Assembly (NCBI GenBank): GCA_003574885.1
Contig: PJFC01000004.1
Location: 62,001 to 126,000, forward strand
DNA length: 64,000 bases
DNA from: Geobacter sp.
Lineage (GTDB): Bacteria > Desulfobacterota > Desulfuromonadia > Geobacterales > Geobacteraceae
Direction: 5' to 3'
In this document: positions 1 through 64,000 of the stretch, piece by piece
Layout of the letters: each line of letters opens with the position of its first letter
How positions within the stretch are numbered: position 1 is the first letter of the stretch
Program-made: the position numbers and the translations under genes
Notes under the pieces: model-generated
What the model was told of the DNA's origin: nothing
Database searches by the model: none
What the model saw: only the letters and a program-made list of their open reading frames with translations

Positions 1-96
1 GCAGCCGGCCATAATCCGACTGCCCTTTTTATTGGTAATTACGAAAAAGGAGCGAACCCTATGGCGCCGTAGGCGTTATCCGCTTCAGTTCACCCG

Positions 97-151
97 TTAT
101 CGAAACAACATTTATCACGAAATTTGTTGGTTAACCAACTGTTATCACAAA
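97..151. promoter_or_regulatory. Palindrome with flanking direct repeats, candidate operator
   Basis: GTTGGTTAACCAAC at 126-139 is a perfect 14-bp palindrome. It is bracketed by TTATCACGAAA (112-122) and TTATCACAAA (142-151), and a third, weaker copy TTATCGAAA lies at 97-105. The copy starts are 15 and 30 bp apart. This resembles a binding site for a dimeric regulator or for a sigma-54 enhancer-binding protein. No specific regulator can be named. Confidence 0.4.
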
Positions 152-163
152 GAGATTAATTTC

Positions 164-178
164 TGGCAAGATGCATGC
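164..178 (+). promoter_or_regulatory. Candidate sigma-54 (RpoN) promoter for tpsB
   Basis: TGGCAAGATGCATGC matches the -24/-12 pattern, with GG and GC separated by 10 bp (consensus TGGCAC-N5-TTGC). It is about 260 bp upstream of the chosen tpsB start, implying a long leader, so a closer sigma-70 promoter is also possible. RpoN promoters are common in Geobacter, but this single match is only suggestive. Confidence 0.35.
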
Positions 179-438
179 GAATCGTAAAGATCCTAAATCA
201 ACGAACGAAGTTGTTTTACTTGGTAAATAGTTGCTGAATGTGATTTAATGTGCTGTGCTAAATGTAACGATGTGTCGTCAAAACTCGTACCTGCTCTGCG
301 TTGGATGGCGTAGTGGTTATTGATTGTCTTAATGAAACCATGTTCCAGCATGTTCTTTCGATGTTTTTTTGTTTTGTACGGGAATGTTACAGGTCATACC
401 GTTGCTACAGAGCTACTGCTATGCAGGAGGTTTTGCAG

Positions 439-2145
439 ATGAGAGGGATTCTTCAAAAAAGCTTTTACCTGACGATGCTCGTAACGTTGTCGGCCGCTTC
501 AGTCGCACTTGGAGCACCACCCGATGCCGGCCAGTTGTTGCGTGAACAGCAGCCGCAACGTCAGCTGCCGACGCAGTTTCCAAGGGTCGAGGGAGAAAAG
601 GAAAAGGCCCCCCTGGTTGACACGGGAGTCCGGGTGGCGGTCAAAGCCTTCAAATTTACCGGCTACGAGGGGCTCGCAGACGAGAGCGAACTGCAGGCGC
701 TGGTCGCCGGAAGCGTGGGCAAGAGCCTTACTTTCGGAGAACTGCAGGCGCTGGCGGCCAAAGTCTCGTCTTACCTGAAAGACAGAGGGTGGTTTCTGGC
801 CCGGGCCTACCTGCCCAAACAGGACGTGACCTCCGGCATCATCGAGATCGCCGTCATCCAGGGGAAAAGTGACGGCAACCTGGTCATCAAGCGCGACAAC
901 AGTGCCCGCATACGCGAAGAACGTGTCAGGAGCATCGCCGGCCATGCCATTCGTCCTGGCCAACCCCTCAACGAACAGTGCCTGGAACGTTCAGTCCTGT
1001 TGATCAACGACCTGCCCGGTGTTGCTGCCCGTGCCTCCATGGCTGCCGGCTCTACTCCCGGTACAACTGTTGTTCAGGTCGCTGTGAGCGAAGGCCCGCT
1101 CTTATCCGGCACCATTTTCGGCGATAACCTGGGCAACCGTTATACCGGCAGCTGGCGTGGCAGTGGCATGCTCAACGTTAATGACCCTTTCCGCTACGGT
1201 GACCAGATCTCCCTGCTCCTGACCGGAGCCGAAGGGTTTACCCAAGGGCGGGCCGCGTACTCATTTCCGTTGACCACAACCGGTCTCAAGGGGAACCTTG
1301 CCTACACCGGCATGCGCTACGAGCTGATCGACGATCTGGCCCCCCTCAAAGCCGAAGGCCAGAGCCACACCGCCGACGCCGGGATCAGCTATCCCCTGCT
1401 GCGCAGCCGCACCGCCAATGTGAACACTTCCCTTGGCTACGAATTCAAATACCTCACCGACAGCGCCTTCGATGTAGACCTCCGTGACAAGAAACTCCAT
1501 AGCGGCACTATCGGCTTCAACGGCGACAAGTACGACACCCTTCTGGGGGGCGGTTACACCACCTGGAATGCCGGCGTCACTACCGGTAGCCTGGACGAAG
1601 ACATCGCCGATATCGCCATCACGAAAACGGAAGGGAGCTACACCCGCTTCAATCTGGGGCTGGCACGACTGCAGCGTCTGGCTGAACGGGTCAGCATCAA
1701 CCTGTCCTGGAGTGCCCAGTTCGCTCTCGACAACCTGGACACCAGTGAAAAATTCAACCTGGGCGGCCCCTATGGTGTACGTGCCTACCCGGTGGGTGAA
1801 GCCTCTGGCGATGAAGGGCAACTGTTCAACGTCGATCTGCGCTACGACGTGCCGCTGCCCCTCAAGTGTGGCTCTCTCCAGCTGAGCGGTTTCTATGATG
1901 CCGGCTATATCACTCTGCACAAGGAAGTCTGGGTAAACTCCATTGCCACAGCAACCGACAAGAACAACTACTGGCTCCAGGGTGGCGGCGTGGGGCTTGC
2001 CTATGTCTATAACTCTATATTCAGTCTGAAAACCAGCTGGGCCCATACCATCGGTGACAACCCCGGCCGGAGCACCAGCGACCAGGATGCCGACGGCAGG
2101 CATGATGACAACCGCTTCTGGCTGCAAGGGATGATTTATTTCTAG
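439..2145 (+). CDS. TpsB two-partner secretion outer-membrane transporter (ShlB/FhaC/HecB family)
   Basis: This is a 568-residue outer-membrane pore that secretes the TpsA exoprotein encoded just downstream. A signal peptide (residues 1-26, ending VALGA) is followed by two POTRA-like segments (about 65-142 and 147-220, the first with the YLKDRGWFLARAYLP region) and a C-terminal 16-strand-type barrel ending in Phe (...QGMIYF), as outer-membrane proteins do. The start ATG 439 is chosen because AGGAGG lies 8 bp upstream (425-430); the frame is open farther upstream but without a ribosome-binding site or signal peptide. The 51-bp gap to tpsA and the usual tpsB-tpsA order point to one operon. The family assignment is firm. 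Confidence 0.9.
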   Translation: MRGILQKSFYLTMLVTLSAASVALGAPPDAGQLLREQQPQRQLPTQFPRVEGEKEKAPLVDTGVRVAVKAFKFTGYEGLADESELQALVAGSVGKSLTFGELQALAAKVSSYLKDRGWFLARAYLPKQDVTSGIIEIAVIQGKSDGNLVIKRDNSARIREERVRSIAGHAIRPGQPLNEQCLERSVLLINDLPGVAARASMAAGSTPGTTVVQVAVSEGPLLSGTIFGDNLGNRYTGSWRGSGMLNVNDPFRYGDQISLLLTGAEGFTQGRAAYSFPLTTTGLKGNLAYTGMRYELIDDLAPLKAEGQSHTADAGISYPLLRSRTANVNTSLGYEFKYLTDSAFDVDLRDKKLHSGTIGFNGDKYDTLLGGGYTTWNAGVTTGSLDEDIADIAITKTEGSYTRFNLGLARLQRLAERVSINLSWSAQFALDNLDTSEKFNLGGPYGVRAYPVGEASGDEGQLFNVDLRYDVPLPLKCGSLQLSGFYDAGYITLHKEVWVNSIATATDKNNYWLQGGGVGLAYVYNSIFSLKTSWAHTIGDNPGRSTSDQDADGRHDDNRFWLQGMIYF

Positions 2146-2196
2146 TCACTCAACGAAGTCACTTTTATTGCGTAGAAAGCATAAAGGAGCGCCTCA

Positions 2197-5100
2197 ATGA
2201 ACAAGATCTTTCGTCTGATCTGGTCCATGGCCAAAGAAAAATGGGTCGTCGTTTCCGAGAAAGTCGCCGCCAGGGGATGCTGCCCGGCGGCAACCGTTGG
2301 GGCACTCACCCTTGCCGCGCTGTTTGCGGCGGGAGGGAATGCATTCGCACTGGACCCCGGCGCCTTGCCCACGGGCGGGAAAATCACCTCTGGCAGCGGC
2401 TCAATTGCCACCGGCGGCAACCAGATGACCGTAAACCAGACCACCCAGCAGATGATCACCAACTGGAACAGCTTCAATATCGGGCAGAACGCCGGCGTGC
2501 AGTTCAAGCAGCCGAGCAGTACTGCAACGGCGCTGAACCGGATCAATGACCAGAACCCGAGCCAGATACTGGGGAGCCTCTCGGCCAATGGCAACGTCTT
2601 CCTGCTCAACCCGGCCGGCATCATCTTCGGCCAGACGGCGCGGGTGGATGTGGGGGGGCTGGTTGCCTCCAGTCTCTCCATGCTTGACAGTGATTTCCTG
2701 GCCGGAAAGTACACCTTCACCAATGCCGGCAACGCCGGGTCCATACTGAACCAGGGTGTTATCAATGCCATACCGGGTGGTGTGGTGGCACTGATTGCTT
2801 CCAAAGTCATTAATGAAGGTGCCATTAGTGCCAACAGCGGCAGCGTGGCTCTGGCGGCGGGGAACCAGGTGTCACTCGACTTCAAGGGTGACGGCCTGAT
2901 CACCTACACCGTCGACCAGGGGGCGGTGGATGCCCTGGTGGACAACAAGGGGCTGATCAAGGCCGATGGCGGCCTGGTGGTCATGACCGCCAAGGCGGCT
3001 GACAGCCTCACCAGTGCGGTGGTCAACAACAGCGGCGTGATCGAGGCGCAGGCCCTGGCAAACAAGGGTGGGCGGATTCTGCTCCTGTCGGATATGGACA
3101 ACGGCCAGACGGTTGTCAGTGGCACCCTGGACGCCAGCGCGCCCAACGGTGGCGACGGCGGGTTCGTGGAAACCTCCGGCGGACGGGTGAAGATCGGCGA
3201 TAATACCAAAGTAGATACCCGTGCTGCGCAGGGGAAGACTGGCATGTGGCTTCTGGATCCCACCGACTTCACCATCGGCGTTGACGAGAGCGGTGCCAGC
3301 GTCTCGGATTCGCTTGCCACCACAGACCGCACAATCCAGGCGGATAACAACATCAACGTAAATGATAACGTCACCTGGAACGCCAACACGCTCACGCTGC
3401 AAACAACCAGCGGCGATGTCAACATCAATGCCGTCATGACCGCAAACGACACGGCCGCCCTCGACCTCGAACCGGGGAGCGGCAAAGTCAACGTCGGCAT
3501 GACTCCGGATGGCTTAGGCTTTACCGGGAGGGTGGATTTCTTCCAGGCGGACGGGGTGACCCCCCGCTCCGGCACCGGTTTTCTGACCATCAATGGCAAC
3601 GGTTATACCGTCATTAACGAACTGGGTGGGGAAGGTAGTACTACCGGCAGCGATCTGCAGGGGATCAATGGTGACACCTCAGGCTACTTTGCCCTTGGCA
3701 GCAATATTGATGCTACCGCCACCTCCGGCTGGAATTATGGTGAAGGCTTCATGCCGATCGGGACGTATGGCGCGTTCACCGGCATCTTCGATGGTCTCGG
3801 GCATACCATCAGCAATCTGACGGTCAACCGTCCCGGCATATATAACCAGGGGCTGTTCGGTGCAGCCTACTATGGCACTCTGCGCAACGTTGGTCTGCCC
3901 AACCTTAACGTTACAGGTTATGGCAAGGTCGGCGGACTGGTGGGATACGGCTGGTACACTACGATCGGTAACTCCTATGCAACCGGTAGTGTTTCTGCAG
4001 GTAATTATGCAACCGGCGTTGGCGGGCTGATGGGTTACGACTATGGCGGTAGCAACATCACCAATTCCCATGCCGCCGTTAATGTCACAGCGGGCAACTA
4101 TTCAAGAGGTGTTGGTGGACTGGTGGGTTCCGGCTGGGGCTACGGTTCCGGCATCTCAATCACCAACTCCTCTTCTACCGGTGATGTCACCGCCGTCAAT
4201 TCAACCGGCGTGGGCGGGCTGATGGGTTATGGCTATGCCTACAACTCCGGCAGTATCATTCTGGATTCCTACGCCACTGGCAAGGTTACCGGTGGAAACT
4301 ATGTAGGCGGTCTGGTTGGGTATGGCTATGACGATTCCATAACCAATTCCTACGCCACCGGCGATGTGAGCGGGACAGGCGACTATGTTGGGGGGCTAGT
4401 GGGTTACAGCAATGGCAATCCCCTCATCGACAACAGCTATGCTACCGGCAAGGTAGGGGGGAATAACTATGTCGGTGGTCTGGTTGGTTACATGAATAAC
4501 GGCACCATCAACAATTCCCATGCTATAGGTGATGTGTCAGGTACAAACAGCATTGGTGGTTTGGTGGGGTACGGTTACTACTCTTCCCTTACGGATTCTT
4601 ATGCTACCGGTGCGGTGACGGCTGGTGCTTACAATTCAAACGTTGGCGGTCTGGTGGGCTATCTCTACGGCTCTGGTAGCTCTATTGCCGGTTCCTATGC
4701 GACCGGTGCAGTGCTGGCTGGTAACTACAGTTCCAACATTGGTGGACTGGTGGGGCGTAATGACGGCGGTTCTGTTACCGATTCCCATGCCATTGGCAAC
4801 GTGACGGCTGGAGCCTATAGCGACAGTGTCGGCGGCCTGGTGGGGAACAACTATACCTCTGGCTATGGCATTACCAATTCATATGCGACCGGCACGGTGA
4901 CAGCGGATGCCAATTTTAGCCAGAATGTTGGCGGCCTTGTGGGCTACAATAGCAACAACTCCAGCATCGACAACAGTTACGCAACGGGCCCGGTAACGGG
5001 CAACAACTATGTCGGTGGTCTGGTGGGCTACGATAATGGCAACACTATCACTAATTCCCATGCCATCGGCGCAGTGTCAGGGGCGTACAATATTGGCGGC

Positions 5101-7764
5101 CTGGTCGGGTATGGCTGGAACAGTACAATCGGTAGCTCCTATGCTACCGGTGCGGTGACGGCGGGCACATACAGCCAGAATATCGGTGGTCTGGTTGGGT
5201 ACATGTACAATTGGTATGGAACCGGCAGTATCGTCAGTTCCTATGCCACTGGCCCGGTGGCGGCGGGTGCCTACAGTTCCGACGTCGGCGGTCTGGTGGG
5301 GTATAATGACGGCAACTTCATCACAGATTCCCATGCCGGTGGCAATGTAACGGCAGGGAACTATAGCAACAGTGTCGGCGGCCTGGTGGGGTACAACACC
5401 AACAGCCCCATTAGCAATTCCTACGCCACCGGTACGGTGACAGCGGGTGCCATTAACAGCAACGCTGCTGGTGGTTTGGTGGGGTACAACAGCAGTAGTG
5501 CCATCACCGCTTCGCAGTCCACCGGGGCTGCGGTTTCCGGCGGCTCATATGTAGGTGGCTTGGTGGGGCAGAACAACAGCGGGACCATCACCAATTCCCA
5601 GGCAACCGGCGCGGTTACCGGCACTGGTGACAGAGTCGGCGGGCTCGTGGGGGAAAACTATGCGAGTGATATTAACAATTCCTATGCCACTGGCACAACG
5701 ATTAACGGCAACAACGATGTCGGCGGGTTGGTAGGTTTCAATTTCAATAGCATTATTACCAACTCTTTCGCTACGAGCGCGGTTACCGGCAGCGGGAATA
5801 ATGTCGGCGGGTTAGTGGGTAACTTGTACGGGTGGTACGGAACCAATAGTATCACCAATTCCTATGCAACCGGCCCCGTAACGGGAGTTGACTCTGTTGG
5901 CGGTCTGGTGGGCAACGTGTATGCCGGTGGGTATGGGGCCGGTAATACCATTACCACTACTTACGCAGCGGGTGTGGTGACAGGCAGCAGTTCTGTCGGA
6001 GGGCTTGTCGGAGGAAACAGCGGGCCTGCCTCGGTCATCGCTTCCTTCTGGGACACGACCGTCAATCCAGCTCTGGCCGATAATGGATTCGGCACCGGCA
6101 AGACCACGACCGAACTGAAAACCTTGACCACGTTCGCCGATGCCGGTTGGGATATCGACGCCAGCGGCGGCACGCCCGCAGTCTGGCGCATCTACGACGG
6201 CAATACCATGCCGCTTCTGCGCAACTTCCTCACGCCGCTTACTATCACCGCCGACTCGGTTACCAAGACCTACGACGGTACGGCATACAGCAGCACCACG
6301 GCCTACACCCCCGATCTTACCGGTGTGGATACCAGTCAGATTCTCGGCAGCGTCAGCAGCCCCGGTATCAATGTCGGTTCCTCTGTCATTTCGGCCGGCA
6401 ACCTCTATTCGACGCAGTTCGGATACGATATTTCGTCAGTTGACGGTTCCTTGACCGTCAATCCGGCACCACTGACCGTCACCGCCAGCAACGCAACCAA
6501 GACCTACGGACAGACCGCCAGTTTCAGCGGGACGGAGTTCACTCCCAGCGGCCTGCAGAACGGCGAGACCATCGGCAGTGTTACCCTGGCCAGTGCCGGC
6601 ACGGCAGCCACAGCCGGCGTCTCCGGCAGTCCCTACACTATCACGGCTAGCAACGCCAGCGGTGGAACCTTCAACGCCGGCAACTACACCATCACCTACA
6701 ATAACGGGGCATTGACCGTTACGCCGGCCTCCTTGACCGTCACTGCTTCCGACGCAAGCAAGACCTATGGTCAGACGCCGACCCTTTCCTCCTTTACCTC
6801 CAGCGGTCTGCAGAACGGCGAGACCATCGGCAGTGTTACCCTGGCCAGTGCCGGCACGGCAGCCACAGCCGGTGTCTCCGGCAGTCCCTACACAATCACC
6901 GCCAGCAACGCCAGCGGTGGAACCTTTAGCGCCGGCAACTACACCATCACTTACAACAACGGCGCGCTCACCGTCACTCCCGCTCCTCTGAGCGTTACAG
7001 CCAATGACGATGCGAAAAACTACTCGGGCATTCCCTATGCGGGGGGCAACGGTGCGACATACAGCGGCTTCGTCAACGGAGAAGGGAGCGACGTCCTTGG
7101 TGGAACGCTCACCTATGGCGGCACCAGCCAGGGGGCTATCAATGCCGGCACCTATACTATCATCCCCGGTGGCTTTACCGGCGGTAACTACCAGATAACC
7201 TATTCCAACGGGGCCTTGACTATCACTGGCAGCGGTACACCAATACCAACGACACCAACGCCAACGACGCCTGTACCAACCGGCGTTACGGCAGCTGCCA
7301 GCCATGAAGAACCGATACAGGTGCCGCCGCTGCCACCGCAGAATGCAGATCCCTTCCGGCAGCTGGGTCCATCGACGATGCCACCGCCGTCGGTCATTAA
7401 CTCGCAGACTCCGGCCTCCCGGACTGATACGGCGGGGGGACCTGCGGTCCACGTTGTCAGCCAGCCGACAACACAGGAAGCCGGCATTATCAACGTCACC
7501 GTACCCGGCAGACTGGCCCGGCCCGGTTCCGGCTTCAGCTTCCTTTTACCGGAAGAGGTGTCAAATGCAGCTGTCGCCGGCGCTGTTACCGAAACGGTAT
7601 CCCTTCCTGACGGCAGTCAGTTACCGGTCTGGCTGAAGTACTATCCGGACTCGAAACGATTCGTGGCCAGCGATGTGCCGGCCGGCTCCCTGCCGATTAC
7701 CGTTATTGTGCTGGTGGGGGGACAGAAATGGCTGGTTGAGATTACCGCACAGCAGGATATCTAG
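2197..7764 (+). CDS. TpsA filamentous-haemagglutinin-type exoprotein with GLUG and MBG repeats
   Basis: This is a 1855-residue secreted adhesin-like protein, exported by the TpsB upstream. It begins with an extended type V signal peptide (ESPR, MNKIFRLIWS..., cleavage near residue 51). Next comes the TPS secretion domain (about 55-180, with NPAGIIFG at 138, the counterpart of the usual NPNGI), then a beta-helical region. Twenty-four GLUG repeats (consensus GGLVGY...NSYATG) fill residues 578-1288, four MBG/YDG-type modules fill 1348-1678, a Pro/Thr linker follows, and the C-terminal domain carries an Ig-like LPDGSQLPVWLKY motif. AAAGGAG precedes the start at good spacing. Likely role: surface attachment or aggregation. 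Most of the length is tyrosine-rich repeat, notable next to a sulfotransferase. Confidence 0.88.
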   Translation: MNKIFRLIWSMAKEKWVVVSEKVAARGCCPAATVGALTLAALFAAGGNAFALDPGALPTGGKITSGSGSIATGGNQMTVNQTTQQMITNWNSFNIGQNAGVQFKQPSSTATALNRINDQNPSQILGSLSANGNVFLLNPAGIIFGQTARVDVGGLVASSLSMLDSDFLAGKYTFTNAGNAGSILNQGVINAIPGGVVALIASKVINEGAISANSGSVALAAGNQVSLDFKGDGLITYTVDQGAVDALVDNKGLIKADGGLVVMTAKAADSLTSAVVNNSGVIEAQALANKGGRILLLSDMDNGQTVVSGTLDASAPNGGDGGFVETSGGRVKIGDNTKVDTRAAQGKTGMWLLDPTDFTIGVDESGASVSDSLATTDRTIQADNNINVNDNVTWNANTLTLQTTSGDVNINAVMTANDTAALDLEPGSGKVNVGMTPDGLGFTGRVDFFQADGVTPRSGTGFLTINGNGYTVINELGGEGSTTGSDLQGINGDTSGYFALGSNIDATATSGWNYGEGFMPIGTYGAFTGIFDGLGHTISNLTVNRPGIYNQGLFGAAYYGTLRNVGLPNLNVTGYGKVGGLVGYGWYTTIGNSYATGSVSAGNYATGVGGLMGYDYGGSNITNSHAAVNVTAGNYSRGVGGLVGSGWGYGSGISITNSSSTGDVTAVNSTGVGGLMGYGYAYNSGSIILDSYATGKVTGGNYVGGLVGYGYDDSITNSYATGDVSGTGDYVGGLVGYSNGNPLIDNSYATGKVGGNNYVGGLVGYMNNGTINNSHAIGDVSGTNSIGGLVGYGYYSSLTDSYATGAVTAGAYNSNVGGLVGYLYGSGSSIAGSYATGAVLAGNYSSNIGGLVGRNDGGSVTDSHAIGNVTAGAYSDSVGGLVGNNYTSGYGITNSYATGTVTADANFSQNVGGLVGYNSNNSSIDNSYATGPVTGNNYVGGLVGYDNGNTITNSHAIGAVSGAYNIGGLVGYGWNSTIGSSYATGAVTAGTYSQNIGGLVGYMYNWYGTGSIVSSYATGPVAAGAYSSDVGGLVGYNDGNFITDSHAGGNVTAGNYSNSVGGLVGYNTNSPISNSYATGTVTAGAINSNAAGGLVGYNSSSAITASQSTGAAVSGGSYVGGLVGQNNSGTITNSQATGAVTGTGDRVGGLVGENYASDINNSYATGTTINGNNDVGGLVGFNFNSIITNSFATSAVTGSGNNVGGLVGNLYGWYGTNSITNSYATGPVTGVDSVGGLVGNVYAGGYGAGNTITTTYAAGVVTGSSSVGGLVGGNSGPASVIASFWDTTVNPALADNGFGTGKTTTELKTLTTFADAGWDIDASGGTPAVWRIYDGNTMPLLRNFLTPLTITADSVTKTYDGTAYSSTTAYTPDLTGVDTSQILGSVSSPGINVGSSVISAGNLYSTQFGYDISSVDGSLTVNPAPLTVTASNATKTYGQTASFSGTEFTPSGLQNGETIGSVTLASAGTAATAGVSGSPYTITASNASGGTFNAGNYTITYNNGALTVTPASLTVTASDASKTYGQTPTLSSFTSSGLQNGETIGSVTLASAGTAATAGVSGSPYTITASNASGGTFSAGNYTITYNNGALTVTPAPLSVTANDDAKNYSGIPYAGGNGATYSGFVNGEGSDVLGGTLTYGGTSQGAINAGTYTIIPGGFTGGNYQITYSNGALTITGSGTPIPTTPTPTTPVPTGVTAAASHEEPIQVPPLPPQNADPFRQLGPSTMPPPSVINSQTPASRTDTAGGPAVHVVSQPTTQEAGIINVTVPGRLARPGSGFSFLLPEEVSNAAVAGAVTETVSLPDGSQLPVWLKYYPDSKRFVASDVPAGSLPITVIVLVGGQKWLVEITAQQDI
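3928..6060 (+). repeat. Array of 24 GLUG repeats inside tpsA
   Basis: Twenty-four in-frame units of 27-34 residues each start with [VI]GGL[VM]G and carry an S[YH]A motif near the middle. Units 6-11 (4387-4926) and 12-17 (4927-5466) form two consecutive blocks of exactly 540 bp each that correspond unit by unit, so the array grew partly by duplicating a six-unit block. These are protein-coding repeats, not CRISPR: there are no unique spacers and the reading frame is kept throughout. Confidence 0.9.
6238..7230 (+). repeat. Four MBG/YDG-type modules inside tpsA
   Basis: Modules start at 6238, 6472, 6733 and 6988. Each has the pattern L(T/S)(V/I)TA...K.Y(D/G)...NYTITY.NGALT(V/I)T. Modules two (261 bp) and three (255 bp) are nearly identical at DNA level over the GLQNGETIGSVTLASAG part, which indicates a recent duplication or gene conversion. 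Such modules usually form rod-like stalks in secreted adhesins. Confidence 0.75.
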
Positions 7765-7792
7765 TCCCAAAGAAAAAAATGTTGTATACTTC

Positions 7793-7818
7793 GCGGGGCG
7801 GCCAGCCGGTCGCCCCGC
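7793..7818 (+). terminator. GC hairpin between tpsA and the sulfotransferase gene
   Basis: GCGGGGCG (7793-7800) pairs with CGCCCCGC (7811-7818), with a 10-base loop, followed by TTATTTGTTT rather than a pure T run. It is at best a weak terminator and may only reduce read-through from tpsA into the sulfotransferase gene 25 bp downstream. Confidence 0.5.
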
Positions 7819-7843
7819 TTATTTGTTTGATCGGGAGGAAATC

Positions 7844-8665
7844 ATGACCGCACGTTTTGTCGGTGTTGCCGGCCTGCCGAGAGCGGGTTCGACCCTGCTT
7901 TGCCAGTTGCTGGGAGAGCACCCGGAGATCCAATGCGAGGGGCACAGTTCGCCGCTGTGCAACTCGCTTCTGGCAACACGCCGCTTCATCAGTGACGACC
8001 AGTTTTTCCTGTCGCAGCTGGATGTCCAGTTCGACACTACCTATGCCCATCTGCATTCGGCTATGGGCGGTTTCCTGCGCGGCTGGTACGACCGCTGTGA
8101 CAAGCCGGTGGTGGTGGACAAGAACCGGGCGTGGTTGCACTGCATCGAACTGTTGCTTCATCTCGACCCTGAAGCTCGCCTGTTGATCTCCATCCGCGAA
8201 TTGGGCCAGATTTACGGCTCCATAGAGTCACAGCATCAGAAGACGATCCTGATGGATTTCATCGACCATCTGGCTGACTATGACCGATTCGGCAGGGCTG
8301 ATCAGCTCTTTGCCAAGGAAAAATCCATCGGCGCCCCACTCTCTTCCATTCAGGCGGTTCAGGACTTACCCCAGTCGGTCAAGGAAAGACTCTTTTTTGT
8401 CAAGTTCGAGGACCTCGTTTCCCAACCGGAGGAAACCATGTCGCGCATCTATGCCTGGCTGGAGGTATCCCCTCACACCATTGATCCCAACCTTCTGACG
8501 GTGCGCCCTCATGAAAGCGACAGCCATTATCGCCACAAATACCTGCATCGTCAGCAGGGGAGCATTTCTCCTCCCAAAAGCCACGAGATACCGCCCCGCA
8601 TCCAGAACCGGATCGAGCAGGCTTGCGGGTGGTATTATGAGTGGTTCTACCCCAAAAGCAGGTAA
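7844..8665 (+). CDS. PAPS-dependent sulfotransferase
   Basis: The 273-residue protein is predicted to transfer sulfate from PAPS to an unknown acceptor. The PAPS 5'-phosphosulfate loop is GLPRAGSTLL at residues 10-19. The 3'-phosphate element fits RELGQIYGS with Arg118 and Ser126 eight apart. The loop resembles that of RaxST-like tyrosine sulfotransferases, from memory. The start ATG 7844 has GGGAGG five bases upstream. It lies between a TPS exoprotein gene and PAPS-making genes, so the acceptor may be the exoprotein or a surface polysaccharide; that is inference. There is no signal peptide, so it should act in the cytoplasm. The family is clear; the substrate is unknown. Confidence 0.8.
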   Translation: MTARFVGVAGLPRAGSTLLCQLLGEHPEIQCEGHSSPLCNSLLATRRFISDDQFFLSQLDVQFDTTYAHLHSAMGGFLRGWYDRCDKPVVVDKNRAWLHCIELLLHLDPEARLLISIRELGQIYGSIESQHQKTILMDFIDHLADYDRFGRADQLFAKEKSIGAPLSSIQAVQDLPQSVKERLFFVKFEDLVSQPEETMSRIYAWLEVSPHTIDPNLLTVRPHESDSHYRHKYLHRQQGSISPPKSHEIPPRIQNRIEQACGWYYEWFYPKSR

Positions 8666-8676
8666 GTGCGCGACCC

Positions 8677-9432
8677 GTGACTGACCTCCTTGCCAACCAG
8701 CTCTTTTTTGTCGGCCTTGCCCTCGGTTTCTGTGCCCAGCTGATCGGTAGCTCCCTCGGCATGGCCTACAGCGTTACCTGTTCGTCGGTGCTGCTGGCCA
8801 TGGGGATTCCGCCGGCCATGACCAGTGCCACGGTGCATACCTCTGAGGTGGCAAACCGCCTCTTCTCAGGCCTTTCCCATTTCCGCTTCGGCAATGTCGA
8901 TCCGGCCATCTTCAAGCGGCTTGCCCTGTTCGGCATGGCTGGCGCCCTGTGCGGCGCCGTGGTTGTGACCTCATTGCCGGTCGTCATCCTGCGCCCCATG
9001 GTGGCGGGCATGTTGCTGCTTATGGGGCTGCGCATTCTGCGGATGGCTAGTTTCAGCGGCACTCAGGAGCCAAAGCTGACCCGGCTGGGACCTCTTGGTT
9101 TTGCGGGTGGTATGGTTGACGTTATCGGTGGTGGCGGATGGGGGCCGGTAGTCACTTCAACCCTGATACTACGAGGCAACGCTACCCACCTGGTGGTTGG
9201 CTCCATAAACTTTGCCAAGTTCTTTGTGGCATCAGTTGAATCTCTGGTACTTCTGACTTTGGTCAAGGCGCCACAGTGGACCATCATAGGCGGCCTGGTG
9301 ACCGGTGGGCTGCTTGCTTCGCCGCTGGCTGCCTGGGGGTGCCGCAGGCTTCCCCCCCGGGCTTTGATGGTTCTTGTAGGGACTCTGGTCTGCGGGCTCA
9401 GCATCAGGACTCTCGTGAGGGCATTGCAATGA
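8677..9432 (+). CDS. TauE/SafE (DUF81) family permease, probable sulfate or sulfite transporter
   Basis: The 251-residue protein has about seven hydrophobic segments and the two-half layout of TauE/SafE permeases (first half [19 protein letters not shown], second half [17 protein letters not shown]). Members move sulfite, sulfate or organosulfur anions across the inner membrane. GTG 8677 is taken as start, 11 bp after the sulfotransferase stop; no strong ribosome-binding site is seen, so translational coupling is likely. The stop overlaps the cysD start. Its place between the sulfotransferase and cysD supports sulfate uptake for PAPS synthesis. The transport direction is not shown by sequence. 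Confidence 0.78.
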
Positions 9433-10331
9433 GCAGGATGACGGCATTGACACAGTTGGAGCAGGAGTCGATCCGCATTATCCGCGAGGCGGTTGCCGAG
9501 GCGGAGCGTCCGGTCATGCTCTACTCCATCGGCAAAGACTCGTCGGTCATGCTCCACCTGGCCCTGAAGGCATTTTATCCCCTTAAACCTCCATTTCCCC
9601 TGTTACATGTTAATACCACCTGGAAGTTCAAGGAAATGATCCAGTTCCGCAATGAAACGGTGCGTCGTTTAGGTCTGGAACTGATTACCCACACGAATCC
9701 CGACGGTCTGCGGGACGGGATCAGCCCCCTGGTCCATGGCAGCCGTCTCTATACCGATATCATGAAGACCGACGCCCTCAAACAGGCGCTGAACGAGCAT
9801 CGTTTTGACATGGTCTTTGGCGGCGCCCGCCGGGATGAGGAAAAGAGCCGCGCCAAGGAGCGGGTTTTTTCTTTCCGTGATGCCGGCCATCGCTGGGAGC
9901 CGAGGGGGCAGCGCCCGGAACTGTGGGATATTCCCAACCTGCGCAGGAACAGTGGTGAGAGCTTTCGGGTTTTTCCCCTCTCCAACTGGACCGAGCTGGA
10001 CGTGTGGCGCTACATCGCCCGGGAGTCTATCCCTGTTGTGCCGCTTTATTTTTCAGCAGAGCGGCCGGTTGTGGAGCGGGGCGGGCAGCTGATCATGCTG
10101 GACGATGAACGCCTTGAACTCGAACCGGGCGAGCAGCCGCAACTGCGCCGGATCCGTTTCCGTACACTGGGTTGCTATCCGCTGACAGCCGGGGTTGAGT
10201 CCGCAGCGTCCTCAGTAGCTGAGATCATTGCCGAACTGGAAACCGTCTGCACATCGGAGCGCTGTGGTCGTCTGATCGATTTTGACCAGGCCGGCAGCAT
10301 GGAGAAGAAGAAGCAAGAGGGGTACTTCTGA
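9429..10331 (+). CDS. cysD: Sulfate adenylyltransferase subunit 2 (CysD)
   Basis: The 300-residue ATP sulfurylase subunit makes APS from ATP and sulfate together with CysN. The PP-loop motif [12 protein letters not shown] lies near residue 33, and the family segments [18 protein letters not shown] and [11 protein letters not shown] are intact. The length matches the family (about 302). ATG 9429 overlaps the upstream permease stop, and its own TGA overlaps the ATG of cysN, so three genes are translationally coupled. It provides activated sulfate for PAPS, used either in assimilation or by the nearby sulfotransferase. Confidence 0.95.
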
Positions 10332-12253
10332 TGTCCGCAAGCAGTGACATGCTCCGCTTTCTGGCGTGTGGCAGCGTGGATGATGGCAAGTCGACCCTGA
10401 TCGGCCATCTGATCCACCTGACCGGCAATCTGCCCGATGACCAGCTGCACGTTCTGGAAGCGGAGAGCGCCCGTATCGGCACAACTAGCGGAGCATTGAA
10501 CTATTCCCTGCTTCTGGATGGCCTGATGGCGGAGCGGGAGCAGGGGATCACCATTGATGTGGCCTATCGCTACTTTGAAACGCCCCGGCGCAAATTCATC
10601 GTGGCCGATACTCCTGGTCACGAGAGTTACACCCGCAACATGGCTACAGGCGCATCCCACTGCACAGCCGCACTGATCCTGGTTGATGCCAGTCAGGGGG
10701 TGCTGCCCCAGACCCGGCGGCATGTGTTGATTTGTGTTCTAATGGGGATCAGGAACCTGTTGTTTGCCGTAAACAAGATGGACCAGGCCGGTTGGGAGGA
10801 AATGCGCTTTCGCCGTATCGAAGAGAACTGCCACCGGATGGCAGAGAAGGCCGGCCTGCTTGCAAGCTGCCGCTGTAACCTGCTGGCGGTTCCGGTGTCG
10901 GCCCTGCAGGGGGATAACCTGACAGCCCTTTCCGATCGTATGCCCTGGTATGGAGGCGCAACGGTTCTGGAATGGCTTGAAAGCAGTGCGGCAGAGGAGG
11001 CGGTCGTTGACGCTCCATTCAGGTTACCGGTGCAATATGTTCTGAAAGGGAGCAACGATGGCTGGGGCTGTCAGCAGGACGGAGAGGGATGTCCTGCAGG
11101 TCGTGATGGCCGTGCTACCTGGCGTTCCTATGCCGGCAGTGTGGTGTCTGGCCGTGTCTGTGTCGGTGACCGTATCGTGATTCTCCCCTCAGGGGTGGAA
11201 ACGACGGTTGAACGGCTCTTGATCGGGGACAGGAAAGCCGATTCAGCTGATACGGGCATGGCGGTATCCCTGGTGCTGGCTGGTGAGCACGATATTGTCA
11301 GGGGAGACTGCCTAGCCCATCCGGTTGACCGTCCTGAACAGGCAGGGCTCTTCAAGGTGCGGCTGGTTTGGATGGATCAGCAGCCGCTATATGCAGGAAG
11401 GCGATATCTTTTCCGTAGCGTATTCGGCACCATTGAAGCCCGGATATCCCGCATTCGCGATCGTGTCGGGCTGGATGCTTACCAGTTGCTGGCTGCCGAT
11501 CGTCTGGCGCAGAACGATATCGGCGAGGTTGAACTTTCCCTGGCCCGCCTCTTTCCCTTTGATCCCTACAGTGAGAACCGTGAAACTGGTGCCTTTATCC
11601 TGATTGACCGCATCAGCAATGCAACTGTGGCCTGCGGAATGATCCAGCATCCACTGCGGCGGGGGAGCAATATCCACTGGCAGCGCGAAGAGTTGACCCG
11701 CGAACTCCGTGCCGGACTGAATGGGCAGAAGCCCTGTGTAATCTGGCTTACCGGCCTGTCCGGTTCGGGCAAATCAACGCTGGCGAACTGTCTGGAACGG
11801 ATGCTGCACGACATGGGGCATCATACCATGCTGCTGGACGGCGACAATGTCCGCCATGGCCTTAACCGTGACCTGGGATTCACTGAAGCCGACCGGATCG
11901 AGAACATCCGCCGTATCGGCGAGGTGGCAAAACTGATGACCGATGCCGGGCTGATTGTCATCACCGCCTTTATCTCTCCCTTCCGGGCCGACCGCAACAT
12001 GGTTCGCGCGCTTCTGCCGGATGGCGAATTCATCGAGATACATGTTGCAACACCCCTGGAGGTCTGCGAAACACGCGATCCCAAGGGATTGTACCGCAAG
12101 GCCCGGAATGGGGAAATCCCCAACTTTACCGGGGTAAACGCACCTTACGAAGAACCGCTGAGGCCGGAATTACTGCTGGATACAACAGCGAGATCGGCCA
12201 AGGACTGTGCCGACGATATAATGAGCCTGCTCCGTCAGGATGGCTTTATTTGA
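10331..12253 (+). CDS. cysNC: CysN-CysC fusion: sulfate adenylyltransferase GTPase subunit plus APS kinase
   Basis: The 640-residue bifunctional protein makes APS (with CysD) and phosphorylates it to PAPS. The GTPase domain has GSVDDGKST (14-22), DTPGHE (near 93) and NKMD (near 149). The APS kinase domain starts near 475 with the P-loop GLSGSGKST and continues through FISPFRADR and DPKGLYRKA to the end, so it is complete. An extra Cys-containing loop ([16 protein letters not shown], near 244-260) sits where the usual CysN linker to the beta-barrel is short. PAPS output, not only APS, fits the adjacent sulfotransferase. A NodQ-like name is possible. Confidence 0.93.
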
Positions 12254-12275
12254 GGCCGCGGGGAGAATTTACTGT

Positions 12276-12313
12276 AACGAAAAGGGCAACCCCGGCGGGC
12301 TGCCCTTTTCGTT
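12276..12313. terminator. Bidirectional intrinsic terminator
   Basis: AACGAAAAGGGCA (12276-12288) pairs perfectly with TGCCCTTTTCGTT (12301-12313). It separates the convergent cysNC (plus) and the IPT-domain gene (minus), with U-rich sequence on both sides of the stem. Confidence 0.8.
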
Positions 12314-12347
12314 ATTTTCTGTTCTTAAACTTATGGGCACTAAACCT

Positions 12348-13265
12348 CTACGGCGCCGTCACCTGCACTACGGCGCTCTCTTCGCCGTTCCGGTTGACGA
12401 CCTGGAGGCGGAAGTTCTTGGGGGTGGAGTCGTAGGGGTGGCGCTCGTAGACGAGGCGGTTGCAGTCGAAGTAGATGAGCCGCTCCCGTTCGCCGGCCTG
12501 TCCGCTGCTGCTTCCGATCCGTTTGCCGTCGACGGTGAGCACCGAACCCTGCTGGAAGTTGCGCCCTTCGATGACCAGTTCATAGTAGCTGACGAAGTCC
12601 TCTCCCTGGGAAACGCTCGTGACTTCGGGGCGGCTGTTGATCATCAGGGCCAGGGGGACGGTCATGGTGTCCTCGGGGTTTTTTACCTGGATCTGGTGGA
12701 GCCCTCCGGCTACGGGGGGTACGGTGAAGGAAAGGGATTCTTCGGAGCCGAAGCGACTGGCGATGACCGCCCCGTCGAAGAGGACTTGGGACCCTTCCTG
12801 GAAGTTGCGGCCGGTGACGGTGACGTCCCGCTCACTGCCGGTAGCGCAGCTCTGCACGGTGTCCGGCGCGAGGGAAAGGGCGACCGGCTTGAGGGGCGTG
12901 ACGCTGAAGGAGTAAGTTTTGCTGGTGGTGCCGTCTTCCCGCCGCAGGTAAATGGCATAGAGACCGGGGGACAGCTTGGGGATATCGAAATTGAGCTGTT
13001 TTGCACCGATGACCCGGGGCTGAATCTCGTTGTTACCAAGGAATATGGTAGTTTTGTCGGAGAACCCCGCGCCGGAGAGGGTGACGGTGCTTCCCGGCTC
13101 ACCCTGGGTCGGGACGATGCTGAGGATGGAGATGGCGGGACGTTTGTCCTGGATTGCCAATGCAGGATTTGCCGATTTCTGGGCCAACTGCTTTCCTGCG
13201 GCCGGAGCGGTGGCGGGGATTGCCATAAGCAGCAGGGCGGCAACGATCATGAACCGTATGGACAC
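12348..13265 (-). CDS. Secreted IPT/TIG-domain protein
   Basis: The 305-residue exported protein has a signal peptide (about residues 1-23, ending PAAG) and three Ig-like IPT/TIG modules with the typical start ...SI.P..G..G..VTLSG.GF. and [IV].GRNFQ.GS.V. patterns. The second and third modules share GRNFQ(E/Q)GS. Start GTG 13265 has AAAGGAG just upstream, and a -35/-10 pair overlaps the end of lptG. It lies downstream of lptFG on the same strand but has its own promoter candidate. Likely a periplasmic or surface binding protein; no ligand is evident. Confidence 0.72.
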   Translation of the reverse strand: MSIRFMIVAALLLMAIPATAPAAGKQLAQKSANPALAIQDKRPAISILSIVPTQGEPGSTVTLSGAGFSDKTTIFLGNNEIQPRVIGAKQLNFDIPKLSPGLYAIYLRREDGTTSKTYSFSVTPLKPVALSLAPDTVQSCATGSERDVTVTGRNFQEGSQVLFDGAVIASRFGSEESLSFTVPPVAGGLHQIQVKNPEDTMTVPLALMINSRPEVTSVSQGEDFVSYYELVIEGRNFQQGSVLTVDGKRIGSSSGQAGERERLIYFDCNRLVYERHPYDSTPKNFRLQVVNRNGEESAVVQVTAP

Positions 13266-13313
13266 GGCGATTTCTCCTTTTCCGGGATCAGGTTGATTGC
13301 AACCTCCCTCGCC

Positions 13314-13342
13314 AATTAAAGCACGGACACCACACTTGTCAA
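13314..13342 (-). promoter_or_regulatory. Promoter for the IPT-domain gene
   Basis: On the minus strand TTGACA (13342-13337) is followed after 17 bp by TTAATT (13319-13314). The -35 box overlaps the last codons of lptG. It would start transcription about 40 bp before the GTG start. Confidence 0.5.
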
Positions 13343-14418
13343 CGGTTTACCGTCAGAGTCAGCCAGACTCCTGTTGCGGCGAAGATGGCGTTGGCAGCCC
13401 AGGCGGCGATGATTGGGGGAAGGGCACCCCCCTGCCCGAAGGAGATGAGGGCAGAGTTGATGACGAAGAAGCTGAAACCGATGAGGATGCTCAGGCCGAT
13501 GCCGACGGCAATGCCGCTGGAGCGCCCGCTTTTCAGGGCGAAGGGGATGCCGAGGAATGCCATGACCAGTGTGGAGAAAGGAAGCGACAATCGGGAATGC
13601 ATCTGGGTCAGGTAACGGGTGGGGTCATAACCGCCGTTCCTGAGTTTGTTACAGTAACGCTGCAAATCGAAGAATCCCATGTTGTCGGCATACATTTCCA
13701 GGACCTTGAGATCGGCGGGTTTGAGTTGCAGTTGTACCGGCAGTTCGGCAACGGCCCTGGTGGAGGTCACGTTGCCGGCAGAAAAGTCACGGACGGTTAC
13801 ATCCCTGAATAACCAGCCGCCGTTGACGATTATCCCCGTCCCCGCGTCGATACGGCGGACCGGCCGCATGTCGGGGGCAAGTTGCCAGAGTGTCAATCCC
13901 TGGAGGGTCCGGGAGCTGGGTTCGAACAGCCTCGCCTGGAGAATGGTGCTCTCTTCGCGGTACCAGATGTTGTTCTGGCGGAAAAAGGTGGCGGGGTCTT
14001 TTTTCTTGATGAGGATGTTTTCTATCTGGTCGAGTCGGGCACTGGCACGGGGCACAATGAACTCTCCGTTCAGGAGAACCACCAGGCTGATGAGAAAGGC
14101 GGTGACCAGCAGGGGGACGCTGATCCGGACAAGCCCGATGCCGCAGCTTCGCATGGCGATTATTTCACTGGATTTCGCCAGAATGCCAAGGGTCAGCATG
14201 GTAGCCATTAGTACGGCGAGGGGGGCGACCTGGTTGATCATTTCCGGTATTTTGGCGGCGAAGTAGAGGACGAGGTGCTTGAGTTCGGGGTTGTACTTGC
14301 CGAGCCGCGTGATTTTTTCAAGGAAGTCGATGATCAGGTAGACGGCAAGGAATGAACCGCCACAGAGGAAGATCATCCGCAGGTAGACGGTGGTGATGTA
14401 GCGGGTGATGATTCTCAC
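13339..14418 (-). CDS. lptG: LPS export permease LptG (YjgQ family)
   Basis: The 359-residue inner-membrane subunit of the LptB2FG transporter moves lipopolysaccharide toward the outer membrane. N-terminal membrane segments (about 12-100, with AMRSCGIGLVRI matching the coupling-helix region), a periplasmic beta-jellyroll (about 130-260) and three C-terminal membrane segments give the family layout. GTG 14418 overlaps the lptF stop as GTGA and has GGGAGAA upstream, so the two are coupled. The LptB ATPase is not in the window. Confidence 0.88.
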   Translation of the reverse strand: MRIITRYITTVYLRMIFLCGGSFLAVYLIIDFLEKITRLGKYNPELKHLVLYFAAKIPEMINQVAPLAVLMATMLTLGILAKSSEIIAMRSCGIGLVRISVPLLVTAFLISLVVLLNGEFIVPRASARLDQIENILIKKKDPATFFRQNNIWYREESTILQARLFEPSSRTLQGLTLWQLAPDMRPVRRIDAGTGIIVNGGWLFRDVTVRDFSAGNVTSTRAVAELPVQLQLKPADLKVLEMYADNMGFFDLQRYCNKLRNGGYDPTRYLTQMHSRLSLPFSTLVMAFLGIPFALKSGRSSGIAVGIGLSILIGFSFFVINSALISFGQGGALPPIIAAWAANAIFAATGVWLTLTVNR

Positions 14419-15584
14419 GATGTTCTCCCGGCGGCAAATCTGTGTCGTAATCTGCTCCCTGCTTCGGTCAGCAGTGTGAACAGGTAAAGACGCCGTTCCT
14501 CTGCGGTCTGACGGAACAGGTAGAGGCCGAATATCAGGAACAGGACGTTCGGTGACCACATTGCCATCGAAGGCGGTATCAGTCCCCGTTCCCCCATGGC
14601 CTTGAAAGTTGTGAGGACGACGTAATAGATGATCAGCACGCCGATGCTGAGGGTGAAGCCGGCTCCCTTGCCAGAACGCTGGTTCTGGATGCCGAGGGGG
14701 ATGCCGATCAATGCGAATACGAAGCAGGCAAAAGGGAACGAAAAGCGGCGTTGCACTTCGAGTTCCATGTCGGTTCGCAGTTTCTTGTCAAGGGTGGGTG
14801 AGTTGAGGTTCGCATACAGTTCCGAAAGGCTCATGTCCAGTTCGTTTTTAAGTATCTCCTTTGCAGCCTGGGGAAGGTTGATGCTCAGATCGTAGTCCTG
14901 GAATTCAATCAGTCGGTAGCCGGCCTTGCCGACGGGGCGGTGGATCCCCCCATTCTGAAGGTACATGCGCATTATCCGGGTCTTGGGGTCCGACGAGAGG
15001 ATGCCGTTAGCGGCGAAGATGGTGGAGGGTTCCGCCGGGTTCCGGTCGTCCTGGATGAGAACGCCGCTGGCATGGTGGTCCTGGGGGGAATAACGATTGA
15101 AGTAAATGGTCAGACCAGGGAAGTCGTCGATAAAAACCTGGTCCTTGAGGGCATTCGCTCCCCGTTCCTCGACAATTTTGGCTACGAGCATCTTGAACGA
15201 GGTGTTGCCCCAGGGGATGCCGTAGAGTGTTACCAGGGTGGTTGCTATGTAGGCACAGAGTGCAAAGGCCAGGACAGGGGGTAGTAGGCCGTAGAGACTT
15301 ATTCCGCAAGCCTTCATGGATGTTATTTCGCTGTCGGCAGAAAGTCGGCCGAAGCCGAGCAGTACAGCCAGCAGCACGGCCATGGGGATGGTGACGAGAC
15401 AGAAATAGGGGAGGAGGTAGACAACCATCCAGAGGATCTCGCTGAGGGGAACCCCCTTGGCAACGACCATGTCGGCCAGCTTCAGGAGCCTTCCCATCAG
15501 GAGCACAGAGGTGAAAGTCGTCATGCCGAGAAGGAACGGCACACTGATTTCCCTGAAAATATAGCGGTAGAGGGTGGTTTTCAT
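14415..15584 (-). CDS. lptF: LPS export permease LptF (YjgP family)
   Basis: The 389-residue partner of LptG starts MKTTLYRYIFREI, followed by membrane segments, the SEITSMKACGISLY coupling region (the LptFG hallmark), a jellyroll domain and C-terminal membrane segments. ATG 15584 is chosen to match family length; no good ribosome-binding site precedes it, and the frame extends 16 codons upstream, so the start is less certain than the identity. It is divergent from rpsB. Which of the pair is named F or G rests on gene order. Confidence 0.85.
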   Translation of the reverse strand: MKTTLYRYIFREISVPFLLGMTTFTSVLLMGRLLKLADMVVAKGVPLSEILWMVVYLLPYFCLVTIPMAVLLAVLLGFGRLSADSEITSMKACGISLYGLLPPVLAFALCAYIATTLVTLYGIPWGNTSFKMLVAKIVEERGANALKDQVFIDDFPGLTIYFNRYSPQDHHASGVLIQDDRNPAEPSTIFAANGILSSDPKTRIMRMYLQNGGIHRPVGKAGYRLIEFQDYDLSINLPQAAKEILKNELDMSLSELYANLNSPTLDKKLRTDMELEVQRRFSFPFACFVFALIGIPLGIQNQRSGKGAGFTLSIGVLIIYYVVLTTFKAMGERGLIPPSMAMWSPNVLFLIFGLYLFRQTAEERRLYLFTLLTEAGSRLRHRFAAGRTS

Positions 15585-15699
15585 GACCGGCCATGATACA
15601 TGAGATGGTGGGGGAAGTAAAGAGCGGGCCACCGGTTGACTGACTTCGTCGATGGGAATCGGGACTCAATTTACCCAGCTGATCAAGGATAAATTCTCC

Positions 15700-15729
15700 T
15701 TGCCAAGAGGGAGTGGCTTGTGATATACA
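15700..15729 (+). promoter_or_regulatory. Promoter for rpsB-tsf with extended -10
   Basis: TTGCCA (15700-15705), an 18-bp spacer, then TATACA (15724-15729) preceded by TG, which makes an extended -10. Transcription would begin near 15736, about 100 bp before rpsB, leaving room for a leader structure. Confidence 0.5.
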
Positions 15730-15764
15730 GGAGTGCTTTTCAAATTCGCACGCATCCTTTGTGG

Positions 15765-15796
15765 CCCGGTGGTGTCCGTTTTGTACGGATTCCGGG
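15765..15796 (+). promoter_or_regulatory. Hairpin in the rpsB leader, possible S2 autoregulatory site
   Basis: CCCGG (15765-15769) pairs with CCGGG (15792-15796), and an inner stem GTCCGT (15774-15779) pairs with ACGGAT (15785-15790) around the loop TTTGT. It is inside the predicted 5' UTR 40 bp ahead of the S2 start. S2 represses its own mRNA leader in other bacteria; whether this hairpin is the site is unproven. Confidence 0.35.
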
Positions 15797-15835
15797 AGAA
15801 TGGGGGTGCGGAGGGAAAACCAAAGGAGAAAGACC

Positions 15836-16606
15836 ATGTCAAACATCACCATGAAGGAACTGCTGGAGGCCGGCGTACACTTCGGTCACCAGACCAAGCG
15901 CTGGAACCCGAAGATGAAACCGTATATTTTCGGAGCACGCAACGGCATCTACATCATCGACCTGCAGAAGACTGTCCGACTGTTCAAGAATGCCTACAAC
16001 TACGTCGTTGATGCAGCCCGGGCCGGTGAGACCATGCTGATCGTCGGCACGAAGAAGCAGGCCCAGGACGCGGTGGCCGAAGAGGCAGCCCGCTGCGGCA
16101 TGTATTACGTCAACCAGCGCTGGCTGGGGGGGATGCTGACCAACTTCTCCACCGTAAAGCAGAGCATCGACCGGCTCAAGAAGCTCGACGCCATGTTTGC
16201 CGATGGCTCCATCGAGGCGTACACCAAGAAAGAAGCGCTGCAACTCGAAAAAGAGCGGCAGAAGCTTGAAAAAACCCTCGGCGGGATCAAGGCGATGGGA
16301 AAACTCCCCGGAATGCTGTTCGTCGTCGATCCGAAGAACGAGGAGATCGCTGTCGCAGAAGCGAAGAAGCTCGGAATCCCTGTCGTTGCCATCGTTGACA
16401 CCAACTGCGATCCCGACAGCATAGACTATATCATTCCGGGGAATGACGATGCCATCCGTGCCATCCGCCTGCTGACCAGCAAGATGGCAGATGCGATGAT
16501 CGAAGGCGGCCAGGCCCGGAATATGGATCTGCAGGCCGATAAATCAGGTGATGAGCAGGTTGAGGCTGCAGAAGTCGCCGCAGTCGAGCCGGCAACCGAA
16601 GCCTGA
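15836..16606 (+). CDS. rpsB: Small ribosomal subunit protein uS2
   Basis: The 256-residue protein has the S2 signature start [27 protein letters not shown] and the segment [14 protein letters not shown]. The start ATG 15836 has AAAGGAGA seven bases upstream. It heads the classic rpsB-tsf-pyrH-frr order. The tail after residue 225 is acidic and Ala/Glu-rich, common in this family. Confidence 0.98.
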
Positions 16607-16683
16607 TTTTTCTGCATCATTAAAGAATAGCATGACTACCTGCCTGGTCCGCGACGGCGGGCCGTTATGAACTGGAGGATATC

Positions 16684-18125
<1,442 letters not shown>

Positions 18126-18126
18126 C

Positions 18127-18684
18127 ATGACTAAAGACGTCATCTCCGCCATGGGAGTTCACATGGACAAGACCATCGACTCCCTGCGCAAGGAATTTCA
18201 GAAAATTCGTACCGGTCGTGCTACGACGGCCCTCCTCGACGATGTAAAGGTAGACTACTACGGCACCCCGTCTCCCCTCAGCCAGGTGGCAACCCTTGCC
18301 GTCCCCGAAGCCAGGACTATCACCATCCAGCCATGGGAAGCGAAGCAGATCCCTGTCATCGAGAAGGCGATCATGAATGCCAATCTGGGGCTTACTCCGG
18401 CCAATGATGGCAAGTTGATACGCCTCAACCTCCCCCCCCTTACCGAGGAACGCCGTAAGGATATCGTCAAGCAGCTGAAGAAGATGGGGGAAGAGACCAA
18501 GGTGGCACTGCGCAATAACCGCCGCGACGCCATCGACGACCTGAAAAAGCTTGAGAAAGAAAAGAAGATATCCGAGGATGATCTGAAGCGCGCGGAGAAA
18601 GAAGTGCAGGAGCACACCGACAAGCACGTGGCAAAGGTTGACGAGGTTGTGGCACACAAGGAAAAGGAAGTTCTGGAAGTCTGA
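18127..18684 (+). CDS. frr: Ribosome recycling factor
   Basis: The 185-residue two-domain tRNA-mimic splits post-termination ribosomes with EF-G. It shows the conserved [23 protein letters not shown] and the C-terminal helix [26 protein letters not shown]. It starts one base after the pyrH stop, so the two are coupled. Confidence 0.98.
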
Positions 18685-18696
18685 GGAGGCAACGTG

Positions 18697-18828
18697 GCTT
18701 TTCCGCAATCTCTGCGTTGATCTTCGGGATTCCTTGTGCGGCATAGCGCTGTTTATGCCCGATGTTTGGGTACTATGCCTCCGCGTCATCCCTTGATCGC
18801 CTTGACCTTGCGAAAAATCCGCGTTGCA
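18697..18828. repeat. Intergenic long imperfect palindrome, family A copy 1
   Basis: Starts CTTTTCCGCAATCTCTGCG and ends CGCCTTGACCTTGCGAAAA plus ATCCGCG. The ends are inverted relatives of each other, and the interior has a TAC...TATGCCTCCGCG centre. It matches the element at 27901 closely at both ends. It is non-coding and sits between frr and uppS. Confidence 0.7.
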
Positions 18829-18892
18829 GCATCTTTTATCGTGGGGGTAGGCCTTTCCCTTTTTTGCTTGCGAAGTGTCCGGAAGTATGGTT

Positions 18893-18927
18893 AAATCCCC
18901 TACACCCCTGTGTTCACGGGGATTTTT
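18893..18927 (+). terminator. Intrinsic terminator between frr and uppS
   Basis: AAATCCCC (18893-18900) pairs with GGGGATTT (18918-18925), with a T-rich tail. It ends only 16 bp before the uppS start, so uppS expression depends on read-through or on a promoter inside this gap. Confidence 0.6.
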
Positions 18928-18942
18928 CGTTTTAGGGGCTGT

Positions 18943-19683
18943 ATGCAAACCTTGAATCCCGACAGGCTCCCCCGCCACCTGGCCGTCATCATGGACGGCA
19001 ACGGGCGCTGGGCGAAGCAACGGATGTTGCGGCGGATCGTCGGCCATCAACGGGGTGTTGAAACCGTCAGGCTTATTGTCGAAGAGTGCTCCAACCTCGG
19101 GATCGGTTACCTGACCCTCTATGCGTTTTCGTCGGAGAACTGGCTTCGCCCCAAGAGTGAGGTCTCGGCTCTGATGTTGCTCCTCAAGAAGTACATCCGT
19201 TCCGAAATTCCCCGTATGATGAAAAACAACATCCGCTTCAACGTGATCGGCGACCGCTCCGAGTTGCCGCCGGACGTGGAACGCGAGTTGACTGACGCCC
19301 TGAACCAGACCGCCGCCAATAGTGGCATGATTTTGACCCTGGCGCTTTCCTACGGCTCCCGCCAGGAAATAGTCCGGGCGGCCCGGCAGCTGGCCGGCGA
19401 TATGGTTGCCGGCCGGATAACCCCGGACAAGGTCGATGAACAGTTGTTCGCCAGCTACCTGTTTACGGCGGATATCCCCGATCCGGATTTGCTTATCCGA
19501 ACCAGCGGCGAGATGCGGATCAGCAATTTTCTTCTTTGGCAGCTGGCGTACACGGAGCTTTATTTCTGCGACGTCAACTGGCCTGACTTCGGGAAGGAAG
19601 AGCTCTACCGGGCCATTCACGATTACCAGGCACGGGAACGACGTTACGGCAAGACCAGCGATCAGCTGCAGAAAAGGAGCTGA
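18943..19683 (+). CDS. uppS: Isoprenyl (undecaprenyl diphosphate) synthase
   Basis: The 246-residue cis-prenyltransferase makes the C55 carrier lipid for cell-wall synthesis. The catalytic region HLAVIMDGNGRWAKQR has Asp18. YLTLYAFSSENW and the C-terminal LIRTSGEMRISNFLLWQLAYTE are intact. ATG 18943 fits family length; the ribosome-binding site is weak (AGGGGC). The 3' end contains the ribosome-binding site for cdsA. Confidence 0.95.
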   Translation: MQTLNPDRLPRHLAVIMDGNGRWAKQRMLRRIVGHQRGVETVRLIVEECSNLGIGYLTLYAFSSENWLRPKSEVSALMLLLKKYIRSEIPRMMKNNIRFNVIGDRSELPPDVERELTDALNQTAANSGMILTLALSYGSRQEIVRAARQLAGDMVAGRITPDKVDEQLFASYLFTADIPDPDLLIRTSGEMRISNFLLWQLAYTELYFCDVNWPDFGKEELYRAIHDYQARERRYGKTSDQLQKRS

Positions 19684-19685
19684 AC

Positions 19686-20522
19686 ATTAAACGTTTACTC
19701 ACAGCGGCAGTGGCACTCCCTCTCCTCATTCTCCTGATTCTCAAGGGGGGCCCTTTTCTCTTCACCTGTTTCGTAATGCTTCTCACGTTCATCGGGCTGT
19801 CCGAGTTCTACGATATGACGCTCCCGGGACGGAAGCCCGAAGGGATGCTGGCCTCCCTGCTCGGTGCTCTCCTCCCCCTGGCCATGGTTGGTACGGATCC
19901 CCTCCGATTCCCCGGTACCCTGACCCTGACCGGTATGGACCCCCACCGCTTCCCCGCTTTTCTGACCCTGCTGGTGCTGCTCTTTGCGCTCCATTTTCTG
20001 TTTCGCTTCCAGGATATCCGCCTGGCAGCAGGAGAAACGGCCCTGGTCTGCTTCGGCTTCCTTTATGTGCCGCTCCTGCTCGGCCATCTCATTTTGCTTC
20101 GTCTGGCTACCCACGGCGTCCAGTGGATTTTTCTCCTGCTCGTCATCGTCATGTCCGGCGACAGTGCGGCCTATTATGTGGGGAGCAGTCTGGGGAAACG
20201 GAAACTCTACCCGGCGGTGAGTCCGAAAAAAAGCGTCGAAGGGGCGCTGGGGGGGGTGGCAGGGAGTCTCGTCGGGGCATTCGTTTTCCGTTATCTCTGG
20301 TTTCCCGAACTGGCGGTGGCGGACTGTCTTGTCGTGACGCTGCTTGCGGCTCCCCTCGGGCAGCTGGGCGACCTGTTCGAATCTCTGCTGAAGCGTAGTT
20401 GCGGAGTCAAGGATTCGGGAGTCATCATTCCCGGCCATGGGGGAATTCTGGACCGGCTCGACAGCATTCTTTTCGCCGTTCCGCTGATCTATTACTACCT
20501 GCACTACGTTATCCAACGGTGA
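19686..20522 (+). CDS. cdsA: Phosphatidate cytidylyltransferase, apparent AUU start
   Basis: The 278-residue membrane enzyme makes CDP-diacylglycerol. The C-terminal signature SPKKSVEGALGGVAGSL and SLLKRSCGVKDSG..IPGHGGILDRLDS is intact. The expected N-terminus (M)-KRLLTAAVALPLL is encoded directly after ATT at 19686, with AAAAGGAG ending six bases upstream. The only later start, GTG 19710, has no ribosome-binding site and would lose the basic KR start. An AUU start, or a single-base error or mutation from ATG, is therefore inferred. It sits in the uppS-cdsA-dxr-rseP run and feeds the psd/pssA genes downstream. Confidence 0.9.
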   Translation: MKRLLTAAVALPLLILLILKGGPFLFTCFVMLLTFIGLSEFYDMTLPGRKPEGMLASLLGALLPLAMVGTDPLRFPGTLTLTGMDPHRFPAFLTLLVLLFALHFLFRFQDIRLAAGETALVCFGFLYVPLLLGHLILLRLATHGVQWIFLLLVIVMSGDSAAYYVGSSLGKRKLYPAVSPKKSVEGALGGVAGSLVGAFVFRYLWFPELAVADCLVVTLLAAPLGQLGDLFESLLKRSCGVKDSGVIIPGHGGILDRLDSILFAVPLIYYYLHYVIQR

Positions 20523-20551
20523 TGATTCATCCCGTCGGCTGAGGGGATTTC

Positions 20552-21709
20552 ATGAAGAAACTAAGCATACTCGGTTCAACCGGTTCCATCGGTGTGAGCA
20601 CTCTGGAGATTGTCGCCGCCCATCGTGACCGCTTTCAGGTTGTGGCACTTACGGCAGGGAACAATCTGGAGCTGCTGAAGCAGCAGATCGAGGCGTTCTC
20701 CCCCCGGTTGGTCTCGGTTATGACGGAAGAGTCGGCGCAACTGCTCCGGCAGATGCTCCCCGACCCGAAACCGGAAATTCTTTCCGGCGTGCCGGGGCTC
20801 ATTGCCGCCGCTACCGCAGATGACACAGAGATGGTGGTGGCGGCGATCGTCGGTGCCGCTGGGCTGGTGCCGACCGCAGCCGCCATCAAGGCGGGTAAGG
20901 ACGTCGCCCTGGCCAACAAGGAGACCCTTGTTACCGCCGGACACCTGATCATGGGGATGGTGGCTGAGAAGGGGGTAAAGCTCTATCCGGTGGACAGCGA
21001 ACACAGCGCCGTCTTCCAGTCCATGGAGGGGCACCGGTGCGAAGATATCGAAAAGATCATCCTGACCGCTTCCGGAGGACCTTTTCTCTCCTGGCCTGCT
21101 GAGCGGCTTGCCGATGTTACGATCGCCGATGCCCTGAATCATCCCAACTGGAGCATGGGGAAAAAGATCACCATCGATTCTGCCACCATGATGAACAAGG
21201 GGTTGGAGGTGATCGAGGCCCGCTGGCTCTTCGACATTCCGGCGACCAGGATCGATGTGAACATCCATCCCCAGAGCATCATCCACTCTATGGTTGAGTA
21301 TATCGACGGCTGTGTCATCGCCCAGCTCGGGACTCCGGACATGAAGGCCCCCATTGCCTATGCCCTCTCTTACCCCGAGCGTGTCACCACCGGCGTGAAG
21401 CCCCTCGATCTCACCCTTGTTTCCGGGCTTACCTTTTTCAGACCGGATCTGACGAAGTTTCGCTGTCTCAAGCTCGCCTACGATTCCCTCGCCGAAGGGG
21501 AGAGCATGCCTGCGGTTCTGAATGCTGCCAATGAGGTGGCTGTTGAGGCCTTTCTCGCGGGGCGCATCAGGTTTGTCGAGATACCTGAGGCCATTGAGCG
21601 GACCATGTCATTTCACCAAACACATTCCCTTGGCACCATCGAGGAGGTCCTCTTCGTCGATCGCTGGGCGCGAGAGAAGACGCGGGAATTGCTGAAAATC
21701 GCTGATTAA
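20552..21709 (+). CDS. dxr: 1-deoxy-D-xylulose 5-phosphate reductoisomerase
   Basis: The 385-residue MEP-pathway enzyme makes MEP with NADPH. NADPH loop GSTGSIG (8-14), metal and substrate segments [16 protein letters not shown], and [14 protein letters not shown] are all present. ATG 20552 has GAGGGGA upstream. Isoprenoids from this pathway serve UppS next door and the hopanoid genes farther right. Confidence 0.97.
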
Positions 21710-21772
21710 GGATCAGGGGCCGGGGAGAGGGGATTGTTCGTCTCCTCCGTGCCCCGGTATTGAGGTAATTTC

Positions 21773-22840
21773 ATGACGAGTATCATCTCTGCAATCATTG
21801 TTCTCGGTGTACTCATATTTGTCCACGAACTGGGCCACTTCCTCTTTGCCAAGCTGTTCGACGTCGGCGTGGATAAGTTTTCCCTCGGTTTCGGCACCAA
21901 GATCGTTGGCTTCCGGAAAGGGGAGACCGAGTATCTGATCTCCGCCTTTCCCCTTGGCGGCTATGTGAAGATGATTGGTGAGAACGATGATGGGGAACTC
22001 TCCGAGGCAGACCAGGCCCGCTCATTTGCTGCCAAACCTCCCCTTCAGCGCATTGCCATCGTTGCCGCGGGACCGATCTTCAACCTTTTGTTCGCCTACC
22101 TGCTGTTCATCGTGATCTACATGGTAGGCGTGCCGGCGGCGACGACCAAAATCGGCGAGGTCATGAAGGACAAACCGGCTGCCCGGGCAGGTCTCATGGC
22201 CAATGACGTGGTGACTGCCATCGACGGCAAACCGGTACAGCGCTGGGATGACCTGGCGAAGACCATAGCAGAAGGGAAGGGGCAGCCGCTGGAACTTCAG
22301 GTCCGGCGCGGAAACACCGTCCTGACCATCAGGGTGACTCCGGAATCAAGGAGCGGCAAGAATCTCTTCGGTGAAACGGTGACGTCGCCGGTTATCGGTG
22401 TGGTGGCAGCAGGCGAGATCGTGACTGACCGGTTCGGACCTCTGGATGCCTTTGTCAAGGGGAGCGCCCAGAGCTGGAACGTTATCAAGCTGACGATTCT
22501 CTCGCTGGTCAAGCTTGTGGAGCGTGCCATTCCCCTCGATACAATCGGCGGGCCGATCATGATTGCCAAAATGGCCGGGCAACAGGCGGCTGCAGGCGGT
22601 GTCAGCTTTCTCGCCTTCATGGCCCTTCTCTCCGTCAACCTCGGCGTGCTTAATCTTCTGCCGGTGCCGATCCTCGATGGAGGGCACCTTTTCTTCTATT
22701 TCTGGGAGTTGATTTTCCGCCGCCCGGTCAGCATGAAGACGCGGGAAATAGCCCAGCAGATCGGTCTGGTTCTGCTCATCGGTCTCATGGTGCTGGCGTT
22801 CTACAACGACATTGCCCGCTATTTTCTCGGCCAGGGATAG
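21773..22840 (+). CDS. rseP: Site-2 protease RseP, zinc intramembrane metalloprotease
   Basis: The 355-residue inner-membrane protease cuts anti-sigma factors. The zinc site is HELGH at 18-22, a PDZ domain lies in the middle (GEVMKDKPAARAGLMANDVVTAIDGKPV), and the third metal ligand is in LLPVPILDGGH. It has a single PDZ domain, so it is shorter than the two-PDZ E. coli form (about 450). Its TAG stop overlaps the first base of the inverted repeat of the element at 22840. Confidence 0.94.
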   Translation: MTSIISAIIVLGVLIFVHELGHFLFAKLFDVGVDKFSLGFGTKIVGFRKGETEYLISAFPLGGYVKMIGENDDGELSEADQARSFAAKPPLQRIAIVAAGPIFNLLFAYLLFIVIYMVGVPAATTKIGEVMKDKPAARAGLMANDVVTAIDGKPVQRWDDLAKTIAEGKGQPLELQVRRGNTVLTIRVTPESRSGKNLFGETVTSPVIGVVAAGEIVTDRFGPLDAFVKGSAQSWNVIKLTILSLVKLVERAIPLDTIGGPIMIAKMAGQQAAAGGVSFLAFMALLSVNLGVLNLLPVPILDGGHLFFYFWELIFRRPVSMKTREIAQQIGLVLLIGLMVLAFYNDIARYFLGQG

Positions 22841-22963
22841 ACGAATTCGGCAAAAGTCCATCTGCTGCGTTACGCTCCCCCTTCGTCGCTACGGCGTAGC
22901 CCTGCTACGCCTCACTTCTCATGACTCGCAAGCCTTGCATCTGGAGCTTTTTCCGAATTCGTC
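22840..22963. repeat. Intergenic element with perfect 11-bp terminal inverted repeats
   Basis: GACGAATTCGG (22840-22850) and CCGAATTCGTC (22953-22963) are perfect terminal inverted repeats. The centre carries GCTACGGCGTAGC and CTGCTACGCCTC. The central TACGCCTC resembles the centre of the family A elements, so it may be a distant member. It has no coding capacity and looks MITE-like. Confidence 0.65.
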
Positions 22964-22999
22964 GGCAGGCATTGTCTTTAGTGCTTTGCAGGAAACCGT

Positions 23000-23692
23000 A
23001 TGAAACTTCTTACCATCGATACCTCAACAAACACCTGCAGCGTTGCTCTCTCCTGTGACGGGCGGCTGGTGGGGGAGTACCTGCTGGAAATGCAGCGGAC
23101 CCTTTCGGAGCGGCTGTTGGCAGGGGTAGAACTGCTCCTTGAGGGTGCGGGAATGGACGTGAAGGAACTGGATGGTTTCGGTGTCGCTCTCGGTCCCGGG
23201 TCCTTCACTGGTTTGCGTATCGGGATCGCCACGGTGAAGGGGCTGGCTCTGTCTACGGGAAAACCGGTTGCCGGTTTCTCTTCACTGGCCATGCTGGCAC
23301 AGAACCTTCCCTGGGCCGAATTCCCTGTCTGCCCCATGTTTGACGCCCGGAAGAAGGAGATCTACACCGCTCTCTACCGTTGTTGTGAGGTTCCGAAACC
23401 GGTTATCCCCGACTGCGTGCTCTCCCCTGAACTCTTCCTGGACAGGCTTGACGGTCCCGTCATTTTCGTCGGTGATGGTGCCATCCGGTATCGGGAGATA
23501 ATCGAGTCCCGTCTCGGGGACCGGGCCTTATTTGCCCCGGCCAGTGCCACCCAGCCCCGCGCCTCTGCCGGCGCTGTTCTGGCGGAAGCTGGGTTCGCCC
23601 GTGGTCGAGCCGTCTTGCCGGGTGCTCTCGCCCCACTCTATATCCGCCCTTCAGAGGCGGAACTGGCCCGCCTACAGCGGGAAACCCCCTGA
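23000..23692 (+). CDS. tsaB: tRNA threonylcarbamoyladenosine biosynthesis protein TsaB
   Basis: The 230-residue ASKHA-fold partner of TsaD is used for t6A modification of tRNA. It starts MKLLTIDTSTNTCSVAL and has ALGPGSFTGLRIGIATVKGLA and the MFDARKKEIYTALY segment typical of TsaB. ATG 23000 has a weak AGGAAA just upstream. It is followed by a promoter for ilvD. Confidence 0.92.
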   Translation: MKLLTIDTSTNTCSVALSCDGRLVGEYLLEMQRTLSERLLAGVELLLEGAGMDVKELDGFGVALGPGSFTGLRIGIATVKGLALSTGKPVAGFSSLAMLAQNLPWAEFPVCPMFDARKKEIYTALYRCCEVPKPVIPDCVLSPELFLDRLDGPVIFVGDGAIRYREIIESRLGDRALFAPASATQPRASAGAVLAEAGFARGRAVLPGALAPLYIRPSEAELARLQRETP

Positions 23693-23708
23693 CATTATTC
23701 TATTCATA

Positions 23709-23737
23709 TTGACAGCTGTTGGTGAATGTATTATTGT
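23709..23737 (+). promoter_or_regulatory. Sigma-70 promoter for the ilvDBNC operon
   Basis: TTGACA (23709-23714), 17-bp spacer, TATTGT (23732-23737). Transcription would start about 105 bp before ilvD. The leader does not show an obvious leader peptide with Ile/Val/Leu codon runs or a T-box motif. Confidence 0.55.
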
Positions 23738-23851
23738 TCAAATTTCACTCTTGGTAACGACTAACTCCTGTTAATTTCAGCGAAATTTTGATTTCTCCAA
23801 GCTTTGGTTTGATGCCATCGAAATTTGCAGTTCGTAGAGAGGCACGTAAAC

Positions 23852-25513
23852 ATGCGCAGCGATATGATCAAAAAAGGACTTGAGCGGACCCCCCACCGGG
23901 CGCTTCTCAAAGGGACCGGCATTCCCCAGAGTGCCTTTGATAAGCCGTTCATTGGCGTGGCCACCAGTTTTACCGACCTGATCCCTGGTCATGTCGGAAT
24001 GCGGGACCTGGAGCGGTTCATCGAGAAGGGAGTCCATTCCGGCGGCGGCTACTCCCTGTTTTTCGGCATTCCCGGTGTTTGTGACGGTATCGCCATGGGG
24101 CACAAGGGGATGCACTACTCCCTTCCTACCCGTGAACTGATCGCCGACATGGTGGAGTCGGTTGCCGAGGCGCACAGGCTCGACGGTCTGGTGCTCCTCA
24201 CCAACTGCGACAAGATCACTCCCGGCATGCTCATGGCTGCTGCGCGGCTCGACATCCCCTGCATCGTGGTGACTGCCGGACCGATGATGAGCGGCCGCGG
24301 TGAGGCGGGGCGCAAATATTCCTTCGTTACCGATACCTTCGAGGCGATGGCCCGCTACAAGGCGGGGGTCATCGACGCCAAGGAGCTGGCGGTCTGTGAG
24401 GACAACGCCTGTCCCGGCATGGGATCGTGCCAGGGGCTCTTTACCGCCAACACCATGGCGATCCTTACCGAGACCCTCGGCATGAGCCTCCCCCGCTGCG
24501 GAACCGCCCTTGCCGTGTCGGCACTGAAGCGGCGGATTGCCTTCGCCTCAGGGGAAAAGATCGTCGAACTGGTGAACAACAACGTTACTCCCCGTCAGAT
24601 CATGACCCGTGCCGCTTTCGAGAACGCCATCCGGGTCGATCTTGCCCTCGGCGGCTCGTCCAATACGGTCCTCCATCTGTTGGCGATCGCCCGGGATGCA
24701 GGTGTTGATCTGCCGCTTGAGACCTTCGATATTCTGGCCAAGGAGACCCCCCAACTCTCCTCCATGAACCCGGCAGGCGAGTTCTTTATGGAAGACCTTG
24801 ACGCAGCGGGTGGCGTGGCAGGTGTTCTCAAGCAACTGGGAGACAAGATCAAGGATAACCCAACCGTCATGGGTCTCAGCACCCTCCAGCTAGCCGCCAG
24901 TGTGACGAACATCGATGAGCAGGTGATTCACCCTCTCTCTGATCCGGTCAAGAAGGAAGGAGGGATTGCCGTGCTGTTCGGCAACCTCGCTCCCAAAGGT
25001 GCCGTGGTGAAGCAGTCAGGGGTTTCCGCCGCCATGATGAACTTCGAGGGGACGGCCCGCTGTTTTGATGCCGAGGAGCAGGCCATGGCCGCCATCATGG
25101 AGGGACGGATCGTCTCCGGCGATGTGGTGGTAATCCGCTATGAAGGGCCCAAGGGGGGGCCGGGGATGCGGGAGATGCTGGCTCCTACCGCGGCTATCAT
25201 GGGGATGGGTCTGGGGGATTCAGTGGCACTGATTACTGATGGTCGTTTTTCCGGCGGTACCCGCGGACCCTGTATCGGCCATATCTCGCCGGAAGCTGCC
25301 GAAGGTGGTCCTATCGCCCTTGTGGAAGATGGCGACCGGATCCTCCTCGACATTCCGAACCGGAAGCTTGAGCTTTTAGTGGACGAAGCGACCCTGGCAT
25401 CCCGCAGGGCCGGATGGTCTGCCCCTGAGCCGAAGATAAAGACCGGCTGGCTGGCGCGTTATGCAAAAGCTGTGACGTCGGCCCATACGGGAGCGGTTAC
25501 TACGGCGGATTAA
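23852..25513 (+). CDS. ilvD: Dihydroxy-acid dehydratase
   Basis: The 553-residue Fe-S enzyme makes the 2-keto acids of valine and isoleucine. Cluster cysteines lie in [16 protein letters not shown] and the [18 protein letters not shown] region, and the C-terminal [21 protein letters not shown] is complete. ATG 23852 fits the family start [19 protein letters not shown]. First gene of an ilvD-B-N-C run behind its own promoter. Confidence 0.97.
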
Positions 25514-25520
25514 TTTTATT

Positions 25521-25577
25521 GTAGGGGTGATCCTTGTGATCGCCCGGTGAGAGGGCACACAAAGGGTTTGCCCCTAC
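25521..25577. repeat. Inverted-repeat element family B copy 1
   Basis: GTAGGGG (25521-25527) and CCCCTAC (25571-25577) bound a 57-bp element with inner half-palindromes GATCCTTGTGATC and GGGCACACAAAGGG. It lies between ilvD and ilvB, and similar elements occur at 27322 and 36491. Confidence 0.65.
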
Positions 25578-25611
25578 GTGATGGATTTCCCCTGTTGGGA
25601 GGGCTTTTTTT

Positions 25612-27312
25612 ATGAAACTGAACGGTGCACGCATATTGCTGGAGTGTCTCAAGCTGGAAGGGGTTGATACAGTGTTCGGCTACCCTGGGGGGACGGTCAT
25701 CAATCTCTATGATGAGCTGTTTTCCTTCAAGGATATCCGCCACATCCTTCCCCGACACGAACAGGCAGGGGTTCATGCGGCTGATGGCTACGCCCGGGCG
25801 ACCGGCAAGGTGGGGGTCGCCATTGCCACCTCCGGTCCCGGCGCAACCAATACCATCACCGGTATTGCCACCGCCTACATGGATTCTATCCCGCTGGTGA
25901 TCATAACAGGCCAGGTTCCGACCGGCCTGATCGGCAATGACGCCTTTCAGGAAGTGGATATCATCGGTATCACCCGCCCCTGCACCAAGCACAGTTTCCT
26001 GGTCAAGGACGTGAATGATCTGGCGACCATCGTCAAGAAGGCTTTCTACATCGCCCGGAGTGGTCGCCCCGGTCCGGTGCTCATCGACTTTCCCAAGGAT
26101 GTCCAGATTGCCGTGACTGAGTTTGCCTATCCGGAGAGTGTGGACATCCGCGGCTACAAGCCGACAGTGGAAGGTCATCCCCGCCAGATAGAGAAAGCGG
26201 TCTCCATGATACTGGCATCAAAGAAGCCGGTGATCTACGTGGGTGGCGGAGTGGTCCTGGCCAACGGGTCGGACGACCTGACTGCGCTGGCGCGGGAGCT
26301 GGGTGCCCCGGTTACCACGACTCTCATGGGGCTCGGCTCGTTTCCCGAGAATGACCCCCTGTCCCTGGGGCTTCTCGGCATGCATGGCACCTACTGTGCC
26401 AACATGGCGGTGACCAACTGTGATCTGCTCCTTGCGGTCGGCGCGCGTTTCGATGACCGGGTGACCGGCAAGATCGCGACGTTTGCCCCCGATGCCAAGA
26501 TCATCCACGTGGACGTGGACCCGACCTCCATCAAGAAGAATGTCCGGGTCGACCTCCCCATCGTCGGCGATGTAAAGGGAGTTCTCGCCCGGATGTTGAA
26601 GGTGGCGGCGGAACAGTCAGACAAGGTTAAAGAATTTGCCGAAGATCTCAAGCCTTGGCGTGAGGAGATCGAGGCGTGGCGTATCAAGCATCCTCTCGGC
26701 TACAAACCTTCGACGTCGGTCATCAAGCCCCAGTTGGTGATCCAGAAGCTGCGGGAGCTTTCCGACCCGGATGCCATCGTGGCCACCGACGTGGGACAGC
26801 ATCAGATGTGGACCGCCCAGTTCTTCCAGTTCAACAAGCCCCGGACCCTGCTCTCATCGGGGGGCCTCGGCACTATGGGGTACGGGCTTCCCGCTGCCAT
26901 GGGTGCCCAGGCTGCATTCCCCGAAAGGCAGGTGATGGTGATCTGCGGTGACGGCGGATTCCAGATGAATATGCAGGAGATCGCCACCCTGGTGCAGAAC
27001 CGGCTGCCGGTCAAGATCGTGATTCTCAACAACAACTTCCTGGGCATGGTGCGGCAGTGGCAGGAGCTCTTTTTCGACAAACGCTATTCCCAGACCTGCA
27101 TGGAACTTCCCATCGACTTCGTTAAGCTTGCCGAGGCCTTTGGCGCCAAGGGGTTGCGGGCAACCAAGCCGGGTGATGTGGAGTCGGTGATCAAAGAAGG
27201 GTTCGCGACCCCCGGTCCGGTCCTTATGGAGTTCAAGATTGCCCGGGAGGAGAAGGTGCTCCCCATGGTCCCTGCCGGCGCTTCGCTCAACGAGATGGTA
27301 CTGAACGCCTGA
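25612..27312 (+). CDS. ilvB: Acetolactate synthase large (catalytic) subunit
   Basis: The 566-residue ThDP enzyme makes acetolactate and acetohydroxybutyrate. The catalytic Glu region is LPRHEQAGVHAADGYARATG, the ThDP-Mg motif starts ICGDGGFQMNMQEIATL and ends in NNNFLGMVRQWQE. The length is normal. ATG 25612 follows GGGAGGGC by a short AT-rich gap. Its regulatory subunit gene ilvN follows 85 bp downstream. Confidence 0.97.
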   Translation: MKLNGARILLECLKLEGVDTVFGYPGGTVINLYDELFSFKDIRHILPRHEQAGVHAADGYARATGKVGVAIATSGPGATNTITGIATAYMDSIPLVIITGQVPTGLIGNDAFQEVDIIGITRPCTKHSFLVKDVNDLATIVKKAFYIARSGRPGPVLIDFPKDVQIAVTEFAYPESVDIRGYKPTVEGHPRQIEKAVSMILASKKPVIYVGGGVVLANGSDDLTALARELGAPVTTTLMGLGSFPENDPLSLGLLGMHGTYCANMAVTNCDLLLAVGARFDDRVTGKIATFAPDAKIIHVDVDPTSIKKNVRVDLPIVGDVKGVLARMLKVAAEQSDKVKEFAEDLKPWREEIEAWRIKHPLGYKPSTSVIKPQLVIQKLRELSDPDAIVATDVGQHQMWTAQFFQFNKPRTLLSSGGLGTMGYGLPAAMGAQAAFPERQVMVICGDGGFQMNMQEIATLVQNRLPVKIVILNNNFLGMVRQWQELFFDKRYSQTCMELPIDFVKLAEAFGAKGLRATKPGDVESVIKEGFATPGPVLMEFKIAREEKVLPMVPAGASLNEMVLNA

Positions 27313-27321
27313 TGTCGTCTT

Positions 27322-27378
27322 GCAGGGGCGGCCCTCTGCGGCCCCCCTCTCAGGGCAACCACCCAGGGTTGCCCCTAC
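27322..27378. repeat. Inverted-repeat element family B copy 2
   Basis: GCAGGGG (27322-27328) and CCCCTAC (27372-27378) bound a 57-bp element, the same length as the copy at 25521, with GGGCAACCACCCAGGGTTGC as its inner palindrome. It fills the ilvB-ilvN gap. Confidence 0.65.
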
Positions 27379-27397
27379 CATTTTTCGGAGGAATCTT

Positions 27398-27889
27398 ATG
27401 CAACATACCATTACCGTCCTGGTCGAAAACGAGTTCGGGGTCCTCTCCCGGGTAGCTGGACTCTTCTCCGGGCGCGGTTTCAATATCGATTCCCTTTCAG
27501 TGGCACCTACCAACGAGGAAACCCTTTCCCGCATGACAATCGTCACGCGTGGGGACGAACAGATACTGGAGCAGATCTCCAAGCAGCTCAACAAACTGAT
27601 CGACGTGATCAAGGTTATCGACTTCACCGACGGCAGCGCAATCGAGCGGGAGATGGCCCTCATCAAGGTGTCTGCAGAGGATGACAGCAGGGCGGAAGTC
27701 CTCCGGATCGTCGATATCTTCCGGGCCAAGATCGTCGATGTGACACCCAAGTCGTACACCATTGAGGCGACCGGAGTGCCTGCCAAGATAGATGCAATTC
27801 TGGAACTGATCCGTCCCCTGGGGCTTAAGGAGCTGGTGAGGACAGGTCCGGTGGCGATAGGGCGGGGCGCCAAAGGCTGGAAAGGTTAG
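27398..27889 (+). CDS. ilvN: Acetolactate synthase small (regulatory) subunit
   Basis: The 163-residue ACT-domain subunit gives valine feedback inhibition to IlvB. The ACT start HTITVLVENEFGVLSRVAGLFSGRGFNIDSLSV is typical, followed by the C-terminal domain with EVLRIVDIFRAKIVDV. ATG 27398 has CGGAGGA upstream. Confidence 0.96.
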   Translation: MQHTITVLVENEFGVLSRVAGLFSGRGFNIDSLSVAPTNEETLSRMTIVTRGDEQILEQISKQLNKLIDVIKVIDFTDGSAIEREMALIKVSAEDDSRAEVLRIVDIFRAKIVDVTPKSYTIEATGVPAKIDAILELIRPLGLKELVRTGPVAIGRGAKGWKG

Positions 27890-27900
27890 CAATAAGGAAC

Positions 27901-28010
27901 GGCTTTTCCGCAATCTCCGCGTTGTCCAGCAGGATGCTCCTGTGCTGCGTACCTCCAGTACGCCTCCGCGGCATCCCTCGGGCGCCTTGACCTTGCGAAA
28001 AATCCACGTT
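27901..28010. repeat. Intergenic long imperfect palindrome, family A copy 2
   Basis: Starts GGCTTTTCCGCAATCTCCGCG and ends in CGCCTTGACCTTGCGAAAA plus ATCCACG. The centre GCGTACCTCCAGTACGCCTC is itself palindromic. It shares both ends with the copy at 18697, and sits between ilvN and ilvC. Confidence 0.7.
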
Positions 28011-28069
28011 CCTGAGGTGATTCGGTGGCATATGGCTGAGGCCATTTCAAAATTCAACAGGTACATTAA

Positions 28070-29101
<1,032 letters not shown>

Positions 29102-29122
29102 CGTTCAGTAGCGGATAACCGG

Positions 29123-29171
29123 AAGGCCGGGCGGGGGAATTACGTATAATTCCTTGCAGCCCGGCCTTTTT
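29123..29171 (+). terminator. Intrinsic terminator after ilvC
   Basis: AAGGCCGGGC (29123-29132) pairs with GCCCGGCCTT (29159-29168), with an inner stem GGAATTA/TAATTCC and a T run. It ends the ilv operon. Confidence 0.8.
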
Positions 29172-29214
29172 CTGGTTACTATAGCGAAGTTTTTTTCGTT
29201 CTAAAGGATGATTG

Positions 29215-29871
29215 ATGCGTAATCAAAACACCCCCCTCGCTTTTGAAGGGATCCCGTTTCTGGCGGCAGCCGGCGTGACGTCTCTGGTTCTGATCCTGCT
29301 GGTTGACCGTTTTCCCCTGCTTGCCATCCCAGCCGCGCTGGCACTGCTGGTAACCTGCTTTATCGCATTTTTCTTCCGCAACCCGCAACGGGTCACTCCG
29401 GCTGACGAGCGATCGGTCGTGGCGCCGGCGGATGGTGTGGTGATCTATTGCGGGCCGGGAAGGGAAGAACATCTGGGAGAGGAGATGCTCAAAATCAGCA
29501 TCTTCATGTCGGTCTTCAATGTCCACATCAACCGGGTGCCGGTGACGGGCCTGGTGACCGACACCTTCTATCGCCCCGGCAAATTCCTCGACGTGCGTGA
29601 CGAGCGGGCCACATTCGAGAATGAGCGTCTTGGTCTGGTGCTGGAAGCGCCTGGAGGTGCGAGGCTTGTGGTGGTGCAGGTAGCGGGTTTGATTGCGCGG
29701 CGTATCGTCTGTTATGCCCGCAAGGGAGACAGCCTGCTGCGTGGCAGGCGTTACGGTCTGATCCGTTTCGGATCCCGCCTCGATGTCTACCTGCCGCCAT
29801 CTACGGAACTGAAAGTGGCTCTGGGAGATAAAACCGTTGCCGGTGAAACGGTTCTGGGGATACTTGCGTGA
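29215..29871 (+). CDS. psd: Phosphatidylserine decarboxylase, short pyruvoyl type
   Basis: The 218-residue proenzyme makes phosphatidylethanolamine. Self-cleavage should occur at Gly186-Ser187 in RFGSRLDVYLP, where Ser becomes the pyruvoyl group. Two N-terminal membrane segments precede the catalytic part (SVFNVHINRVP). The length is that of the short family. ATG 29215 has AAAGGA six bases before it. Stop overlaps the pssA start as GTGA. Confidence 0.93.
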   Translation: MRNQNTPLAFEGIPFLAAAGVTSLVLILLVDRFPLLAIPAALALLVTCFIAFFFRNPQRVTPADERSVVAPADGVVIYCGPGREEHLGEEMLKISIFMSVFNVHINRVPVTGLVTDTFYRPGKFLDVRDERATFENERLGLVLEAPGGARLVVVQVAGLIARRIVCYARKGDSLLRGRRYGLIRFGSRLDVYLPPSTELKVALGDKTVAGETVLGILA

Positions 29872-30659
29872 ACGGTGAAAAGATCGATATGTCGGAAAGT
29901 ATGCGGAAGGGGATCTACATCCTTCCCAACCTCTTTACCACCGGTAGCCTTTTTGCAGGCTTTTACAGCATGGTTTCGACCACCAATGGCGATTTCCGCA
30001 CCGCCGCCATCTGGATCCTCGTATCGTCCATCTTTGACGGGCTGGATGGAAAGGTCGCGCGTCTCACCGGCACTGCCAGCAAGTTCGGCGTGGAGTACGA
30101 TTCCCTTGCCGATCTGGTCGCCTTTGGGGTGACCCCCGGTCTTCTCATGTACAGCTGGGCGCTCAAGCCCTTTGGCCGGCTCGGCTGGCTTGCGGCGTTC
30201 CTCTTCGTCGCCTGTGCAGCGCTCCGCCTGGCCCGCTTTAATGTCCAGGTGTCCACCGTGGAGAGCAAGCGCTTCGTCGGCCTCCCTACGCCGGCTGCTG
30301 CCAGCATGGTCTCTTCCACCGTGCTCCTCTTTTACCACTTCGGCTGGCCAAGCTCGTTCAAAAAACTCGCCATCCTCATTCTCATTTACTTCGTCGCGTT
30401 TCTCATGGTTTCCAATTTCCGCTATTACTCCTTCAAGGACCCGGAACTCATCAAGCGCCAGCCCTTTGTATTTCTGGTCCTGGCGGTCCTGCTCCTTACC
30501 ATCATTGCGGCTCAGCCGGTGATCATGCTCTTCGTCGTTATCCTCAGTTATGTCCTCTCCGGACCGGTTGCCTATGTGATGACCTGGCCCCGCCGGCGAC
30601 GGCTTGAGAAAGCGGTGCACAAGAGACATGAGGCGGACAACCCCGGGGGAAACAACTGA
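29868..30659 (+). CDS. pssA: CDP-diacylglycerol--serine O-phosphatidyltransferase
   Basis: The 263-residue membrane enzyme makes phosphatidylserine from CDP-DAG (from CdsA) and serine, the substrate of Psd. The CDP-alcohol phosphatidyltransferase signature DGLDGKVARLTGTASKFG plus VEYDSLAD is perfect. About seven membrane segments. GTG 29868 overlaps the psd stop; an internal ATG at 29889 is an alternative start. Confidence 0.93.
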   Translation: MNGEKIDMSESMRKGIYILPNLFTTGSLFAGFYSMVSTTNGDFRTAAIWILVSSIFDGLDGKVARLTGTASKFGVEYDSLADLVAFGVTPGLLMYSWALKPFGRLGWLAAFLFVACAALRLARFNVQVSTVESKRFVGLPTPAAASMVSSTVLLFYHFGWPSSFKKLAILILIYFVAFLMVSNFRYYSFKDPELIKRQPFVFLVLAVLLLTIIAAQPVIMLFVVILSYVLSGPVAYVMTWPRRRRLEKAVHKRHEADNPGGNN

Positions 30660-30741
30660 TCAGGTAGTGGTCCCGGCAGGTCATAAAGTTACCGTTTCGG
30701 CAAACTTTGTTTGAAATCACTGAAATAATTAATATAACAAA

Positions 30742-30773
30742 GAAAATCCCTTGACAGTCATCAAGGGATTTTC
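30742..30773. terminator. Hairpin after pssA, bidirectional terminator
   Basis: GAAAATCCCTTGA (30742-30754) pairs perfectly with TCAAGGGATTTTC (30761-30773), with U-rich flanks. The loop and the end of the 5' arm contain TTGACA, the -35 box of the leuA promoter, so the terminator and promoter overlap. Confidence 0.65.
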
Positions 30774-30780
30774 TTATTAT
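30751..30780 (+). promoter_or_regulatory. Promoter for the leuA T-box leader
   Basis: TTGACA (30751-30756), 18-bp spacer, TATTAT (30775-30780). The predicted start near 30787 matches the beginning of the T-box fold. Confidence 0.6.
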
Positions 30781-30786
30781 CAGGCA

Positions 30787-31085
30787 AAGTTGAAAGGCAG
30801 TGAAGAGGAGTAGTAACCGCAAATTCCCTTTGACAGCAGTTACATGGCTGTCGCCAGAGAGCTGGTGGGTGGTGCGAACCAGCAAGTGGAAACGGTGAAC
30901 TCGCCTCGGAGCCGCTTCGGTGAACCGGAGTTTTAAGCTGTCTAGCCGAAGCCGTCTTCCCCACGTAACGGGTAAAAGAAGGTTCCCGATCGGGCGTCAA
31001 GTTTTACGGCGAAAGGGAACGAATGAGGGTGGTACCGCGGAGCTTTATCGAGCCTTCGCCCCTTATATGAGGGCGGGGGCTTTTT
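30787..31085 (+). ncRNA. T-box leader RNA, leucine-specific (CUC specifier), controlling leuA
   Basis: The stem I distal part AGAGAGCTGGTGGGTGGTGC and AACCAGC is typical. The specifier region GTGAACTCGCC places codon CTC (Leu) at 30900-30902. The T-box bulge motif GAGGGTGGTACCGCGG is at 31024-31039. A terminator (GCCTTCGCCC paired with GGGCGGGGGC, then six T; 31051-31085) follows. Uncharged leucyl-tRNA should pair with the specifier and T-box and prevent termination, so leuA is expressed when leucine is short. T-box control of leuA in Geobacter relatives is established knowledge. Confidence 0.93.
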
Positions 31086-31225
31086 TGGTTTTCGGAGAAA
31101 GTCCGTTTATTACGGCATACGGTAGTGTTTCAGGAAATATGTGGAATACTTGGCGTGTACCGGCGATGGAATAACAGAAACACAAGACGCATACTTTTGC
31201 AGATCACCAAAGGAGGTTTCAGGAC

Positions 31226-32782
31226 ATGGCCAAACAGCAAAAATCCGAACTCAAGACCATCAAGATTTTCGACACTACCTTGCGGGACGGGGAACAATCC
31301 CCCGGCGCCAGCATGAACATCGAGGAGAAGCTCAGGTTAGCCAAGCAGCTGCAGAAACTTAATGTTGATGTGATCGAGGCGGGCTTTCCCATCGCGTCGG
31401 AGGGGGATTTCGAGGCGGTGAAGAAGATTGCCCAGACCATCAAGGGGCCGGAGATTGCCGGGCTCTGCCGGTCCGGATTCAAGGATATCGACCGGGGCTG
31501 GGAGGCGCTCCAGTACGCGGGGGAGAAAGGAAGGATCCATAGCTTCATCGCCACGTCCGATATTCACATGAAATACAAGCTGAAGATGACTCCGTCCCAG
31601 GTGCTCGACTCGGCGGTCAAGGCGGTGAAGCGTGCCAAGTCCTATACCCCCAACGTGGAGTTCTCCTGCGAGGATGCGGTGCGGACCGACCTGAAGTTCC
31701 TTGCCGAGGTGGTAGGGGCGGTCATCGATGCCGGGGCGACCACGGTCAATATCCCCGATACGGTTGGCTATACGATCCCCTTCGAGTACTTCAATATCAT
31801 CACGTACCTGAAGGAGAACGTGGCCAATGTCGATAACGCGGTGATTTCGGTGCACTGCCACAATGATCTGGGCTTATCGGTGGCGAACTCCATCGCTGCG
31901 ATACAGGCGGGTGCCGGACAGGTCGAGTGCACCATCAACGGTATCGGTGAACGGGCGGGAAACTGCTCCCTTGAAGAGTTCATCATGACCCTCAAGACCA
32001 GAAGCGATATCCTCCCCTTCAGGACCAACGTGGTGACGGAACAGCTGACCCCCGCGAGCCGTCTCCTCACGACAGTGACCGGTATCGTGGTGCAGCCCAA
32101 CAAGGCGATTGTCGGTGCCAATGCTTTCGCCCACGAAGCGGGGATTCATCAGCACGGCGTAATGATGGAAAAGTCCACCTATGAGATTATGACTCCCGAA
32201 TCGGTGGGGCTGAAGACCAATGTGCTGGTGCTCGGCAAGCACTCGGGACGGCATGCCTTCAAACAACGCCTGGAGGAGTTGGGGTATGAGCTGAATGACG
32301 AGCTGCTCAACAAGGCCTTCGATCGCTTCAAGGCCCTGGCTGACCTGAAGAAGGAGGTATACGACGAAGACCTGGACGCCATCGTGACCGATGAGGAGTT
32401 GATGAATGTCGAGGAAAAGTACAAGCTCTCCCACATTACCGTTACCTGCGGCTCCTTCGCCGTCGCAACTGCCACGGTGCAGATGGAGATCGGCGGTGTC
32501 CCGTGCAGGACTGCTGAGTTGGGGGATGGGCCCGTGGATGCGACGCTCAAGGCGATTAAAAAGCTGACCAAGACCAAGGCAAAACTGACCCAGTACAACG
32601 TCGGCGCCCTCACCGGCGGTACCGATGCGCAGGGCGAGGTCACAGTGCGGCTGTCGGATGGCGAGAAATCGGTTATCGGTCGTGGTTCATCCACCGACAT
32701 CATCGAGGCGTCGGCCAAGGCATACATCCACGGACTGAACCGGCTTGTGCTCAAGAAGGAGCGGATCAAAGACAGCATATGA
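31226..32782 (+). CDS. leuA: 2-isopropylmalate synthase
   Basis: The 518-residue first enzyme of leucine synthesis condenses acetyl-CoA with 2-ketoisovalerate. The HMGL-like catalytic barrel starts IFDTTLRDGEQSPGASM, with metal site HCHNDLGLSVAN and the GIGERAGNCSLEE motif. The C-terminal LeuA dimer/leucine feedback domain (QYNVGALTGGTDAQG, near 455-518) is complete. ATG 31226 has AAAGGAGG nine bases upstream. Controlled by the T-box leader. Confidence 0.95.
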   Translation: MAKQQKSELKTIKIFDTTLRDGEQSPGASMNIEEKLRLAKQLQKLNVDVIEAGFPIASEGDFEAVKKIAQTIKGPEIAGLCRSGFKDIDRGWEALQYAGEKGRIHSFIATSDIHMKYKLKMTPSQVLDSAVKAVKRAKSYTPNVEFSCEDAVRTDLKFLAEVVGAVIDAGATTVNIPDTVGYTIPFEYFNIITYLKENVANVDNAVISVHCHNDLGLSVANSIAAIQAGAGQVECTINGIGERAGNCSLEEFIMTLKTRSDILPFRTNVVTEQLTPASRLLTTVTGIVVQPNKAIVGANAFAHEAGIHQHGVMMEKSTYEIMTPESVGLKTNVLVLGKHSGRHAFKQRLEELGYELNDELLNKAFDRFKALADLKKEVYDEDLDAIVTDEELMNVEEKYKLSHITVTCGSFAVATATVQMEIGGVPCRTAELGDGPVDATLKAIKKLTKTKAKLTQYNVGALTGGTDAQGEVTVRLSDGEKSVIGRGSSTDIIEASAKAYIHGLNRLVLKKERIKDSI

Positions 32783-32800
32783 TTGATTAAGTGAAGGAGG

Positions 32801-32830
32801 CAGGGGGGTGGAATTGCCCCCCTGTTTTTT
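32801..32830 (+). terminator. Intrinsic terminator after leuA
   Basis: CAGGGGGG (32801-32808) pairs with CCCCCCTG (32817-32824), followed by a T run. Confidence 0.85.
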
Positions 32831-32947
32831 TAACCTTCAGGCCGGATGTCGAGACGTATTGTTCATCACGACTGTATCGGGCTGGATTTGCAGGATATAA
32901 ACTGGTATGCTTGGGCAATTCAGTGTCATGATAAGGAGTTACCCTTT

Positions 32948-33442
32948 ATGTTGAAGCGTATGCCGCTTCTGTTGATTATCCTGACCATGCTTGTCCCCTG
33001 TTCCTGGGGTGAGGATGGAGGTTCTCCGGTGTGGCGGCGGTTCGCTTTCAACGGCAGGGATTTCCAGGAGACCTCCTCACCGAAGAAACTCTCCATCCAT
33101 TTGAAAAACGGGTATCTTCCCGACATCGTCCCCGCAGGGAAATTTCCCCGTGAGGATACACTGCCGGAAGGGACCGGTGGGGTAGCCGGTATCTGCTACA
33201 TAGAGACCGTTGGAGGAAAGAATAAGCGGGGAGACTATACCCCCTTGTCGGGAGCCGTCATCGAGTTGTCCAAGGGGGACTGGCGAATGGCTGCACGGGC
33301 AGATGCACAAGGATACTTTGTCCTGGCTCTGCCACCCGGGGAGTACGAATTAAAGCTGTTCGGTTTCAGCGGCAGGTTTCGGGTCGAAAGAGGGAAAAAT
33401 GCGCTTGTTGCAGTGAGGGGCGGGAAGCGCGCAGCAGAGTAG
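32948..33442 (+). CDS. Small exported protein with a carboxypeptidase-regulatory-like beta fold
   Basis: The 164-residue protein has a signal peptide (MLKRMPLLLIILTMLVPCSWG). Its C-terminal half (LSGAVIELSKGDW...RADAQGYFVLALPPGEYELKL) looks like a CarboxypepD_reg/CnaB-type beta-sandwich, a domain often found in periplasmic or surface proteins. ATG 32948 has AAGGAG at 9 bp. It is alone between leuA and the convergent cold-shock gene. No function can be named. Confidence 0.7.
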   Translation: MLKRMPLLLIILTMLVPCSWGEDGGSPVWRRFAFNGRDFQETSSPKKLSIHLKNGYLPDIVPAGKFPREDTLPEGTGGVAGICYIETVGGKNKRGDYTPLSGAVIELSKGDWRMAARADAQGYFVLALPPGEYELKLFGFSGRFRVERGKNALVAVRGGKRAAE

Positions 33443-33505
33443 GTGTGCTGTCTCATGGTGATGATGCCCTGCTGGAAAGCTGAGCATCTGAATCCGGGCG
33501 TAACG

Positions 33506-33540
33506 AAAAAAGCCCTGCCAGGGTTACCCGGCAGGGCTTT
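33506..33540 (-). terminator. Intrinsic terminator for the cold-shock gene
   Basis: AAAGCCCTGCC (33509-33519) pairs with GGCAGGGCTTT (33530-33540). Read on the minus strand the hairpin is followed by six T. It may also serve the plus-strand gene at 32948. Confidence 0.8.
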
Positions 33541-33563
33541 AGTTTGTCACAGCCTGATAGCTG

Positions 33564-33764
33564 CTACAGTTTTCTGACGTTTGCGGCCTGCAGACCCTTG
33601 GGGCCGTTGACCACATCAAAGGTTACGGCTTCGCCTTCGGCGAGGGACTTGAAGCCATCGGACTGGATGGCGGAGAAATGCACGAAAACGTCCTCGCCAT
33701 TCTCCTGCTCGATGAAGCCAAACCCTTTTGCGTCGTTAAACCATTTTACTTTACCCTGAGCCAT
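33564..33764 (-). CDS. Cold-shock protein, CspA family
   Basis: The 66-residue single OB-fold RNA chaperone has RNP1 KGFGFI and RNP2 VFVHF. ATG 33764 has AAAGGAGG upstream. The long untranslated leader (about 140 nt from the predicted promoter) is a hallmark of thermoregulated csp genes. Several paralogues usually exist, so no letter is assigned. Confidence 0.95.
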
Positions 33765-33911
33765 CTTTCCTACCTCCTTTGTGCGCCTCCGGAACATATG
33801 CCGGAACTCGTTGGTGCAGTTTCCGGAGTCTTGAGGCAGGAAATGGCTAAATTCTGTAGAAATTTACCGTTCCCAGGTTCTACAAAAACTTCCGAAACTT
33901 GCTACTGTGGC

Positions 33912-33940
33912 ACATTAACAAGGTCATCGGGGCATGTCAA
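33912..33940 (-). promoter_or_regulatory. Promoter for the cold-shock gene
   Basis: Minus-strand TTGACA (33940-33935), 17-bp spacer, TAATGT (33917-33912). The resulting leader contains an inverted repeat TGTAGAA...TTCTACA at 33855-33884. Confidence 0.6.
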
Positions 33941-34003
33941 GGGGAAATTGAGCACCGGATAAATTTTTTTTCACGTGGGATATTTCCGGATTTTCAACGC
34001 CCA

Positions 34004-35032
34004 TCAGAACATGTTGATTCTGCCGATGAATGCCATAAGCAATCCGTAATGCTGGTGTTCAAAATGGAGAGAAAGACGCGGCAACTTCAGCAGGTCGGGT
34101 TCGTCCGCTTCCTCCGGCAAAGGGATGGTGCGGGTTATCCTGGTGCCGGGGACCAGAATTTCAGGGAATTCGCTTTGCAATTCCTCAATATTGTTCTGGG
34201 AAAGTTCTTTGGTGAGTCTGATGATGAGTTTGCCGTCTACGAAGCGGATGGAGTGGTAGTTCCGGTAGAAACCGTCGATAACAGCAATTGCCTCTTCCGT
34301 GCTGCGGGTGATGGTAAATATCGAGAAGTCCTCGGCTGAGATAAGTCCCTTGCCAAGCATCCCTGCCTTGATGAATTGGAACCACAGGTCCCAATAGCCA
34401 CTTTCGTCATCGATCAGAACAAGCGGTTTGGGGGATGTCTTGCCTGTCTGTACAAGGGTGAACACTTCCATCGCTTCGTCAAGGGTACCGAATCCGCCGG
34501 GGAATACGGCTATGGCGTCGGATTCCTTGACAAAGGCGACCTTCCGGTTGAAGAAGTATTTGTACGTGATGAGTCGCCGGTTTTTTAGCATGACAGGGTT
34601 GGGGGACTGCTCGAAGGGAAGTCGAATGTTGACGGCAAAGGAGTTTTCGCTTCCCGCTCCTTCGTTGCCGGCTTGCATGATCCCGGGGCCGCCGCCGGTG
34701 ATGATCATGTAGCCGTGCTCGGCCAGTTGACGGCTGAACCCGACGCACTTCCGGTAAATGGGTTCGTGGGATTCGGTCCGGGCCGAACCGAAGATGGTCA
34801 CTTTCTTTTTCTGCCGGTAGGGTGCGAAGACCTTGCTGGTGTAACGCATTTCCTTCATGGTGTTGTTGAGCATCTTCAGGTCGGCGGGGTAATCGGTCTC
34901 CTGGCCTGACTTGAGGGCTGAAATTATCATCTCCCGCACCAGATCGGCGTGGTGAATCCCCTCCGCCTTCTGAATGAGGTCGTCAATAATTTCATCGATC
35001 CTGCCGTTGGTCCTTTTAAAGCTTAATTCCAT
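34004..35032 (-). CDS. LOG-family (lysine decarboxylase-like) protein, extended form
   Basis: The 342-residue protein has a LOG Rossmann core with GGGPGIMQAGNEGA and PGGFGTLDEAME (the PGGxGTxxE nucleotide-phosphate site). LOG enzymes cleave cytokinin-type nucleotide monophosphates or relatives such as AMP. The core is flanked by an N-terminal helical region (about 75 residues) and a C-terminal extension (about 70), making it much longer than the 190-residue plant-like forms. The ATG at 35032 fits. It is divergent from leuC. Substrate unknown. Confidence 0.82.
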   Translation of the reverse strand: MELSFKRTNGRIDEIIDDLIQKAEGIHHADLVREMIISALKSGQETDYPADLKMLNNTMKEMRYTSKVFAPYRQKKKVTIFGSARTESHEPIYRKCVGFSRQLAEHGYMIITGGGPGIMQAGNEGAGSENSFAVNIRLPFEQSPNPVMLKNRRLITYKYFFNRKVAFVKESDAIAVFPGGFGTLDEAMEVFTLVQTGKTSPKPLVLIDDESGYWDLWFQFIKAGMLGKGLISAEDFSIFTITRSTEEAIAVIDGFYRNYHSIRFVDGKLIIRLTKELSQNNIEELQSEFPEILVPGTRITRTIPLPEEADEPDLLKLPRLSLHFEHQHYGLLMAFIGRINMF

Positions 35033-35123
35033 AGGGCGAGCCTCTTTCCGTGGCAGATTCGCGCGATTATAGCATCGGGCGGGCGGAGAGGCAAATGTTA
35101 AGCGGAATCGAACAAATATTAAA

Positions 35124-35152
35124 TTGATTTATCCCCCCGATTTGTTTACATT
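35124..35152 (+). promoter_or_regulatory. Candidate promoter for leuCD
   Basis: TTGATT (35124-35129), 17-bp spacer, TACATT (35147-35152), about 45 bp before leuC. No T-box is seen here, unlike leuA. Confidence 0.4.
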
Positions 35153-35195
35153 ACGGCGGTAAATAACCATTTTACGGGTGAAAGGAACGAGTTGA

Positions 35196-36479
35196 ATGGG
35201 CAAGACGATTGCAGAAAAGATATTTGCCAGCCACCTGGTAGACGAGCCCTTTGCCGGGACCCATGTGCTGAAGCTGGATGCGGTTTTGTGCCACGAGATC
35301 ACCACCCCCATTGCCATTGCGGATCTGATGGCGAGAGGGAAGGACCGGGTGTTCGACACGACCAGGATCAAGGCGGTCATCGATCATGTTACCCCGAGCA
35401 AGGATACGAAGACCGCCACCCAGGCCAAGATCCTCCGGGACTGGGCCAGACGCCACGCTATCAAGGACTTTTTCGACGTGGGGCACAACGGGGTCTGCCA
35501 CGCCCTCTTTCCCGAGAAGGGGTTCATTCGTCCGGGCTACACAGTGATTATGGGCGATTCCCACACCTGCACCCATGGGGCTTTCGGCGCCTTTGCCGCC
35601 GGTGTCGGGACAACCGACCTGGAGGTTGGCATCCTCAAGGGGGTCTGCGCCTTTCGGGAGCCGAAGACAATCCGCTTCAACCTGCACGGCACCCTCCCCA
35701 AGGGGGTGTACGCCAAGGACGTCATCCTGTTCCTCATCGGCCAGATCGGCGTGAACGGGGCCACCGACCGGGTTATGGAGTTCCGCGGGCCGGTAGTCGA
35801 GGCCATGACCATGGAGTCCCGCATGACACTTTGCAACATGGCGATCGAGGCGGGGGGGACCTCCGGTATCTGCATGCCCGACCAGGTGACTGTCGACTAC
35901 CTCTGGCCGTTCATACAGAACGATTATCCCTCGAAGGACGCCGCCCTTGCCGAATTCAGGAAATGGTGGTCCGATGACGACGCAGTCTATGACAAGGTGC
36001 TTGATTTCGACCTGTCAACGCTGGAACCGATCGTTACCCACGGCTACAAACCGGACCAGGTAAAAACCATCACCGAGATGGCCGGTACCCCGGTGGACCA
36101 GGTCTACCTCGGTTCCTGCACCAACGGTCGCCTGGAAGATCTCCGCATAGCAGCCGGGATACTGAAGGGGAGAACAGTTGCCCCGACGGTGCGTGCCATT
36201 CTCTCTCCTGCGACGCCCAAGATCTACCAGGAGGCCCTCCATGAGGGGCTCATCGAAATTTTTATGGATGCCGGCTTCTGCGTCACCAACCCGACTTGTG
36301 GCGCTTGTCTCGGCATGTCCAACGGCGTGCTGGCGGAAGGCGAGGTCTGTGCTTCCACTACCAACCGGAACTTCATGGGGAGGATGGGGAAAGGTGGTAT
36401 GGTCCACCTCATGTCGCCGGCCACCAGCGCTGCCACGGCCATAGAGGGGAAGATGGCCGATCCCCGGAAGTATCTTTAA
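35196..36479 (+). CDS. leuC: 3-isopropylmalate dehydratase large subunit
   Basis: The 427-residue aconitase-family subunit isomerises 2- to 3-isopropylmalate. The [4Fe-4S] cysteines are in LGSCTNGRLED and NPTCGACLGMSNG, with MGDSHTCTHGAFGAFAAGVGTTD upstream. The length is that of the shorter LeuC/HacA type. ATG 35196 has AAGGAA upstream. Works with LeuD, 73 bp downstream. Confidence 0.95.
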   Translation: MGKTIAEKIFASHLVDEPFAGTHVLKLDAVLCHEITTPIAIADLMARGKDRVFDTTRIKAVIDHVTPSKDTKTATQAKILRDWARRHAIKDFFDVGHNGVCHALFPEKGFIRPGYTVIMGDSHTCTHGAFGAFAAGVGTTDLEVGILKGVCAFREPKTIRFNLHGTLPKGVYAKDVILFLIGQIGVNGATDRVMEFRGPVVEAMTMESRMTLCNMAIEAGGTSGICMPDQVTVDYLWPFIQNDYPSKDAALAEFRKWWSDDDAVYDKVLDFDLSTLEPIVTHGYKPDQVKTITEMAGTPVDQVYLGSCTNGRLEDLRIAAGILKGRTVAPTVRAILSPATPKIYQEALHEGLIEIFMDAGFCVTNPTCGACLGMSNGVLAEGEVCASTTNRNFMGRMGKGGMVHLMSPATSAATAIEGKMADPRKYL

Positions 36480-36490
36480 CTCATTTTTAT

Positions 36491-36520
36491 GCAGGGGCTG
36501 CCCTTTGTGGCCGCCCTGTG
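36491..36520. repeat. Inverted-repeat element family B, half copy
   Basis: GCAGGGGCTGCCCTTTGTGG and the following CGCCC match the left half of the family B elements at 25521 and 27322. The right half with CCCCTAC is missing. It lies between leuC and leuD. Confidence 0.5.
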
Positions 36521-36552
36521 CCAGGTAACATTCACTCAAGGAGACAGGATAT

Positions 36553-37080
36553 ATGAAAACATTCGGCGGCTCCGTGCTGTTTCTTGACCGCTCGGACATC
36601 AATACCGACGAGATCATCCCGGCCAAGTATCTGACCGAGATAACCAAGGAAGACCTTAAACCCTACATTCTGGAAGACCTGAAGTTGCCCGGTTTCGACC
36701 CGAAGGGGGCGAAGACGCGGGAAGCCCGGGTTATCGTCTCCCGTGCCAACTTCGGTTGCGGATCTTCCCGGGAGCATGCGCCGTGGGTATTCGAGGTGAA
36801 CGACATAACCGCGGTGGTAGCCGAATCCTTTGCCCGCATCTTCAGGCAGAACATGTTCAACTGCGGTATGGCTGCTATCGAACTCCCGAAGGAGAAGATC
36901 GACCGGTTGTTCGCCTATGCCGGCCATCCCGATAGCACGATGGCGGTGGATGTGGCTGGACAGACCTTGACCGTCAGGGGGGGAGGGAAGGAGGAAACCT
37001 TCTCCTTCGAGGTCTCCCCCTTCGATAAGGCTCTGGTCCTGGCTGGCGGCTGGGTGGATTACGCTGACAAGAAGTACTAG
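36553..37080 (+). CDS. leuD: 3-isopropylmalate dehydratase small subunit
   Basis: The 175-residue swivel-domain partner of LeuC has the substrate-recognition motif NFGCGSSREHAPW. It starts MKTFGGSVLFLDRSDINTDEIIPAKYL, typical of the type. AAGGAGA precedes ATG 36553. A terminator follows, so leuB is not part of this operon and is not in the window. Confidence 0.95.
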   Translation: MKTFGGSVLFLDRSDINTDEIIPAKYLTEITKEDLKPYILEDLKLPGFDPKGAKTREARVIVSRANFGCGSSREHAPWVFEVNDITAVVAESFARIFRQNMFNCGMAAIELPKEKIDRLFAYAGHPDSTMAVDVAGQTLTVRGGGKEETFSFEVSPFDKALVLAGGWVDYADKKY

Positions 37081-37114
37081 CAGAACGGGAGACCCTGGTA
37101 CAATATTGGTATGC

Positions 37115-37148
37115 AACGGCCCGCTACTCAACGCGGGCCGTTCTTTTT
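37115..37148 (+). terminator. Intrinsic terminator after leuD
   Basis: AACGGCCCGC (37115-37124) pairs with GCGGGCCGTT (37133-37142), followed by CTTTTT. Confidence 0.85.
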
Positions 37149-37181
37149 GCGGGTATCATGGGCAGGAACCGCTGTTTTTAG

Positions 37182-37210
37182 TTGACGAGGCGAAGTGCGG
37201 GAGATAGTAT
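37182..37210 (+). promoter_or_regulatory. Promoter for the Mla-type operon
   Basis: TTGACG (37182-37187), 17-bp spacer, TAGTAT (37205-37210), about 25 bp before the predicted start of the first gene's leader. Confidence 0.5.
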
Positions 37211-37241
37211 TCAATGCTTGTATATTAATGAGTAAGGACCT

Positions 37242-38831
37242 ATGGGAAGAGCTAAAGCCTTAGTCATAGCCTGTTGCATGGCCTGCTGCGGATACACTGC
37301 CCCCCTTTGGGCTGCGGAAGAGGGGACATCTGCACGTGAGGGGACGATATTCACTCTCTGGCCCCTCGTGGATTATCGTGAAAGTCCCCGTGAGCATTAC
37401 CGCAACCTGTCCCTTCTGGGGCCGCTGTTCAAGTTCCAGGCCCATGGAGACGACAGTACGTTCGCCGTGCGTCCTTTGCTGTACCGGACCGAGGACCGGC
37501 GCGAACAGACCGTGCAGACGTCCTATCTCTATCCCCTCGCCTCGACCGATTCTTCTCCCCGGGCGACGACGTTCCAGGTGATGCAGCTCCTGCAGAAAAA
37601 CGTCTATCGCAAGGGGGAGGAGGGGGAGGAACACAACAGCCAGTTCTTTCCCTTCTACCTGCAGGGAAAATCCCAAAAGTACGGTTCCTATACGTCGGTC
37701 TTTCCCCTTTACGGCGATATTTACGAGCGTTTCTGGCGCGATGAAATCCATTTTGCCCTGTTTCCCCTCTACAGCCGGACTGTCAGCAGGGGTACCACCT
37801 CCCGCAACTACCTCTATCCATTTTTCAACACGATAGAAGGGGATAAGGAGAGCGGTCTCCAGTTCTGGCCCCTCTATGGGCAGTCCTCCAAGGAAGGTGT
37901 CTACCGGAAGCGGTTTGTCCTCTGGCCCTTCTTTCTGAGCGAAACCAGGGATATCAACACGGATAATCCCAAGGATCGACTCTATCTCTTCCCGTTCTAT
38001 GCGGCCCTCGATTCGCCACAAAGGACTTCCCGCCATTACCTCTGGCCGTTCTTCGGGCATACGGTAGACCGGGGGACAGGGAAACCAGAGGAAGGGGCCG
38101 TAGCTCCTTCTTTTGAAATTCTGGATGAATACGAGGAGCGGAATACGGGAAAACTGGAGGAGTGGGACTATTTCTGGCCTTTCTGGTATACTGTCCGGAG
38201 TGCCGAGCGGAATGAGGTCAGCTGGCTCCCCTTCTATGCCAGGACGGTGAAAAAGGAAACGGAAAAGAACTGGTACATGTGGCCCCTTTACCGTACGGAA
38301 CGGTTGAATTCTCCCCTGTTCAGGCAGGAGCGGAATCGTCTGTTGTATTGGCTCTATAGCGATAATCGCGAGTCCTGGCCTGTGGACGGTGCGTCGCGGC
38401 GCAAGGTGGCGTTCTGGCCTCTCTATGTTTATACGAAGGACCCGAAAGGTGTGATGGGCTTCTCCTTCCCCGCACCCGTGGAGCCGATTCTGGACAAGGA
38501 GGGGATCGAGAAGAACTGGGCACCCCTCTGGCGCATCTACCAGCAGCGGTGGAACGAACAGGGGGACTCGGCAGCATCCTTCTTCTGGAATCTCTACTGG
38601 CATGAGGCACGAGGCAACGACCTGGCCTACGAGTTTTTTCCGCTCCTTGCCTATCGCAAAGAAAACCAATTTACCGATTTCCGGTTGCTGAAGGGTTTCG
38701 TCGGATATCGGAACCGGGCCGGGGCAAAGCGACTGACCCTGCTCTGGCTCCCGTTCGGCATCAACTGGGGTGAGACGGTTGCTATACCGTCTTCCGGAAC
38801 TCTGCAGCCCGTGGCAGGGAGTACACCGTAA
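37242..38831 (+). CDS. Exported protein with about 20 aromatic-Pro repeats, first gene of an Mla-type operon
   Basis: The 529-residue protein has a signal peptide (ending PLWAA near residue 25). After it, short motifs of the form (F/L/Y)-x-(W/F/Y)-P-(L/F)-(Y/F), such as LWPLV, FFPFY, LFPLY, LYPFF, FWPLY, LWPFF, LFPFY, FWPFW, MWPLY and FFPLL, recur about every 15-40 residues to the end. The spacing suggests a repeated beta-strand unit, in a barrel or solenoid. No known family was recognised. The stop overlaps the mlaE start (TAATG), so it probably acts with the lipid transporter, perhaps in the envelope. Confidence 0.7.
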   Translation: MGRAKALVIACCMACCGYTAPLWAAEEGTSAREGTIFTLWPLVDYRESPREHYRNLSLLGPLFKFQAHGDDSTFAVRPLLYRTEDRREQTVQTSYLYPLASTDSSPRATTFQVMQLLQKNVYRKGEEGEEHNSQFFPFYLQGKSQKYGSYTSVFPLYGDIYERFWRDEIHFALFPLYSRTVSRGTTSRNYLYPFFNTIEGDKESGLQFWPLYGQSSKEGVYRKRFVLWPFFLSETRDINTDNPKDRLYLFPFYAALDSPQRTSRHYLWPFFGHTVDRGTGKPEEGAVAPSFEILDEYEERNTGKLEEWDYFWPFWYTVRSAERNEVSWLPFYARTVKKETEKNWYMWPLYRTERLNSPLFRQERNRLLYWLYSDNRESWPVDGASRRKVAFWPLYVYTKDPKGVMGFSFPAPVEPILDKEGIEKNWAPLWRIYQQRWNEQGDSAASFFWNLYWHEARGNDLAYEFFPLLAYRKENQFTDFRLLKGFVGYRNRAGAKRLTLLWLPFGINWGETVAIPSSGTLQPVAGSTP

Positions 38832-39598
38832 TGTTTGAGCGGATAGGGAAAAAGATCCTCAGCTTTTGCGACATCGTCGGCGACCAGTTGATCATGCTCG
38901 GCCAGACCGTCTATTTCTTCCGGGAGGCGCCGCGCAATCTCCAGAGCATCTTTACCCAGATGGCGATCATCGGTTACGAGACCGTTCCCGTTGCCTCGGT
39001 GATGGCGTTCTTCGTCGGGATGGTCCTGGCGTTGCAGACCGGTGTGGAGCTGAACAAGTACGGCGGACAGAACATCATCGGTGCTATTGTCGGCCATTCA
39101 ATGGTACGGGAACTCGGTCCGGTCATGACCAGTTTCCTCGTGGCGGGGAGGGCCGGTTCCGCAATGGCGGCCGAACTTGGAGTAATGCGGGTCTACGAGG
39201 AGATTGACGCCCTGAAGACCCTTGATATCAACCCGGTGCGCTACCTGGTCATGCCTCGCCTCATTGCGAGTCTCATCTGCGTCCCGGCACTGGTCATCTA
39301 CGCCGATGCCATCGGGATCATCGGTGGCGCGATTATCAGCAACCTCCACCCCAAGATTTTCGTTTCCTACACGACATACTACGACAGCGTGACCGATGCC
39401 CTGAAGCTCCGTGAAGTAGGTAACGGCCTGATCAAGTCGGTGGTTTTCGGCGGAATTATCGCCCAGATATGCTGTTATGTGGGATTCAAGACGTCCGGCG
39501 GAGCACGGGGAATCGGCATCTCCACCACCCGGTCGGTGGTCTGGTCGTTCATGCTTATCCTCGTGGCGGACTATTTACTGACCAGAATTTTAATGTAA
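38831..39598 (+). CDS. mlaE: MlaE-family lipid ABC transporter permease
   Basis: The 255-residue inner-membrane permease moves phospholipid between membranes with MCE proteins. It shows the family core GQNIIGAIVGHSMVRELGPV and GRAGSAMAAELGVMRVYEEIDALKTL, with about five membrane segments. ATG 38831 overlaps the upstream stop. The ATPase (MlaF) gene normally found between mlaE and mlaD is absent. Confidence 0.92.
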   Translation: MFERIGKKILSFCDIVGDQLIMLGQTVYFFREAPRNLQSIFTQMAIIGYETVPVASVMAFFVGMVLALQTGVELNKYGGQNIIGAIVGHSMVRELGPVMTSFLVAGRAGSAMAAELGVMRVYEEIDALKTLDINPVRYLVMPRLIASLICVPALVIYADAIGIIGGAIISNLHPKIFVSYTTYYDSVTDALKLREVGNGLIKSVVFGGIIAQICCYVGFKTSGGARGIGISTTRSVVWSFMLILVADYLLTRILM

Positions 39599-39651
39599 GC
39601 CGGGCACGCCGTTCGGTGGCTGTGCGGTTCAAGATGCAGGAGGGAGTGACG

Positions 39652-40701
39652 ATGGCCCTGTCCGTGGAAAAAAAGGTTGGCGTATTCTTTGTTGCCGGGC
39701 TGCTGGTGCTCGGCGTCATGCTTGAGATAGGCGAAAAGTGGAATCCCTTTGATAAGAAGGTCTCCTACCGGACCTATCTGACGAGCATCACCGGCCTCAA
39801 GGTGGGCGACCCAGTCCGGCTGTCCGGCGTGGACGTGGGGAAGATCTCCACCATTACCATCCTTGACGACAAGATCCAGATCGATTTCGATGTCAAGCCC
39901 GGCACCAAGATCCGTACCGATTCGGTCGCGGGACTGCGGCTTACCAACCTCCTCGGCGGGCAGTTTCTCGGCATAACCTTCGGCTCCCCCACTGCACCGC
40001 TTCTGGAACCTGGTGGGACGGTGAAGGGGAAGGACGTTGCCAACATAGATGTCATTGTGGATAACGTGAGTGACCTGACCAAGGATGCCAAAAAGTTCAT
40101 CGAAGAGTTGAACAGGAATCAGAATGAGGTTATGCACAAGATCTCCGGTATACTGGACGACAACCGCGCCAACTTGCGGGACTCCATTGCCAACCTCAAC
40201 AGCATAACCACCAAGTTCGACAGGGGGGACGGCTCCCTTGCTCTCCTCCTGAACGACAAGGCCCTCTATAACAATACCAACGATGTGACTATCTATCTCA
40301 AGGATATCACCGGGAAGATCAGCCGAGGGGAGGGGAGCGTCGGCAAGCTGGTGAACGACGATGCCTTTTATAATGACGCCAAGGTGGCGATGGCCGATAT
40401 CCGGGACAGCATGAAGGATGTGAAGGATATTGCCTCCAAGATCAACAAGGGGGAAGGGACCATGGGCAAGCTCGTCAATGACGAATCCCTCTATACCGAG
40501 TTGCGCGATGCTTCGAAGAACATCGGCGAGATTTCCAAGAAAATCAACGAGGGGCAGGGGACGCTTGGCAAGCTGGTGAACGAGGACGGCCTCTACCGGG
40601 ATACGACCGCTGCCATGAAGAAGGTAGAAAAGGCGGCTGAAGGACTTGGAGACAGTGGTCCCATTTCGGTCATCGGCTCCATCATCGGTACTCTTTTCTA
40701 G
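39652..40701 (+). CDS. mlaD: MlaD-type MCE-domain substrate-binding protein
   Basis: The 349-residue protein has an N-terminal membrane anchor (about 9-26), one MCE domain (SYRTYLTSITGLKVGDPVRLSGVDVG to about residue 125) and a long helical C-terminal part. That tail holds four copies of G(D/E/Q)G(S/T)...(L/M)xxL(L/V)N(D/E)xxx(L/F)Y, near residues 190-330. MCE proteins form hexamer tunnels that carry lipids. ATG 39652 has AGGAGGGAG upstream. Terminator follows. Confidence 0.88.
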   Translation: MALSVEKKVGVFFVAGLLVLGVMLEIGEKWNPFDKKVSYRTYLTSITGLKVGDPVRLSGVDVGKISTITILDDKIQIDFDVKPGTKIRTDSVAGLRLTNLLGGQFLGITFGSPTAPLLEPGGTVKGKDVANIDVIVDNVSDLTKDAKKFIEELNRNQNEVMHKISGILDDNRANLRDSIANLNSITTKFDRGDGSLALLLNDKALYNNTNDVTIYLKDITGKISRGEGSVGKLVNDDAFYNDAKVAMADIRDSMKDVKDIASKINKGEGTMGKLVNDESLYTELRDASKNIGEISKKINEGQGTLGKLVNEDGLYRDTTAAMKKVEKAAEGLGDSGPISVIGSIIGTLF

Positions 40702-40735
40702 CCTGGTTGTTTTGCTGCGACTCTATTTCATGAAC

Positions 40736-40766
40736 AATAAATGGCGCGAATTCGCGCCATTTATTT
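40736..40766. terminator. Perfect palindrome after mlaD
   Basis: The 30 bp from 40736 to 40765 are self-complementary (AATAAATGGCGCGAA on each strand) with no loop bases, and T-rich sequence follows. It works as a terminator for the Mla operon in either direction. Confidence 0.75.
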
Positions 40767-40779
40767 TCCGGAGCACCCG

Positions 40780-41655
40780 ATGGATGATTTCCTGCAGATA
40801 GCTGTCGGCACATTTACCATGCGTCCGTACGTGTTCGCCTTCCTGGCGGTCTACCTCGTGGCGGCTGTGCTGCACCTGGGATGGCGGACGACACTCCTCT
40901 TCACGGTCTGCGGCTACCTGGTTTCCTTTGCCTCGGAGGTCAGTTCCATTAATACCGGCTTCCCTTACGGCTGGTACTACTACCTCGACGCCACGAAAGA
41001 CCGCGAACTCTGGATCGCAGGCGTTCCCTTCTTCGACTCGCTCTCCTACGTATTCCTCTGCTACTGCAGCTATTCCACCGCTCTCTGGACGCTGTCTCCC
41101 GTCAAAGCCCGGAAATGGGACATCATCCCCCTGGAAACCCGTGCCCTGCGTCGCTCCTTTGCAGCGCTCCTCCTCGGCTCCCTCTACCAGACATTTCTTG
41201 ATATCATCATTGACCCTGTCTCGTTACAAGGCTCACGCTGGTTCCTCGGCCAGATTTACGGCTATCGGGAACCAGGGCTCCATTTCGGTGTTCCCCTTTC
41301 CAACTACCTCGGGTGGTGGTTCGTAAGCGGGGTTATGATCTTCTTTCTGCAGCGGATCGATTCTGTCACCCAACGTCGCCTGTCCGGCGATGCTCAGCCG
41401 GGCGGAGTGCGACATGTGCCGGGCGCGTCACTTCTTGGCCCCGTCCTTTATCTGTCGGTGGTGATCTTCAATCTGACCGTAGCCTGGCTGATCGGGGAGC
41501 GGCTCCATTTCCTGACCGGGGTGTTCATCTACGCCCTGCCGATCGTCATTGTCCTCGTGATGCTTGTCCGCAGAGCCAACCGTTACGGCAAGGACGAACT
41601 GGCCGAACACCTGCGCGACTACCCCTGGTCACCTCTGGCCGGCCGCAAAGGGTAG
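40780..41655 (+). CDS. CruF-like (DUF422) carotenoid/terpenoid biosynthesis membrane protein
   Basis: The 291-residue protein has about seven membrane segments and resembles the DUF422 group that includes the carotenoid 1',2'-hydratase CruF and bisanhydrobacterioruberin hydratase (segments SFASEVSSINTGFPYGWYYY and IIIDPVSLQGSRW). ATG 40780 follows CCGGAG; an upstream ATG at 40741 lies inside the palindrome and is not used. It ends 2 bp from the convergent hpnG. Here a role on a hopanoid or other triterpenoid is more likely than carotenoids; that is inference. Confidence 0.72.
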   Translation: MDDFLQIAVGTFTMRPYVFAFLAVYLVAAVLHLGWRTTLLFTVCGYLVSFASEVSSINTGFPYGWYYYLDATKDRELWIAGVPFFDSLSYVFLCYCSYSTALWTLSPVKARKWDIIPLETRALRRSFAALLLGSLYQTFLDIIIDPVSLQGSRWFLGQIYGYREPGLHFGVPLSNYLGWWFVSGVMIFFLQRIDSVTQRRLSGDAQPGGVRHVPGASLLGPVLYLSVVIFNLTVAWLIGERLHFLTGVFIYALPIVIVLVMLVRRANRYGKDELAEHLRDYPWSPLAGRKG

Positions 41656-41657
41656 AT

Positions 41658-42419
41658 TCAGAGCTCGGACAGAAGTATTCCCACCACCTGTGCCAGGTTT
41701 TCCCCCGCCCGTTTTGAATTCCGTGCCAACCGTACAAGCTGGGGGATCAGCCATGGGCGGCGGGTCAACGACCAGAGTACCCGGTGTACCCTGATGTTCA
41801 TGTTCCGGTCGGTGAAGTCGGTAATGTTGAATCCCAGTTCTTCTGTTACGTCGTCGCTTATGGCCCGTACGGCCAGTAGCGGTAGGCCTTCCCGAGTGGT
41901 TACTTTGGCTATTGCCGCCGTTTCCATCTCCAGTACCGGATTGACCACGCTGGCCGGCAGAAGTCGGGCCGTCTCCCGTTTCGCCAGGATGGTGCCGGCC
42001 GTGACGCAGGTTCCACGGCAGACCTGGAAGGATGTCCCCGCCAGTTCACTCTGCAGCAGGTCGATGGCTGTTTTCGCCAATTCCGGGGACAACCCCTGCT
42101 GTTCCGAAAAGAGCCGTTCCCGGGCAAACAGGAGCCGCTGGGCTATGACCACGTCGCCAACCCCGAGGCCGGTGGTGACCGCACCGGCCAGGCCGAAGTT
42201 TATGATGAGGTCGGGTGTGGCGGCGGCTATCAGTGCAGAAGCTGCACGGCCGGCATTTTCCGGACCAAGACCCGACTCAATCAGGCAGGCATCTCGATCG
42301 CCGGCACGAAACCGGTAGAGGGTGTAATCGCCGGCCCTTTCCCGTGTGTACGTTTCTATTCGGGCGAGGAGCGGCTTGATCTCTTCCGGCATGGCGGCTA
42401 TGAGGCCGATGGTTGCCAT
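41658..42419 (-). CDS. hpnG: HpnG-like hopanoid-associated phosphorylase/nucleosidase
   Basis: The 253-residue protein has a PNP/MTAN fold: MATIGLIAAMPEEIKPLLARI at the start, INFGLAGAV, and the late VLEMETAAIAKVTTREGLPLLAVRAISDD substrate and catalytic region. HpnG releases adenine from adenosylhopane to make ribosylhopane. ATG 42419 has GGGAGA upstream. It is divergent from hpnJ, and the other hopanoid genes beside it support the call. A generic MTA/SAH nucleosidase or futalosine hydrolase is the alternative. Confidence 0.72.
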   Translation of the reverse strand: MATIGLIAAMPEEIKPLLARIETYTRERAGDYTLYRFRAGDRDACLIESGLGPENAGRAASALIAAATPDLIINFGLAGAVTTGLGVGDVVIAQRLLFARERLFSEQQGLSPELAKTAIDLLQSELAGTSFQVCRGTCVTAGTILAKRETARLLPASVVNPVLEMETAAIAKVTTREGLPLLAVRAISDDVTEELGFNITDFTDRNMNIRVHRVLWSLTRRPWLIPQLVRLARNSKRAGENLAQVVGILLSEL

Positions 42420-42513
42420 AAACGTCTCCCGTGAAATTAATTGCACGACACTCGAAATCTAACAGACGGGCTGTTGCCAGGCAACCGAAAAGCGGTGGCA
42501 GCGGTCTTTAACC

Positions 42514-42542
42514 TTGACAAAAATCCCCCCCCCGTCTATCTT
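42514..42542 (+). promoter_or_regulatory. Promoter for hpnJ-hpnK
   Basis: TTGACA (42514-42519), 17-bp spacer with a run of nine C, TATCTT (42537-42542), about 40 bp before the hpnJ ribosome-binding site. Confidence 0.55.
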
Positions 42543-42589
42543 ACAAGTTTGCTTTTTTCTAAAAAGATGAGCAGTTACAGGAGCTTTTG

Positions 42590-44017
42590 ATGAAACCCCT
42601 ATTCCTCAACCCCCCCACTTTCGAAGATTTTGACGGCGGCGCCGGTGCCCGTTACCAGGCGTCCCGCGAGGTAACTTCCTTCTGGTATCCCACCTGGCTC
42701 TGCTACCCGGCCGGCATGATAGAAGGCTCCCGGGTGGTCGATGCACCGGTGCAGCGCCTGGACCTGGCCGGTTGCCTGGCCATTGCCAAGGATTACGACG
42801 TGGTGGTGATGTACACCTCCACCCCGACCCTGTCCATCGATACGACCACGGCTCGCGCAATCAAGGCCCAGAAGCCGGGGACCGTGATTGTCTTCACCGG
42901 CCCCCACGTCACCATCCAGCCGGAGGAGACGTTACGCTTCACCGCTGGGGCCGTGGACATCGTCTGCCGCGGCGAATTCGACTACGCCATTGTCGAACTT
43001 TGCGAAGGGCTGGAGTGGGAACGGATCCAGGGGATCAGCTTTATGCGCGACGGCAAGGCCCTGCACACCGAGGACCGGCCGATCCTGACCGATCTGGACG
43101 CACTCCCCTTCGTCTCCCAGGTCTACAAGCGGGACCTGCCGATCCCAGAGTATATCATTCCCCACTTCAAGAGCCCCTACGTGGCCATCTACACCAGCCG
43201 CGGCTGCCCGGCCAAGTGTACCTTCTGCCTCTGGCCCCAAACCTACTCCGGCCAGCGGATGCGCACCCGTTCCCCCCAGAACGTCTACGAAGAGGTGAAG
43301 TGGATCAAGGAGAACCTCCCCCATGTGAAGGACATTTCCTTTGATGACGACACTTTTTCCGCCGATCGCAAGCACGCCCGGGCCGTGGCCGAACTGATCA
43401 AACCCCTCAATGTCTCCTGGGTCATCAATGCCCGGGCCAACTGCGACTTCGAAACCCTCAAGATCATGCGTGACGCCGGCCTCCACCACGTCATCGTCGG
43501 TTTCGAGAGCGGCAACGAGCAGATCCTGAAGAACATCAAGAAGGGGGTCTCGAAGGAGCAAGCGATCCAGTTCGTCAAAGATTGCAAGAAGCTCGGCATC
43601 ACCATCCATGGTGCTTTCATCATGGGGCTTCCCGGCGAGACCCGGGAGACCATCAAAGAGACCATCGAGTACGCCAAGCGGCTCGATCTCGAGTCGATCC
43701 AGGTTTCCCTGGCGTCGCCCTACCCGGGCACCGAGTTCTGGGAGCAGTGCAAGCGCGAGGGGTGGATTGCCTCGGAGAACTACATCGACGACACCGGGCA
43801 CCAGATGTGCGTCATCAACTACCCCCATCTTTCCAACCAGGAGATTTTCGATGCGGTGGAGCGGTTCTACAGCAAGTTCTACTTCCGGCCCAAGTACATC
43901 GCCCGGAGCATCGGCAAGATGATCGTGGACGCTGAAGTACGGCGCAAGCTGCTCAAAGAAGGGAAGCAGTATTTCGAGTACATGAAAAAACGGAAGACCG
44001 CCCAGCCCGCGAAATGA
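42590..44017 (+). CDS. hpnJ: HpnJ-type B12-binding radical SAM protein, hopanoid side-chain modification
   Basis: The 475-residue protein has an N-terminal cobalamin-binding-type domain (about 1-170), then the radical SAM core with the cluster motif SRGCPAKCTFCLWPQ near residue 207 and FDDDTFSADR. HpnJ makes the cyclitol ether head group of bacteriohopanepolyols. AGGAG precedes ATG 42590. Its stop overlaps the hpnK start as ATGA. The order hpnJ-hpnK is known from hopanoid loci. Confidence 0.88.
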   Translation: MKPLFLNPPTFEDFDGGAGARYQASREVTSFWYPTWLCYPAGMIEGSRVVDAPVQRLDLAGCLAIAKDYDVVVMYTSTPTLSIDTTTARAIKAQKPGTVIVFTGPHVTIQPEETLRFTAGAVDIVCRGEFDYAIVELCEGLEWERIQGISFMRDGKALHTEDRPILTDLDALPFVSQVYKRDLPIPEYIIPHFKSPYVAIYTSRGCPAKCTFCLWPQTYSGQRMRTRSPQNVYEEVKWIKENLPHVKDISFDDDTFSADRKHARAVAELIKPLNVSWVINARANCDFETLKIMRDAGLHHVIVGFESGNEQILKNIKKGVSKEQAIQFVKDCKKLGITIHGAFIMGLPGETRETIKETIEYAKRLDLESIQVSLASPYPGTEFWEQCKREGWIASENYIDDTGHQMCVINYPHLSNQEIFDAVERFYSKFYFRPKYIARSIGKMIVDAEVRRKLLKEGKQYFEYMKKRKTAQPAK

Positions 44018-44880
44018 AAGAACTGATCGTCAATGCCGATGATTTCGGCCTCTCTGCAGGGGCCAACCGGGCGATCATCCGGGCTTGGCAGGAGGGGATT
44101 CTCACCTCCGCCTCCCTGATGGTCGGAGGCCGAGGTTTCGATGAGGCGGTGGACCTGGCCAAGGCCAATCCCGGCCTCCAGGTGGGGCTCCACCTCACTC
44201 TCCTCCAGGGGCGGGCCGTGGCTGAGCACCAGGGTTTCCCTGCCCTGGCCGACCGGGACGGGAATTTCGGCAACGATCCGGTCCATGTGGGCATGAGATT
44301 ATTCTTCGTCAAAGCCCTTCGTAAGCAGCTCTTTCGAGAGATCGAGGGACAGCTGGAGCGGTTTGTTGCCACGGGGATCCCCCTCTCCCATGTTGACGGC
44401 CACCTGAACATCCACATGCATCCTACCGTCTTTGCCATTCTGTCGGAACTCATGCCCCGATACGGAATTACCACCTTCCGCCTCTCCCTGGAGCGGCTTG
44501 GCGTGGAATTGGCGATCGACCGGCGCCGTATGGTGGGGAAGGCCGCTGATGCCTTCATCTTCAGCCGCCTGGCCGCCTCCTGCCGGCCGGTGTTGGACCG
44601 GATGGGAATCCGCTATGCCGGCGAGGTAAAAGGGCTCCTGAATTCCGGGCGGATGACGGAGGACTATCTGCTGCGCTCCCTTGACCGGCTGGAGGAAGGG
44701 ATGACGGAAATCTATTTTCACCCCGGTTGCCATCCCGATGGGGAGCTTTCCAGGTGGATGCCGGACTATCAGCACGAGGCGGAACTGGCGGCGCTGACGA
44801 GCCCGCGGGTGAAGGAAAAGCTACGGAACTTGGGAATAAAACTCAGAAACTATCGGGGGGAAGAGAAAATATATGTTTAA
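44014..44880 (+). CDS. hpnK: HpnK-type YdjC/ChbG-fold deacetylase, hopanoid biosynthesis
   Basis: The 288-residue protein shows the YdjC metal motifs: NADDFG at residues 7-12, LHLTLL, HVDGHLNIHMHP and the late HPGCHPDGE. HpnK is thought to deacetylate an N-acetylglucosaminyl hopanoid. Coupled at both ends: four bases shared with hpnJ and eight with the small transporter gene. Confidence 0.86.
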   Translation: MKELIVNADDFGLSAGANRAIIRAWQEGILTSASLMVGGRGFDEAVDLAKANPGLQVGLHLTLLQGRAVAEHQGFPALADRDGNFGNDPVHVGMRLFFVKALRKQLFREIEGQLERFVATGIPLSHVDGHLNIHMHPTVFAILSELMPRYGITTFRLSLERLGVELAIDRRRMVGKAADAFIFSRLAASCRPVLDRMGIRYAGEVKGLLNSGRMTEDYLLRSLDRLEEGMTEIYFHPGCHPDGELSRWMPDYQHEAELAALTSPRVKEKLRNLGIKLRNYRGEEKIYV

Positions 44881-45253
44881 GACAGTTATGGTTATGTTCA
44901 TGGCGGTTACCGCCGGAACTGTCGGGGACCTTCTGCTGGCCAAGGGGATGAAAGAGATGGGGGATATCTCTGCCATGAACCTGCGGGGAATACTGAACGT
45001 GGCCTTTCAGGCCCTCACCACTCCCAAACTTATTATCGGCACGGCCATGCTGGCCATCTTCTTCTTCCTCTGGCTTGCGGTTCTTTCCTGGGAAGACCTG
45101 ACGGTCGCACTTCCCATGCAGGCTTTGAACTACGTCCTCGTTGCCTTCCTTTCCCAGTATTTTCTCGGCGAGGTGGTTTCACCCACCCGCTGGGCCGGGA
45201 CGATCCTCGTTTGTATAGGGGTCATGCTGATCACCAAGAGCAGCGTTGCATAG
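44873..45253 (+). CDS. Small multidrug-resistance/EamA-type transporter, 4 membrane segments
   Basis: The 126-residue protein has four predicted membrane helices, with the first starting MFKTVMVMFMAVTAGTVGDLLLAKGMK. It resembles EmrE and the ArnE/ArnF flippase halves. The family glutamate in the first helix position is not obvious, which argues for a lipid-linked flippase role rather than drug export. The eight-base overlap with hpnK suggests a role in moving a hopanoid or its sugar precursor. Confident on fold, not on substrate. Confidence 0.75.
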   Translation: MFKTVMVMFMAVTAGTVGDLLLAKGMKEMGDISAMNLRGILNVAFQALTTPKLIIGTAMLAIFFFLWLAVLSWEDLTVALPMQALNYVLVAFLSQYFLGEVVSPTRWAGTILVCIGVMLITKSSVA

Positions 45254-45273
45254 AACTGGCCGTCCATGAAAAA

Positions 45274-45313
45274 GAATTTAAAAAGGGAGCCCGCCGGCTC
45301 CCTTTTTAAATTC
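45274..45313. terminator. Bidirectional intrinsic terminator
   Basis: GAATTTAAAAAGGGAGC (45274-45290) pairs perfectly with GCTCCCTTTTTAAATTC (45297-45313). It serves the hpnK-transporter operon and the convergent thiol-redox gene. Confidence 0.85.
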
Positions 45314-45329
45314 TGCACCAACGTGGTGC

Positions 45330-45716
45330 TCAGTTCTTTTTCTTCTGCTGCACCTCTTTGACCGCCTTCTCGAAATTACCCTGATCAAAACCTTTCAGCA
45401 CTTTGTCGTCGTTGCCGATGACGATAACAGGTACCCCCTGGCTCCGGTATTTCCCCGTCAGGTCTTCCATAGCAGCATCGTCCAACTCCACGTCCCGGTT
45501 GATGAAGGGGATGTTGTTCCGGGTGAAGTATTCTTTGGCCTGCTTGCAGTGGGGGCACCAGGATGTGGAATAGAGTACGATTTTGGGGTAGTTCGTAGCA
45601 TGGGCGGTTGCGGGCTTGAGCTGGCTTTGGGGTGCATCGGCTGCCACAGCGGCAAACCCGGCGAAGGTGAAGGAGAGAAGGGTGGCAACAGCTGCGAAAC
45701 GGACCGGTAATGACAT
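45330..45716 (-). CDS. Periplasmic glutaredoxin-like thiol protein (CPHC)
   Basis: The 128-residue protein has a signal peptide (cleaved near AAVAAD, about residue 26) and a glutaredoxin/thioredoxin fold with active site SWCPHCKQAKEYF and the cis-Pro segment GVPVIVIG. Basic C-terminus QQKKKN. ATG 45716 has AAGGAGG at 7 bp. Probably a periplasmic disulfide exchange protein. Confidence 0.85.
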   Translation of the reverse strand: MSLPVRFAAVATLLSFTFAGFAAVAADAPQSQLKPATAHATNYPKIVLYSTSWCPHCKQAKEYFTRNNIPFINRDVELDDAAMEDLTGKYRSQGVPVIVIGNDDKVLKGFDQGNFEKAVKEVQQKKKN

Positions 45717-45757
45717 TACATGCCTCCTTGAATAATCGGGGAATTATCCCGTTGCCT

Positions 45758-46168
45758 CTACGGCGAAACGGGGGCTTTACCCCCTTTGGGGATTATCAGC
45801 TGGCGGCGGATAAGTTTAAATGTGAGCAGTCTGGATGCACCGGACCTGTGGACCCTGAGAACGACGCTGGTGCCGGCGTGGCCCCGAAGCCGGTACTGTA
45901 GCATATGCTGGAAATCACTTCCCCTGGTCGGTTTGCCGTCGATATGGGTGATGATGTCACCGATCTGCATGCCGGCCAAGTGTGCCGGGCCGCCGGTGAC
46001 GAGCTGTTTGACTTCGATCTGACCGTCGGCCCGCGGTTTGCCGTCGATGCCGATACCGCCGAAGTTTCGGTCGGAATTGCCGGCCAGTGCCGATGTCAGC
46101 AGGGTCAGCAGGAGGATGCATGCGTATGTAAAGAGTCGTGGCCGGAACACGACAAAACTATACCCCAT
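45758..46168 (-). CDS. Small exported PDZ-domain protein
   Basis: The 136-residue protein has a signal-anchor (LFTYACILLLTLLTSALAG) and a PDZ domain (KQLVTGGPAHLAGMQIGDIITHIDGKPT to about residue 105). ATG 46168 is used; it has no clear ribosome-binding site, and a TTG at 46204 is an alternative start. A standalone PDZ of this size probably binds exposed C-termini or assists a protease. Confidence 0.7.
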   Translation of the reverse strand: MGYSFVVFRPRLFTYACILLLTLLTSALAGNSDRNFGGIGIDGKPRADGQIEVKQLVTGGPAHLAGMQIGDIITHIDGKPTRGSDFQHMLQYRLRGHAGTSVVLRVHRSGASRLLTFKLIRRQLIIPKGGKAPVSP

Positions 46169-46211
46169 GGGTGAGGGGAGGTCAAAATAATTATCCCTTG
46201 TCAACTATGCT

Positions 46212-46240
46212 TTGGCGCAGGACGACTGCTGTGCTAAAAT
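46212..46240 (+). promoter_or_regulatory. Candidate promoter for asnS
   Basis: TTGGCG (46212-46217), 17-bp spacer, TAAAAT (46235-46240), about 30 bp upstream of the asnS start. Confidence 0.4.
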
Positions 46241-46273
46241 TACCGCCAGATGCCACTCAGGGGGAAGATCCGG

Positions 46274-47659
46274 ATGGGGAAACGGGTAAGAGTCAGGGAA
46301 ATACTTTCCGCAAGCGATGCGGGAGTTGAGGCGGTCGTCAAAGGGTGGGCGCGAACCGTGCGAGTGGGGAAGGATGTGACCTTCATTGCGCTCAACGACG
46401 GCTCGTGCATGGCCAGTCTGCAGGTGGTAGCGGGGCCGAAGCTCTCCAACTACGCCGAAGTGGCCCGGCTCGGCACCGGCAGTGCGCTGGCGGTGACCGG
46501 CCTGCTGGTGGAGTCGCCGGCCGCCGGCCAGCGGTTTGAACTGCAGGCCCGAAGCGTGCAGATAGTCGGCCCGGCCGACGAGAGCTATCCCATGCAGAAG
46601 AAGCGTCACAGCTTCGAGTACCTGCGGACGGTTGCCCACCTTCGTCCCCGCACCAATACCTTTGGCGCCGTGTTCCGGGTCCGTTCCGTGCTTGCCCAGG
46701 CGGTGCACCGCTTCTTTGCCGAGAAGGGATTCCTTTACGTCCATACCCCCATCATCACGGGGAACGACTGCGAGGGAGCCGGCGAACTGTTCCGTGTCAC
46801 CACCCTTGATATGGCCCGTCCACCGCTGGTGGACTGCTCTGTGGACTATGCCGCCGACTTCTTCGGTCAGGCGACAGGGCTCACGGTGAGTGGTCAGCTG
46901 GAAGGGGAACTGTTCGCCCTTGCCTTTGGCGACATCTATACCTTTGGTCCCACTTTCCGAGCGGAAAATTCCAACACCGCCCGTCACGCCGCCGAATTCT
47001 GGATGATCGAGCCGGAGATGGCCTTTGCCGACCTGATGGCCGACGCTGCCCTGGCCGAGGAGTTTTTCCGCTACCTCTGCCGCTTCGTGCTCGACCACTG
47101 CCGGGAGGACATAGCCTTTTTCAACGAGCAGATCGATCGGGGACTCGTTTCCCGCATTGAAGCTGTTGCGTCATCCCCCTTTGCCATGATGGAATACACC
47201 GAGGCCATTACCCACCTGAAAAAGGCGAAGGTCTCTTTCGAATTCCCGGTGGAATGGGGCCTCGATCTCCAGTCGGAGCACGAGCGCTACCTCACCGAAC
47301 AGGTGGTGGGTGGACCGGTATTCATTATTAACTATCCCCGGGACATCAAGGCGTTCTACATGCGTCAGAACGATGACGGGCGGACCGTGGCAGCCATGGA
47401 CCTGCTGGTCCCCAAGGTGGGGGAGATCATCGGCGGAAGCCAGCGGGAGGAGCGTCTCGATCTCCTGGAAGGACGTATGGCCGAGATGGGGATCGATCCT
47501 GCCGGACTCTGGTGGTATACGGATTCCCGCCGCTGGGGGTCCTGCCCTCATTCCGGATTCGGTCTCGGCTTCGAGAGACTCATTATGTATCTTACCGGGA
47601 TGGAGAACATCCGGGATGTAATCCCGTTTCCCAGGACGCCACGGCACGCGGAGTTTTAG
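46274..47659 (+). CDS. asnS: Asparaginyl-tRNA synthetase
   Basis: The 461-residue class II synthetase has an OB-fold anticodon domain (about 15-115), motif 2 ([20 protein letters not shown]) with the AsnRS-type substrate pocket, and motif 3 ([21 protein letters not shown] plus VIPFPRTP). It is AsnRS rather than AspRS by the overall length and motif 2 context. GGGGAAG precedes ATG 46274. Confidence 0.9.
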
Positions 47660-47728
47660 TTTCGCACGGCCTAAATGGAAAAACATTCAAAAGATTGATT
47701 GTGTGTAAGAGCTTGAGGAGGAGAATCT

Positions 47729-48004
47729 ATGTCCGGTTATGTGAAGCCAGAATTCGTGGTGCTGCTCATTATGATGGTACCCGGTGTCATCGGGGGATGG
47801 CTCGCCGCCAACCGTGCCCGTAACGTGGTTGGCTGGTGTATTCTCTGTGCGCTCTTTCCCGTTTTCCTCCTGGTTATCTACTTCAACAAGCCGCTTCGGG
47901 AGGTGCCGGGAAAATTCCGTCAGTGCCCTACATGCCGGGAATTTCTCAAATGGCGGGATACGACCTGCAAATACTGCGGGTCGGACTTGCCGTCCGGCGG
48001 ATGA
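47729..48004 (+). CDS. Small membrane protein with C-terminal zinc ribbon
   Basis: The 91-residue protein has two membrane helices (about 8-26 and 33-52) followed by a cytoplasmic zinc-ribbon CPTC...CKYC (about residues 66-84). GAGGAGGAG precedes ATG 47729. Such proteins are common in proteobacteria; the role is unknown. Confidence 0.75.
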   Translation: MSGYVKPEFVVLLIMMVPGVIGGWLAANRARNVVGWCILCALFPVFLLVIYFNKPLREVPGKFRQCPTCREFLKWRDTTCKYCGSDLPSGG

Positions 48005-48034
48005 GCAACGGGTCGGATTGCAGCGGTGGAGTAC

Positions 48035-48241
48035 TTACGCCATTCCTCTGTCAGGCTGCCTGCGGCGATCCTGGTCGAGGCGAACGGCCTGTCGAGCTTT
48101 ACGGATCGGATCGATCCCGATGGTTACCCAACCGCTGGAACGTTGGAACTTCACAACCTCGCCCCTCTCGATCAGGTTGTCCAACTGGTGTTCCTTGACC
48201 ATGTCGTAGCGACTGTCGTTACGAATTACCCGAATCAGCAT
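48035..48241 (-). CDS. Small conserved protein of the Geobacter GPERR-like group
   Basis: The 68-residue protein starts MLIRVIRNDSRYDMVKEHQLDNLI and has VVKFQRSSGWVTIGIDPIRK, which I recognise as a recurrent small Desulfuromonadales protein. The usual C-terminal YxGPERR tail is replaced here by RLDQDRRRQPDRG. ATG 48241 has AAGGAGG at 9 bp. Function unknown; the basic tail suggests nucleic acid contact. Confidence 0.75.
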   Translation of the reverse strand: MLIRVIRNDSRYDMVKEHQLDNLIERGEVVKFQRSSGWVTIGIDPIRKARQAVRLDQDRRRQPDRGMA

Positions 48242-48488
48242 GGCATTCTCCTCCTTGCCCTTTTATTGCCTGGACTTCGCTGCACTAAAAATTATAGTCT
48301 GTTAACGCTGTTTGTCAGCACTATATTTTCCTGAGGCAGAATATTGTTGAGTGTATGTGCATCGGAGCGGATTCACCGGTAATCGAAGATATTTTTGTTC
48401 TCAAATCCATTGATTCGGGGTATTGTACTCATTCTGAAAGCCCCCTTGCGGGGCCTCCCGACTCATTCTGCACGAGGAACCAGCAGCC

Positions 48489-50135
48489 ATGAAGGACACC
48501 CTTATTCAAAGCACGGATTCGGCGTACAGCTATCCACTTCTCATCAAAAACCTCCTTCAGGCACCATTGGTACATGCGCCTGATCAGGAGATCGTCTACC
48601 GGGGAGACCGGCGTTTTTCCTACCGGGAGTTCGGCGAAAGGGTCCGCCGGCTTGCAAGTACCCTCTCTTCTCTCGGTGTGAAGGCGGGAGATACGGTGGC
48701 GGTCATGGACTGGGACAGTCACCGCTATCTGGAGTGTTTCTTTGCCGTGCCGATGATCGGTGCTGTCCTGCACACCATCAACGTCCGGCTATCGCCCGAA
48801 CAGATACTCTACACTATTGATCATGCCGAGGACGACATCCTGCTGATCAACAGCGAGTTTCTCCCCATCCTCGACCAGATAAAGGGGCGCATAGATACGG
48901 TAAAACATTACGTGCTGCTCCACGACGATGGTCCCGTTCCCGCCAGCCACGTTACGTTTTCAGGAGAATATGAGTCACTTCTGACTGCAGCCTCGTCCGT
49001 ATTCCTCTTCCCCGATTTCGATGAGAACACCCGTGCCACCACCTTCTACACTACGGGAACCACCGGTTTTCCCAAGGGGGTTTACTTCAGCCACCGCCAG
49101 CTTGTACTCCACACTTTCGGGGTCATGGCTGCTCTTGCCACCCCTGCGGTGCAGGGGCGCCTTCACCGGGAAGACGTGTACATGCCTATCACTCCCATGT
49201 TCCACGTGCATGCATGGGGGCTTCCCTACATAGCGACAACCATGGGACTCAAGCAGGTCTACCCCGGGCGGTACATGCCCGATCATCTGCTGAAGCTTAT
49301 TGACCGCGAGGGGGTAACCTTTTCCAACTGTGTGCCGACCATCCTCCATATGCTCCTTAAGTCTCCCCTGAGCCGCACGATTGATCTTTCCAACTGGAAA
49401 GTGATCATCGGCGGGGCGGTCATGACCAAGGCACTGTGCCTCGACGCCATGGAGCGGGGTATCGACCTGTTTACCGGCTACGGCATGTCCGAGACCTGCC
49501 CCATCCTCACTCTTGCCCACCTGAAACCTGAGATGCTGGAGGAATCGCCGGACGTGCAGGCCGATATCCGTTGCAAGACCGGTCTCCCCCTGCCGCTGGT
49601 TGACCTGAGGGTAGTAGGCGAAGGGATGGAGGACGTCTCTCCGGATGGCCGAAGCACCGGCGAGATCGTGGTCCGTGCCCCCTGGCTGACCCAGGGATAC
49701 CTCAAGGACCACAAGAACTCGGAGAAGCTCTGGGAGGGTGGTTATCTCCATACGAGCGATGTCGCCACCATCGACACCCTGGGGTACGTCAAGATTACCG
49801 ACCGGACCAAGGATGTCATCAAGGTTGCGGGCGAGTGGTGTTCTTCACTTGAGTTGGAGGATATTCTTCTTCATCACCCGGCGGTCGGTGAAGCCGCGGT
49901 TATCGGCCAGCCTGACGAGAAATGGGGCGAGCGTCCCCTGGCACTGGTTGTCCGTAAAGCCGGCGTAACGGCACCCGCCACGGAAAAGGACATCCAGAAT
50001 CATGTCAGGCAATATGCAGACAAGGGTTTGGTTTCCAAGCAGGTTGTGCTCCTCCGCGTCCGCTTCATCGAGGCTATCGACAAGACCAGTGTGGGCAAGA
50101 TCAATAAAGTCGCTCTGCGGGAAAAATACCTTTAG
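48489..50135 (+). CDS. Fatty-acyl-CoA synthetase (AMP-forming)
   Basis: The 548-residue ANL-family enzyme activates a fatty acid to acyl-CoA. It has the P-loop TFYTTGTTGFPKGV near residue 187, FTGYGMSETCP, and the A8-type segment ITDRTKDVIKVAGEWCSS, with the catalytic Lys region SVGKINK near the C-terminus. This matches medium- or long-chain acyl-CoA synthetases. It lies 59 bp upstream of lpxC. Confidence 0.88.
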   Translation: MKDTLIQSTDSAYSYPLLIKNLLQAPLVHAPDQEIVYRGDRRFSYREFGERVRRLASTLSSLGVKAGDTVAVMDWDSHRYLECFFAVPMIGAVLHTINVRLSPEQILYTIDHAEDDILLINSEFLPILDQIKGRIDTVKHYVLLHDDGPVPASHVTFSGEYESLLTAASSVFLFPDFDENTRATTFYTTGTTGFPKGVYFSHRQLVLHTFGVMAALATPAVQGRLHREDVYMPITPMFHVHAWGLPYIATTMGLKQVYPGRYMPDHLLKLIDREGVTFSNCVPTILHMLLKSPLSRTIDLSNWKVIIGGAVMTKALCLDAMERGIDLFTGYGMSETCPILTLAHLKPEMLEESPDVQADIRCKTGLPLPLVDLRVVGEGMEDVSPDGRSTGEIVVRAPWLTQGYLKDHKNSEKLWEGGYLHTSDVATIDTLGYVKITDRTKDVIKVAGEWCSSLELEDILLHHPAVGEAAVIGQPDEKWGERPLALVVRKAGVTAPATEKDIQNHVRQYADKGLVSKQVVLLRVRFIEAIDKTSVGKINKVALREKYL

Positions 50136-50194
50136 CGAACCGAACCGGTCCGGATTATGAAGGACCCGCCACCTCAAGGATACTCGGACTATTT

Positions 50195-51022
50195 ATGCTA
50201 AAACGACAGACTACCATCAACCGTATCTTCAAACTGACCGGCATCGGTCTCCATACCGGCCGTGAAGTGACCCTTGAGTTCCTCCCCCGCCGTGAATTCG
50301 GCATCGCCTTTGTCCATAACGGCCGCCTCATCCCTGCCCGATACGACCAGGTGGCCGACACCCGGCTCTCGACCCAGATCGCTGAATCCGGTGCGTCGGT
50401 TGCCACCATCGAGCATCTGATGGCGGCGTTCTACTTTTCCGGCATTACGAACTGCCTGGTCTACATCGACGGTCCTGAAGTGCCGATCATGGACGGCTCT
50501 GCCTGGGAGTTTTATCACGAACTGTGGCGGGCCGGCGTATACGAGTTTCCCGAGACGGGTGTCTACCTGAAAGTGCTGCGCCCCGTGGAAGTCAGGAACA
50601 ACGATTCTTTCGTCCGGGTGAAACCACTCAATACCCTGGATATCACCATGACCATCGAGTTCCGGCCACCTGTGGGGCGGCAGAAAAAACGGGTCATGGA
50701 CGTGGAAAACGCCATCGCAATCATAAATTCCCGGACTTTCGGCTTTCTTGAGGAACTGGAGGCGATACAGAAGGCGGGTCTGGCCAAGGGGGCGTCGCTG
50801 GACAATGCCGTGGCGATCGGCGAGGATTCCATCGTCAATCCCCAGGGCCTCCGTTACAAGAAAGAGCTCGTCAACCACAAGATCCTCGATCTGATCGGTG
50901 ATTTCTATACGTGTGGGTATCGCATGCTTGGGCGGGTCGAGGCGCACAAAACCGGACATTACCTCAATAATCAGCTGATCAGGGAGATATTTTCGGATCC
51001 GGACAATTACGCAATCTACTGA
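50195..51022 (+). CDS. lpxC: UDP-3-O-acyl-N-acetylglucosamine deacetylase
   Basis: The 275-residue zinc enzyme catalyses the committed step of lipid A synthesis. Zinc and catalytic residues: Glu73-His74 in IEHLMAAF, His and Asp in HKILDLIGD, and the general-acid His in HKTGHYLNN. It is shorter than E. coli LpxC (305), mostly at the C-terminus. ATG 50195 sits 59 bp after the acyl-CoA synthetase gene, probably one operon. Confidence 0.93.
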   Translation: MLKRQTTINRIFKLTGIGLHTGREVTLEFLPRREFGIAFVHNGRLIPARYDQVADTRLSTQIAESGASVATIEHLMAAFYFSGITNCLVYIDGPEVPIMDGSAWEFYHELWRAGVYEFPETGVYLKVLRPVEVRNNDSFVRVKPLNTLDITMTIEFRPPVGRQKKRVMDVENAIAIINSRTFGFLEELEAIQKAGLAKGASLDNAVAIGEDSIVNPQGLRYKKELVNHKILDLIGDFYTCGYRMLGRVEAHKTGHYLNNQLIREIFSDPDNYAIY

Positions 51023-51110
51023 CCGGATTACGTGGCGGCCTTTGCCTGTTGCCGGTTTTGCGTAATCCATCCCGGTAAATACTTCCCCCCCAAAAAACGC
51101 TACTCTGTAC

Positions 51111-51150
51111 TACAAGAAAACCCCGCCTGAAAAGACAGGGTTTTCTTGTA
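51111..51150 (+). terminator. Intrinsic terminator after lpxC
   Basis: TACAAGAAAACCC (51111-51123) pairs with GGGTTTTCTTGTA (51138-51150). Confidence 0.75.
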
Positions 51151-51187
51151 TGCTTCGTCGCTTCCGCGCTGCGGGCGGGTATCGTAA

Positions 51188-51217
51188 ATAAAAAAAACCC
51201 GGATTACCGGGTTTTAT
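51188..51217 (-). terminator. Terminator for the minus-strand gene at 51251
   Basis: AAAACCCGG (51194-51202) pairs with CCGGGTTTT (51207-51215). On the minus strand a run of eight T follows. Confidence 0.8.
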
Positions 51218-51250
51218 TGCAGAAACGGCGTGACTGGCGAGAGGGGATGT

Positions 51251-51625
51251 CTACTCGTTCACGATGATTCCGGTGACGTAGTACTCGGTCTCGCCGAAAC
51301 AGCTGGTCGGGACCCCCTTGTGCTGCTCGTAGTGGAGAGACACCCTTTTCCCCATGGAGTGGTTGATCTGCCCGGCCACCGCATCGCTCCGGACGCTGAA
51401 CATGAACTTTTCGGGGATCGAGCCGGGGACCGGAACCATGGCGAGTTCACCTTCCCAGGTCTTGCAGAGCCACCCTTTGTGGGAAAATTTCTGGACATAG
51501 CCGGCACGTTCTCCGCTTGAAAAGCTCCAGGTAAGGGACAGCCAAGTATAGCCGGCGGCTGCGCCGACTATGAGCACCAAAACAATGAGGGACCCGAGAA
51601 ATATCTTTGATTTCTTGATGGCCAT
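51251..51625 (-). CDS. Conserved membrane-anchored protein of unknown function
   Basis: The 124-residue protein has an N-terminal membrane anchor (about 8-29) and a conserved globular part with GERAGYVQKFSHKGWLCKTWEGE and LHYEQHKGVPTSCFGETEYYV. I recognise it as a small widespread family that is sometimes misnamed 6-phosphogluconate dehydrogenase; no such activity is supported. ATG 51625. Its terminator lies just downstream. Confidence 0.75.
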   Translation of the reverse strand: MAIKKSKIFLGSLIVLVLIVGAAAGYTWLSLTWSFSSGERAGYVQKFSHKGWLCKTWEGELAMVPVPGSIPEKFMFSVRSDAVAGQINHSMGKRVSLHYEQHKGVPTSCFGETEYYVTGIIVNE

Positions 51626-51776
51626 GAGGGGGTATGCTCCTTCTCTGTCAGATGTGGTCAGATTCTTTGCTGAGGCTTGAGGGGAAAGGTTTCACGCCTG
51701 GAACATACCTCTTTCTTCCCTTCGGGTCAAGGGGAAGCGGCGAGGATGCAGGTTCCCGTAAGTTTCGGACCCGGAA

Positions 51777-52079
51777 TTATCCCTCGGTGCAGATGAAACG
51801 TCGGCAGATGTCCGGCCGATTCTCGTAGATGACGCATCTCCCCTGGACGAGAAACTCGCACCCGTTTTCGATTATCAGCCTGTGATGCCCTGCAAGTGAG
51901 AACTCGAGGCGGGTGGCGCCGAGGGTGAGCAGCCGCTCGTACTCCTGCCAGGTGAGCTCCACAGTGGGGAAAGCCCGGCAGCAGGCACCGTCGCATCCCT
52001 TGCAGCGGTCGGGATCGTCGGCCGGCCGGTCGAGGAGTGCACCGTGAAGTCTGGTTCTGGATTGGTCACGCCAGAGCAT
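51777..52079 (-). CDS. YkgJ-family Cys-cluster protein, short
   Basis: The 100-residue protein carries CKGCDGACCRAF, GRCVIYENRPDICRRF: the CxxC..CC..C..C pattern of the YkgJ (zinc- or iron-binding) family. ATG 52079 has AGGAGA upstream. It is 57 bp downstream of a second, larger YkgJ-type gene on the same strand. Function unknown. Confidence 0.78.
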   Translation of the reverse strand: MLWRDQSRTRLHGALLDRPADDPDRCKGCDGACCRAFPTVELTWQEYERLLTLGATRLEFSLAGHHRLIIENGCEFLVQGRCVIYENRPDICRRFICTEG

Positions 52080-52136
52080 GGCTTGTCTCCTGAATGCAAC
52101 GACCGACCGGACAGTCTGGGGGTGACCAGTGCCCCC

Positions 52137-52844
52137 CTACCGATCGGGTATGACGAGAAAAGGGTTGAGGAGGCTGTTCTGGTCGAGGAAACTCATGGTA
52201 ATCTCGTAACCCAGGGGGATGATACTGCTCAACCGGTGTTCCCGCTCCAGATGGACGAGATACGGGAGGTCGCCATAGAGGGATAAGCCGAACCTCCTGG
52301 TCATCTCCTCCGCCACTCCCTTTTCCAGCACCTGCCCCCGGTCCTGGGTTTCGGCCACGTAGTGCAGGGGGAAGGAGACCACCTCCCGGTCGAGACTCTC
52401 GACAAAATCCCGTTTCTCTTCCGAAGAGAGCGTGGAGAAGTCGAGCCCGCACCAGTAGTTTTCCCTGGTGGAAATAAGGGCGCGGCAGGAGAAAGGACGC
52501 TCACCATAGATGCCGCAACTGCCCCCTTCATCGAGAAACGGGCAGCTGCCGATCTCTTGCCGGTGTATCCTGAGATAGGATTTCAGGTCAGCTACTTCGT
52601 GCATGCGGTCCATGAGCCGTGCGGCGTGATCACGTACCCTCTCGGCCTGGAGTGAGGACAGGGACAGGGAGACGCGGAGCGCTTCGGGGAAAGTGCAGTT
52701 GACCGCCAGGGTGCAGCAGTTGAAGCACCCCTTGCCGCAGAATATCGTTCCCCCTCCACGGGTATACCTGTCGATCCACGCCTGGATTTCTCTGTCGAAG
52801 AGCGCCTGCTGCTCACCTACTGCGTCGGTAAGGTGCTGCCACAT
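52137..52844 (-). CDS. YkgJ-family Cys-cluster protein, long
   Basis: The 235-residue protein has CGKGCFNCCTLAVNC near residue 36 and GSCGIYGERPFSCRALIST near 110, i.e. the YkgJ cluster in a larger host protein. ATG 52844 has GGGGAAGG upstream; the frame is open farther up but without a ribosome-binding site. Paired with the short YkgJ gene downstream. Confidence 0.75.
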   Translation of the reverse strand: MWQHLTDAVGEQQALFDREIQAWIDRYTRGGGTIFCGKGCFNCCTLAVNCTFPEALRVSLSLSSLQAERVRDHAARLMDRMHEVADLKSYLRIHRQEIGSCPFLDEGGSCGIYGERPFSCRALISTRENYWCGLDFSTLSSEEKRDFVESLDREVVSFPLHYVAETQDRGQVLEKGVAEEMTRRFGLSLYGDLPYLVHLEREHRLSSIIPLGYEITMSFLDQNSLLNPFLVIPDR

Positions 52845-52953
52845 GGAATGCCTTCCCCTTGTGCAAACTGGTGGGATTGAGAAAAGAGTAGCCTGTTCAG
52901 CCCCGGAGGTCAAGGGGGTGTGCAGCCCTGCCGGCGTGCTGGCGTTATTCTGC

Positions 52954-52983
52954 TTGACAGGGGTTCCCTAAAGCTGCTAGGGT
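52954..52983 (+). promoter_or_regulatory. Promoter for the DEAD-box helicase leader
   Basis: TTGACA (52954-52959), 18-bp spacer, TAGGGT (52978-52983). Start expected near 52990, giving a leader of about 98 nt. Confidence 0.55.
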
Positions 52984-53029
52984 CAACTATCAACAACAGC
53001 TGTTCCCGGATTAACAACGACAATATCGT

Positions 53030-53060
53030 AAGCCCCGGAAAATTTCCGGGGCTTTTTTCT
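53030..53060 (+). terminator. Intrinsic terminator within the helicase leader
   Basis: AAGCCCCGGAAA (53030-53041) pairs perfectly with TTTCCGGGGCTT (53043-53054), then TTTTCT. It lies between the promoter and the ATG at 53088, so most transcripts might stop here unless the hairpin is opened. Confidence 0.8.
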
Positions 53061-53087
53061 TGCGGAACACGGAAAGTAGGAAACAAG

Positions 53088-54410
53088 ATGCAGTTCAAGA
53101 AATTCAACCTTCATCCCAACGTGGCAGCCGGCGTGACCGCCGCGGGCTACGTAGAGCCCACCCCTATCCAGACCCAGGCGATTCCGGTCGTCATGGAGGG
53201 GCGCGATGTCATGGGGCTCGCCCAGACCGGCACCGGCAAGACGGCCGCCTTCGCACTCCCGATCCTGAATCGCCTCATGCAGGGGGACCGCGGCCATGTC
53301 CGCGCCCTCGTCGTTGCCCCTACCCGCGAACTTGCAGAGCAGATCCACGAGTCCATCGTTGCCCTTGGCAAACAGACCCGCATCCGGAGCGTCACCGTTT
53401 ATGGCGGTGTCAACATCAATCCCCAGATCGACAAGCTGAAACGGGGAGTGGAAGTGGTTGTAGCCTGTCCCGGAAGGCTTCTGGACCACATCGGCCAGGG
53501 GACCATCGACCTCTCCCGACTTGAGGTACTTGTCCTGGATGAGGCTGACCAGATGTTCGACATGGGGTTTTTCCCCGACATCCGGCGCATCCTCAAGCAA
53601 CTGCCTCCAAAGCGGCAGACCCTTCTCTTCTCCGCCACCATGCCCGACGAGATACGTAAACTCGCCCACGAGGTCCTTGCCGACCCGGTTACCGTCCAGG
53701 TGGGGAATACCGCACCTCCGGTCACCGTCAGTCATGCCCTCTATCCGGTGGAACAGCATCTCAAGACGCCGCTCCTCCTGGAGATACTCCACCACACCGA
53801 TACCGAATCGGTACTCATCTTCACCCGGACCAAGCATCGCGCCAAGCGCCTGGGGGAGCAGTTGGAGAAGGCCGGCTACAAGGCTGCCTCGCTCCAGGGG
53901 AACCTGTCACAGAACCGGCGCCAGGCGGCGCTCGACGGGTTCCGCGATGGCACCTTCCAGATCCTTGTCGCCACCGATATCGCTGCGCGGGGGATCGACG
54001 TTTCCCAGGTATCCCATGTCTTCAACTACGACATTCCCGATACCGCGGAGGCCTATGTCCACCGCATCGGCCGGACCGGACGTGCTGCCAAAAGCGGTGA
54101 CGCATTCACCCTGGTTACCAGTGAGGACGGTGTGATGGTGCGCACCATCGAGCGGAAGCTGAATGCGACCATCGAGCGCCGGAAGGTGGAGGGATTCGAC
54201 TATACCGTTCCCGCCCCCCGGAAAGACATCGAATTCGCCCGGCCGCCGCGGCAGCCGATGCCGCGGCGCAAACCGCAGGAAGACAAGAAAATCAGCTCCC
54301 ACGGTGGGGCAACCCATAAACCGGAAGGCGTCAAGCCCCATGTCCCCGGTCGGGGGGCGCAACCTGCCTCGTCCCGGACACACGTAAACCGGGCGCGACG
54401 GGGCAACTGA
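53088..54410 (+). CDS. rhlE: DEAD-box RNA helicase, RhlE-like
   Basis: The 440-residue helicase has a Q motif (EPTPIQTQAIP, about 23-33), Walker A AQTGTGKT (45-52), DEAD (151-154), SAT, and HRIGRTGRAAKSGD. After residue 370 comes a basic, low-complexity tail rich in Pro, Arg and Lys, which should bind RNA. It is RhlE-type by the short core. Its expression is probably tied to the leader terminator. Confidence 0.92.
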   Translation: MQFKKFNLHPNVAAGVTAAGYVEPTPIQTQAIPVVMEGRDVMGLAQTGTGKTAAFALPILNRLMQGDRGHVRALVVAPTRELAEQIHESIVALGKQTRIRSVTVYGGVNINPQIDKLKRGVEVVVACPGRLLDHIGQGTIDLSRLEVLVLDEADQMFDMGFFPDIRRILKQLPPKRQTLLFSATMPDEIRKLAHEVLADPVTVQVGNTAPPVTVSHALYPVEQHLKTPLLLEILHHTDTESVLIFTRTKHRAKRLGEQLEKAGYKAASLQGNLSQNRRQAALDGFRDGTFQILVATDIAARGIDVSQVSHVFNYDIPDTAEAYVHRIGRTGRAAKSGDAFTLVTSEDGVMVRTIERKLNATIERRKVEGFDYTVPAPRKDIEFARPPRQPMPRRKPQEDKKISSHGGATHKPEGVKPHVPGRGAQPASSRTHVNRARRGN

Positions 54411-54436
54411 CCCGCGTTTCGAGCAGATAAAAAGAG

Positions 54437-54473
54437 AGGGGAAAGGCATGCTGTGGCCTTTCCCCTTTTTTTT
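54437..54473 (+). terminator. Intrinsic terminator after the helicase gene
   Basis: AGGGGAAAGGC (54437-54447) pairs with GCCTTTCCCCT (54456-54466) plus nine T. Confidence 0.88.
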
Positions 54474-54571
54474 GCACCGGAACGAACTATGATCTGCTTC
54501 TTACCGGAATGAGAGCCTCTCCGCCGAGCGTTGATTCAATGATATATCTGGTTCAGAAAGAGTGATGACAG

Positions 54572-55294
54572 CTATTTCCCGAACACCTTTCTCAGCAGAT
54601 CGGTCGCCCTGGCGGCAGGGTCAGTCCTGATCTTTTTTTCCTCTTCCCCCAGCATGGTAAAGAGCCCGTCAACCGCTTTGTTTGCCACGTAGTTGTCGAT
54701 GTCGAATGCTGTCCCCGTTACGAAGGGGAGTGCACCGTAATTGGCCATCATCCCCTTGTAGGCGCGTGTTGCCCCGACCTGGTTCATGCTGTCGGCGACA
54801 ACCGGTTTGAAGGCTGTCTGGATTTTTGCGCTGGTTTTCTTCTTGAAATAGTCGGTTGCCGCAGTGTTTCCACCCTGCAGAATAGCCCGTGCATCGGTAA
54901 AGGTCATCTCCCTGAGAGCACCGACAAAATATTCCGTTGCCATGGGGGCGGCTTTTTCCGCTGCCCGGTTCATCCCCAGGACAACCTCGTCCACCTGTGA
55001 CTGAAACCCCATCTTGCCGAGGAGGTCGGTGACGTTACGGATCTTTTCCGGCATGAGAATCTTGATTGCCTGGTTCCCGAAATAGCCGTCGGGTTGTGCC
55101 ACTGCCTTGACTGCCCGGTCGGTGCCGGTTGAAAGGGCTTCCTTGAGCCCCTTCACGATCGTCGCATCATCGAGACTGGTCTGCTGTAGGGAAGGGAGGC
55201 CGAGTCCCCGGGACAGATCGTCAAAGAAACCGGCCTGGCATCCGGTGACCATCAGGAGCAGGGCAAAGAAACTGATAAAAAGCGAACGCTGCAT
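54572..55294 (-). CDS. DUF4197-type lipoprotein
   Basis: The 240-residue lipoprotein has the lipobox [10 protein letters not shown] near residue 19, then a mostly helical body with [20 protein letters not shown] and [23 protein letters not shown], features of DUF4197. C-terminus has the LLRKVFGK helix. Periplasmic, role unknown. Separated from the BioD-like gene by 60 bp on the same strand. Confidence 0.8.
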
Positions 55295-55354
55295 GGTGAA
55301 TCCTCCTTGGTGGCGAAGTCCTGACGGACAGTGGCTTTTGTGTGCAACACGGAC

Positions 55355-56458
55355 TTACTTTGTGTCGAAGAGGGCGTCCAGGGTGTTGAAGTTGAATGCC
55401 GTTTCGGCCAGGCTTCGCACCAGCGCGATCTTTTCCGTATCCTCAGCAGTCAGCTTGGATACGTCCTCGGTGATGATACGGTGCAGTTCAGCGGTTGTGT
55501 ACTGACGGGTGCGCAGGTAGGGGATGTTGCTCCGGTCGAGTATCTGCTGGGTAATTTTACCGATCGGGCTGATCCCGGGGATGACCAGCCCGACGATTTT
55601 CTCACGGTATTCGGGGATATGGTAGAGGTTTGCCAGGGTAACCAGTAGTTCATCGCGACTGCTGGTGACGATGATGAGCGAAGAGTCCTTCAGCAGTTCG
55701 GCGACCCTTTGGGTAGACGAGGCGCCTATCTGTACGTGATTGATGATGCGCCGGGCATCGAGGGTGTTGCCGTTGATGGGAAGGTCCAGGAGTATGGAAA
55801 CACGGTGGAGCGTGGGATTGGCCAGAACGGGCTGGTAATCGAACCCTGCAAGGACCTGGAACGGTTCCCCGGCGAATGCCCTGCGCAGGTAGTCGAGGGT
55901 GCGGTCGCGTTTTTCGGGGAACAGCTTGTTCGCCAGGATCGCACGCACGTCAACCCCTTCCTTTTCGAAGAGGGCCAGGTTGGCATACACGGAATCCACA
56001 ACGTTGCCGATCCCCCCGCCGGTTACCATCAGTACCGATGCGTCGAGCATCCGGGCGATACGGGCATTGGACATCCCTATGACCGAACCGACCCCGACAT
56101 GCCCCGACCCTTCAATAACCAGAAAGTCGCACTTGTTTTCAAGTTCGGTACAGGCATCCATGATCCGGCGTTGCAGTTGTCCGACCGGAAGCTCGCCGTC
56201 AATGGCTTTTCTGGTCGAGTCCGGGTGAAGGACCACGGGCGACATGAGGTGCAGATCGTTTTCCAGACCGAACACCTGGGCAATCAGAGCGGCATCCTTA
56301 TCGACTTCGATGTTGTGTATGACGGTCAGCTTCGGGCCAAGAGGTTTGATAAACCCGACCCGGCCGTATTTTTTCCGGGCTAGGTGCAGCAGAAACAGAC
56401 TTGTCGTTGTTTTGCCGATATTCTGACCGGTTGCGGAAATGAAAACCTTTCGTGCCAT
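55355..56458 (-). CDS. BioD-like P-loop ATPase with DRTGG domain
   Basis: The 367-residue protein has a dethiobiotin-synthetase-like domain with the P-loop SATGQNIGKTTTSLF near residue 8 and EGSGHVGVGSVIGMSNA, then a DRTGG-type domain near 215-330. This layout equals the N-terminal half of long phosphotransacetylases, but no Pta catalytic domain follows. ATG 56458. Possible sensor or regulator of acetyl-phosphate metabolism; not proven. Confidence 0.75.
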   Translation of the reverse strand: MARKVFISATGQNIGKTTTSLFLLHLARKKYGRVGFIKPLGPKLTVIHNIEVDKDAALIAQVFGLENDLHLMSPVVLHPDSTRKAIDGELPVGQLQRRIMDACTELENKCDFLVIEGSGHVGVGSVIGMSNARIARMLDASVLMVTGGGIGNVVDSVYANLALFEKEGVDVRAILANKLFPEKRDRTLDYLRRAFAGEPFQVLAGFDYQPVLANPTLHRVSILLDLPINGNTLDARRIINHVQIGASSTQRVAELLKDSSLIIVTSSRDELLVTLANLYHIPEYREKIVGLVIPGISPIGKITQQILDRSNIPYLRTRQYTTAELHRIITEDVSKLTAEDTEKIALVRSLAETAFNFNTLDALFDTK

Positions 56459-56501
56459 GACATCCACCCGTCTTGCCGGGAGCTATTCCCTGAGATATGA
56501 A

Positions 56502-56542
56502 ACAGGGGACAGGCTACCTGCAGCACGTAACCTGTCCCCCTG
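56502..56542 (-). terminator. Hairpin downstream of the small secreted-protein gene
   Basis: ACAGGGGACAGG (56502-56513) pairs with CCTGTCCCCCTGT (56530-56542), one base bulged. Only a short T stretch follows on the minus strand, so it is a moderate terminator. Confidence 0.5.
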
Positions 56543-56565
56543 TAAAATCAATATCGTGAAAGGGG

Positions 56566-57015
56566 CTACTTGTTATGCCCTCTCCCTTTTCCATGGCCCT
56601 TACCTTGGCCTTGACCCGGCTGATTGGCCGGCTGGCCAGCGAGGGAGAAATCACCCCGCTTGAGGGCGTGAAATTCAGGGGAACCCGGCTTTATACCCAG
56701 GCTTTTTGCCATTACTCCCCACCCTTTCCCTTTTTTGGATTGATAGACCTGCATGACTCTATCGGGCGGGACGTTTGCCATCTGGCCGAGCTGGAAGATC
56801 ATGAAGGCATCGGCTGGGTCTTGTACCGAACCGATAACGGCGCTTACCTGGGCACCGGGAATGCCGAACTGGGCACTCAGCCTGCCGGAGAAGCCGGTGA
56901 GGTCCGCCCTTGCCTGAATATTCAGGTTTGAGAGGAAGCCATCGAGTCCTCCGCCTCCGAATGCTGTGCCTGCCAATGCAAGGACCGCCAGTACTGCGAG
57001 AAGAATCCGTTTCAT
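56566..57015 (-). CDS. Small secreted protein with Gly/Lys/His-rich tail
   Basis: The 149-residue protein has a signal peptide (ends TAFG, about residue 19), a helical body with LGIKPGSPEFHALKRGDF, and a tail of GKGHGKGRG type after residue 130. AAGGAGAA precedes ATG 57015. The charged, His-containing tail may bind metal or polyanions. No family recognised. Confidence 0.7.
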   Translation of the reverse strand: MKRILLAVLAVLALAGTAFGGGGLDGFLSNLNIQARADLTGFSGRLSAQFGIPGAQVSAVIGSVQDPADAFMIFQLGQMANVPPDRVMQVYQSKKGKGWGVMAKSLGIKPGSPEFHALKRGDFSLAGQPANQPGQGQGKGHGKGRGHNK

Positions 57016-57245
57016 GCTGTTCTCCTTCCGGATGTGGATAGTGGCACTTGCCACGACGTTTCAAAAGATTAGGGGAGGAGAAGCAGAGAGTCAAGGATAA
57101 AAAGCAGGAGATGGCGTGGCTCAAGGCCTTATGGATACTGCATTGCGGTGTGACATGGTAAAATGAAAAAGAAAATAATTTTCAAAAATATCCGGTTTCT
57201 GGTAGTATATGAGTAAAGAAGGGGTAGAGGGAAGGGGGGTTCACG

Positions 57246-57443
57246 ATGAGAACCACGGAATATGAGAGAGTATGTTATCTAACAGAGCAGAAGGACGAAA
57301 GGGTTCCTTTGAGAAACATTAAGACTGGTAAGGTCGGTTATTCATTCGGGTGTACCCATGAAGGGGAAACGGTTCAGGTGGAACTTGAGAACGGTGAACT
57401 GGATTCGTGGGAAAGGGAGGCGTGCAGCGAGATGACCCACTGA
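57246..57443 (+). CDS. Small hypothetical protein
   Basis: The 65-residue protein is acidic, with a compact beta-like pattern (VGYSFGCTHEGETVQVELENGELDSW). A G-rich ribosome-binding site (AAGGGGGG) lies at 5-12 bp and an intrinsic terminator follows, which supports a real gene. No family recognised with confidence. Confidence 0.6.
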   Translation: MRTTEYERVCYLTEQKDERVPLRNIKTGKVGYSFGCTHEGETVQVELENGELDSWEREACSEMTH

Positions 57444-57465
57444 CCTGGTTGGTGCGTGATGACGG

Positions 57466-57503
57466 AAAGGGGGGGGGCCATGCAGGCCTCCCCCTTTTTT
57501 TTT
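57466..57503 (+). terminator. Intrinsic terminator after the 65-residue gene
   Basis: A G-run stem (GGGGGGGGGCC, 57469-57479) pairs with GGCCTCCCCC (57485-57494) and is followed by nine T. Confidence 0.8.
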
Positions 57504-57560
57504 ACAGCGTGAATCCAACGGTCGCGCGAACCAAATGTGAGGTCGCGGCGGTATGGATGT

Positions 57561-58853
57561 TCAGATCATGAGAATCTTTTCCCGGAATATGAGAATCTCC
57601 AGTGCCAGGGTTGCCTTGGTCAGGAGTTTCTGGAGGTCCGGAACCAAGGTGTTCAGCTCTTCATCTCCTTCGGCATAGACGATGTTGACCAGACGGCCTC
57701 CGATGAGGATCGGCATGAGGAGTACAGCTGACGGCTGGCCACCGCCGAGTGCGTCGTAGAGGAGATGGTTGATCGGCGTTTCCTTCATCGGTCCGAGGTA
57801 AATGCCGGCGCTGTCGGCAACGGTCTTCAGGACGGAAGGTTCGGTGAGGGGTAAACGCAGATTGTCGATGCCGGTGATGGTCATTTTCCGATCGAAACCC
57901 TTCCAGAAGACGGCAGTATGGTCCTTGATCCTGAAGATAGCGGCCCGCCGCAGTTTTCTTCCCAACTCTGTTATCACCAGATCGGAGATTTCGTCGCTGT
58001 TTTCAGCATGGGCGAGACCGTTGGAAACCGCATCAGGCTCGAAGCGGCGTATCTGTTCCGACCATGCAACATCTTCAACGATTTCGAGGTCTTCGAGGTA
58101 TTCGTCCTGCTCTTCCTCGAATTCCGGCGGTTGGAGAGGTTCTGGTACGGGCATTTGCGGCCGCGGCCGCTGAGGACGCACTGTTGATTCCGATGGCGCC
58201 GCTGGCTCGGGCTGTGCCGGCTCTTGTTGAGGTGGTTTGGATTGTATGGCCTTGGGGCGCACCTTCGGCGTGGGTACGGCTGTAACCGGCTGTTCAGGCT
58301 GCGCGGTCCTGGCTCTTTCTGCCGGTGCCGGGGGTACAGAAGCAGGTTTTTGCGGTTGGGGCGCGGCGCTTGCTTGCTTCTGTGCTTCTATTATTTCGAT
58401 GATGTGCTGATAACGGGGGGGCATATCCGCCTGGTAATACTTGCTGAGCGCCTGGACGAGCCTGACTTCGGGGGTAATGAGGGGGCGGACGATAAAGCCG
58501 GTGATGAAGCCGATCTCGTCGATAGCTTTCAGATCCGCCGGGTCGGACATGACCAGACTGAGCCGTTTCTTGTCGAGTTTAATGGGGATAACGCCGTATT
58601 TGATGGCCATGTCGCGGGGGAGGAGGTCGATGGTCTCCTGGGGGATCGTCAGGAGCTGTTTGGGTGAAACGTAGGGGACGGCGAGCTTGTTGCTCAGAAA
58701 CCGGGCCAGTTCTTCTTCGCTTATGTACCCCATTTCGATAAGGCTGGTCCCGATTTTGCCACCAAAGATGACACGGTTTTTCAGCGCGTCGTCAAATTGA
58801 ACCCGGCTTATGAGACCTGCATTGAGCAGCATGTCGAGCAGCGTGATTGCCAC
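57561..58853 (-). CDS. MshEN-domain protein with Pro-rich linker and GAF-like C-terminus
   Basis: The 430-residue protein has an N-terminal GspE-N/MshEN domain (about 1-145) with KIGTSLIEMGYISEEELARFLSNK, close to the c-di-GMP binding MshEN motif. Next come a Pro/Gln/Ala-rich linker (about 155-265) and a GAF-like C-terminal domain (about 285-430). There is no ATPase domain, so it is not a secretion ATPase. GTG 58853 with AAGGAGG at 6 bp. A c-di-GMP receptor role is plausible. Confidence 0.72.
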   Translation of the reverse strand: MAITLLDMLLNAGLISRVQFDDALKNRVIFGGKIGTSLIEMGYISEEELARFLSNKLAVPYVSPKQLLTIPQETIDLLPRDMAIKYGVIPIKLDKKRLSLVMSDPADLKAIDEIGFITGFIVRPLITPEVRLVQALSKYYQADMPPRYQHIIEIIEAQKQASAAPQPQKPASVPPAPAERARTAQPEQPVTAVPTPKVRPKAIQSKPPQQEPAQPEPAAPSESTVRPQRPRPQMPVPEPLQPPEFEEEQDEYLEDLEIVEDVAWSEQIRRFEPDAVSNGLAHAENSDEISDLVITELGRKLRRAAIFRIKDHTAVFWKGFDRKMTITGIDNLRLPLTEPSVLKTVADSAGIYLGPMKETPINHLLYDALGGGQPSAVLLMPILIGGRLVNIVYAEGDEELNTLVPDLQKLLTKATLALEILIFREKILMI

Positions 58854-58976
58854 GTGTGCCTCCTTGGGGACGTCGACCGACGTCTATATGCAAATGGGGT
58901 ACTATACCAGCAAGTTGACAAGATTAAAACCGTTCTTGCTGCAAACTGAACCTGTCGGTCTCTGTGCCGGATCGAG

Positions 58977-59267
58977 TCAGGTCTTTGGTTCGGTCCTGGT
59001 GATCATGCTGAGATGGTCGAGTCCCAGAAGCTCCTTTGCTTCCTGTATCGCTGCGGCATAGCCGTCCTTGCAGTTGGGGAGAATCCCGTTGGGGGTGCCG
59101 TCTTCCTGCCACGGCCAGCCGGTGCGAACGAGCATGAGCAGGACCATTTCAAGCTCATCCCGTCTCTTCCGGAGTCCGGCAATCTCTCCCACAGCTTCGT
59201 CCAGGAGCGCACGGTCCGGTGATCCGTTATTCCCATCTGATTTCAATCGTTCCAGAACGTCCGGCAT
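58977..59267 (-). CDS. Small hypothetical protein, helical
   Basis: The 96-residue protein is predicted helical with a coiled-coil-like stretch (ALLDEAVGEIAGLRKRRDELEMVL), then a segment with TGWPWQEDGTPNGILPNC. AAAGGAA precedes ATG 59267. It ends 27 bp before the lipoprotein gene on the same strand, so the two may be an operon. No family recognised. Confidence 0.6.
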   Translation of the reverse strand: MPDVLERLKSDGNNGSPDRALLDEAVGEIAGLRKRRDELEMVLLMLVRTGWPWQEDGTPNGILPNCKDGYAAAIQEAKELLGLDHLSMITRTEPKT

Positions 59268-59294
59268 GGTAGTTCCTTTCTTGCTCCGGACAGA

Positions 59295-59978
59295 CTACTC
59301 GGCAACTTCCCGCTTCTCGAAGCTTGGCCAGAAGTCTCCATTGAGTGCCCTGACAAGCGACGAGAGGATCTGATCCTGTTTCTCGCGGGGGTAGTGATAG
59401 CCGGCGCTGACGCTCCCATTGCTGCCGAGGCTCAAGCCACCAACGGTCCAGTTTCCCCAGGATGAGTTACTCCAGATAGTCGCTCCGCTGGCGGTTTCCC
59501 AGAGTTTGGCGCTCATCCGGCCATTGACCTTGGCCTTAACTCCGGCCGAGAGGGACTGCAGGTCAGTGGAAAACTTGACGTCGGGTTGGGGTTCCGTCAA
59601 CTCGACAGTGCCGGTCACAAGCGCCGCCACGCCGTAATGTTCGCCGATTGCCTTGACGGCTTTGAAGTCGAGCTCGTTGCACCCCGCTTCCTTCAGTATG
59701 TCTGTCTGGCTGCCGAGTTCCAGGATGCGTATTCCCGGTTGCGCTGCATGGAGGTTGTCGATAAATTTCCTTGTGGCATCGCCTCCCAGCCTGCCTGGTT
59801 GTTTCGGCACGAACTCGACGAGACCGATGGACGGGTAGTTCGCAAGTTCGATGCGGGGGGGGATGGTGACCGTAATCGTCCGGGCGCAGCCGGTGAGCAC
59901 CAGCACGGTAACTGCGAGGGCTGTCAACCACAATTTTTGCAAAGACAACAGGCTTCGGGGCGAAATACTTATAATCAT
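59295..59978 (-). CDS. Hypothetical lipoprotein
   Basis: The 227-residue protein has a lipobox LVLTGCART (Cys near residue 31) and a mixed alpha/beta body including ELGSQTDILKEAGC and VAALVTGTVELTEP, which resembles the CsgG/TolB-like periplasmic lipoproteins that measure or assemble components. ATG 59978 has AGGAG at 7 bp. Family uncertain. Confidence 0.62.
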   Translation of the reverse strand: MIISISPRSLLSLQKLWLTALAVTVLVLTGCARTITVTIPPRIELANYPSIGLVEFVPKQPGRLGGDATRKFIDNLHAAQPGIRILELGSQTDILKEAGCNELDFKAVKAIGEHYGVAALVTGTVELTEPQPDVKFSTDLQSLSAGVKAKVNGRMSAKLWETASGATIWSNSSWGNWTVGGLSLGSNGSVSAGYHYPREKQDQILSSLVRALNGDFWPSFEKREVAE

Positions 59979-60124
59979 GGATCTGCTCCTCATGTGAATT
60001 ACAAAGTCATGTGTTAGCAGGATTTTTATATAAATGCAAGAAAATGGGTCAGAAGGAACTGGTGTTTGAGATGGGGAGCCGGTTGGGAAAGTCATTCAAG
60101 ATGAGTATCCAGGATGCCAGCCGC

Positions 60125-60160
60125 AAAAAAGCCCCCGGCTGCCTGCAACCGGGGGCTTTT
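60125..60160 (-). terminator. Intrinsic terminator for the fumarase gene
   Basis: AAAAGCCCCCGG (60127-60138) pairs with CCGGGGGCTTTT (60149-60160), with six T on the minus strand. Confidence 0.85.
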
Positions 60161-60176
60161 TCGTTTGGTCGGGTGA

Positions 60177-61802
60177 TTACAGCCCGAGCTGCTTGAAGAA
60201 GTCATTCCCTTTGTCATCCACCAGGATGAATGCCGGGAAGTCCTCCACCTCGATCTTCCAGACCGCCTCCATTCCAAGTTCAGGGAAGTCGATGCATTCC
60301 ACCTTCTTGATGTTCTCTTCGGCCAGCACCGCAGCAGGGCCGCCGATGGAGCCGAGATAGAACCCGCCGTACTTCTTGCAGGCGTCCGTTACCTGCTGGC
60401 TCCTGTTCCCTTTGGCGATCATGATGAGCGAACCACCCTTGGACTGGAGTTCGTCCACGTAGCTGTCCATCCGGCCGGCCGTGGTAGGGCCGAAGGAACC
60501 GGATGCTTTACCTTTCGGGGTCTTCGCCGGGCCGGCGTAGTAGATCGGATGTTTGAGAAGGTATTCGGGGAGCGGCTTGCCGGAGTCCATGATCTCCTTG
60601 AACTTGGCGTGGGCGATGTCGCGGCCGACGACGATGGTCCCGTTCAGGAGCAGGGGGGTGGATACCGGGTGCTTGGAAAGCTCGGCCAGGATCTCTTTCA
60701 TCGGTTTGTTGAGGTCGATCTTTACGCCATGTCCATGCTTGCCACGGTACTGTTCGGGTATAAGGCGGCCCGGATTCCTGTCCATCTCCTCGACGAACAG
60801 GCCGTCCTTGGTGATCTTGGCCTTGATGTTCCGGTCGGCGGAACAGGAAACCGCCATGCCGACAGGGCAGGAGGCACCGTGGCGGGGGAGCCGGATGACC
60901 CGGATATCGTGGGCGAAGTACTTGCCGCCGAACTGGGCGCCGATACCGAGCTTCTGAGCCGCGACCAGGAGCTTGTTCTCCAGTTCAATGTCACGGAACG
61001 CCTGGCCGTGCTCGTTTCCCGTGGTGGGGAGGGTGTCCAGGTCATGGGCGGAGGCCAGTTTGACCGTCTTCATGCAGGCGTCGGCACTGGTGCCGCCGAT
61101 GACGAAGGCGACATGGTAGGGAGGACAGGCAGCAGTCCCCAGGTATTTCATCTTGTCGACGAGGAACTTCTCCAGCTTTTCGGGAGTGAGGAGCGCCTTG
61201 GTTTCCTGGAAGAGCATGGTTTTGTTGGCGGAGCCACCACCCTTGGCAATGAAGAGGAACTTGTAGTAGTCGCCGTCGGTGGCCATGATGTCGATCTGGG
61301 CCGGCAGGTTGGTGCCGGTGTTTTTTTCTGCGTACATGTCCAGGGCCACGGTCTGGGAGTAGCGGAGGTTCTCTTCGGTGTAGGTCTTGTAGATACCCTT
61401 GCTGAGCCACTCTTCGTCCTTGACGCCGGTCCATACCTGCTGTCCCTTTTTGGCGACAACGGTTGCGGTGCCGGTATCCTGACAGACGGGGAGTTCAAAA
61501 TTTGCGGCGATCTCGGCGTTGCGCAGGAAAGCCATGGCAACACCCTTGTCGTTCATGGATGCTTCCGGGTCAGCGAGAATCTTGGCGACCTGCTCGTTAT
61601 GTGCGGGGCGGAGAAGGAAGGATACGTCGCGCATCGACTCGTTAGCCAGGATGGAGAGCGCCTCGGGGCAGACCCGGACCACATCCTTGCCGGCGAACTT
61701 GTCCACTTCCACGTATTTCTCCGAGCCTTCGATCTTGCGGTACTTGGTCTCATCTTTGCCAAGGGGGAACGGGTCCTGATACTTGAATTCGGGGGTTGCC
61801 AT
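60177..61802 (-). CDS. fum: Class I fumarate hydratase (Fe-S)
   Basis: The 541-residue homodimeric [4Fe-4S] fumarase interconverts fumarate and malate. Cluster cysteines fit [20 protein letters not shown], and [10 protein letters not shown]; the C-terminal domain has [20 protein letters not shown]. The length is normal (about 540). ATG 61802 has AAAGGAG at 11 bp. A promoter and a TGTATACA palindrome lie just upstream. Confidence 0.94.
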
Positions 61803-61913
61803 AATCTCTTCTTCTCCTTTCGATGGATTGAATGGTAAAGCTGATCCGGATGCGGGATTGGCGGGGCATGTGCCGGAAACCCCACCGCCTGAGCTTCGGG
61901 GCATTACCTGAAG

Positions 61914-61921
61914 TGTATACA
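61914..61921. promoter_or_regulatory. TGTATACA palindrome near the fumarase promoter
   Basis: TGTATACA (61914-61921) lies just downstream of the predicted fum start point, where a repressor could bind. The sequence fits GntR-type operator half-sites. No regulator gene is adjacent, so this is tentative. Confidence 0.3.
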
Positions 61922-61935
61922 GTATGCTGTTGGGC

Positions 61936-61964
61936 ATAGTATTGGAAAAATCTGATTTTGTCGA
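61936..61964 (-). promoter_or_regulatory. Promoter for fumarase
   Basis: Minus-strand TCGACA (61964-61959), 17-bp spacer, TACTAT (61941-61936). Start expected near 61929, about 125 bp before the ATG. Confidence 0.5.
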
Positions 61965-62051
61965 GAGGGAAGTTTGGTCATAGGGGGAAATCCAGGTTAT
62001 ACTTAATAAGATCTGATGGAATATGTTACCTGTGTCTTCGAGGAGCGTCAC

Positions 62052-62378
62052 ATGTTGATGGAGTCCTTAGAAAAATTGCCGAAATGGTCCATAGTACTGA
62101 TTGGCATGCTGCTGGTGCTGGCTGTAGGGTACATAGACTATAGAACCGGCGATTACTCGGTTTTTGTTTTTTATGCCCTGCCGGTTTTCATGGTTGCATG
62201 GTTCGCCGGTCTGAAGCCGGGCATGTTCATCAGTCTGCTGGCCGGGTTAGCCAGATTCTCCGCTGACCAGTCTCTTGGTTCGTTAGAACCCGTTTACGCC
62301 TGGAATGCCAGCCAGGACATGATCTTCCTGATACTTGTTGCTTTGCTCATTGCCTATCTGCACAAGGTACTGGAGTGA
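62052..62378 (+). CDS. Orphan membrane sensor-type protein
   Basis: The 108-residue protein has three to four hydrophobic segments and looks like the N-terminal membrane input domain of Geobacter sensor kinases or diguanylate cyclases ([42 protein letters not shown]). It ends at HKVLE, where an output domain normally follows. GAGGAG precedes ATG 62052. It is either a stand-alone membrane protein or a remnant. Confidence 0.6.
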
Positions 62379-62542
62379 GTTAAACGGGAGCTTGTCTGAA
62401 TGAACATTCATCTTCGGTCATCCTTGGGTGAGTATGTAATTGGTGATAGTGCTGACGTGAAGAGTAGCTGTCTGGCCGGGTGAGTCTGTTCCAGTTCAGA
62501 ACATGCCCATCGGTTCCAATCTACCTTTTCCCTGGAATGGGC

Positions 62543-62580
62543 GAAAAAAAAGCGCGAAGCATAATGCTCCGCGCTTTTTT
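62543..62580 (-). terminator. Intrinsic terminator for hcp
   Basis: AAAAAAGCGCG (62546-62556) pairs with CGCGCTTTTTT (62570-62580); eight T follow on the minus strand. Confidence 0.85.
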
Positions 62581-62603
62581 CGTACGTGATGGCAGGGTCG
62601 GGG

Positions 62604-64000
62604 CTACTGGCCAAGCGCTACCTTGAGGTCCGCTTCCGGAGTGCTGATCGGGCCGAGGTTGAAGTTCTGCACCAGGAAGTCGAGGACGTTGGGGGTGATG
62701 AAGGCCGGCAGGGCCGGACCGATCTTGATGTTCTTGATCCCCAGGTGGAGGAGGGAGAGGAGGATGACAACCGCCTTCTGCTCGTACCAGGAGAGAATGA
62801 AGGAGAGCGGCAGTTCGTTGACGCCGCAGTTGAAAGCACCGGCCAGGGCCATGGCGATCTGCAGGGCCGAGTACGCGTCGTTGCACTGCCCCACGTCCAG
62901 AAGCCGGGGAATACCGCCGATGTCGCCGAACTCCAGCTTGTTGAAACGGTACTTGCCGCAGGCCAGGGTCAGGATAACGCAGTCTTGGGGGACTTTCTCC
63001 GCCAGCTCGGTGTAGTAGTTGCGGCCAGGCTTGGCGCCGTCGCAGCCGCCGATGAGGAAGAAGTGCTTGATGGCGCCTGCCTTAACTCCCTCGATCACCT
63101 TGTCAGCGACGCCGAGGACGGCATCATGGCCGAAGCCGGTGAGGATCTCCTTGTCCGGGGCATCGGCGAGCTCGGAACATTCGAGGGCCTTGTTGATCAC
63201 TTCGCTGAAGTTCCAGCCGGTGATGTGCTTGATGCCGGGCCATCCCACCTGTCCCCAGGAAAAGAGGCGGTCCTTGTAGGAGTCGGCAGGGCGCTGGATG
63301 CAGTTGGTGTTGAAGATGATGGCGCCGGGGAAATTGGGGAACTCCTTGTGCTGGTCCTGCCAGGCACCACCGAAGTTGCCGTAGAGATGGGAATACTTTT
63401 TCAGTTCCGGGTAGGCGTGGGCCGGGAGCATCTCGCCATGGGTGTAAATGTCGATCCCTTTTCCCTCGGTCTGCTTCAGGATCTCCTCCAGCATGCGCAG
63501 GTCGTGACCGGAGACGAGGATCCCCTTGTTCTTCCTGGTGCCGATCGGGACCTTGGTCGGAACCGGCATGCCGTAGTGGGCGATATGCCCCTCGTTGAGC
63601 ATCCCCATAACCTTTATGTTGAGCTTGCCGCACTCCATGGCAAGGCCGACGAAGTCCATGAGGCCCTTGGAGTCGTCAGCGGTGGCGGCCAGCGCCTTGT
63701 GGAAGAAGGCGAAGACTTCCTCGTCCTTCCTCCCAAGGATGAAAGCGTGGTCGGCATAGGCAGCCATCCCCTTGAGGCCGTAGATGAGGATCTCGATGGC
63801 GGAACGGATGTCCTGGTCGCTGTGCTGGGTGTTGATGCCGTGTTCCTTCCCCTGCTTGACGAGACCGGCCAGATCGTCGGCGATGACCCAGGCTGCGGGG
63901 CCGGTGGTGATCGCAGGGGCGCTGGCCCCGTTCTTGGTGCGGTAGGCGGTCTCGTAGCTCGCCTTGATCTTTTCCTTGCTGTCAAAACATTTGCGGAGTT
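62604..64000 (-). CDS. hcp: Hybrid-cluster protein (Hcp), partial at window edge
   Basis: About 465 residues are visible of a protein of about 550; the N-terminus is beyond position 64000. Ligands of the hybrid Fe-S-O cluster are recognisable: His in SGHDLR, Glu in HGEMLP, Cys in NTNCIQRP, Cys in GGCDGAK, and Cys in LACGKYRFNK. Hcp reduces hydroxylamine or NO and protects against nitrosative stress. The stop at 62604 is followed by a strong terminator. Confidence 0.92.
   Translation of the reverse strand, partial: LRKCFDSKEKIKASYETAYRTKNGASAPAITTGPAAWVIADDLAGLVKQGKEHGINTQHSDQDIRSAIEILIYGLKGMAAYADHAFILGRKDEEVFAFFHKALAATADDSKGLMDFVGLAMECGKLNIKVMGMLNEGHIAHYGMPVPTKVPIGTRKNKGILVSGHDLRMLEEILKQTEGKGIDIYTHGEMLPAHAYPELKKYSHLYGNFGGAWQDQHKEFPNFPGAIIFNTNCIQRPADSYKDRLFSWGQVGWPGIKHITGWNFSEVINKALECSELADAPDKEILTGFGHDAVLGVADKVIEGVKAGAIKHFFLIGGCDGAKPGRNYYTELAEKVPQDCVILTLACGKYRFNKLEFGDIGGIPRLLDVGQCNDAYSALQIAMALAGAFNCGVNELPLSFILSWYEQKAVVILLSLLHLGIKNIKIGPALPAFITPNVLDFLVQNFNLGPISTPEADLKVALGQ

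What the first reader, a model, noticed from the sequence alone, without database searches (positions are those of the whole stretch)
37242..38831. Repeat protein built from about 20 aromatic-Pro motifs
The exported 529-residue protein repeats (F/L/Y)x(W/F/Y)P(L/F)(Y/F) through its whole length, and no known domain was recognised. It is translationally coupled to mlaE. It may be an envelope partner of the lipid transporter, for instance a new kind of beta-barrel or solenoid.
Basis: partly seen in the sequence, partly recalled or inferred. Interest (0 to 1): 0.62.

Follow-up and report, generated by a model that had tools for sequence, protein, structure and literature searches.

The report
Unnamed fourth gene of Mla lipid transporters
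The repeat protein belongs to a widespread, unnamed family that is almost always encoded beside the MlaE/MlaF/MCE lipid transporter in Desulfobacterota and Verrucomicrobiota, and it probably supplies the outer-membrane end of that transporter where the known end pieces (MlaA/MlaC, or a barrel fused to MlaD) are missing.

Summary
A 529-aa exported protein (37242-38831) repeats a [W/F]P[L/F][Y/F] core every 17-22 residues, and its stop overlaps the mlaE start (TAATG). It has no Pfam family and no PDB relative.

It belongs to a large undescribed family ("FAM" here), found in 94 of 297 sampled Desulfobacterota and 68 of 145 Verrucomicrobiota genomes. It lies beside mlaE/mlaF/MCE in 37/39 and 18/20 loci read, in two gene orders.

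Desulfobacterota genomes with FAM mostly lack MlaA and MlaC (odds ratio 0.08 each). In a 118-genome subset none has a long MCE protein of the class whose sampled members mostly end in a barrel-like domain (0/43). MCE proteins paired with FAM share a C-terminal tail (..E-Q-T-P-I-T-V-L-G-T..; 51/54). It persists when FAM is elsewhere in the genome (5/5) and is absent from 34 control MCEs.

AlphaFold models show about 44 short strands in one open antiparallel sheet. Their best structural matches are MORN, TCP10, OspA and apoB; whole-molecule confidence is low.

Best reading: FAM is the outer-membrane-side partner of barrel-less MlaEFD systems. Partnership with the transporter is near certain; site and mechanism are inferred.

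The parts
37115..37142 (+). Intrinsic-terminator-like hairpin with T tract after leuD; separates leuCD from the FAM-mlaE-MCE unit
   Evidence: 10-bp stem, 8 GC; folding z-score -3.96. Consensus scan as such is no better than shuffles.
37182..37210 (+). Promoter-like site (TTGACG-17-TAGTAT) 31 nt before the FAM start; weak, count not above shuffles
37242..38831 (+). FAM: exported aromatic-Pro repeat protein, 529 aa; proposed outer-membrane-side partner of the MlaE/MCE transporter
37242..37316 (+). Predicted signal peptide (about residues 1-25, ..PLWAA); distant homologues carry a lipobox here instead
   Evidence: read from sequence; lipoboxes in 8 of 61 homologues
37356..38753 (+). Repeat region (about residues 39-504), [W/F]P[L/F][Y/F] core every 17-22 residues, predicted open beta meander
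38831..39598 (+). mlaE, MlaE-family permease (PF02405); start overlaps the FAM stop (TAATG)
39652..40701 (+). MCE (MlaD-like) protein, 349 aa: TM helix, MCE domain, GxGTLGKLVND-type repeats; no barrel-sized C-terminal extension
40657..40698 (+). C-terminal tail GPISVIGSIIGTLF of the MCE protein, the tail type shared by FAM-associated MCEs
40741..41655 (+). CruF/Caroten_synth-like membrane protein (PF04240), conserved next gene in the ten Geobacterales loci that reach it; role in the system not shown

Best explanation
FAM is a core, previously unnamed component of one architectural class of Mla/MCE lipid transporter. The inner-membrane permease MlaE, its ATPase MlaF (unlinked in the Geobacterales loci read) and a medium-length MCE protein form the inner-membrane pump and a periplasmic tube of helices. 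FAM is exported through Sec and, in some lineages, lipid-anchored. It sits at the far, outer-membrane end of the tube: the hydrophobic C-terminal tail of the MCE protein (..PITVLGT..) docks to it, and its edge of about 16-20 aromatic-Pro hairpin tips contacts the outer-membrane inner leaflet or lipid acyl chains. Lipids can then pass between tube and outer membrane without MlaC or MlaA. It would do for barrel-less MCE proteins what MlaA/MlaC do for short MlaD and what the fused C-terminal barrel does for long MlaD. Shown: the family, its repeat, conserved gene linkage, exclusion of the alternatives, and a matching MCE tail that persists when the genes are unlinked. Inferred: physical docking, outer-membrane location, contact with lipid. 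Unknown: direction of transport and the lipid carried.
For: Linkage: FAM with mlaE and/or MCE in 37/39 Desulfobacterota loci (order mlaE-mlaF-MCE-FAM, or FAM-mlaE-..) and 18/20 Verrucomicrobiota loci (order FAM-mlaE-mlaF-MCE); mlaE beside FAM in 43/44 loci, nearly all Geobacterales. Exclusion in 297 Desulfobacterota genomes: FAM and MlaA together in 14, FAM alone 80, MlaA alone 138, neither 65; MlaC alike (OR 0.08 each, p<1e-17; at family level 7/18/54/16, p=2e-5). The window genome has no MlaC. In a 118-genome subset, FAM never co-occurs with an MCE protein of 490 aa or more (0/43 vs 18/75), and 111/118 genomes have FAM, MlaA/MlaC or a long MCE. MCE tail: 51/54 FAM-linked MCEs, 5/5 MCEs in genomes where FAM is unlinked, 0/34 controls. 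Export: signal peptide in the window protein; lipobox with a non-Asp +2 residue in 8/61 homologues. Grasekamp et al. 2023 (PMC10665443) found that most long MlaD lack a barrel, with none in PVC bacteria, leaving their outer-membrane end open.
Against: No localisation, interaction or phenotype data exist. The exclusion statistics are not fully corrected for phylogeny, and 14 genomes carry both FAM and MlaA, the window genome included (its MlaA lies about 124 kb away). Only 8/61 homologues have a recognisable lipobox; the rest could be soluble periplasmic proteins. The models have mean pLDDT 71-76 and pTM 0.45-0.55, so the aromatic-edge picture is provisional. The tail pattern was written after seeing the FAM-linked MCEs. 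That long MCEs bear a barrel rests on their length and C-terminal sequence, not on prediction, and two of the 18 counted as long (G174, G161) may not fit that picture.
Confidence: 0.6

Rival explanations
1. FAM is an integral outer-membrane beta-barrel (porin/LptD-like) that forms the exit or entry pore for the MCE tube.
For: All-beta; about 13 of 61 homologues end in F or W as outer-membrane barrel proteins do; partial structural matches to LptD, VDAC and OmpF-type barrels; the analogous long MlaD carries a fused barrel.
Against: Both models give about 44 strands of only about 6 residues in an open sheet, short for spanning a membrane; strand flanks are highly charged (30-50%); barrel matches do not stand out above MORN/TCP10/OspA sheets.
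Confidence: 0.2
2. FAM is a periplasmic scaffold that wraps or stabilises the MCE tube (a long beta ribbon along the periplasm) rather than an outer-membrane end piece.
For: Length of the predicted sheet (about 44 strands, roughly 20 nm if fully extended, my estimate); no lipobox in most members; MORN-like single-layer sheets are usually scaffolds (own knowledge).
Against: Exclusion with MlaA/MlaC and with long MCE points to a shared end function; the co-occurring MCE feature is its extreme C-terminus; some lineages lipid-anchor it with an outer-membrane-type +2 residue.
Confidence: 0.15
3. FAM is a lipid- or substrate-specific accessory (for example hopanoid or carotenoid handling), not a general end piece.
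For: In the window the operon is followed by a CruF-like gene and then hpnG/hpnJ/hpnK hopanoid genes; the CruF-like gene follows in the ten Geobacterales loci that reach it.
Against: Most distant FAM loci read show no hopanoid-type neighbour among the window genes tested (only weak HpnJ-like matches in L083 and L106; not every gene was annotated); HpnJ was seen in only 3 Geobacterales loci.
Confidence: 0.05

Closest known systems
Canonical Mla system (MlaFEDB + MlaC + MlaA), E. coli
   Same: MlaE-type permease, MlaF-type ATPase (linked in most loci read), MCE protein; presumed inter-membrane lipid traffic.
   Different: MCE protein longer, no MlaC in the window genome, no MlaC or MlaA seen in the FAM operon; FAM present instead and statistically exclusive with MlaA and MlaC.
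Transenvelope MlaEFD with barrel-bearing MlaD (Veillonella parvula; Grasekamp et al. 2023, PMC10665443)
   Same: Three-gene MlaEFD core, no MlaA/MlaC dependence, elongated MCE protein.
   Different: Here the MCE protein stops at about 350 aa with a short hydrophobic tail and no room for a barrel; FAM is a separate gene, and FAM and long MCE never co-occur in 118 genomes.
PqiC-type outer-membrane lipoprotein of PqiABC (PMC10897342)
   Same: Separate envelope protein encoded with an MCE protein, thought to cap the outer-membrane end.
   Different: No sequence match (Pfam gave no PqiC-type family); FAM is an about 500-residue beta repeat protein, PqiC is small (own knowledge).
NCBIfam NF047486, LA_1737 family C-terminal domain (named after a Leptospira gene)
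   Same: Weak matches in 6 of 33 diverse FAM members, best E=7e-5, suggesting a distant relative outside the two phyla.
   Different: Far below the curated cut-off for the window protein (11.8 vs 60 bits); function unstated; neighbours could not be checked.
MORN / TCP10 (CPAP G-box) / OspA single-layer beta sheets; apoB beta belt
   Same: Predicted open antiparallel meander of short strands; VIA Z 8-13 over 130-280 residues.
   Different: No sequence relation (Pfam none); matches cover parts only, with rmsd 4-20 A; the aromatic-Pro tips are not their repeat signature.

Membership tests
Mla/MCE lipid transport system (broad sense) | MlaE-family permease | tested here: met
   PF02405 257 bits, TIGR00056 over cut-off
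Mla/MCE lipid transport system (broad sense) | MCE-domain protein in the same operon | tested here: met
   39652-40701; MlaD-type matches; PF02470 over cut-off at this place
Mla/MCE lipid transport system (broad sense) | MlaF ATPase in the operon | tested here: not met
   None in the window operon; the best own-genome match to a FAM-linked MlaF is an orphan at C9:156197. Met in most distant FAM loci.
Canonical six-part Mla (MlaFEDBCA) | MlaC in the genome | tested here: not met
   No PF05494 match in the window genome
Canonical six-part Mla (MlaFEDBCA) | MlaA in the genome | tested here: met
   PF04333 at C11:223360, about 124 kb from FAM and unlinked
Transenvelope MlaEFD with barrel-bearing MlaD | C-terminal beta-barrel in the MCE protein | tested here: not met
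   349 aa, ends GPISVIGSIIGTLF; barrel-class MCEs are about 480-560 aa with a different end. Judged by length and sequence; the MCE structure was not predicted.
MORN repeat proteins | MORN Pfam match | tested here: not met
   No Pfam family for P0001 at E<=10 and no MORN in 33 homologues; structural resemblance only
PqiC-type lipoprotein | ABC_trans_aux (PF03886) match | tested here: not met
   No Pfam match
Outer-membrane beta-barrel protein | closed membrane-spanning barrel | tested here: inconclusive
   Models show an open sheet with 6-residue strands at moderate confidence; barrels appear among lower-ranked matches
LA_1737 family (NF047486) | score over the curated cut-off | tested here: not met
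   11.8 bits vs cut-off 60; 6/33 homologues match weakly

The most novel reading that the evidence does not exclude
FAM is a third, independently evolved way of finishing an MCE lipid-transport tube at the outer membrane: a separate, non-barrel, single-layer beta protein whose comb of aromatic-Pro hairpin tips takes or gives lipids at the inner leaflet and is docked by a dedicated C-terminal tail of the MCE hexamer. It would be used across Desulfobacterota and Verrucomicrobiota in place of MlaA/MlaC or a fused barrel.
Probability: 0.35. Interest if true: 0.85.

Novelty: new variant of a known kind. Interest (0 to 1): 0.72.

Why it matters
Grasekamp et al. 2023 concluded that most diderm bacteria have elongated MlaD proteins, that most of these lack an outer-membrane barrel, and that PVC bacteria never have one, so how those systems meet the outer membrane was left open. 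This family offers a concrete candidate in two phyla, with a matching MCE tail and mutual exclusion with the known solutions. It makes the question directly testable in a genetically tractable Geobacter, and it gives a name and role to a large family that Pfam and NCBIfam do not describe.

Tried and rejected
No Pfam or NCBIfam family over cut-off and no PDB sequence relative; the one PDB hit at E=2 is chance. No match on plasmids or in viral contigs.

L087 first looked like an MCE-FAM fusion, but the stretch between the two parts is a run of N, so it is not evidence.

My first MCE query from the window was out of frame; it was redone with the right frame (start 39652) and an L077 MCE query. 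Searches failed for the same reason.

Foldseek's top hits (IFT, teneurin, WD40 and RCC1 propellers) have TM-scores near 0.1 and were rejected as common meander arrangements.

The hopanoid context was considered as the function and rejected as primary, because most distant loci show no such neighbour.

Literature searches for GSU1898-1901, LA_1737, and Geobacter with MlaE found nothing relevant.

Full report
Observation. The ORF 37242-38831 (+) encodes 529 residues with a Sec-type N-terminus. Its stop and the mlaE start overlap as TAATG. The aromatic-Pro repeat is real. Seventeen [WFYL]P[LFIVW] cores lie between residues 40 and 503, usually 17-22 apart, against 2.6 expected (none of 20,000 shuffles reached it). 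Across 59 homologues 819 copies give the consensus F-x-L-[WF]-P-[LF]-[YF]-G with a modal spacing of 18 and about 11 polar or charged residues between cores. Eleven of the prolines from Pro61 to Pro313 are invariant in 33 diverse members.

Transcription unit. A hairpin with a T tract (37115-37142, folding z -3.96) follows leuD, so the unit is probably FAM-mlaE-MCE (39652-40701), followed by a CruF-like gene (40741-41655). The terminator and promoter scans are not above chance as counts; this is a reading of the sequence, not proof.

Family. There is no Pfam or NCBIfam family over cut-off and no PDB relative. Homologues were found in 78 of 141 genomes of the order, 94 of 297 of the phylum and 68 of 145 Verrucomicrobiota. 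The only curated neighbour is the weak LA_1737 C-terminal family (6 of 33 members, best E 7e-5).

Gene neighbours. In 43 of 44 loci, nearly all Geobacterales, FAM is followed by mlaE; the exception is a cut contig. In Desulfobacterota generally, 37 of 39 loci have mlaE and/or MCE beside FAM, mostly as mlaE-mlaF-MCE-FAM (L077 read gene by gene). In Verrucomicrobiota 18 of 20 loci read FAM-mlaE-mlaF-MCE. Two different orders across two phyla mean the link is kept by selection, not only inherited. In the window genome the operon lacks mlaF; an orphan MlaF-like gene lies on another contig (C9:156197). This is a candidate partner only.

Alternative outer-membrane parts. In the same 297 Desulfobacterota genomes FAM and MlaA exclude each other (14 both, 80 FAM only, 138 MlaA only, 65 neither; OR 0.08, p=4e-18), and so do FAM and MlaC (18/76/151/52). 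At family level the MlaA table is 7/18/54/16, p=2e-5 (inputs). Family-level counts only partly correct for phylogeny. Where FAM and MlaA occur together, the listed places lie on different contigs or, in the window genome, 124 kb apart. MCE proteins fall into about 150-220 aa, 270-440 aa and 480-650 aa classes. Five of six long ones read to the end finish in a barrel-like ..F/Y-x-G-x-G-x-x-F-x-D-D-D-L-K-Y-L-L.. sequence and one (L181) in a variant of it; another long protein (L199) did not. FAM never co-occurs with the long class (0/43 vs 18/75, p=2.6e-4), and 111 of 118 genomes have at least one of FAM, MlaA/MlaC or a long MCE.

MCE tail. FAM-linked MCE proteins end in a shared tail such as EQTPITVLGTVLGTVLK; the window's is GPISVIGSIIGTLF. 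It is present in 51 of 54 linked MCEs and in all 5 MCEs from genomes where FAM lies elsewhere (L183-L187). It is also present in L194, where FAM is about 4.8 kb away. It is absent from all 34 control MCEs, including second MCEs of FAM-bearing genomes. The pattern was defined after seeing the linked set, but the control endings are plainly different by eye. This co-occurrence without linkage is the best sequence hint of a physical partnership.

Location. The window protein has a type I signal. Eight of 61 homologues have a lipobox with A, S or T at +2, which by the E. coli rule (own knowledge) means outer membrane. Most others have a signal-like N-terminus without a lipobox.

Structure. Two AlphaFold runs with 14 sequences (window protein: pLDDT 71, pTM 0.45; Citrifermentans homologue: pLDDT 76, pTM 0.55) agree on about 44 strands of about 6 residues alternating with very short turns. 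In the models the [W/F]P[L/F][Y/F] cores fall in the turns, so one long edge of the sheet would carry the aromatic-Pro tips. Structural comparison finds TCP10, OspA, MORN and apoB sheets at Z 8-13 with large rmsd, and barrel proteins lower. This says open single-layer meander, provisionally; it does not prove a new fold.

Reading. Grasekamp et al. 2023 (PMC10665443) showed that V. parvula MlaD bridges the envelope with its own outer-membrane barrel, that most long MlaD have none, and that PVC MlaD never do. FAM fits that gap: a separate gene next to barrel-less, tail-bearing MCE proteins, excluded by the other two solutions. I put about 0.9 on FAM being a functional partner of the MCE transporter and 0.6 on the outer-membrane end-piece reading. 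Cargo and direction are unknown; hopanoid genes next door in the window (HpnJ, HpnK) are a hint only.

Noticed in passing
40741-44880: A CruF/Caroten_synth-like membrane protein, an HpnG-like nucleosidase (- strand), HpnJ (771 bits) and HpnK follow the MCE operon; the CruF-like gene is conserved there in the ten Geobacterales loci that reach it. A possible link of this MCE system to hopanoid or polyterpenoid lipids.
   Followed up: partly
L161 (own genome C9:156197-156910): Orphan MlaF-like ATPase without mlaE beside it, closer to FAM-linked MlaF proteins than the MlaF of the second mla locus; candidate ATPase for the window's mlaF-less operon.
   Followed up: partly
L117 (own genome C1:826000-844000): Second mlaE-mlaF-MCE locus without FAM, whose MCE ends ..KENPKRYVKFSLF instead of the FAM-type tail.
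   Followed up: partly
L092 and L109: MCE-FAM pair preceded by two LivG/LivF-like ABC ATPase genes rather than mlaE/mlaF.
   Followed up: no
L155 (4564-7887) and L156 (5699-7243): Verrucomicrobiota FAM-like proteins (one 1107 aa, one with a lipobox) with no MCE neighbour; possible paralogues with another role.
   Followed up: no
MCE proteins at L188-L192 and L163: A separate MCE class ending ..PxxYEDLKxxLGGAKRSK.., present as a second MCE in FAM-bearing genomes.
   Followed up: no
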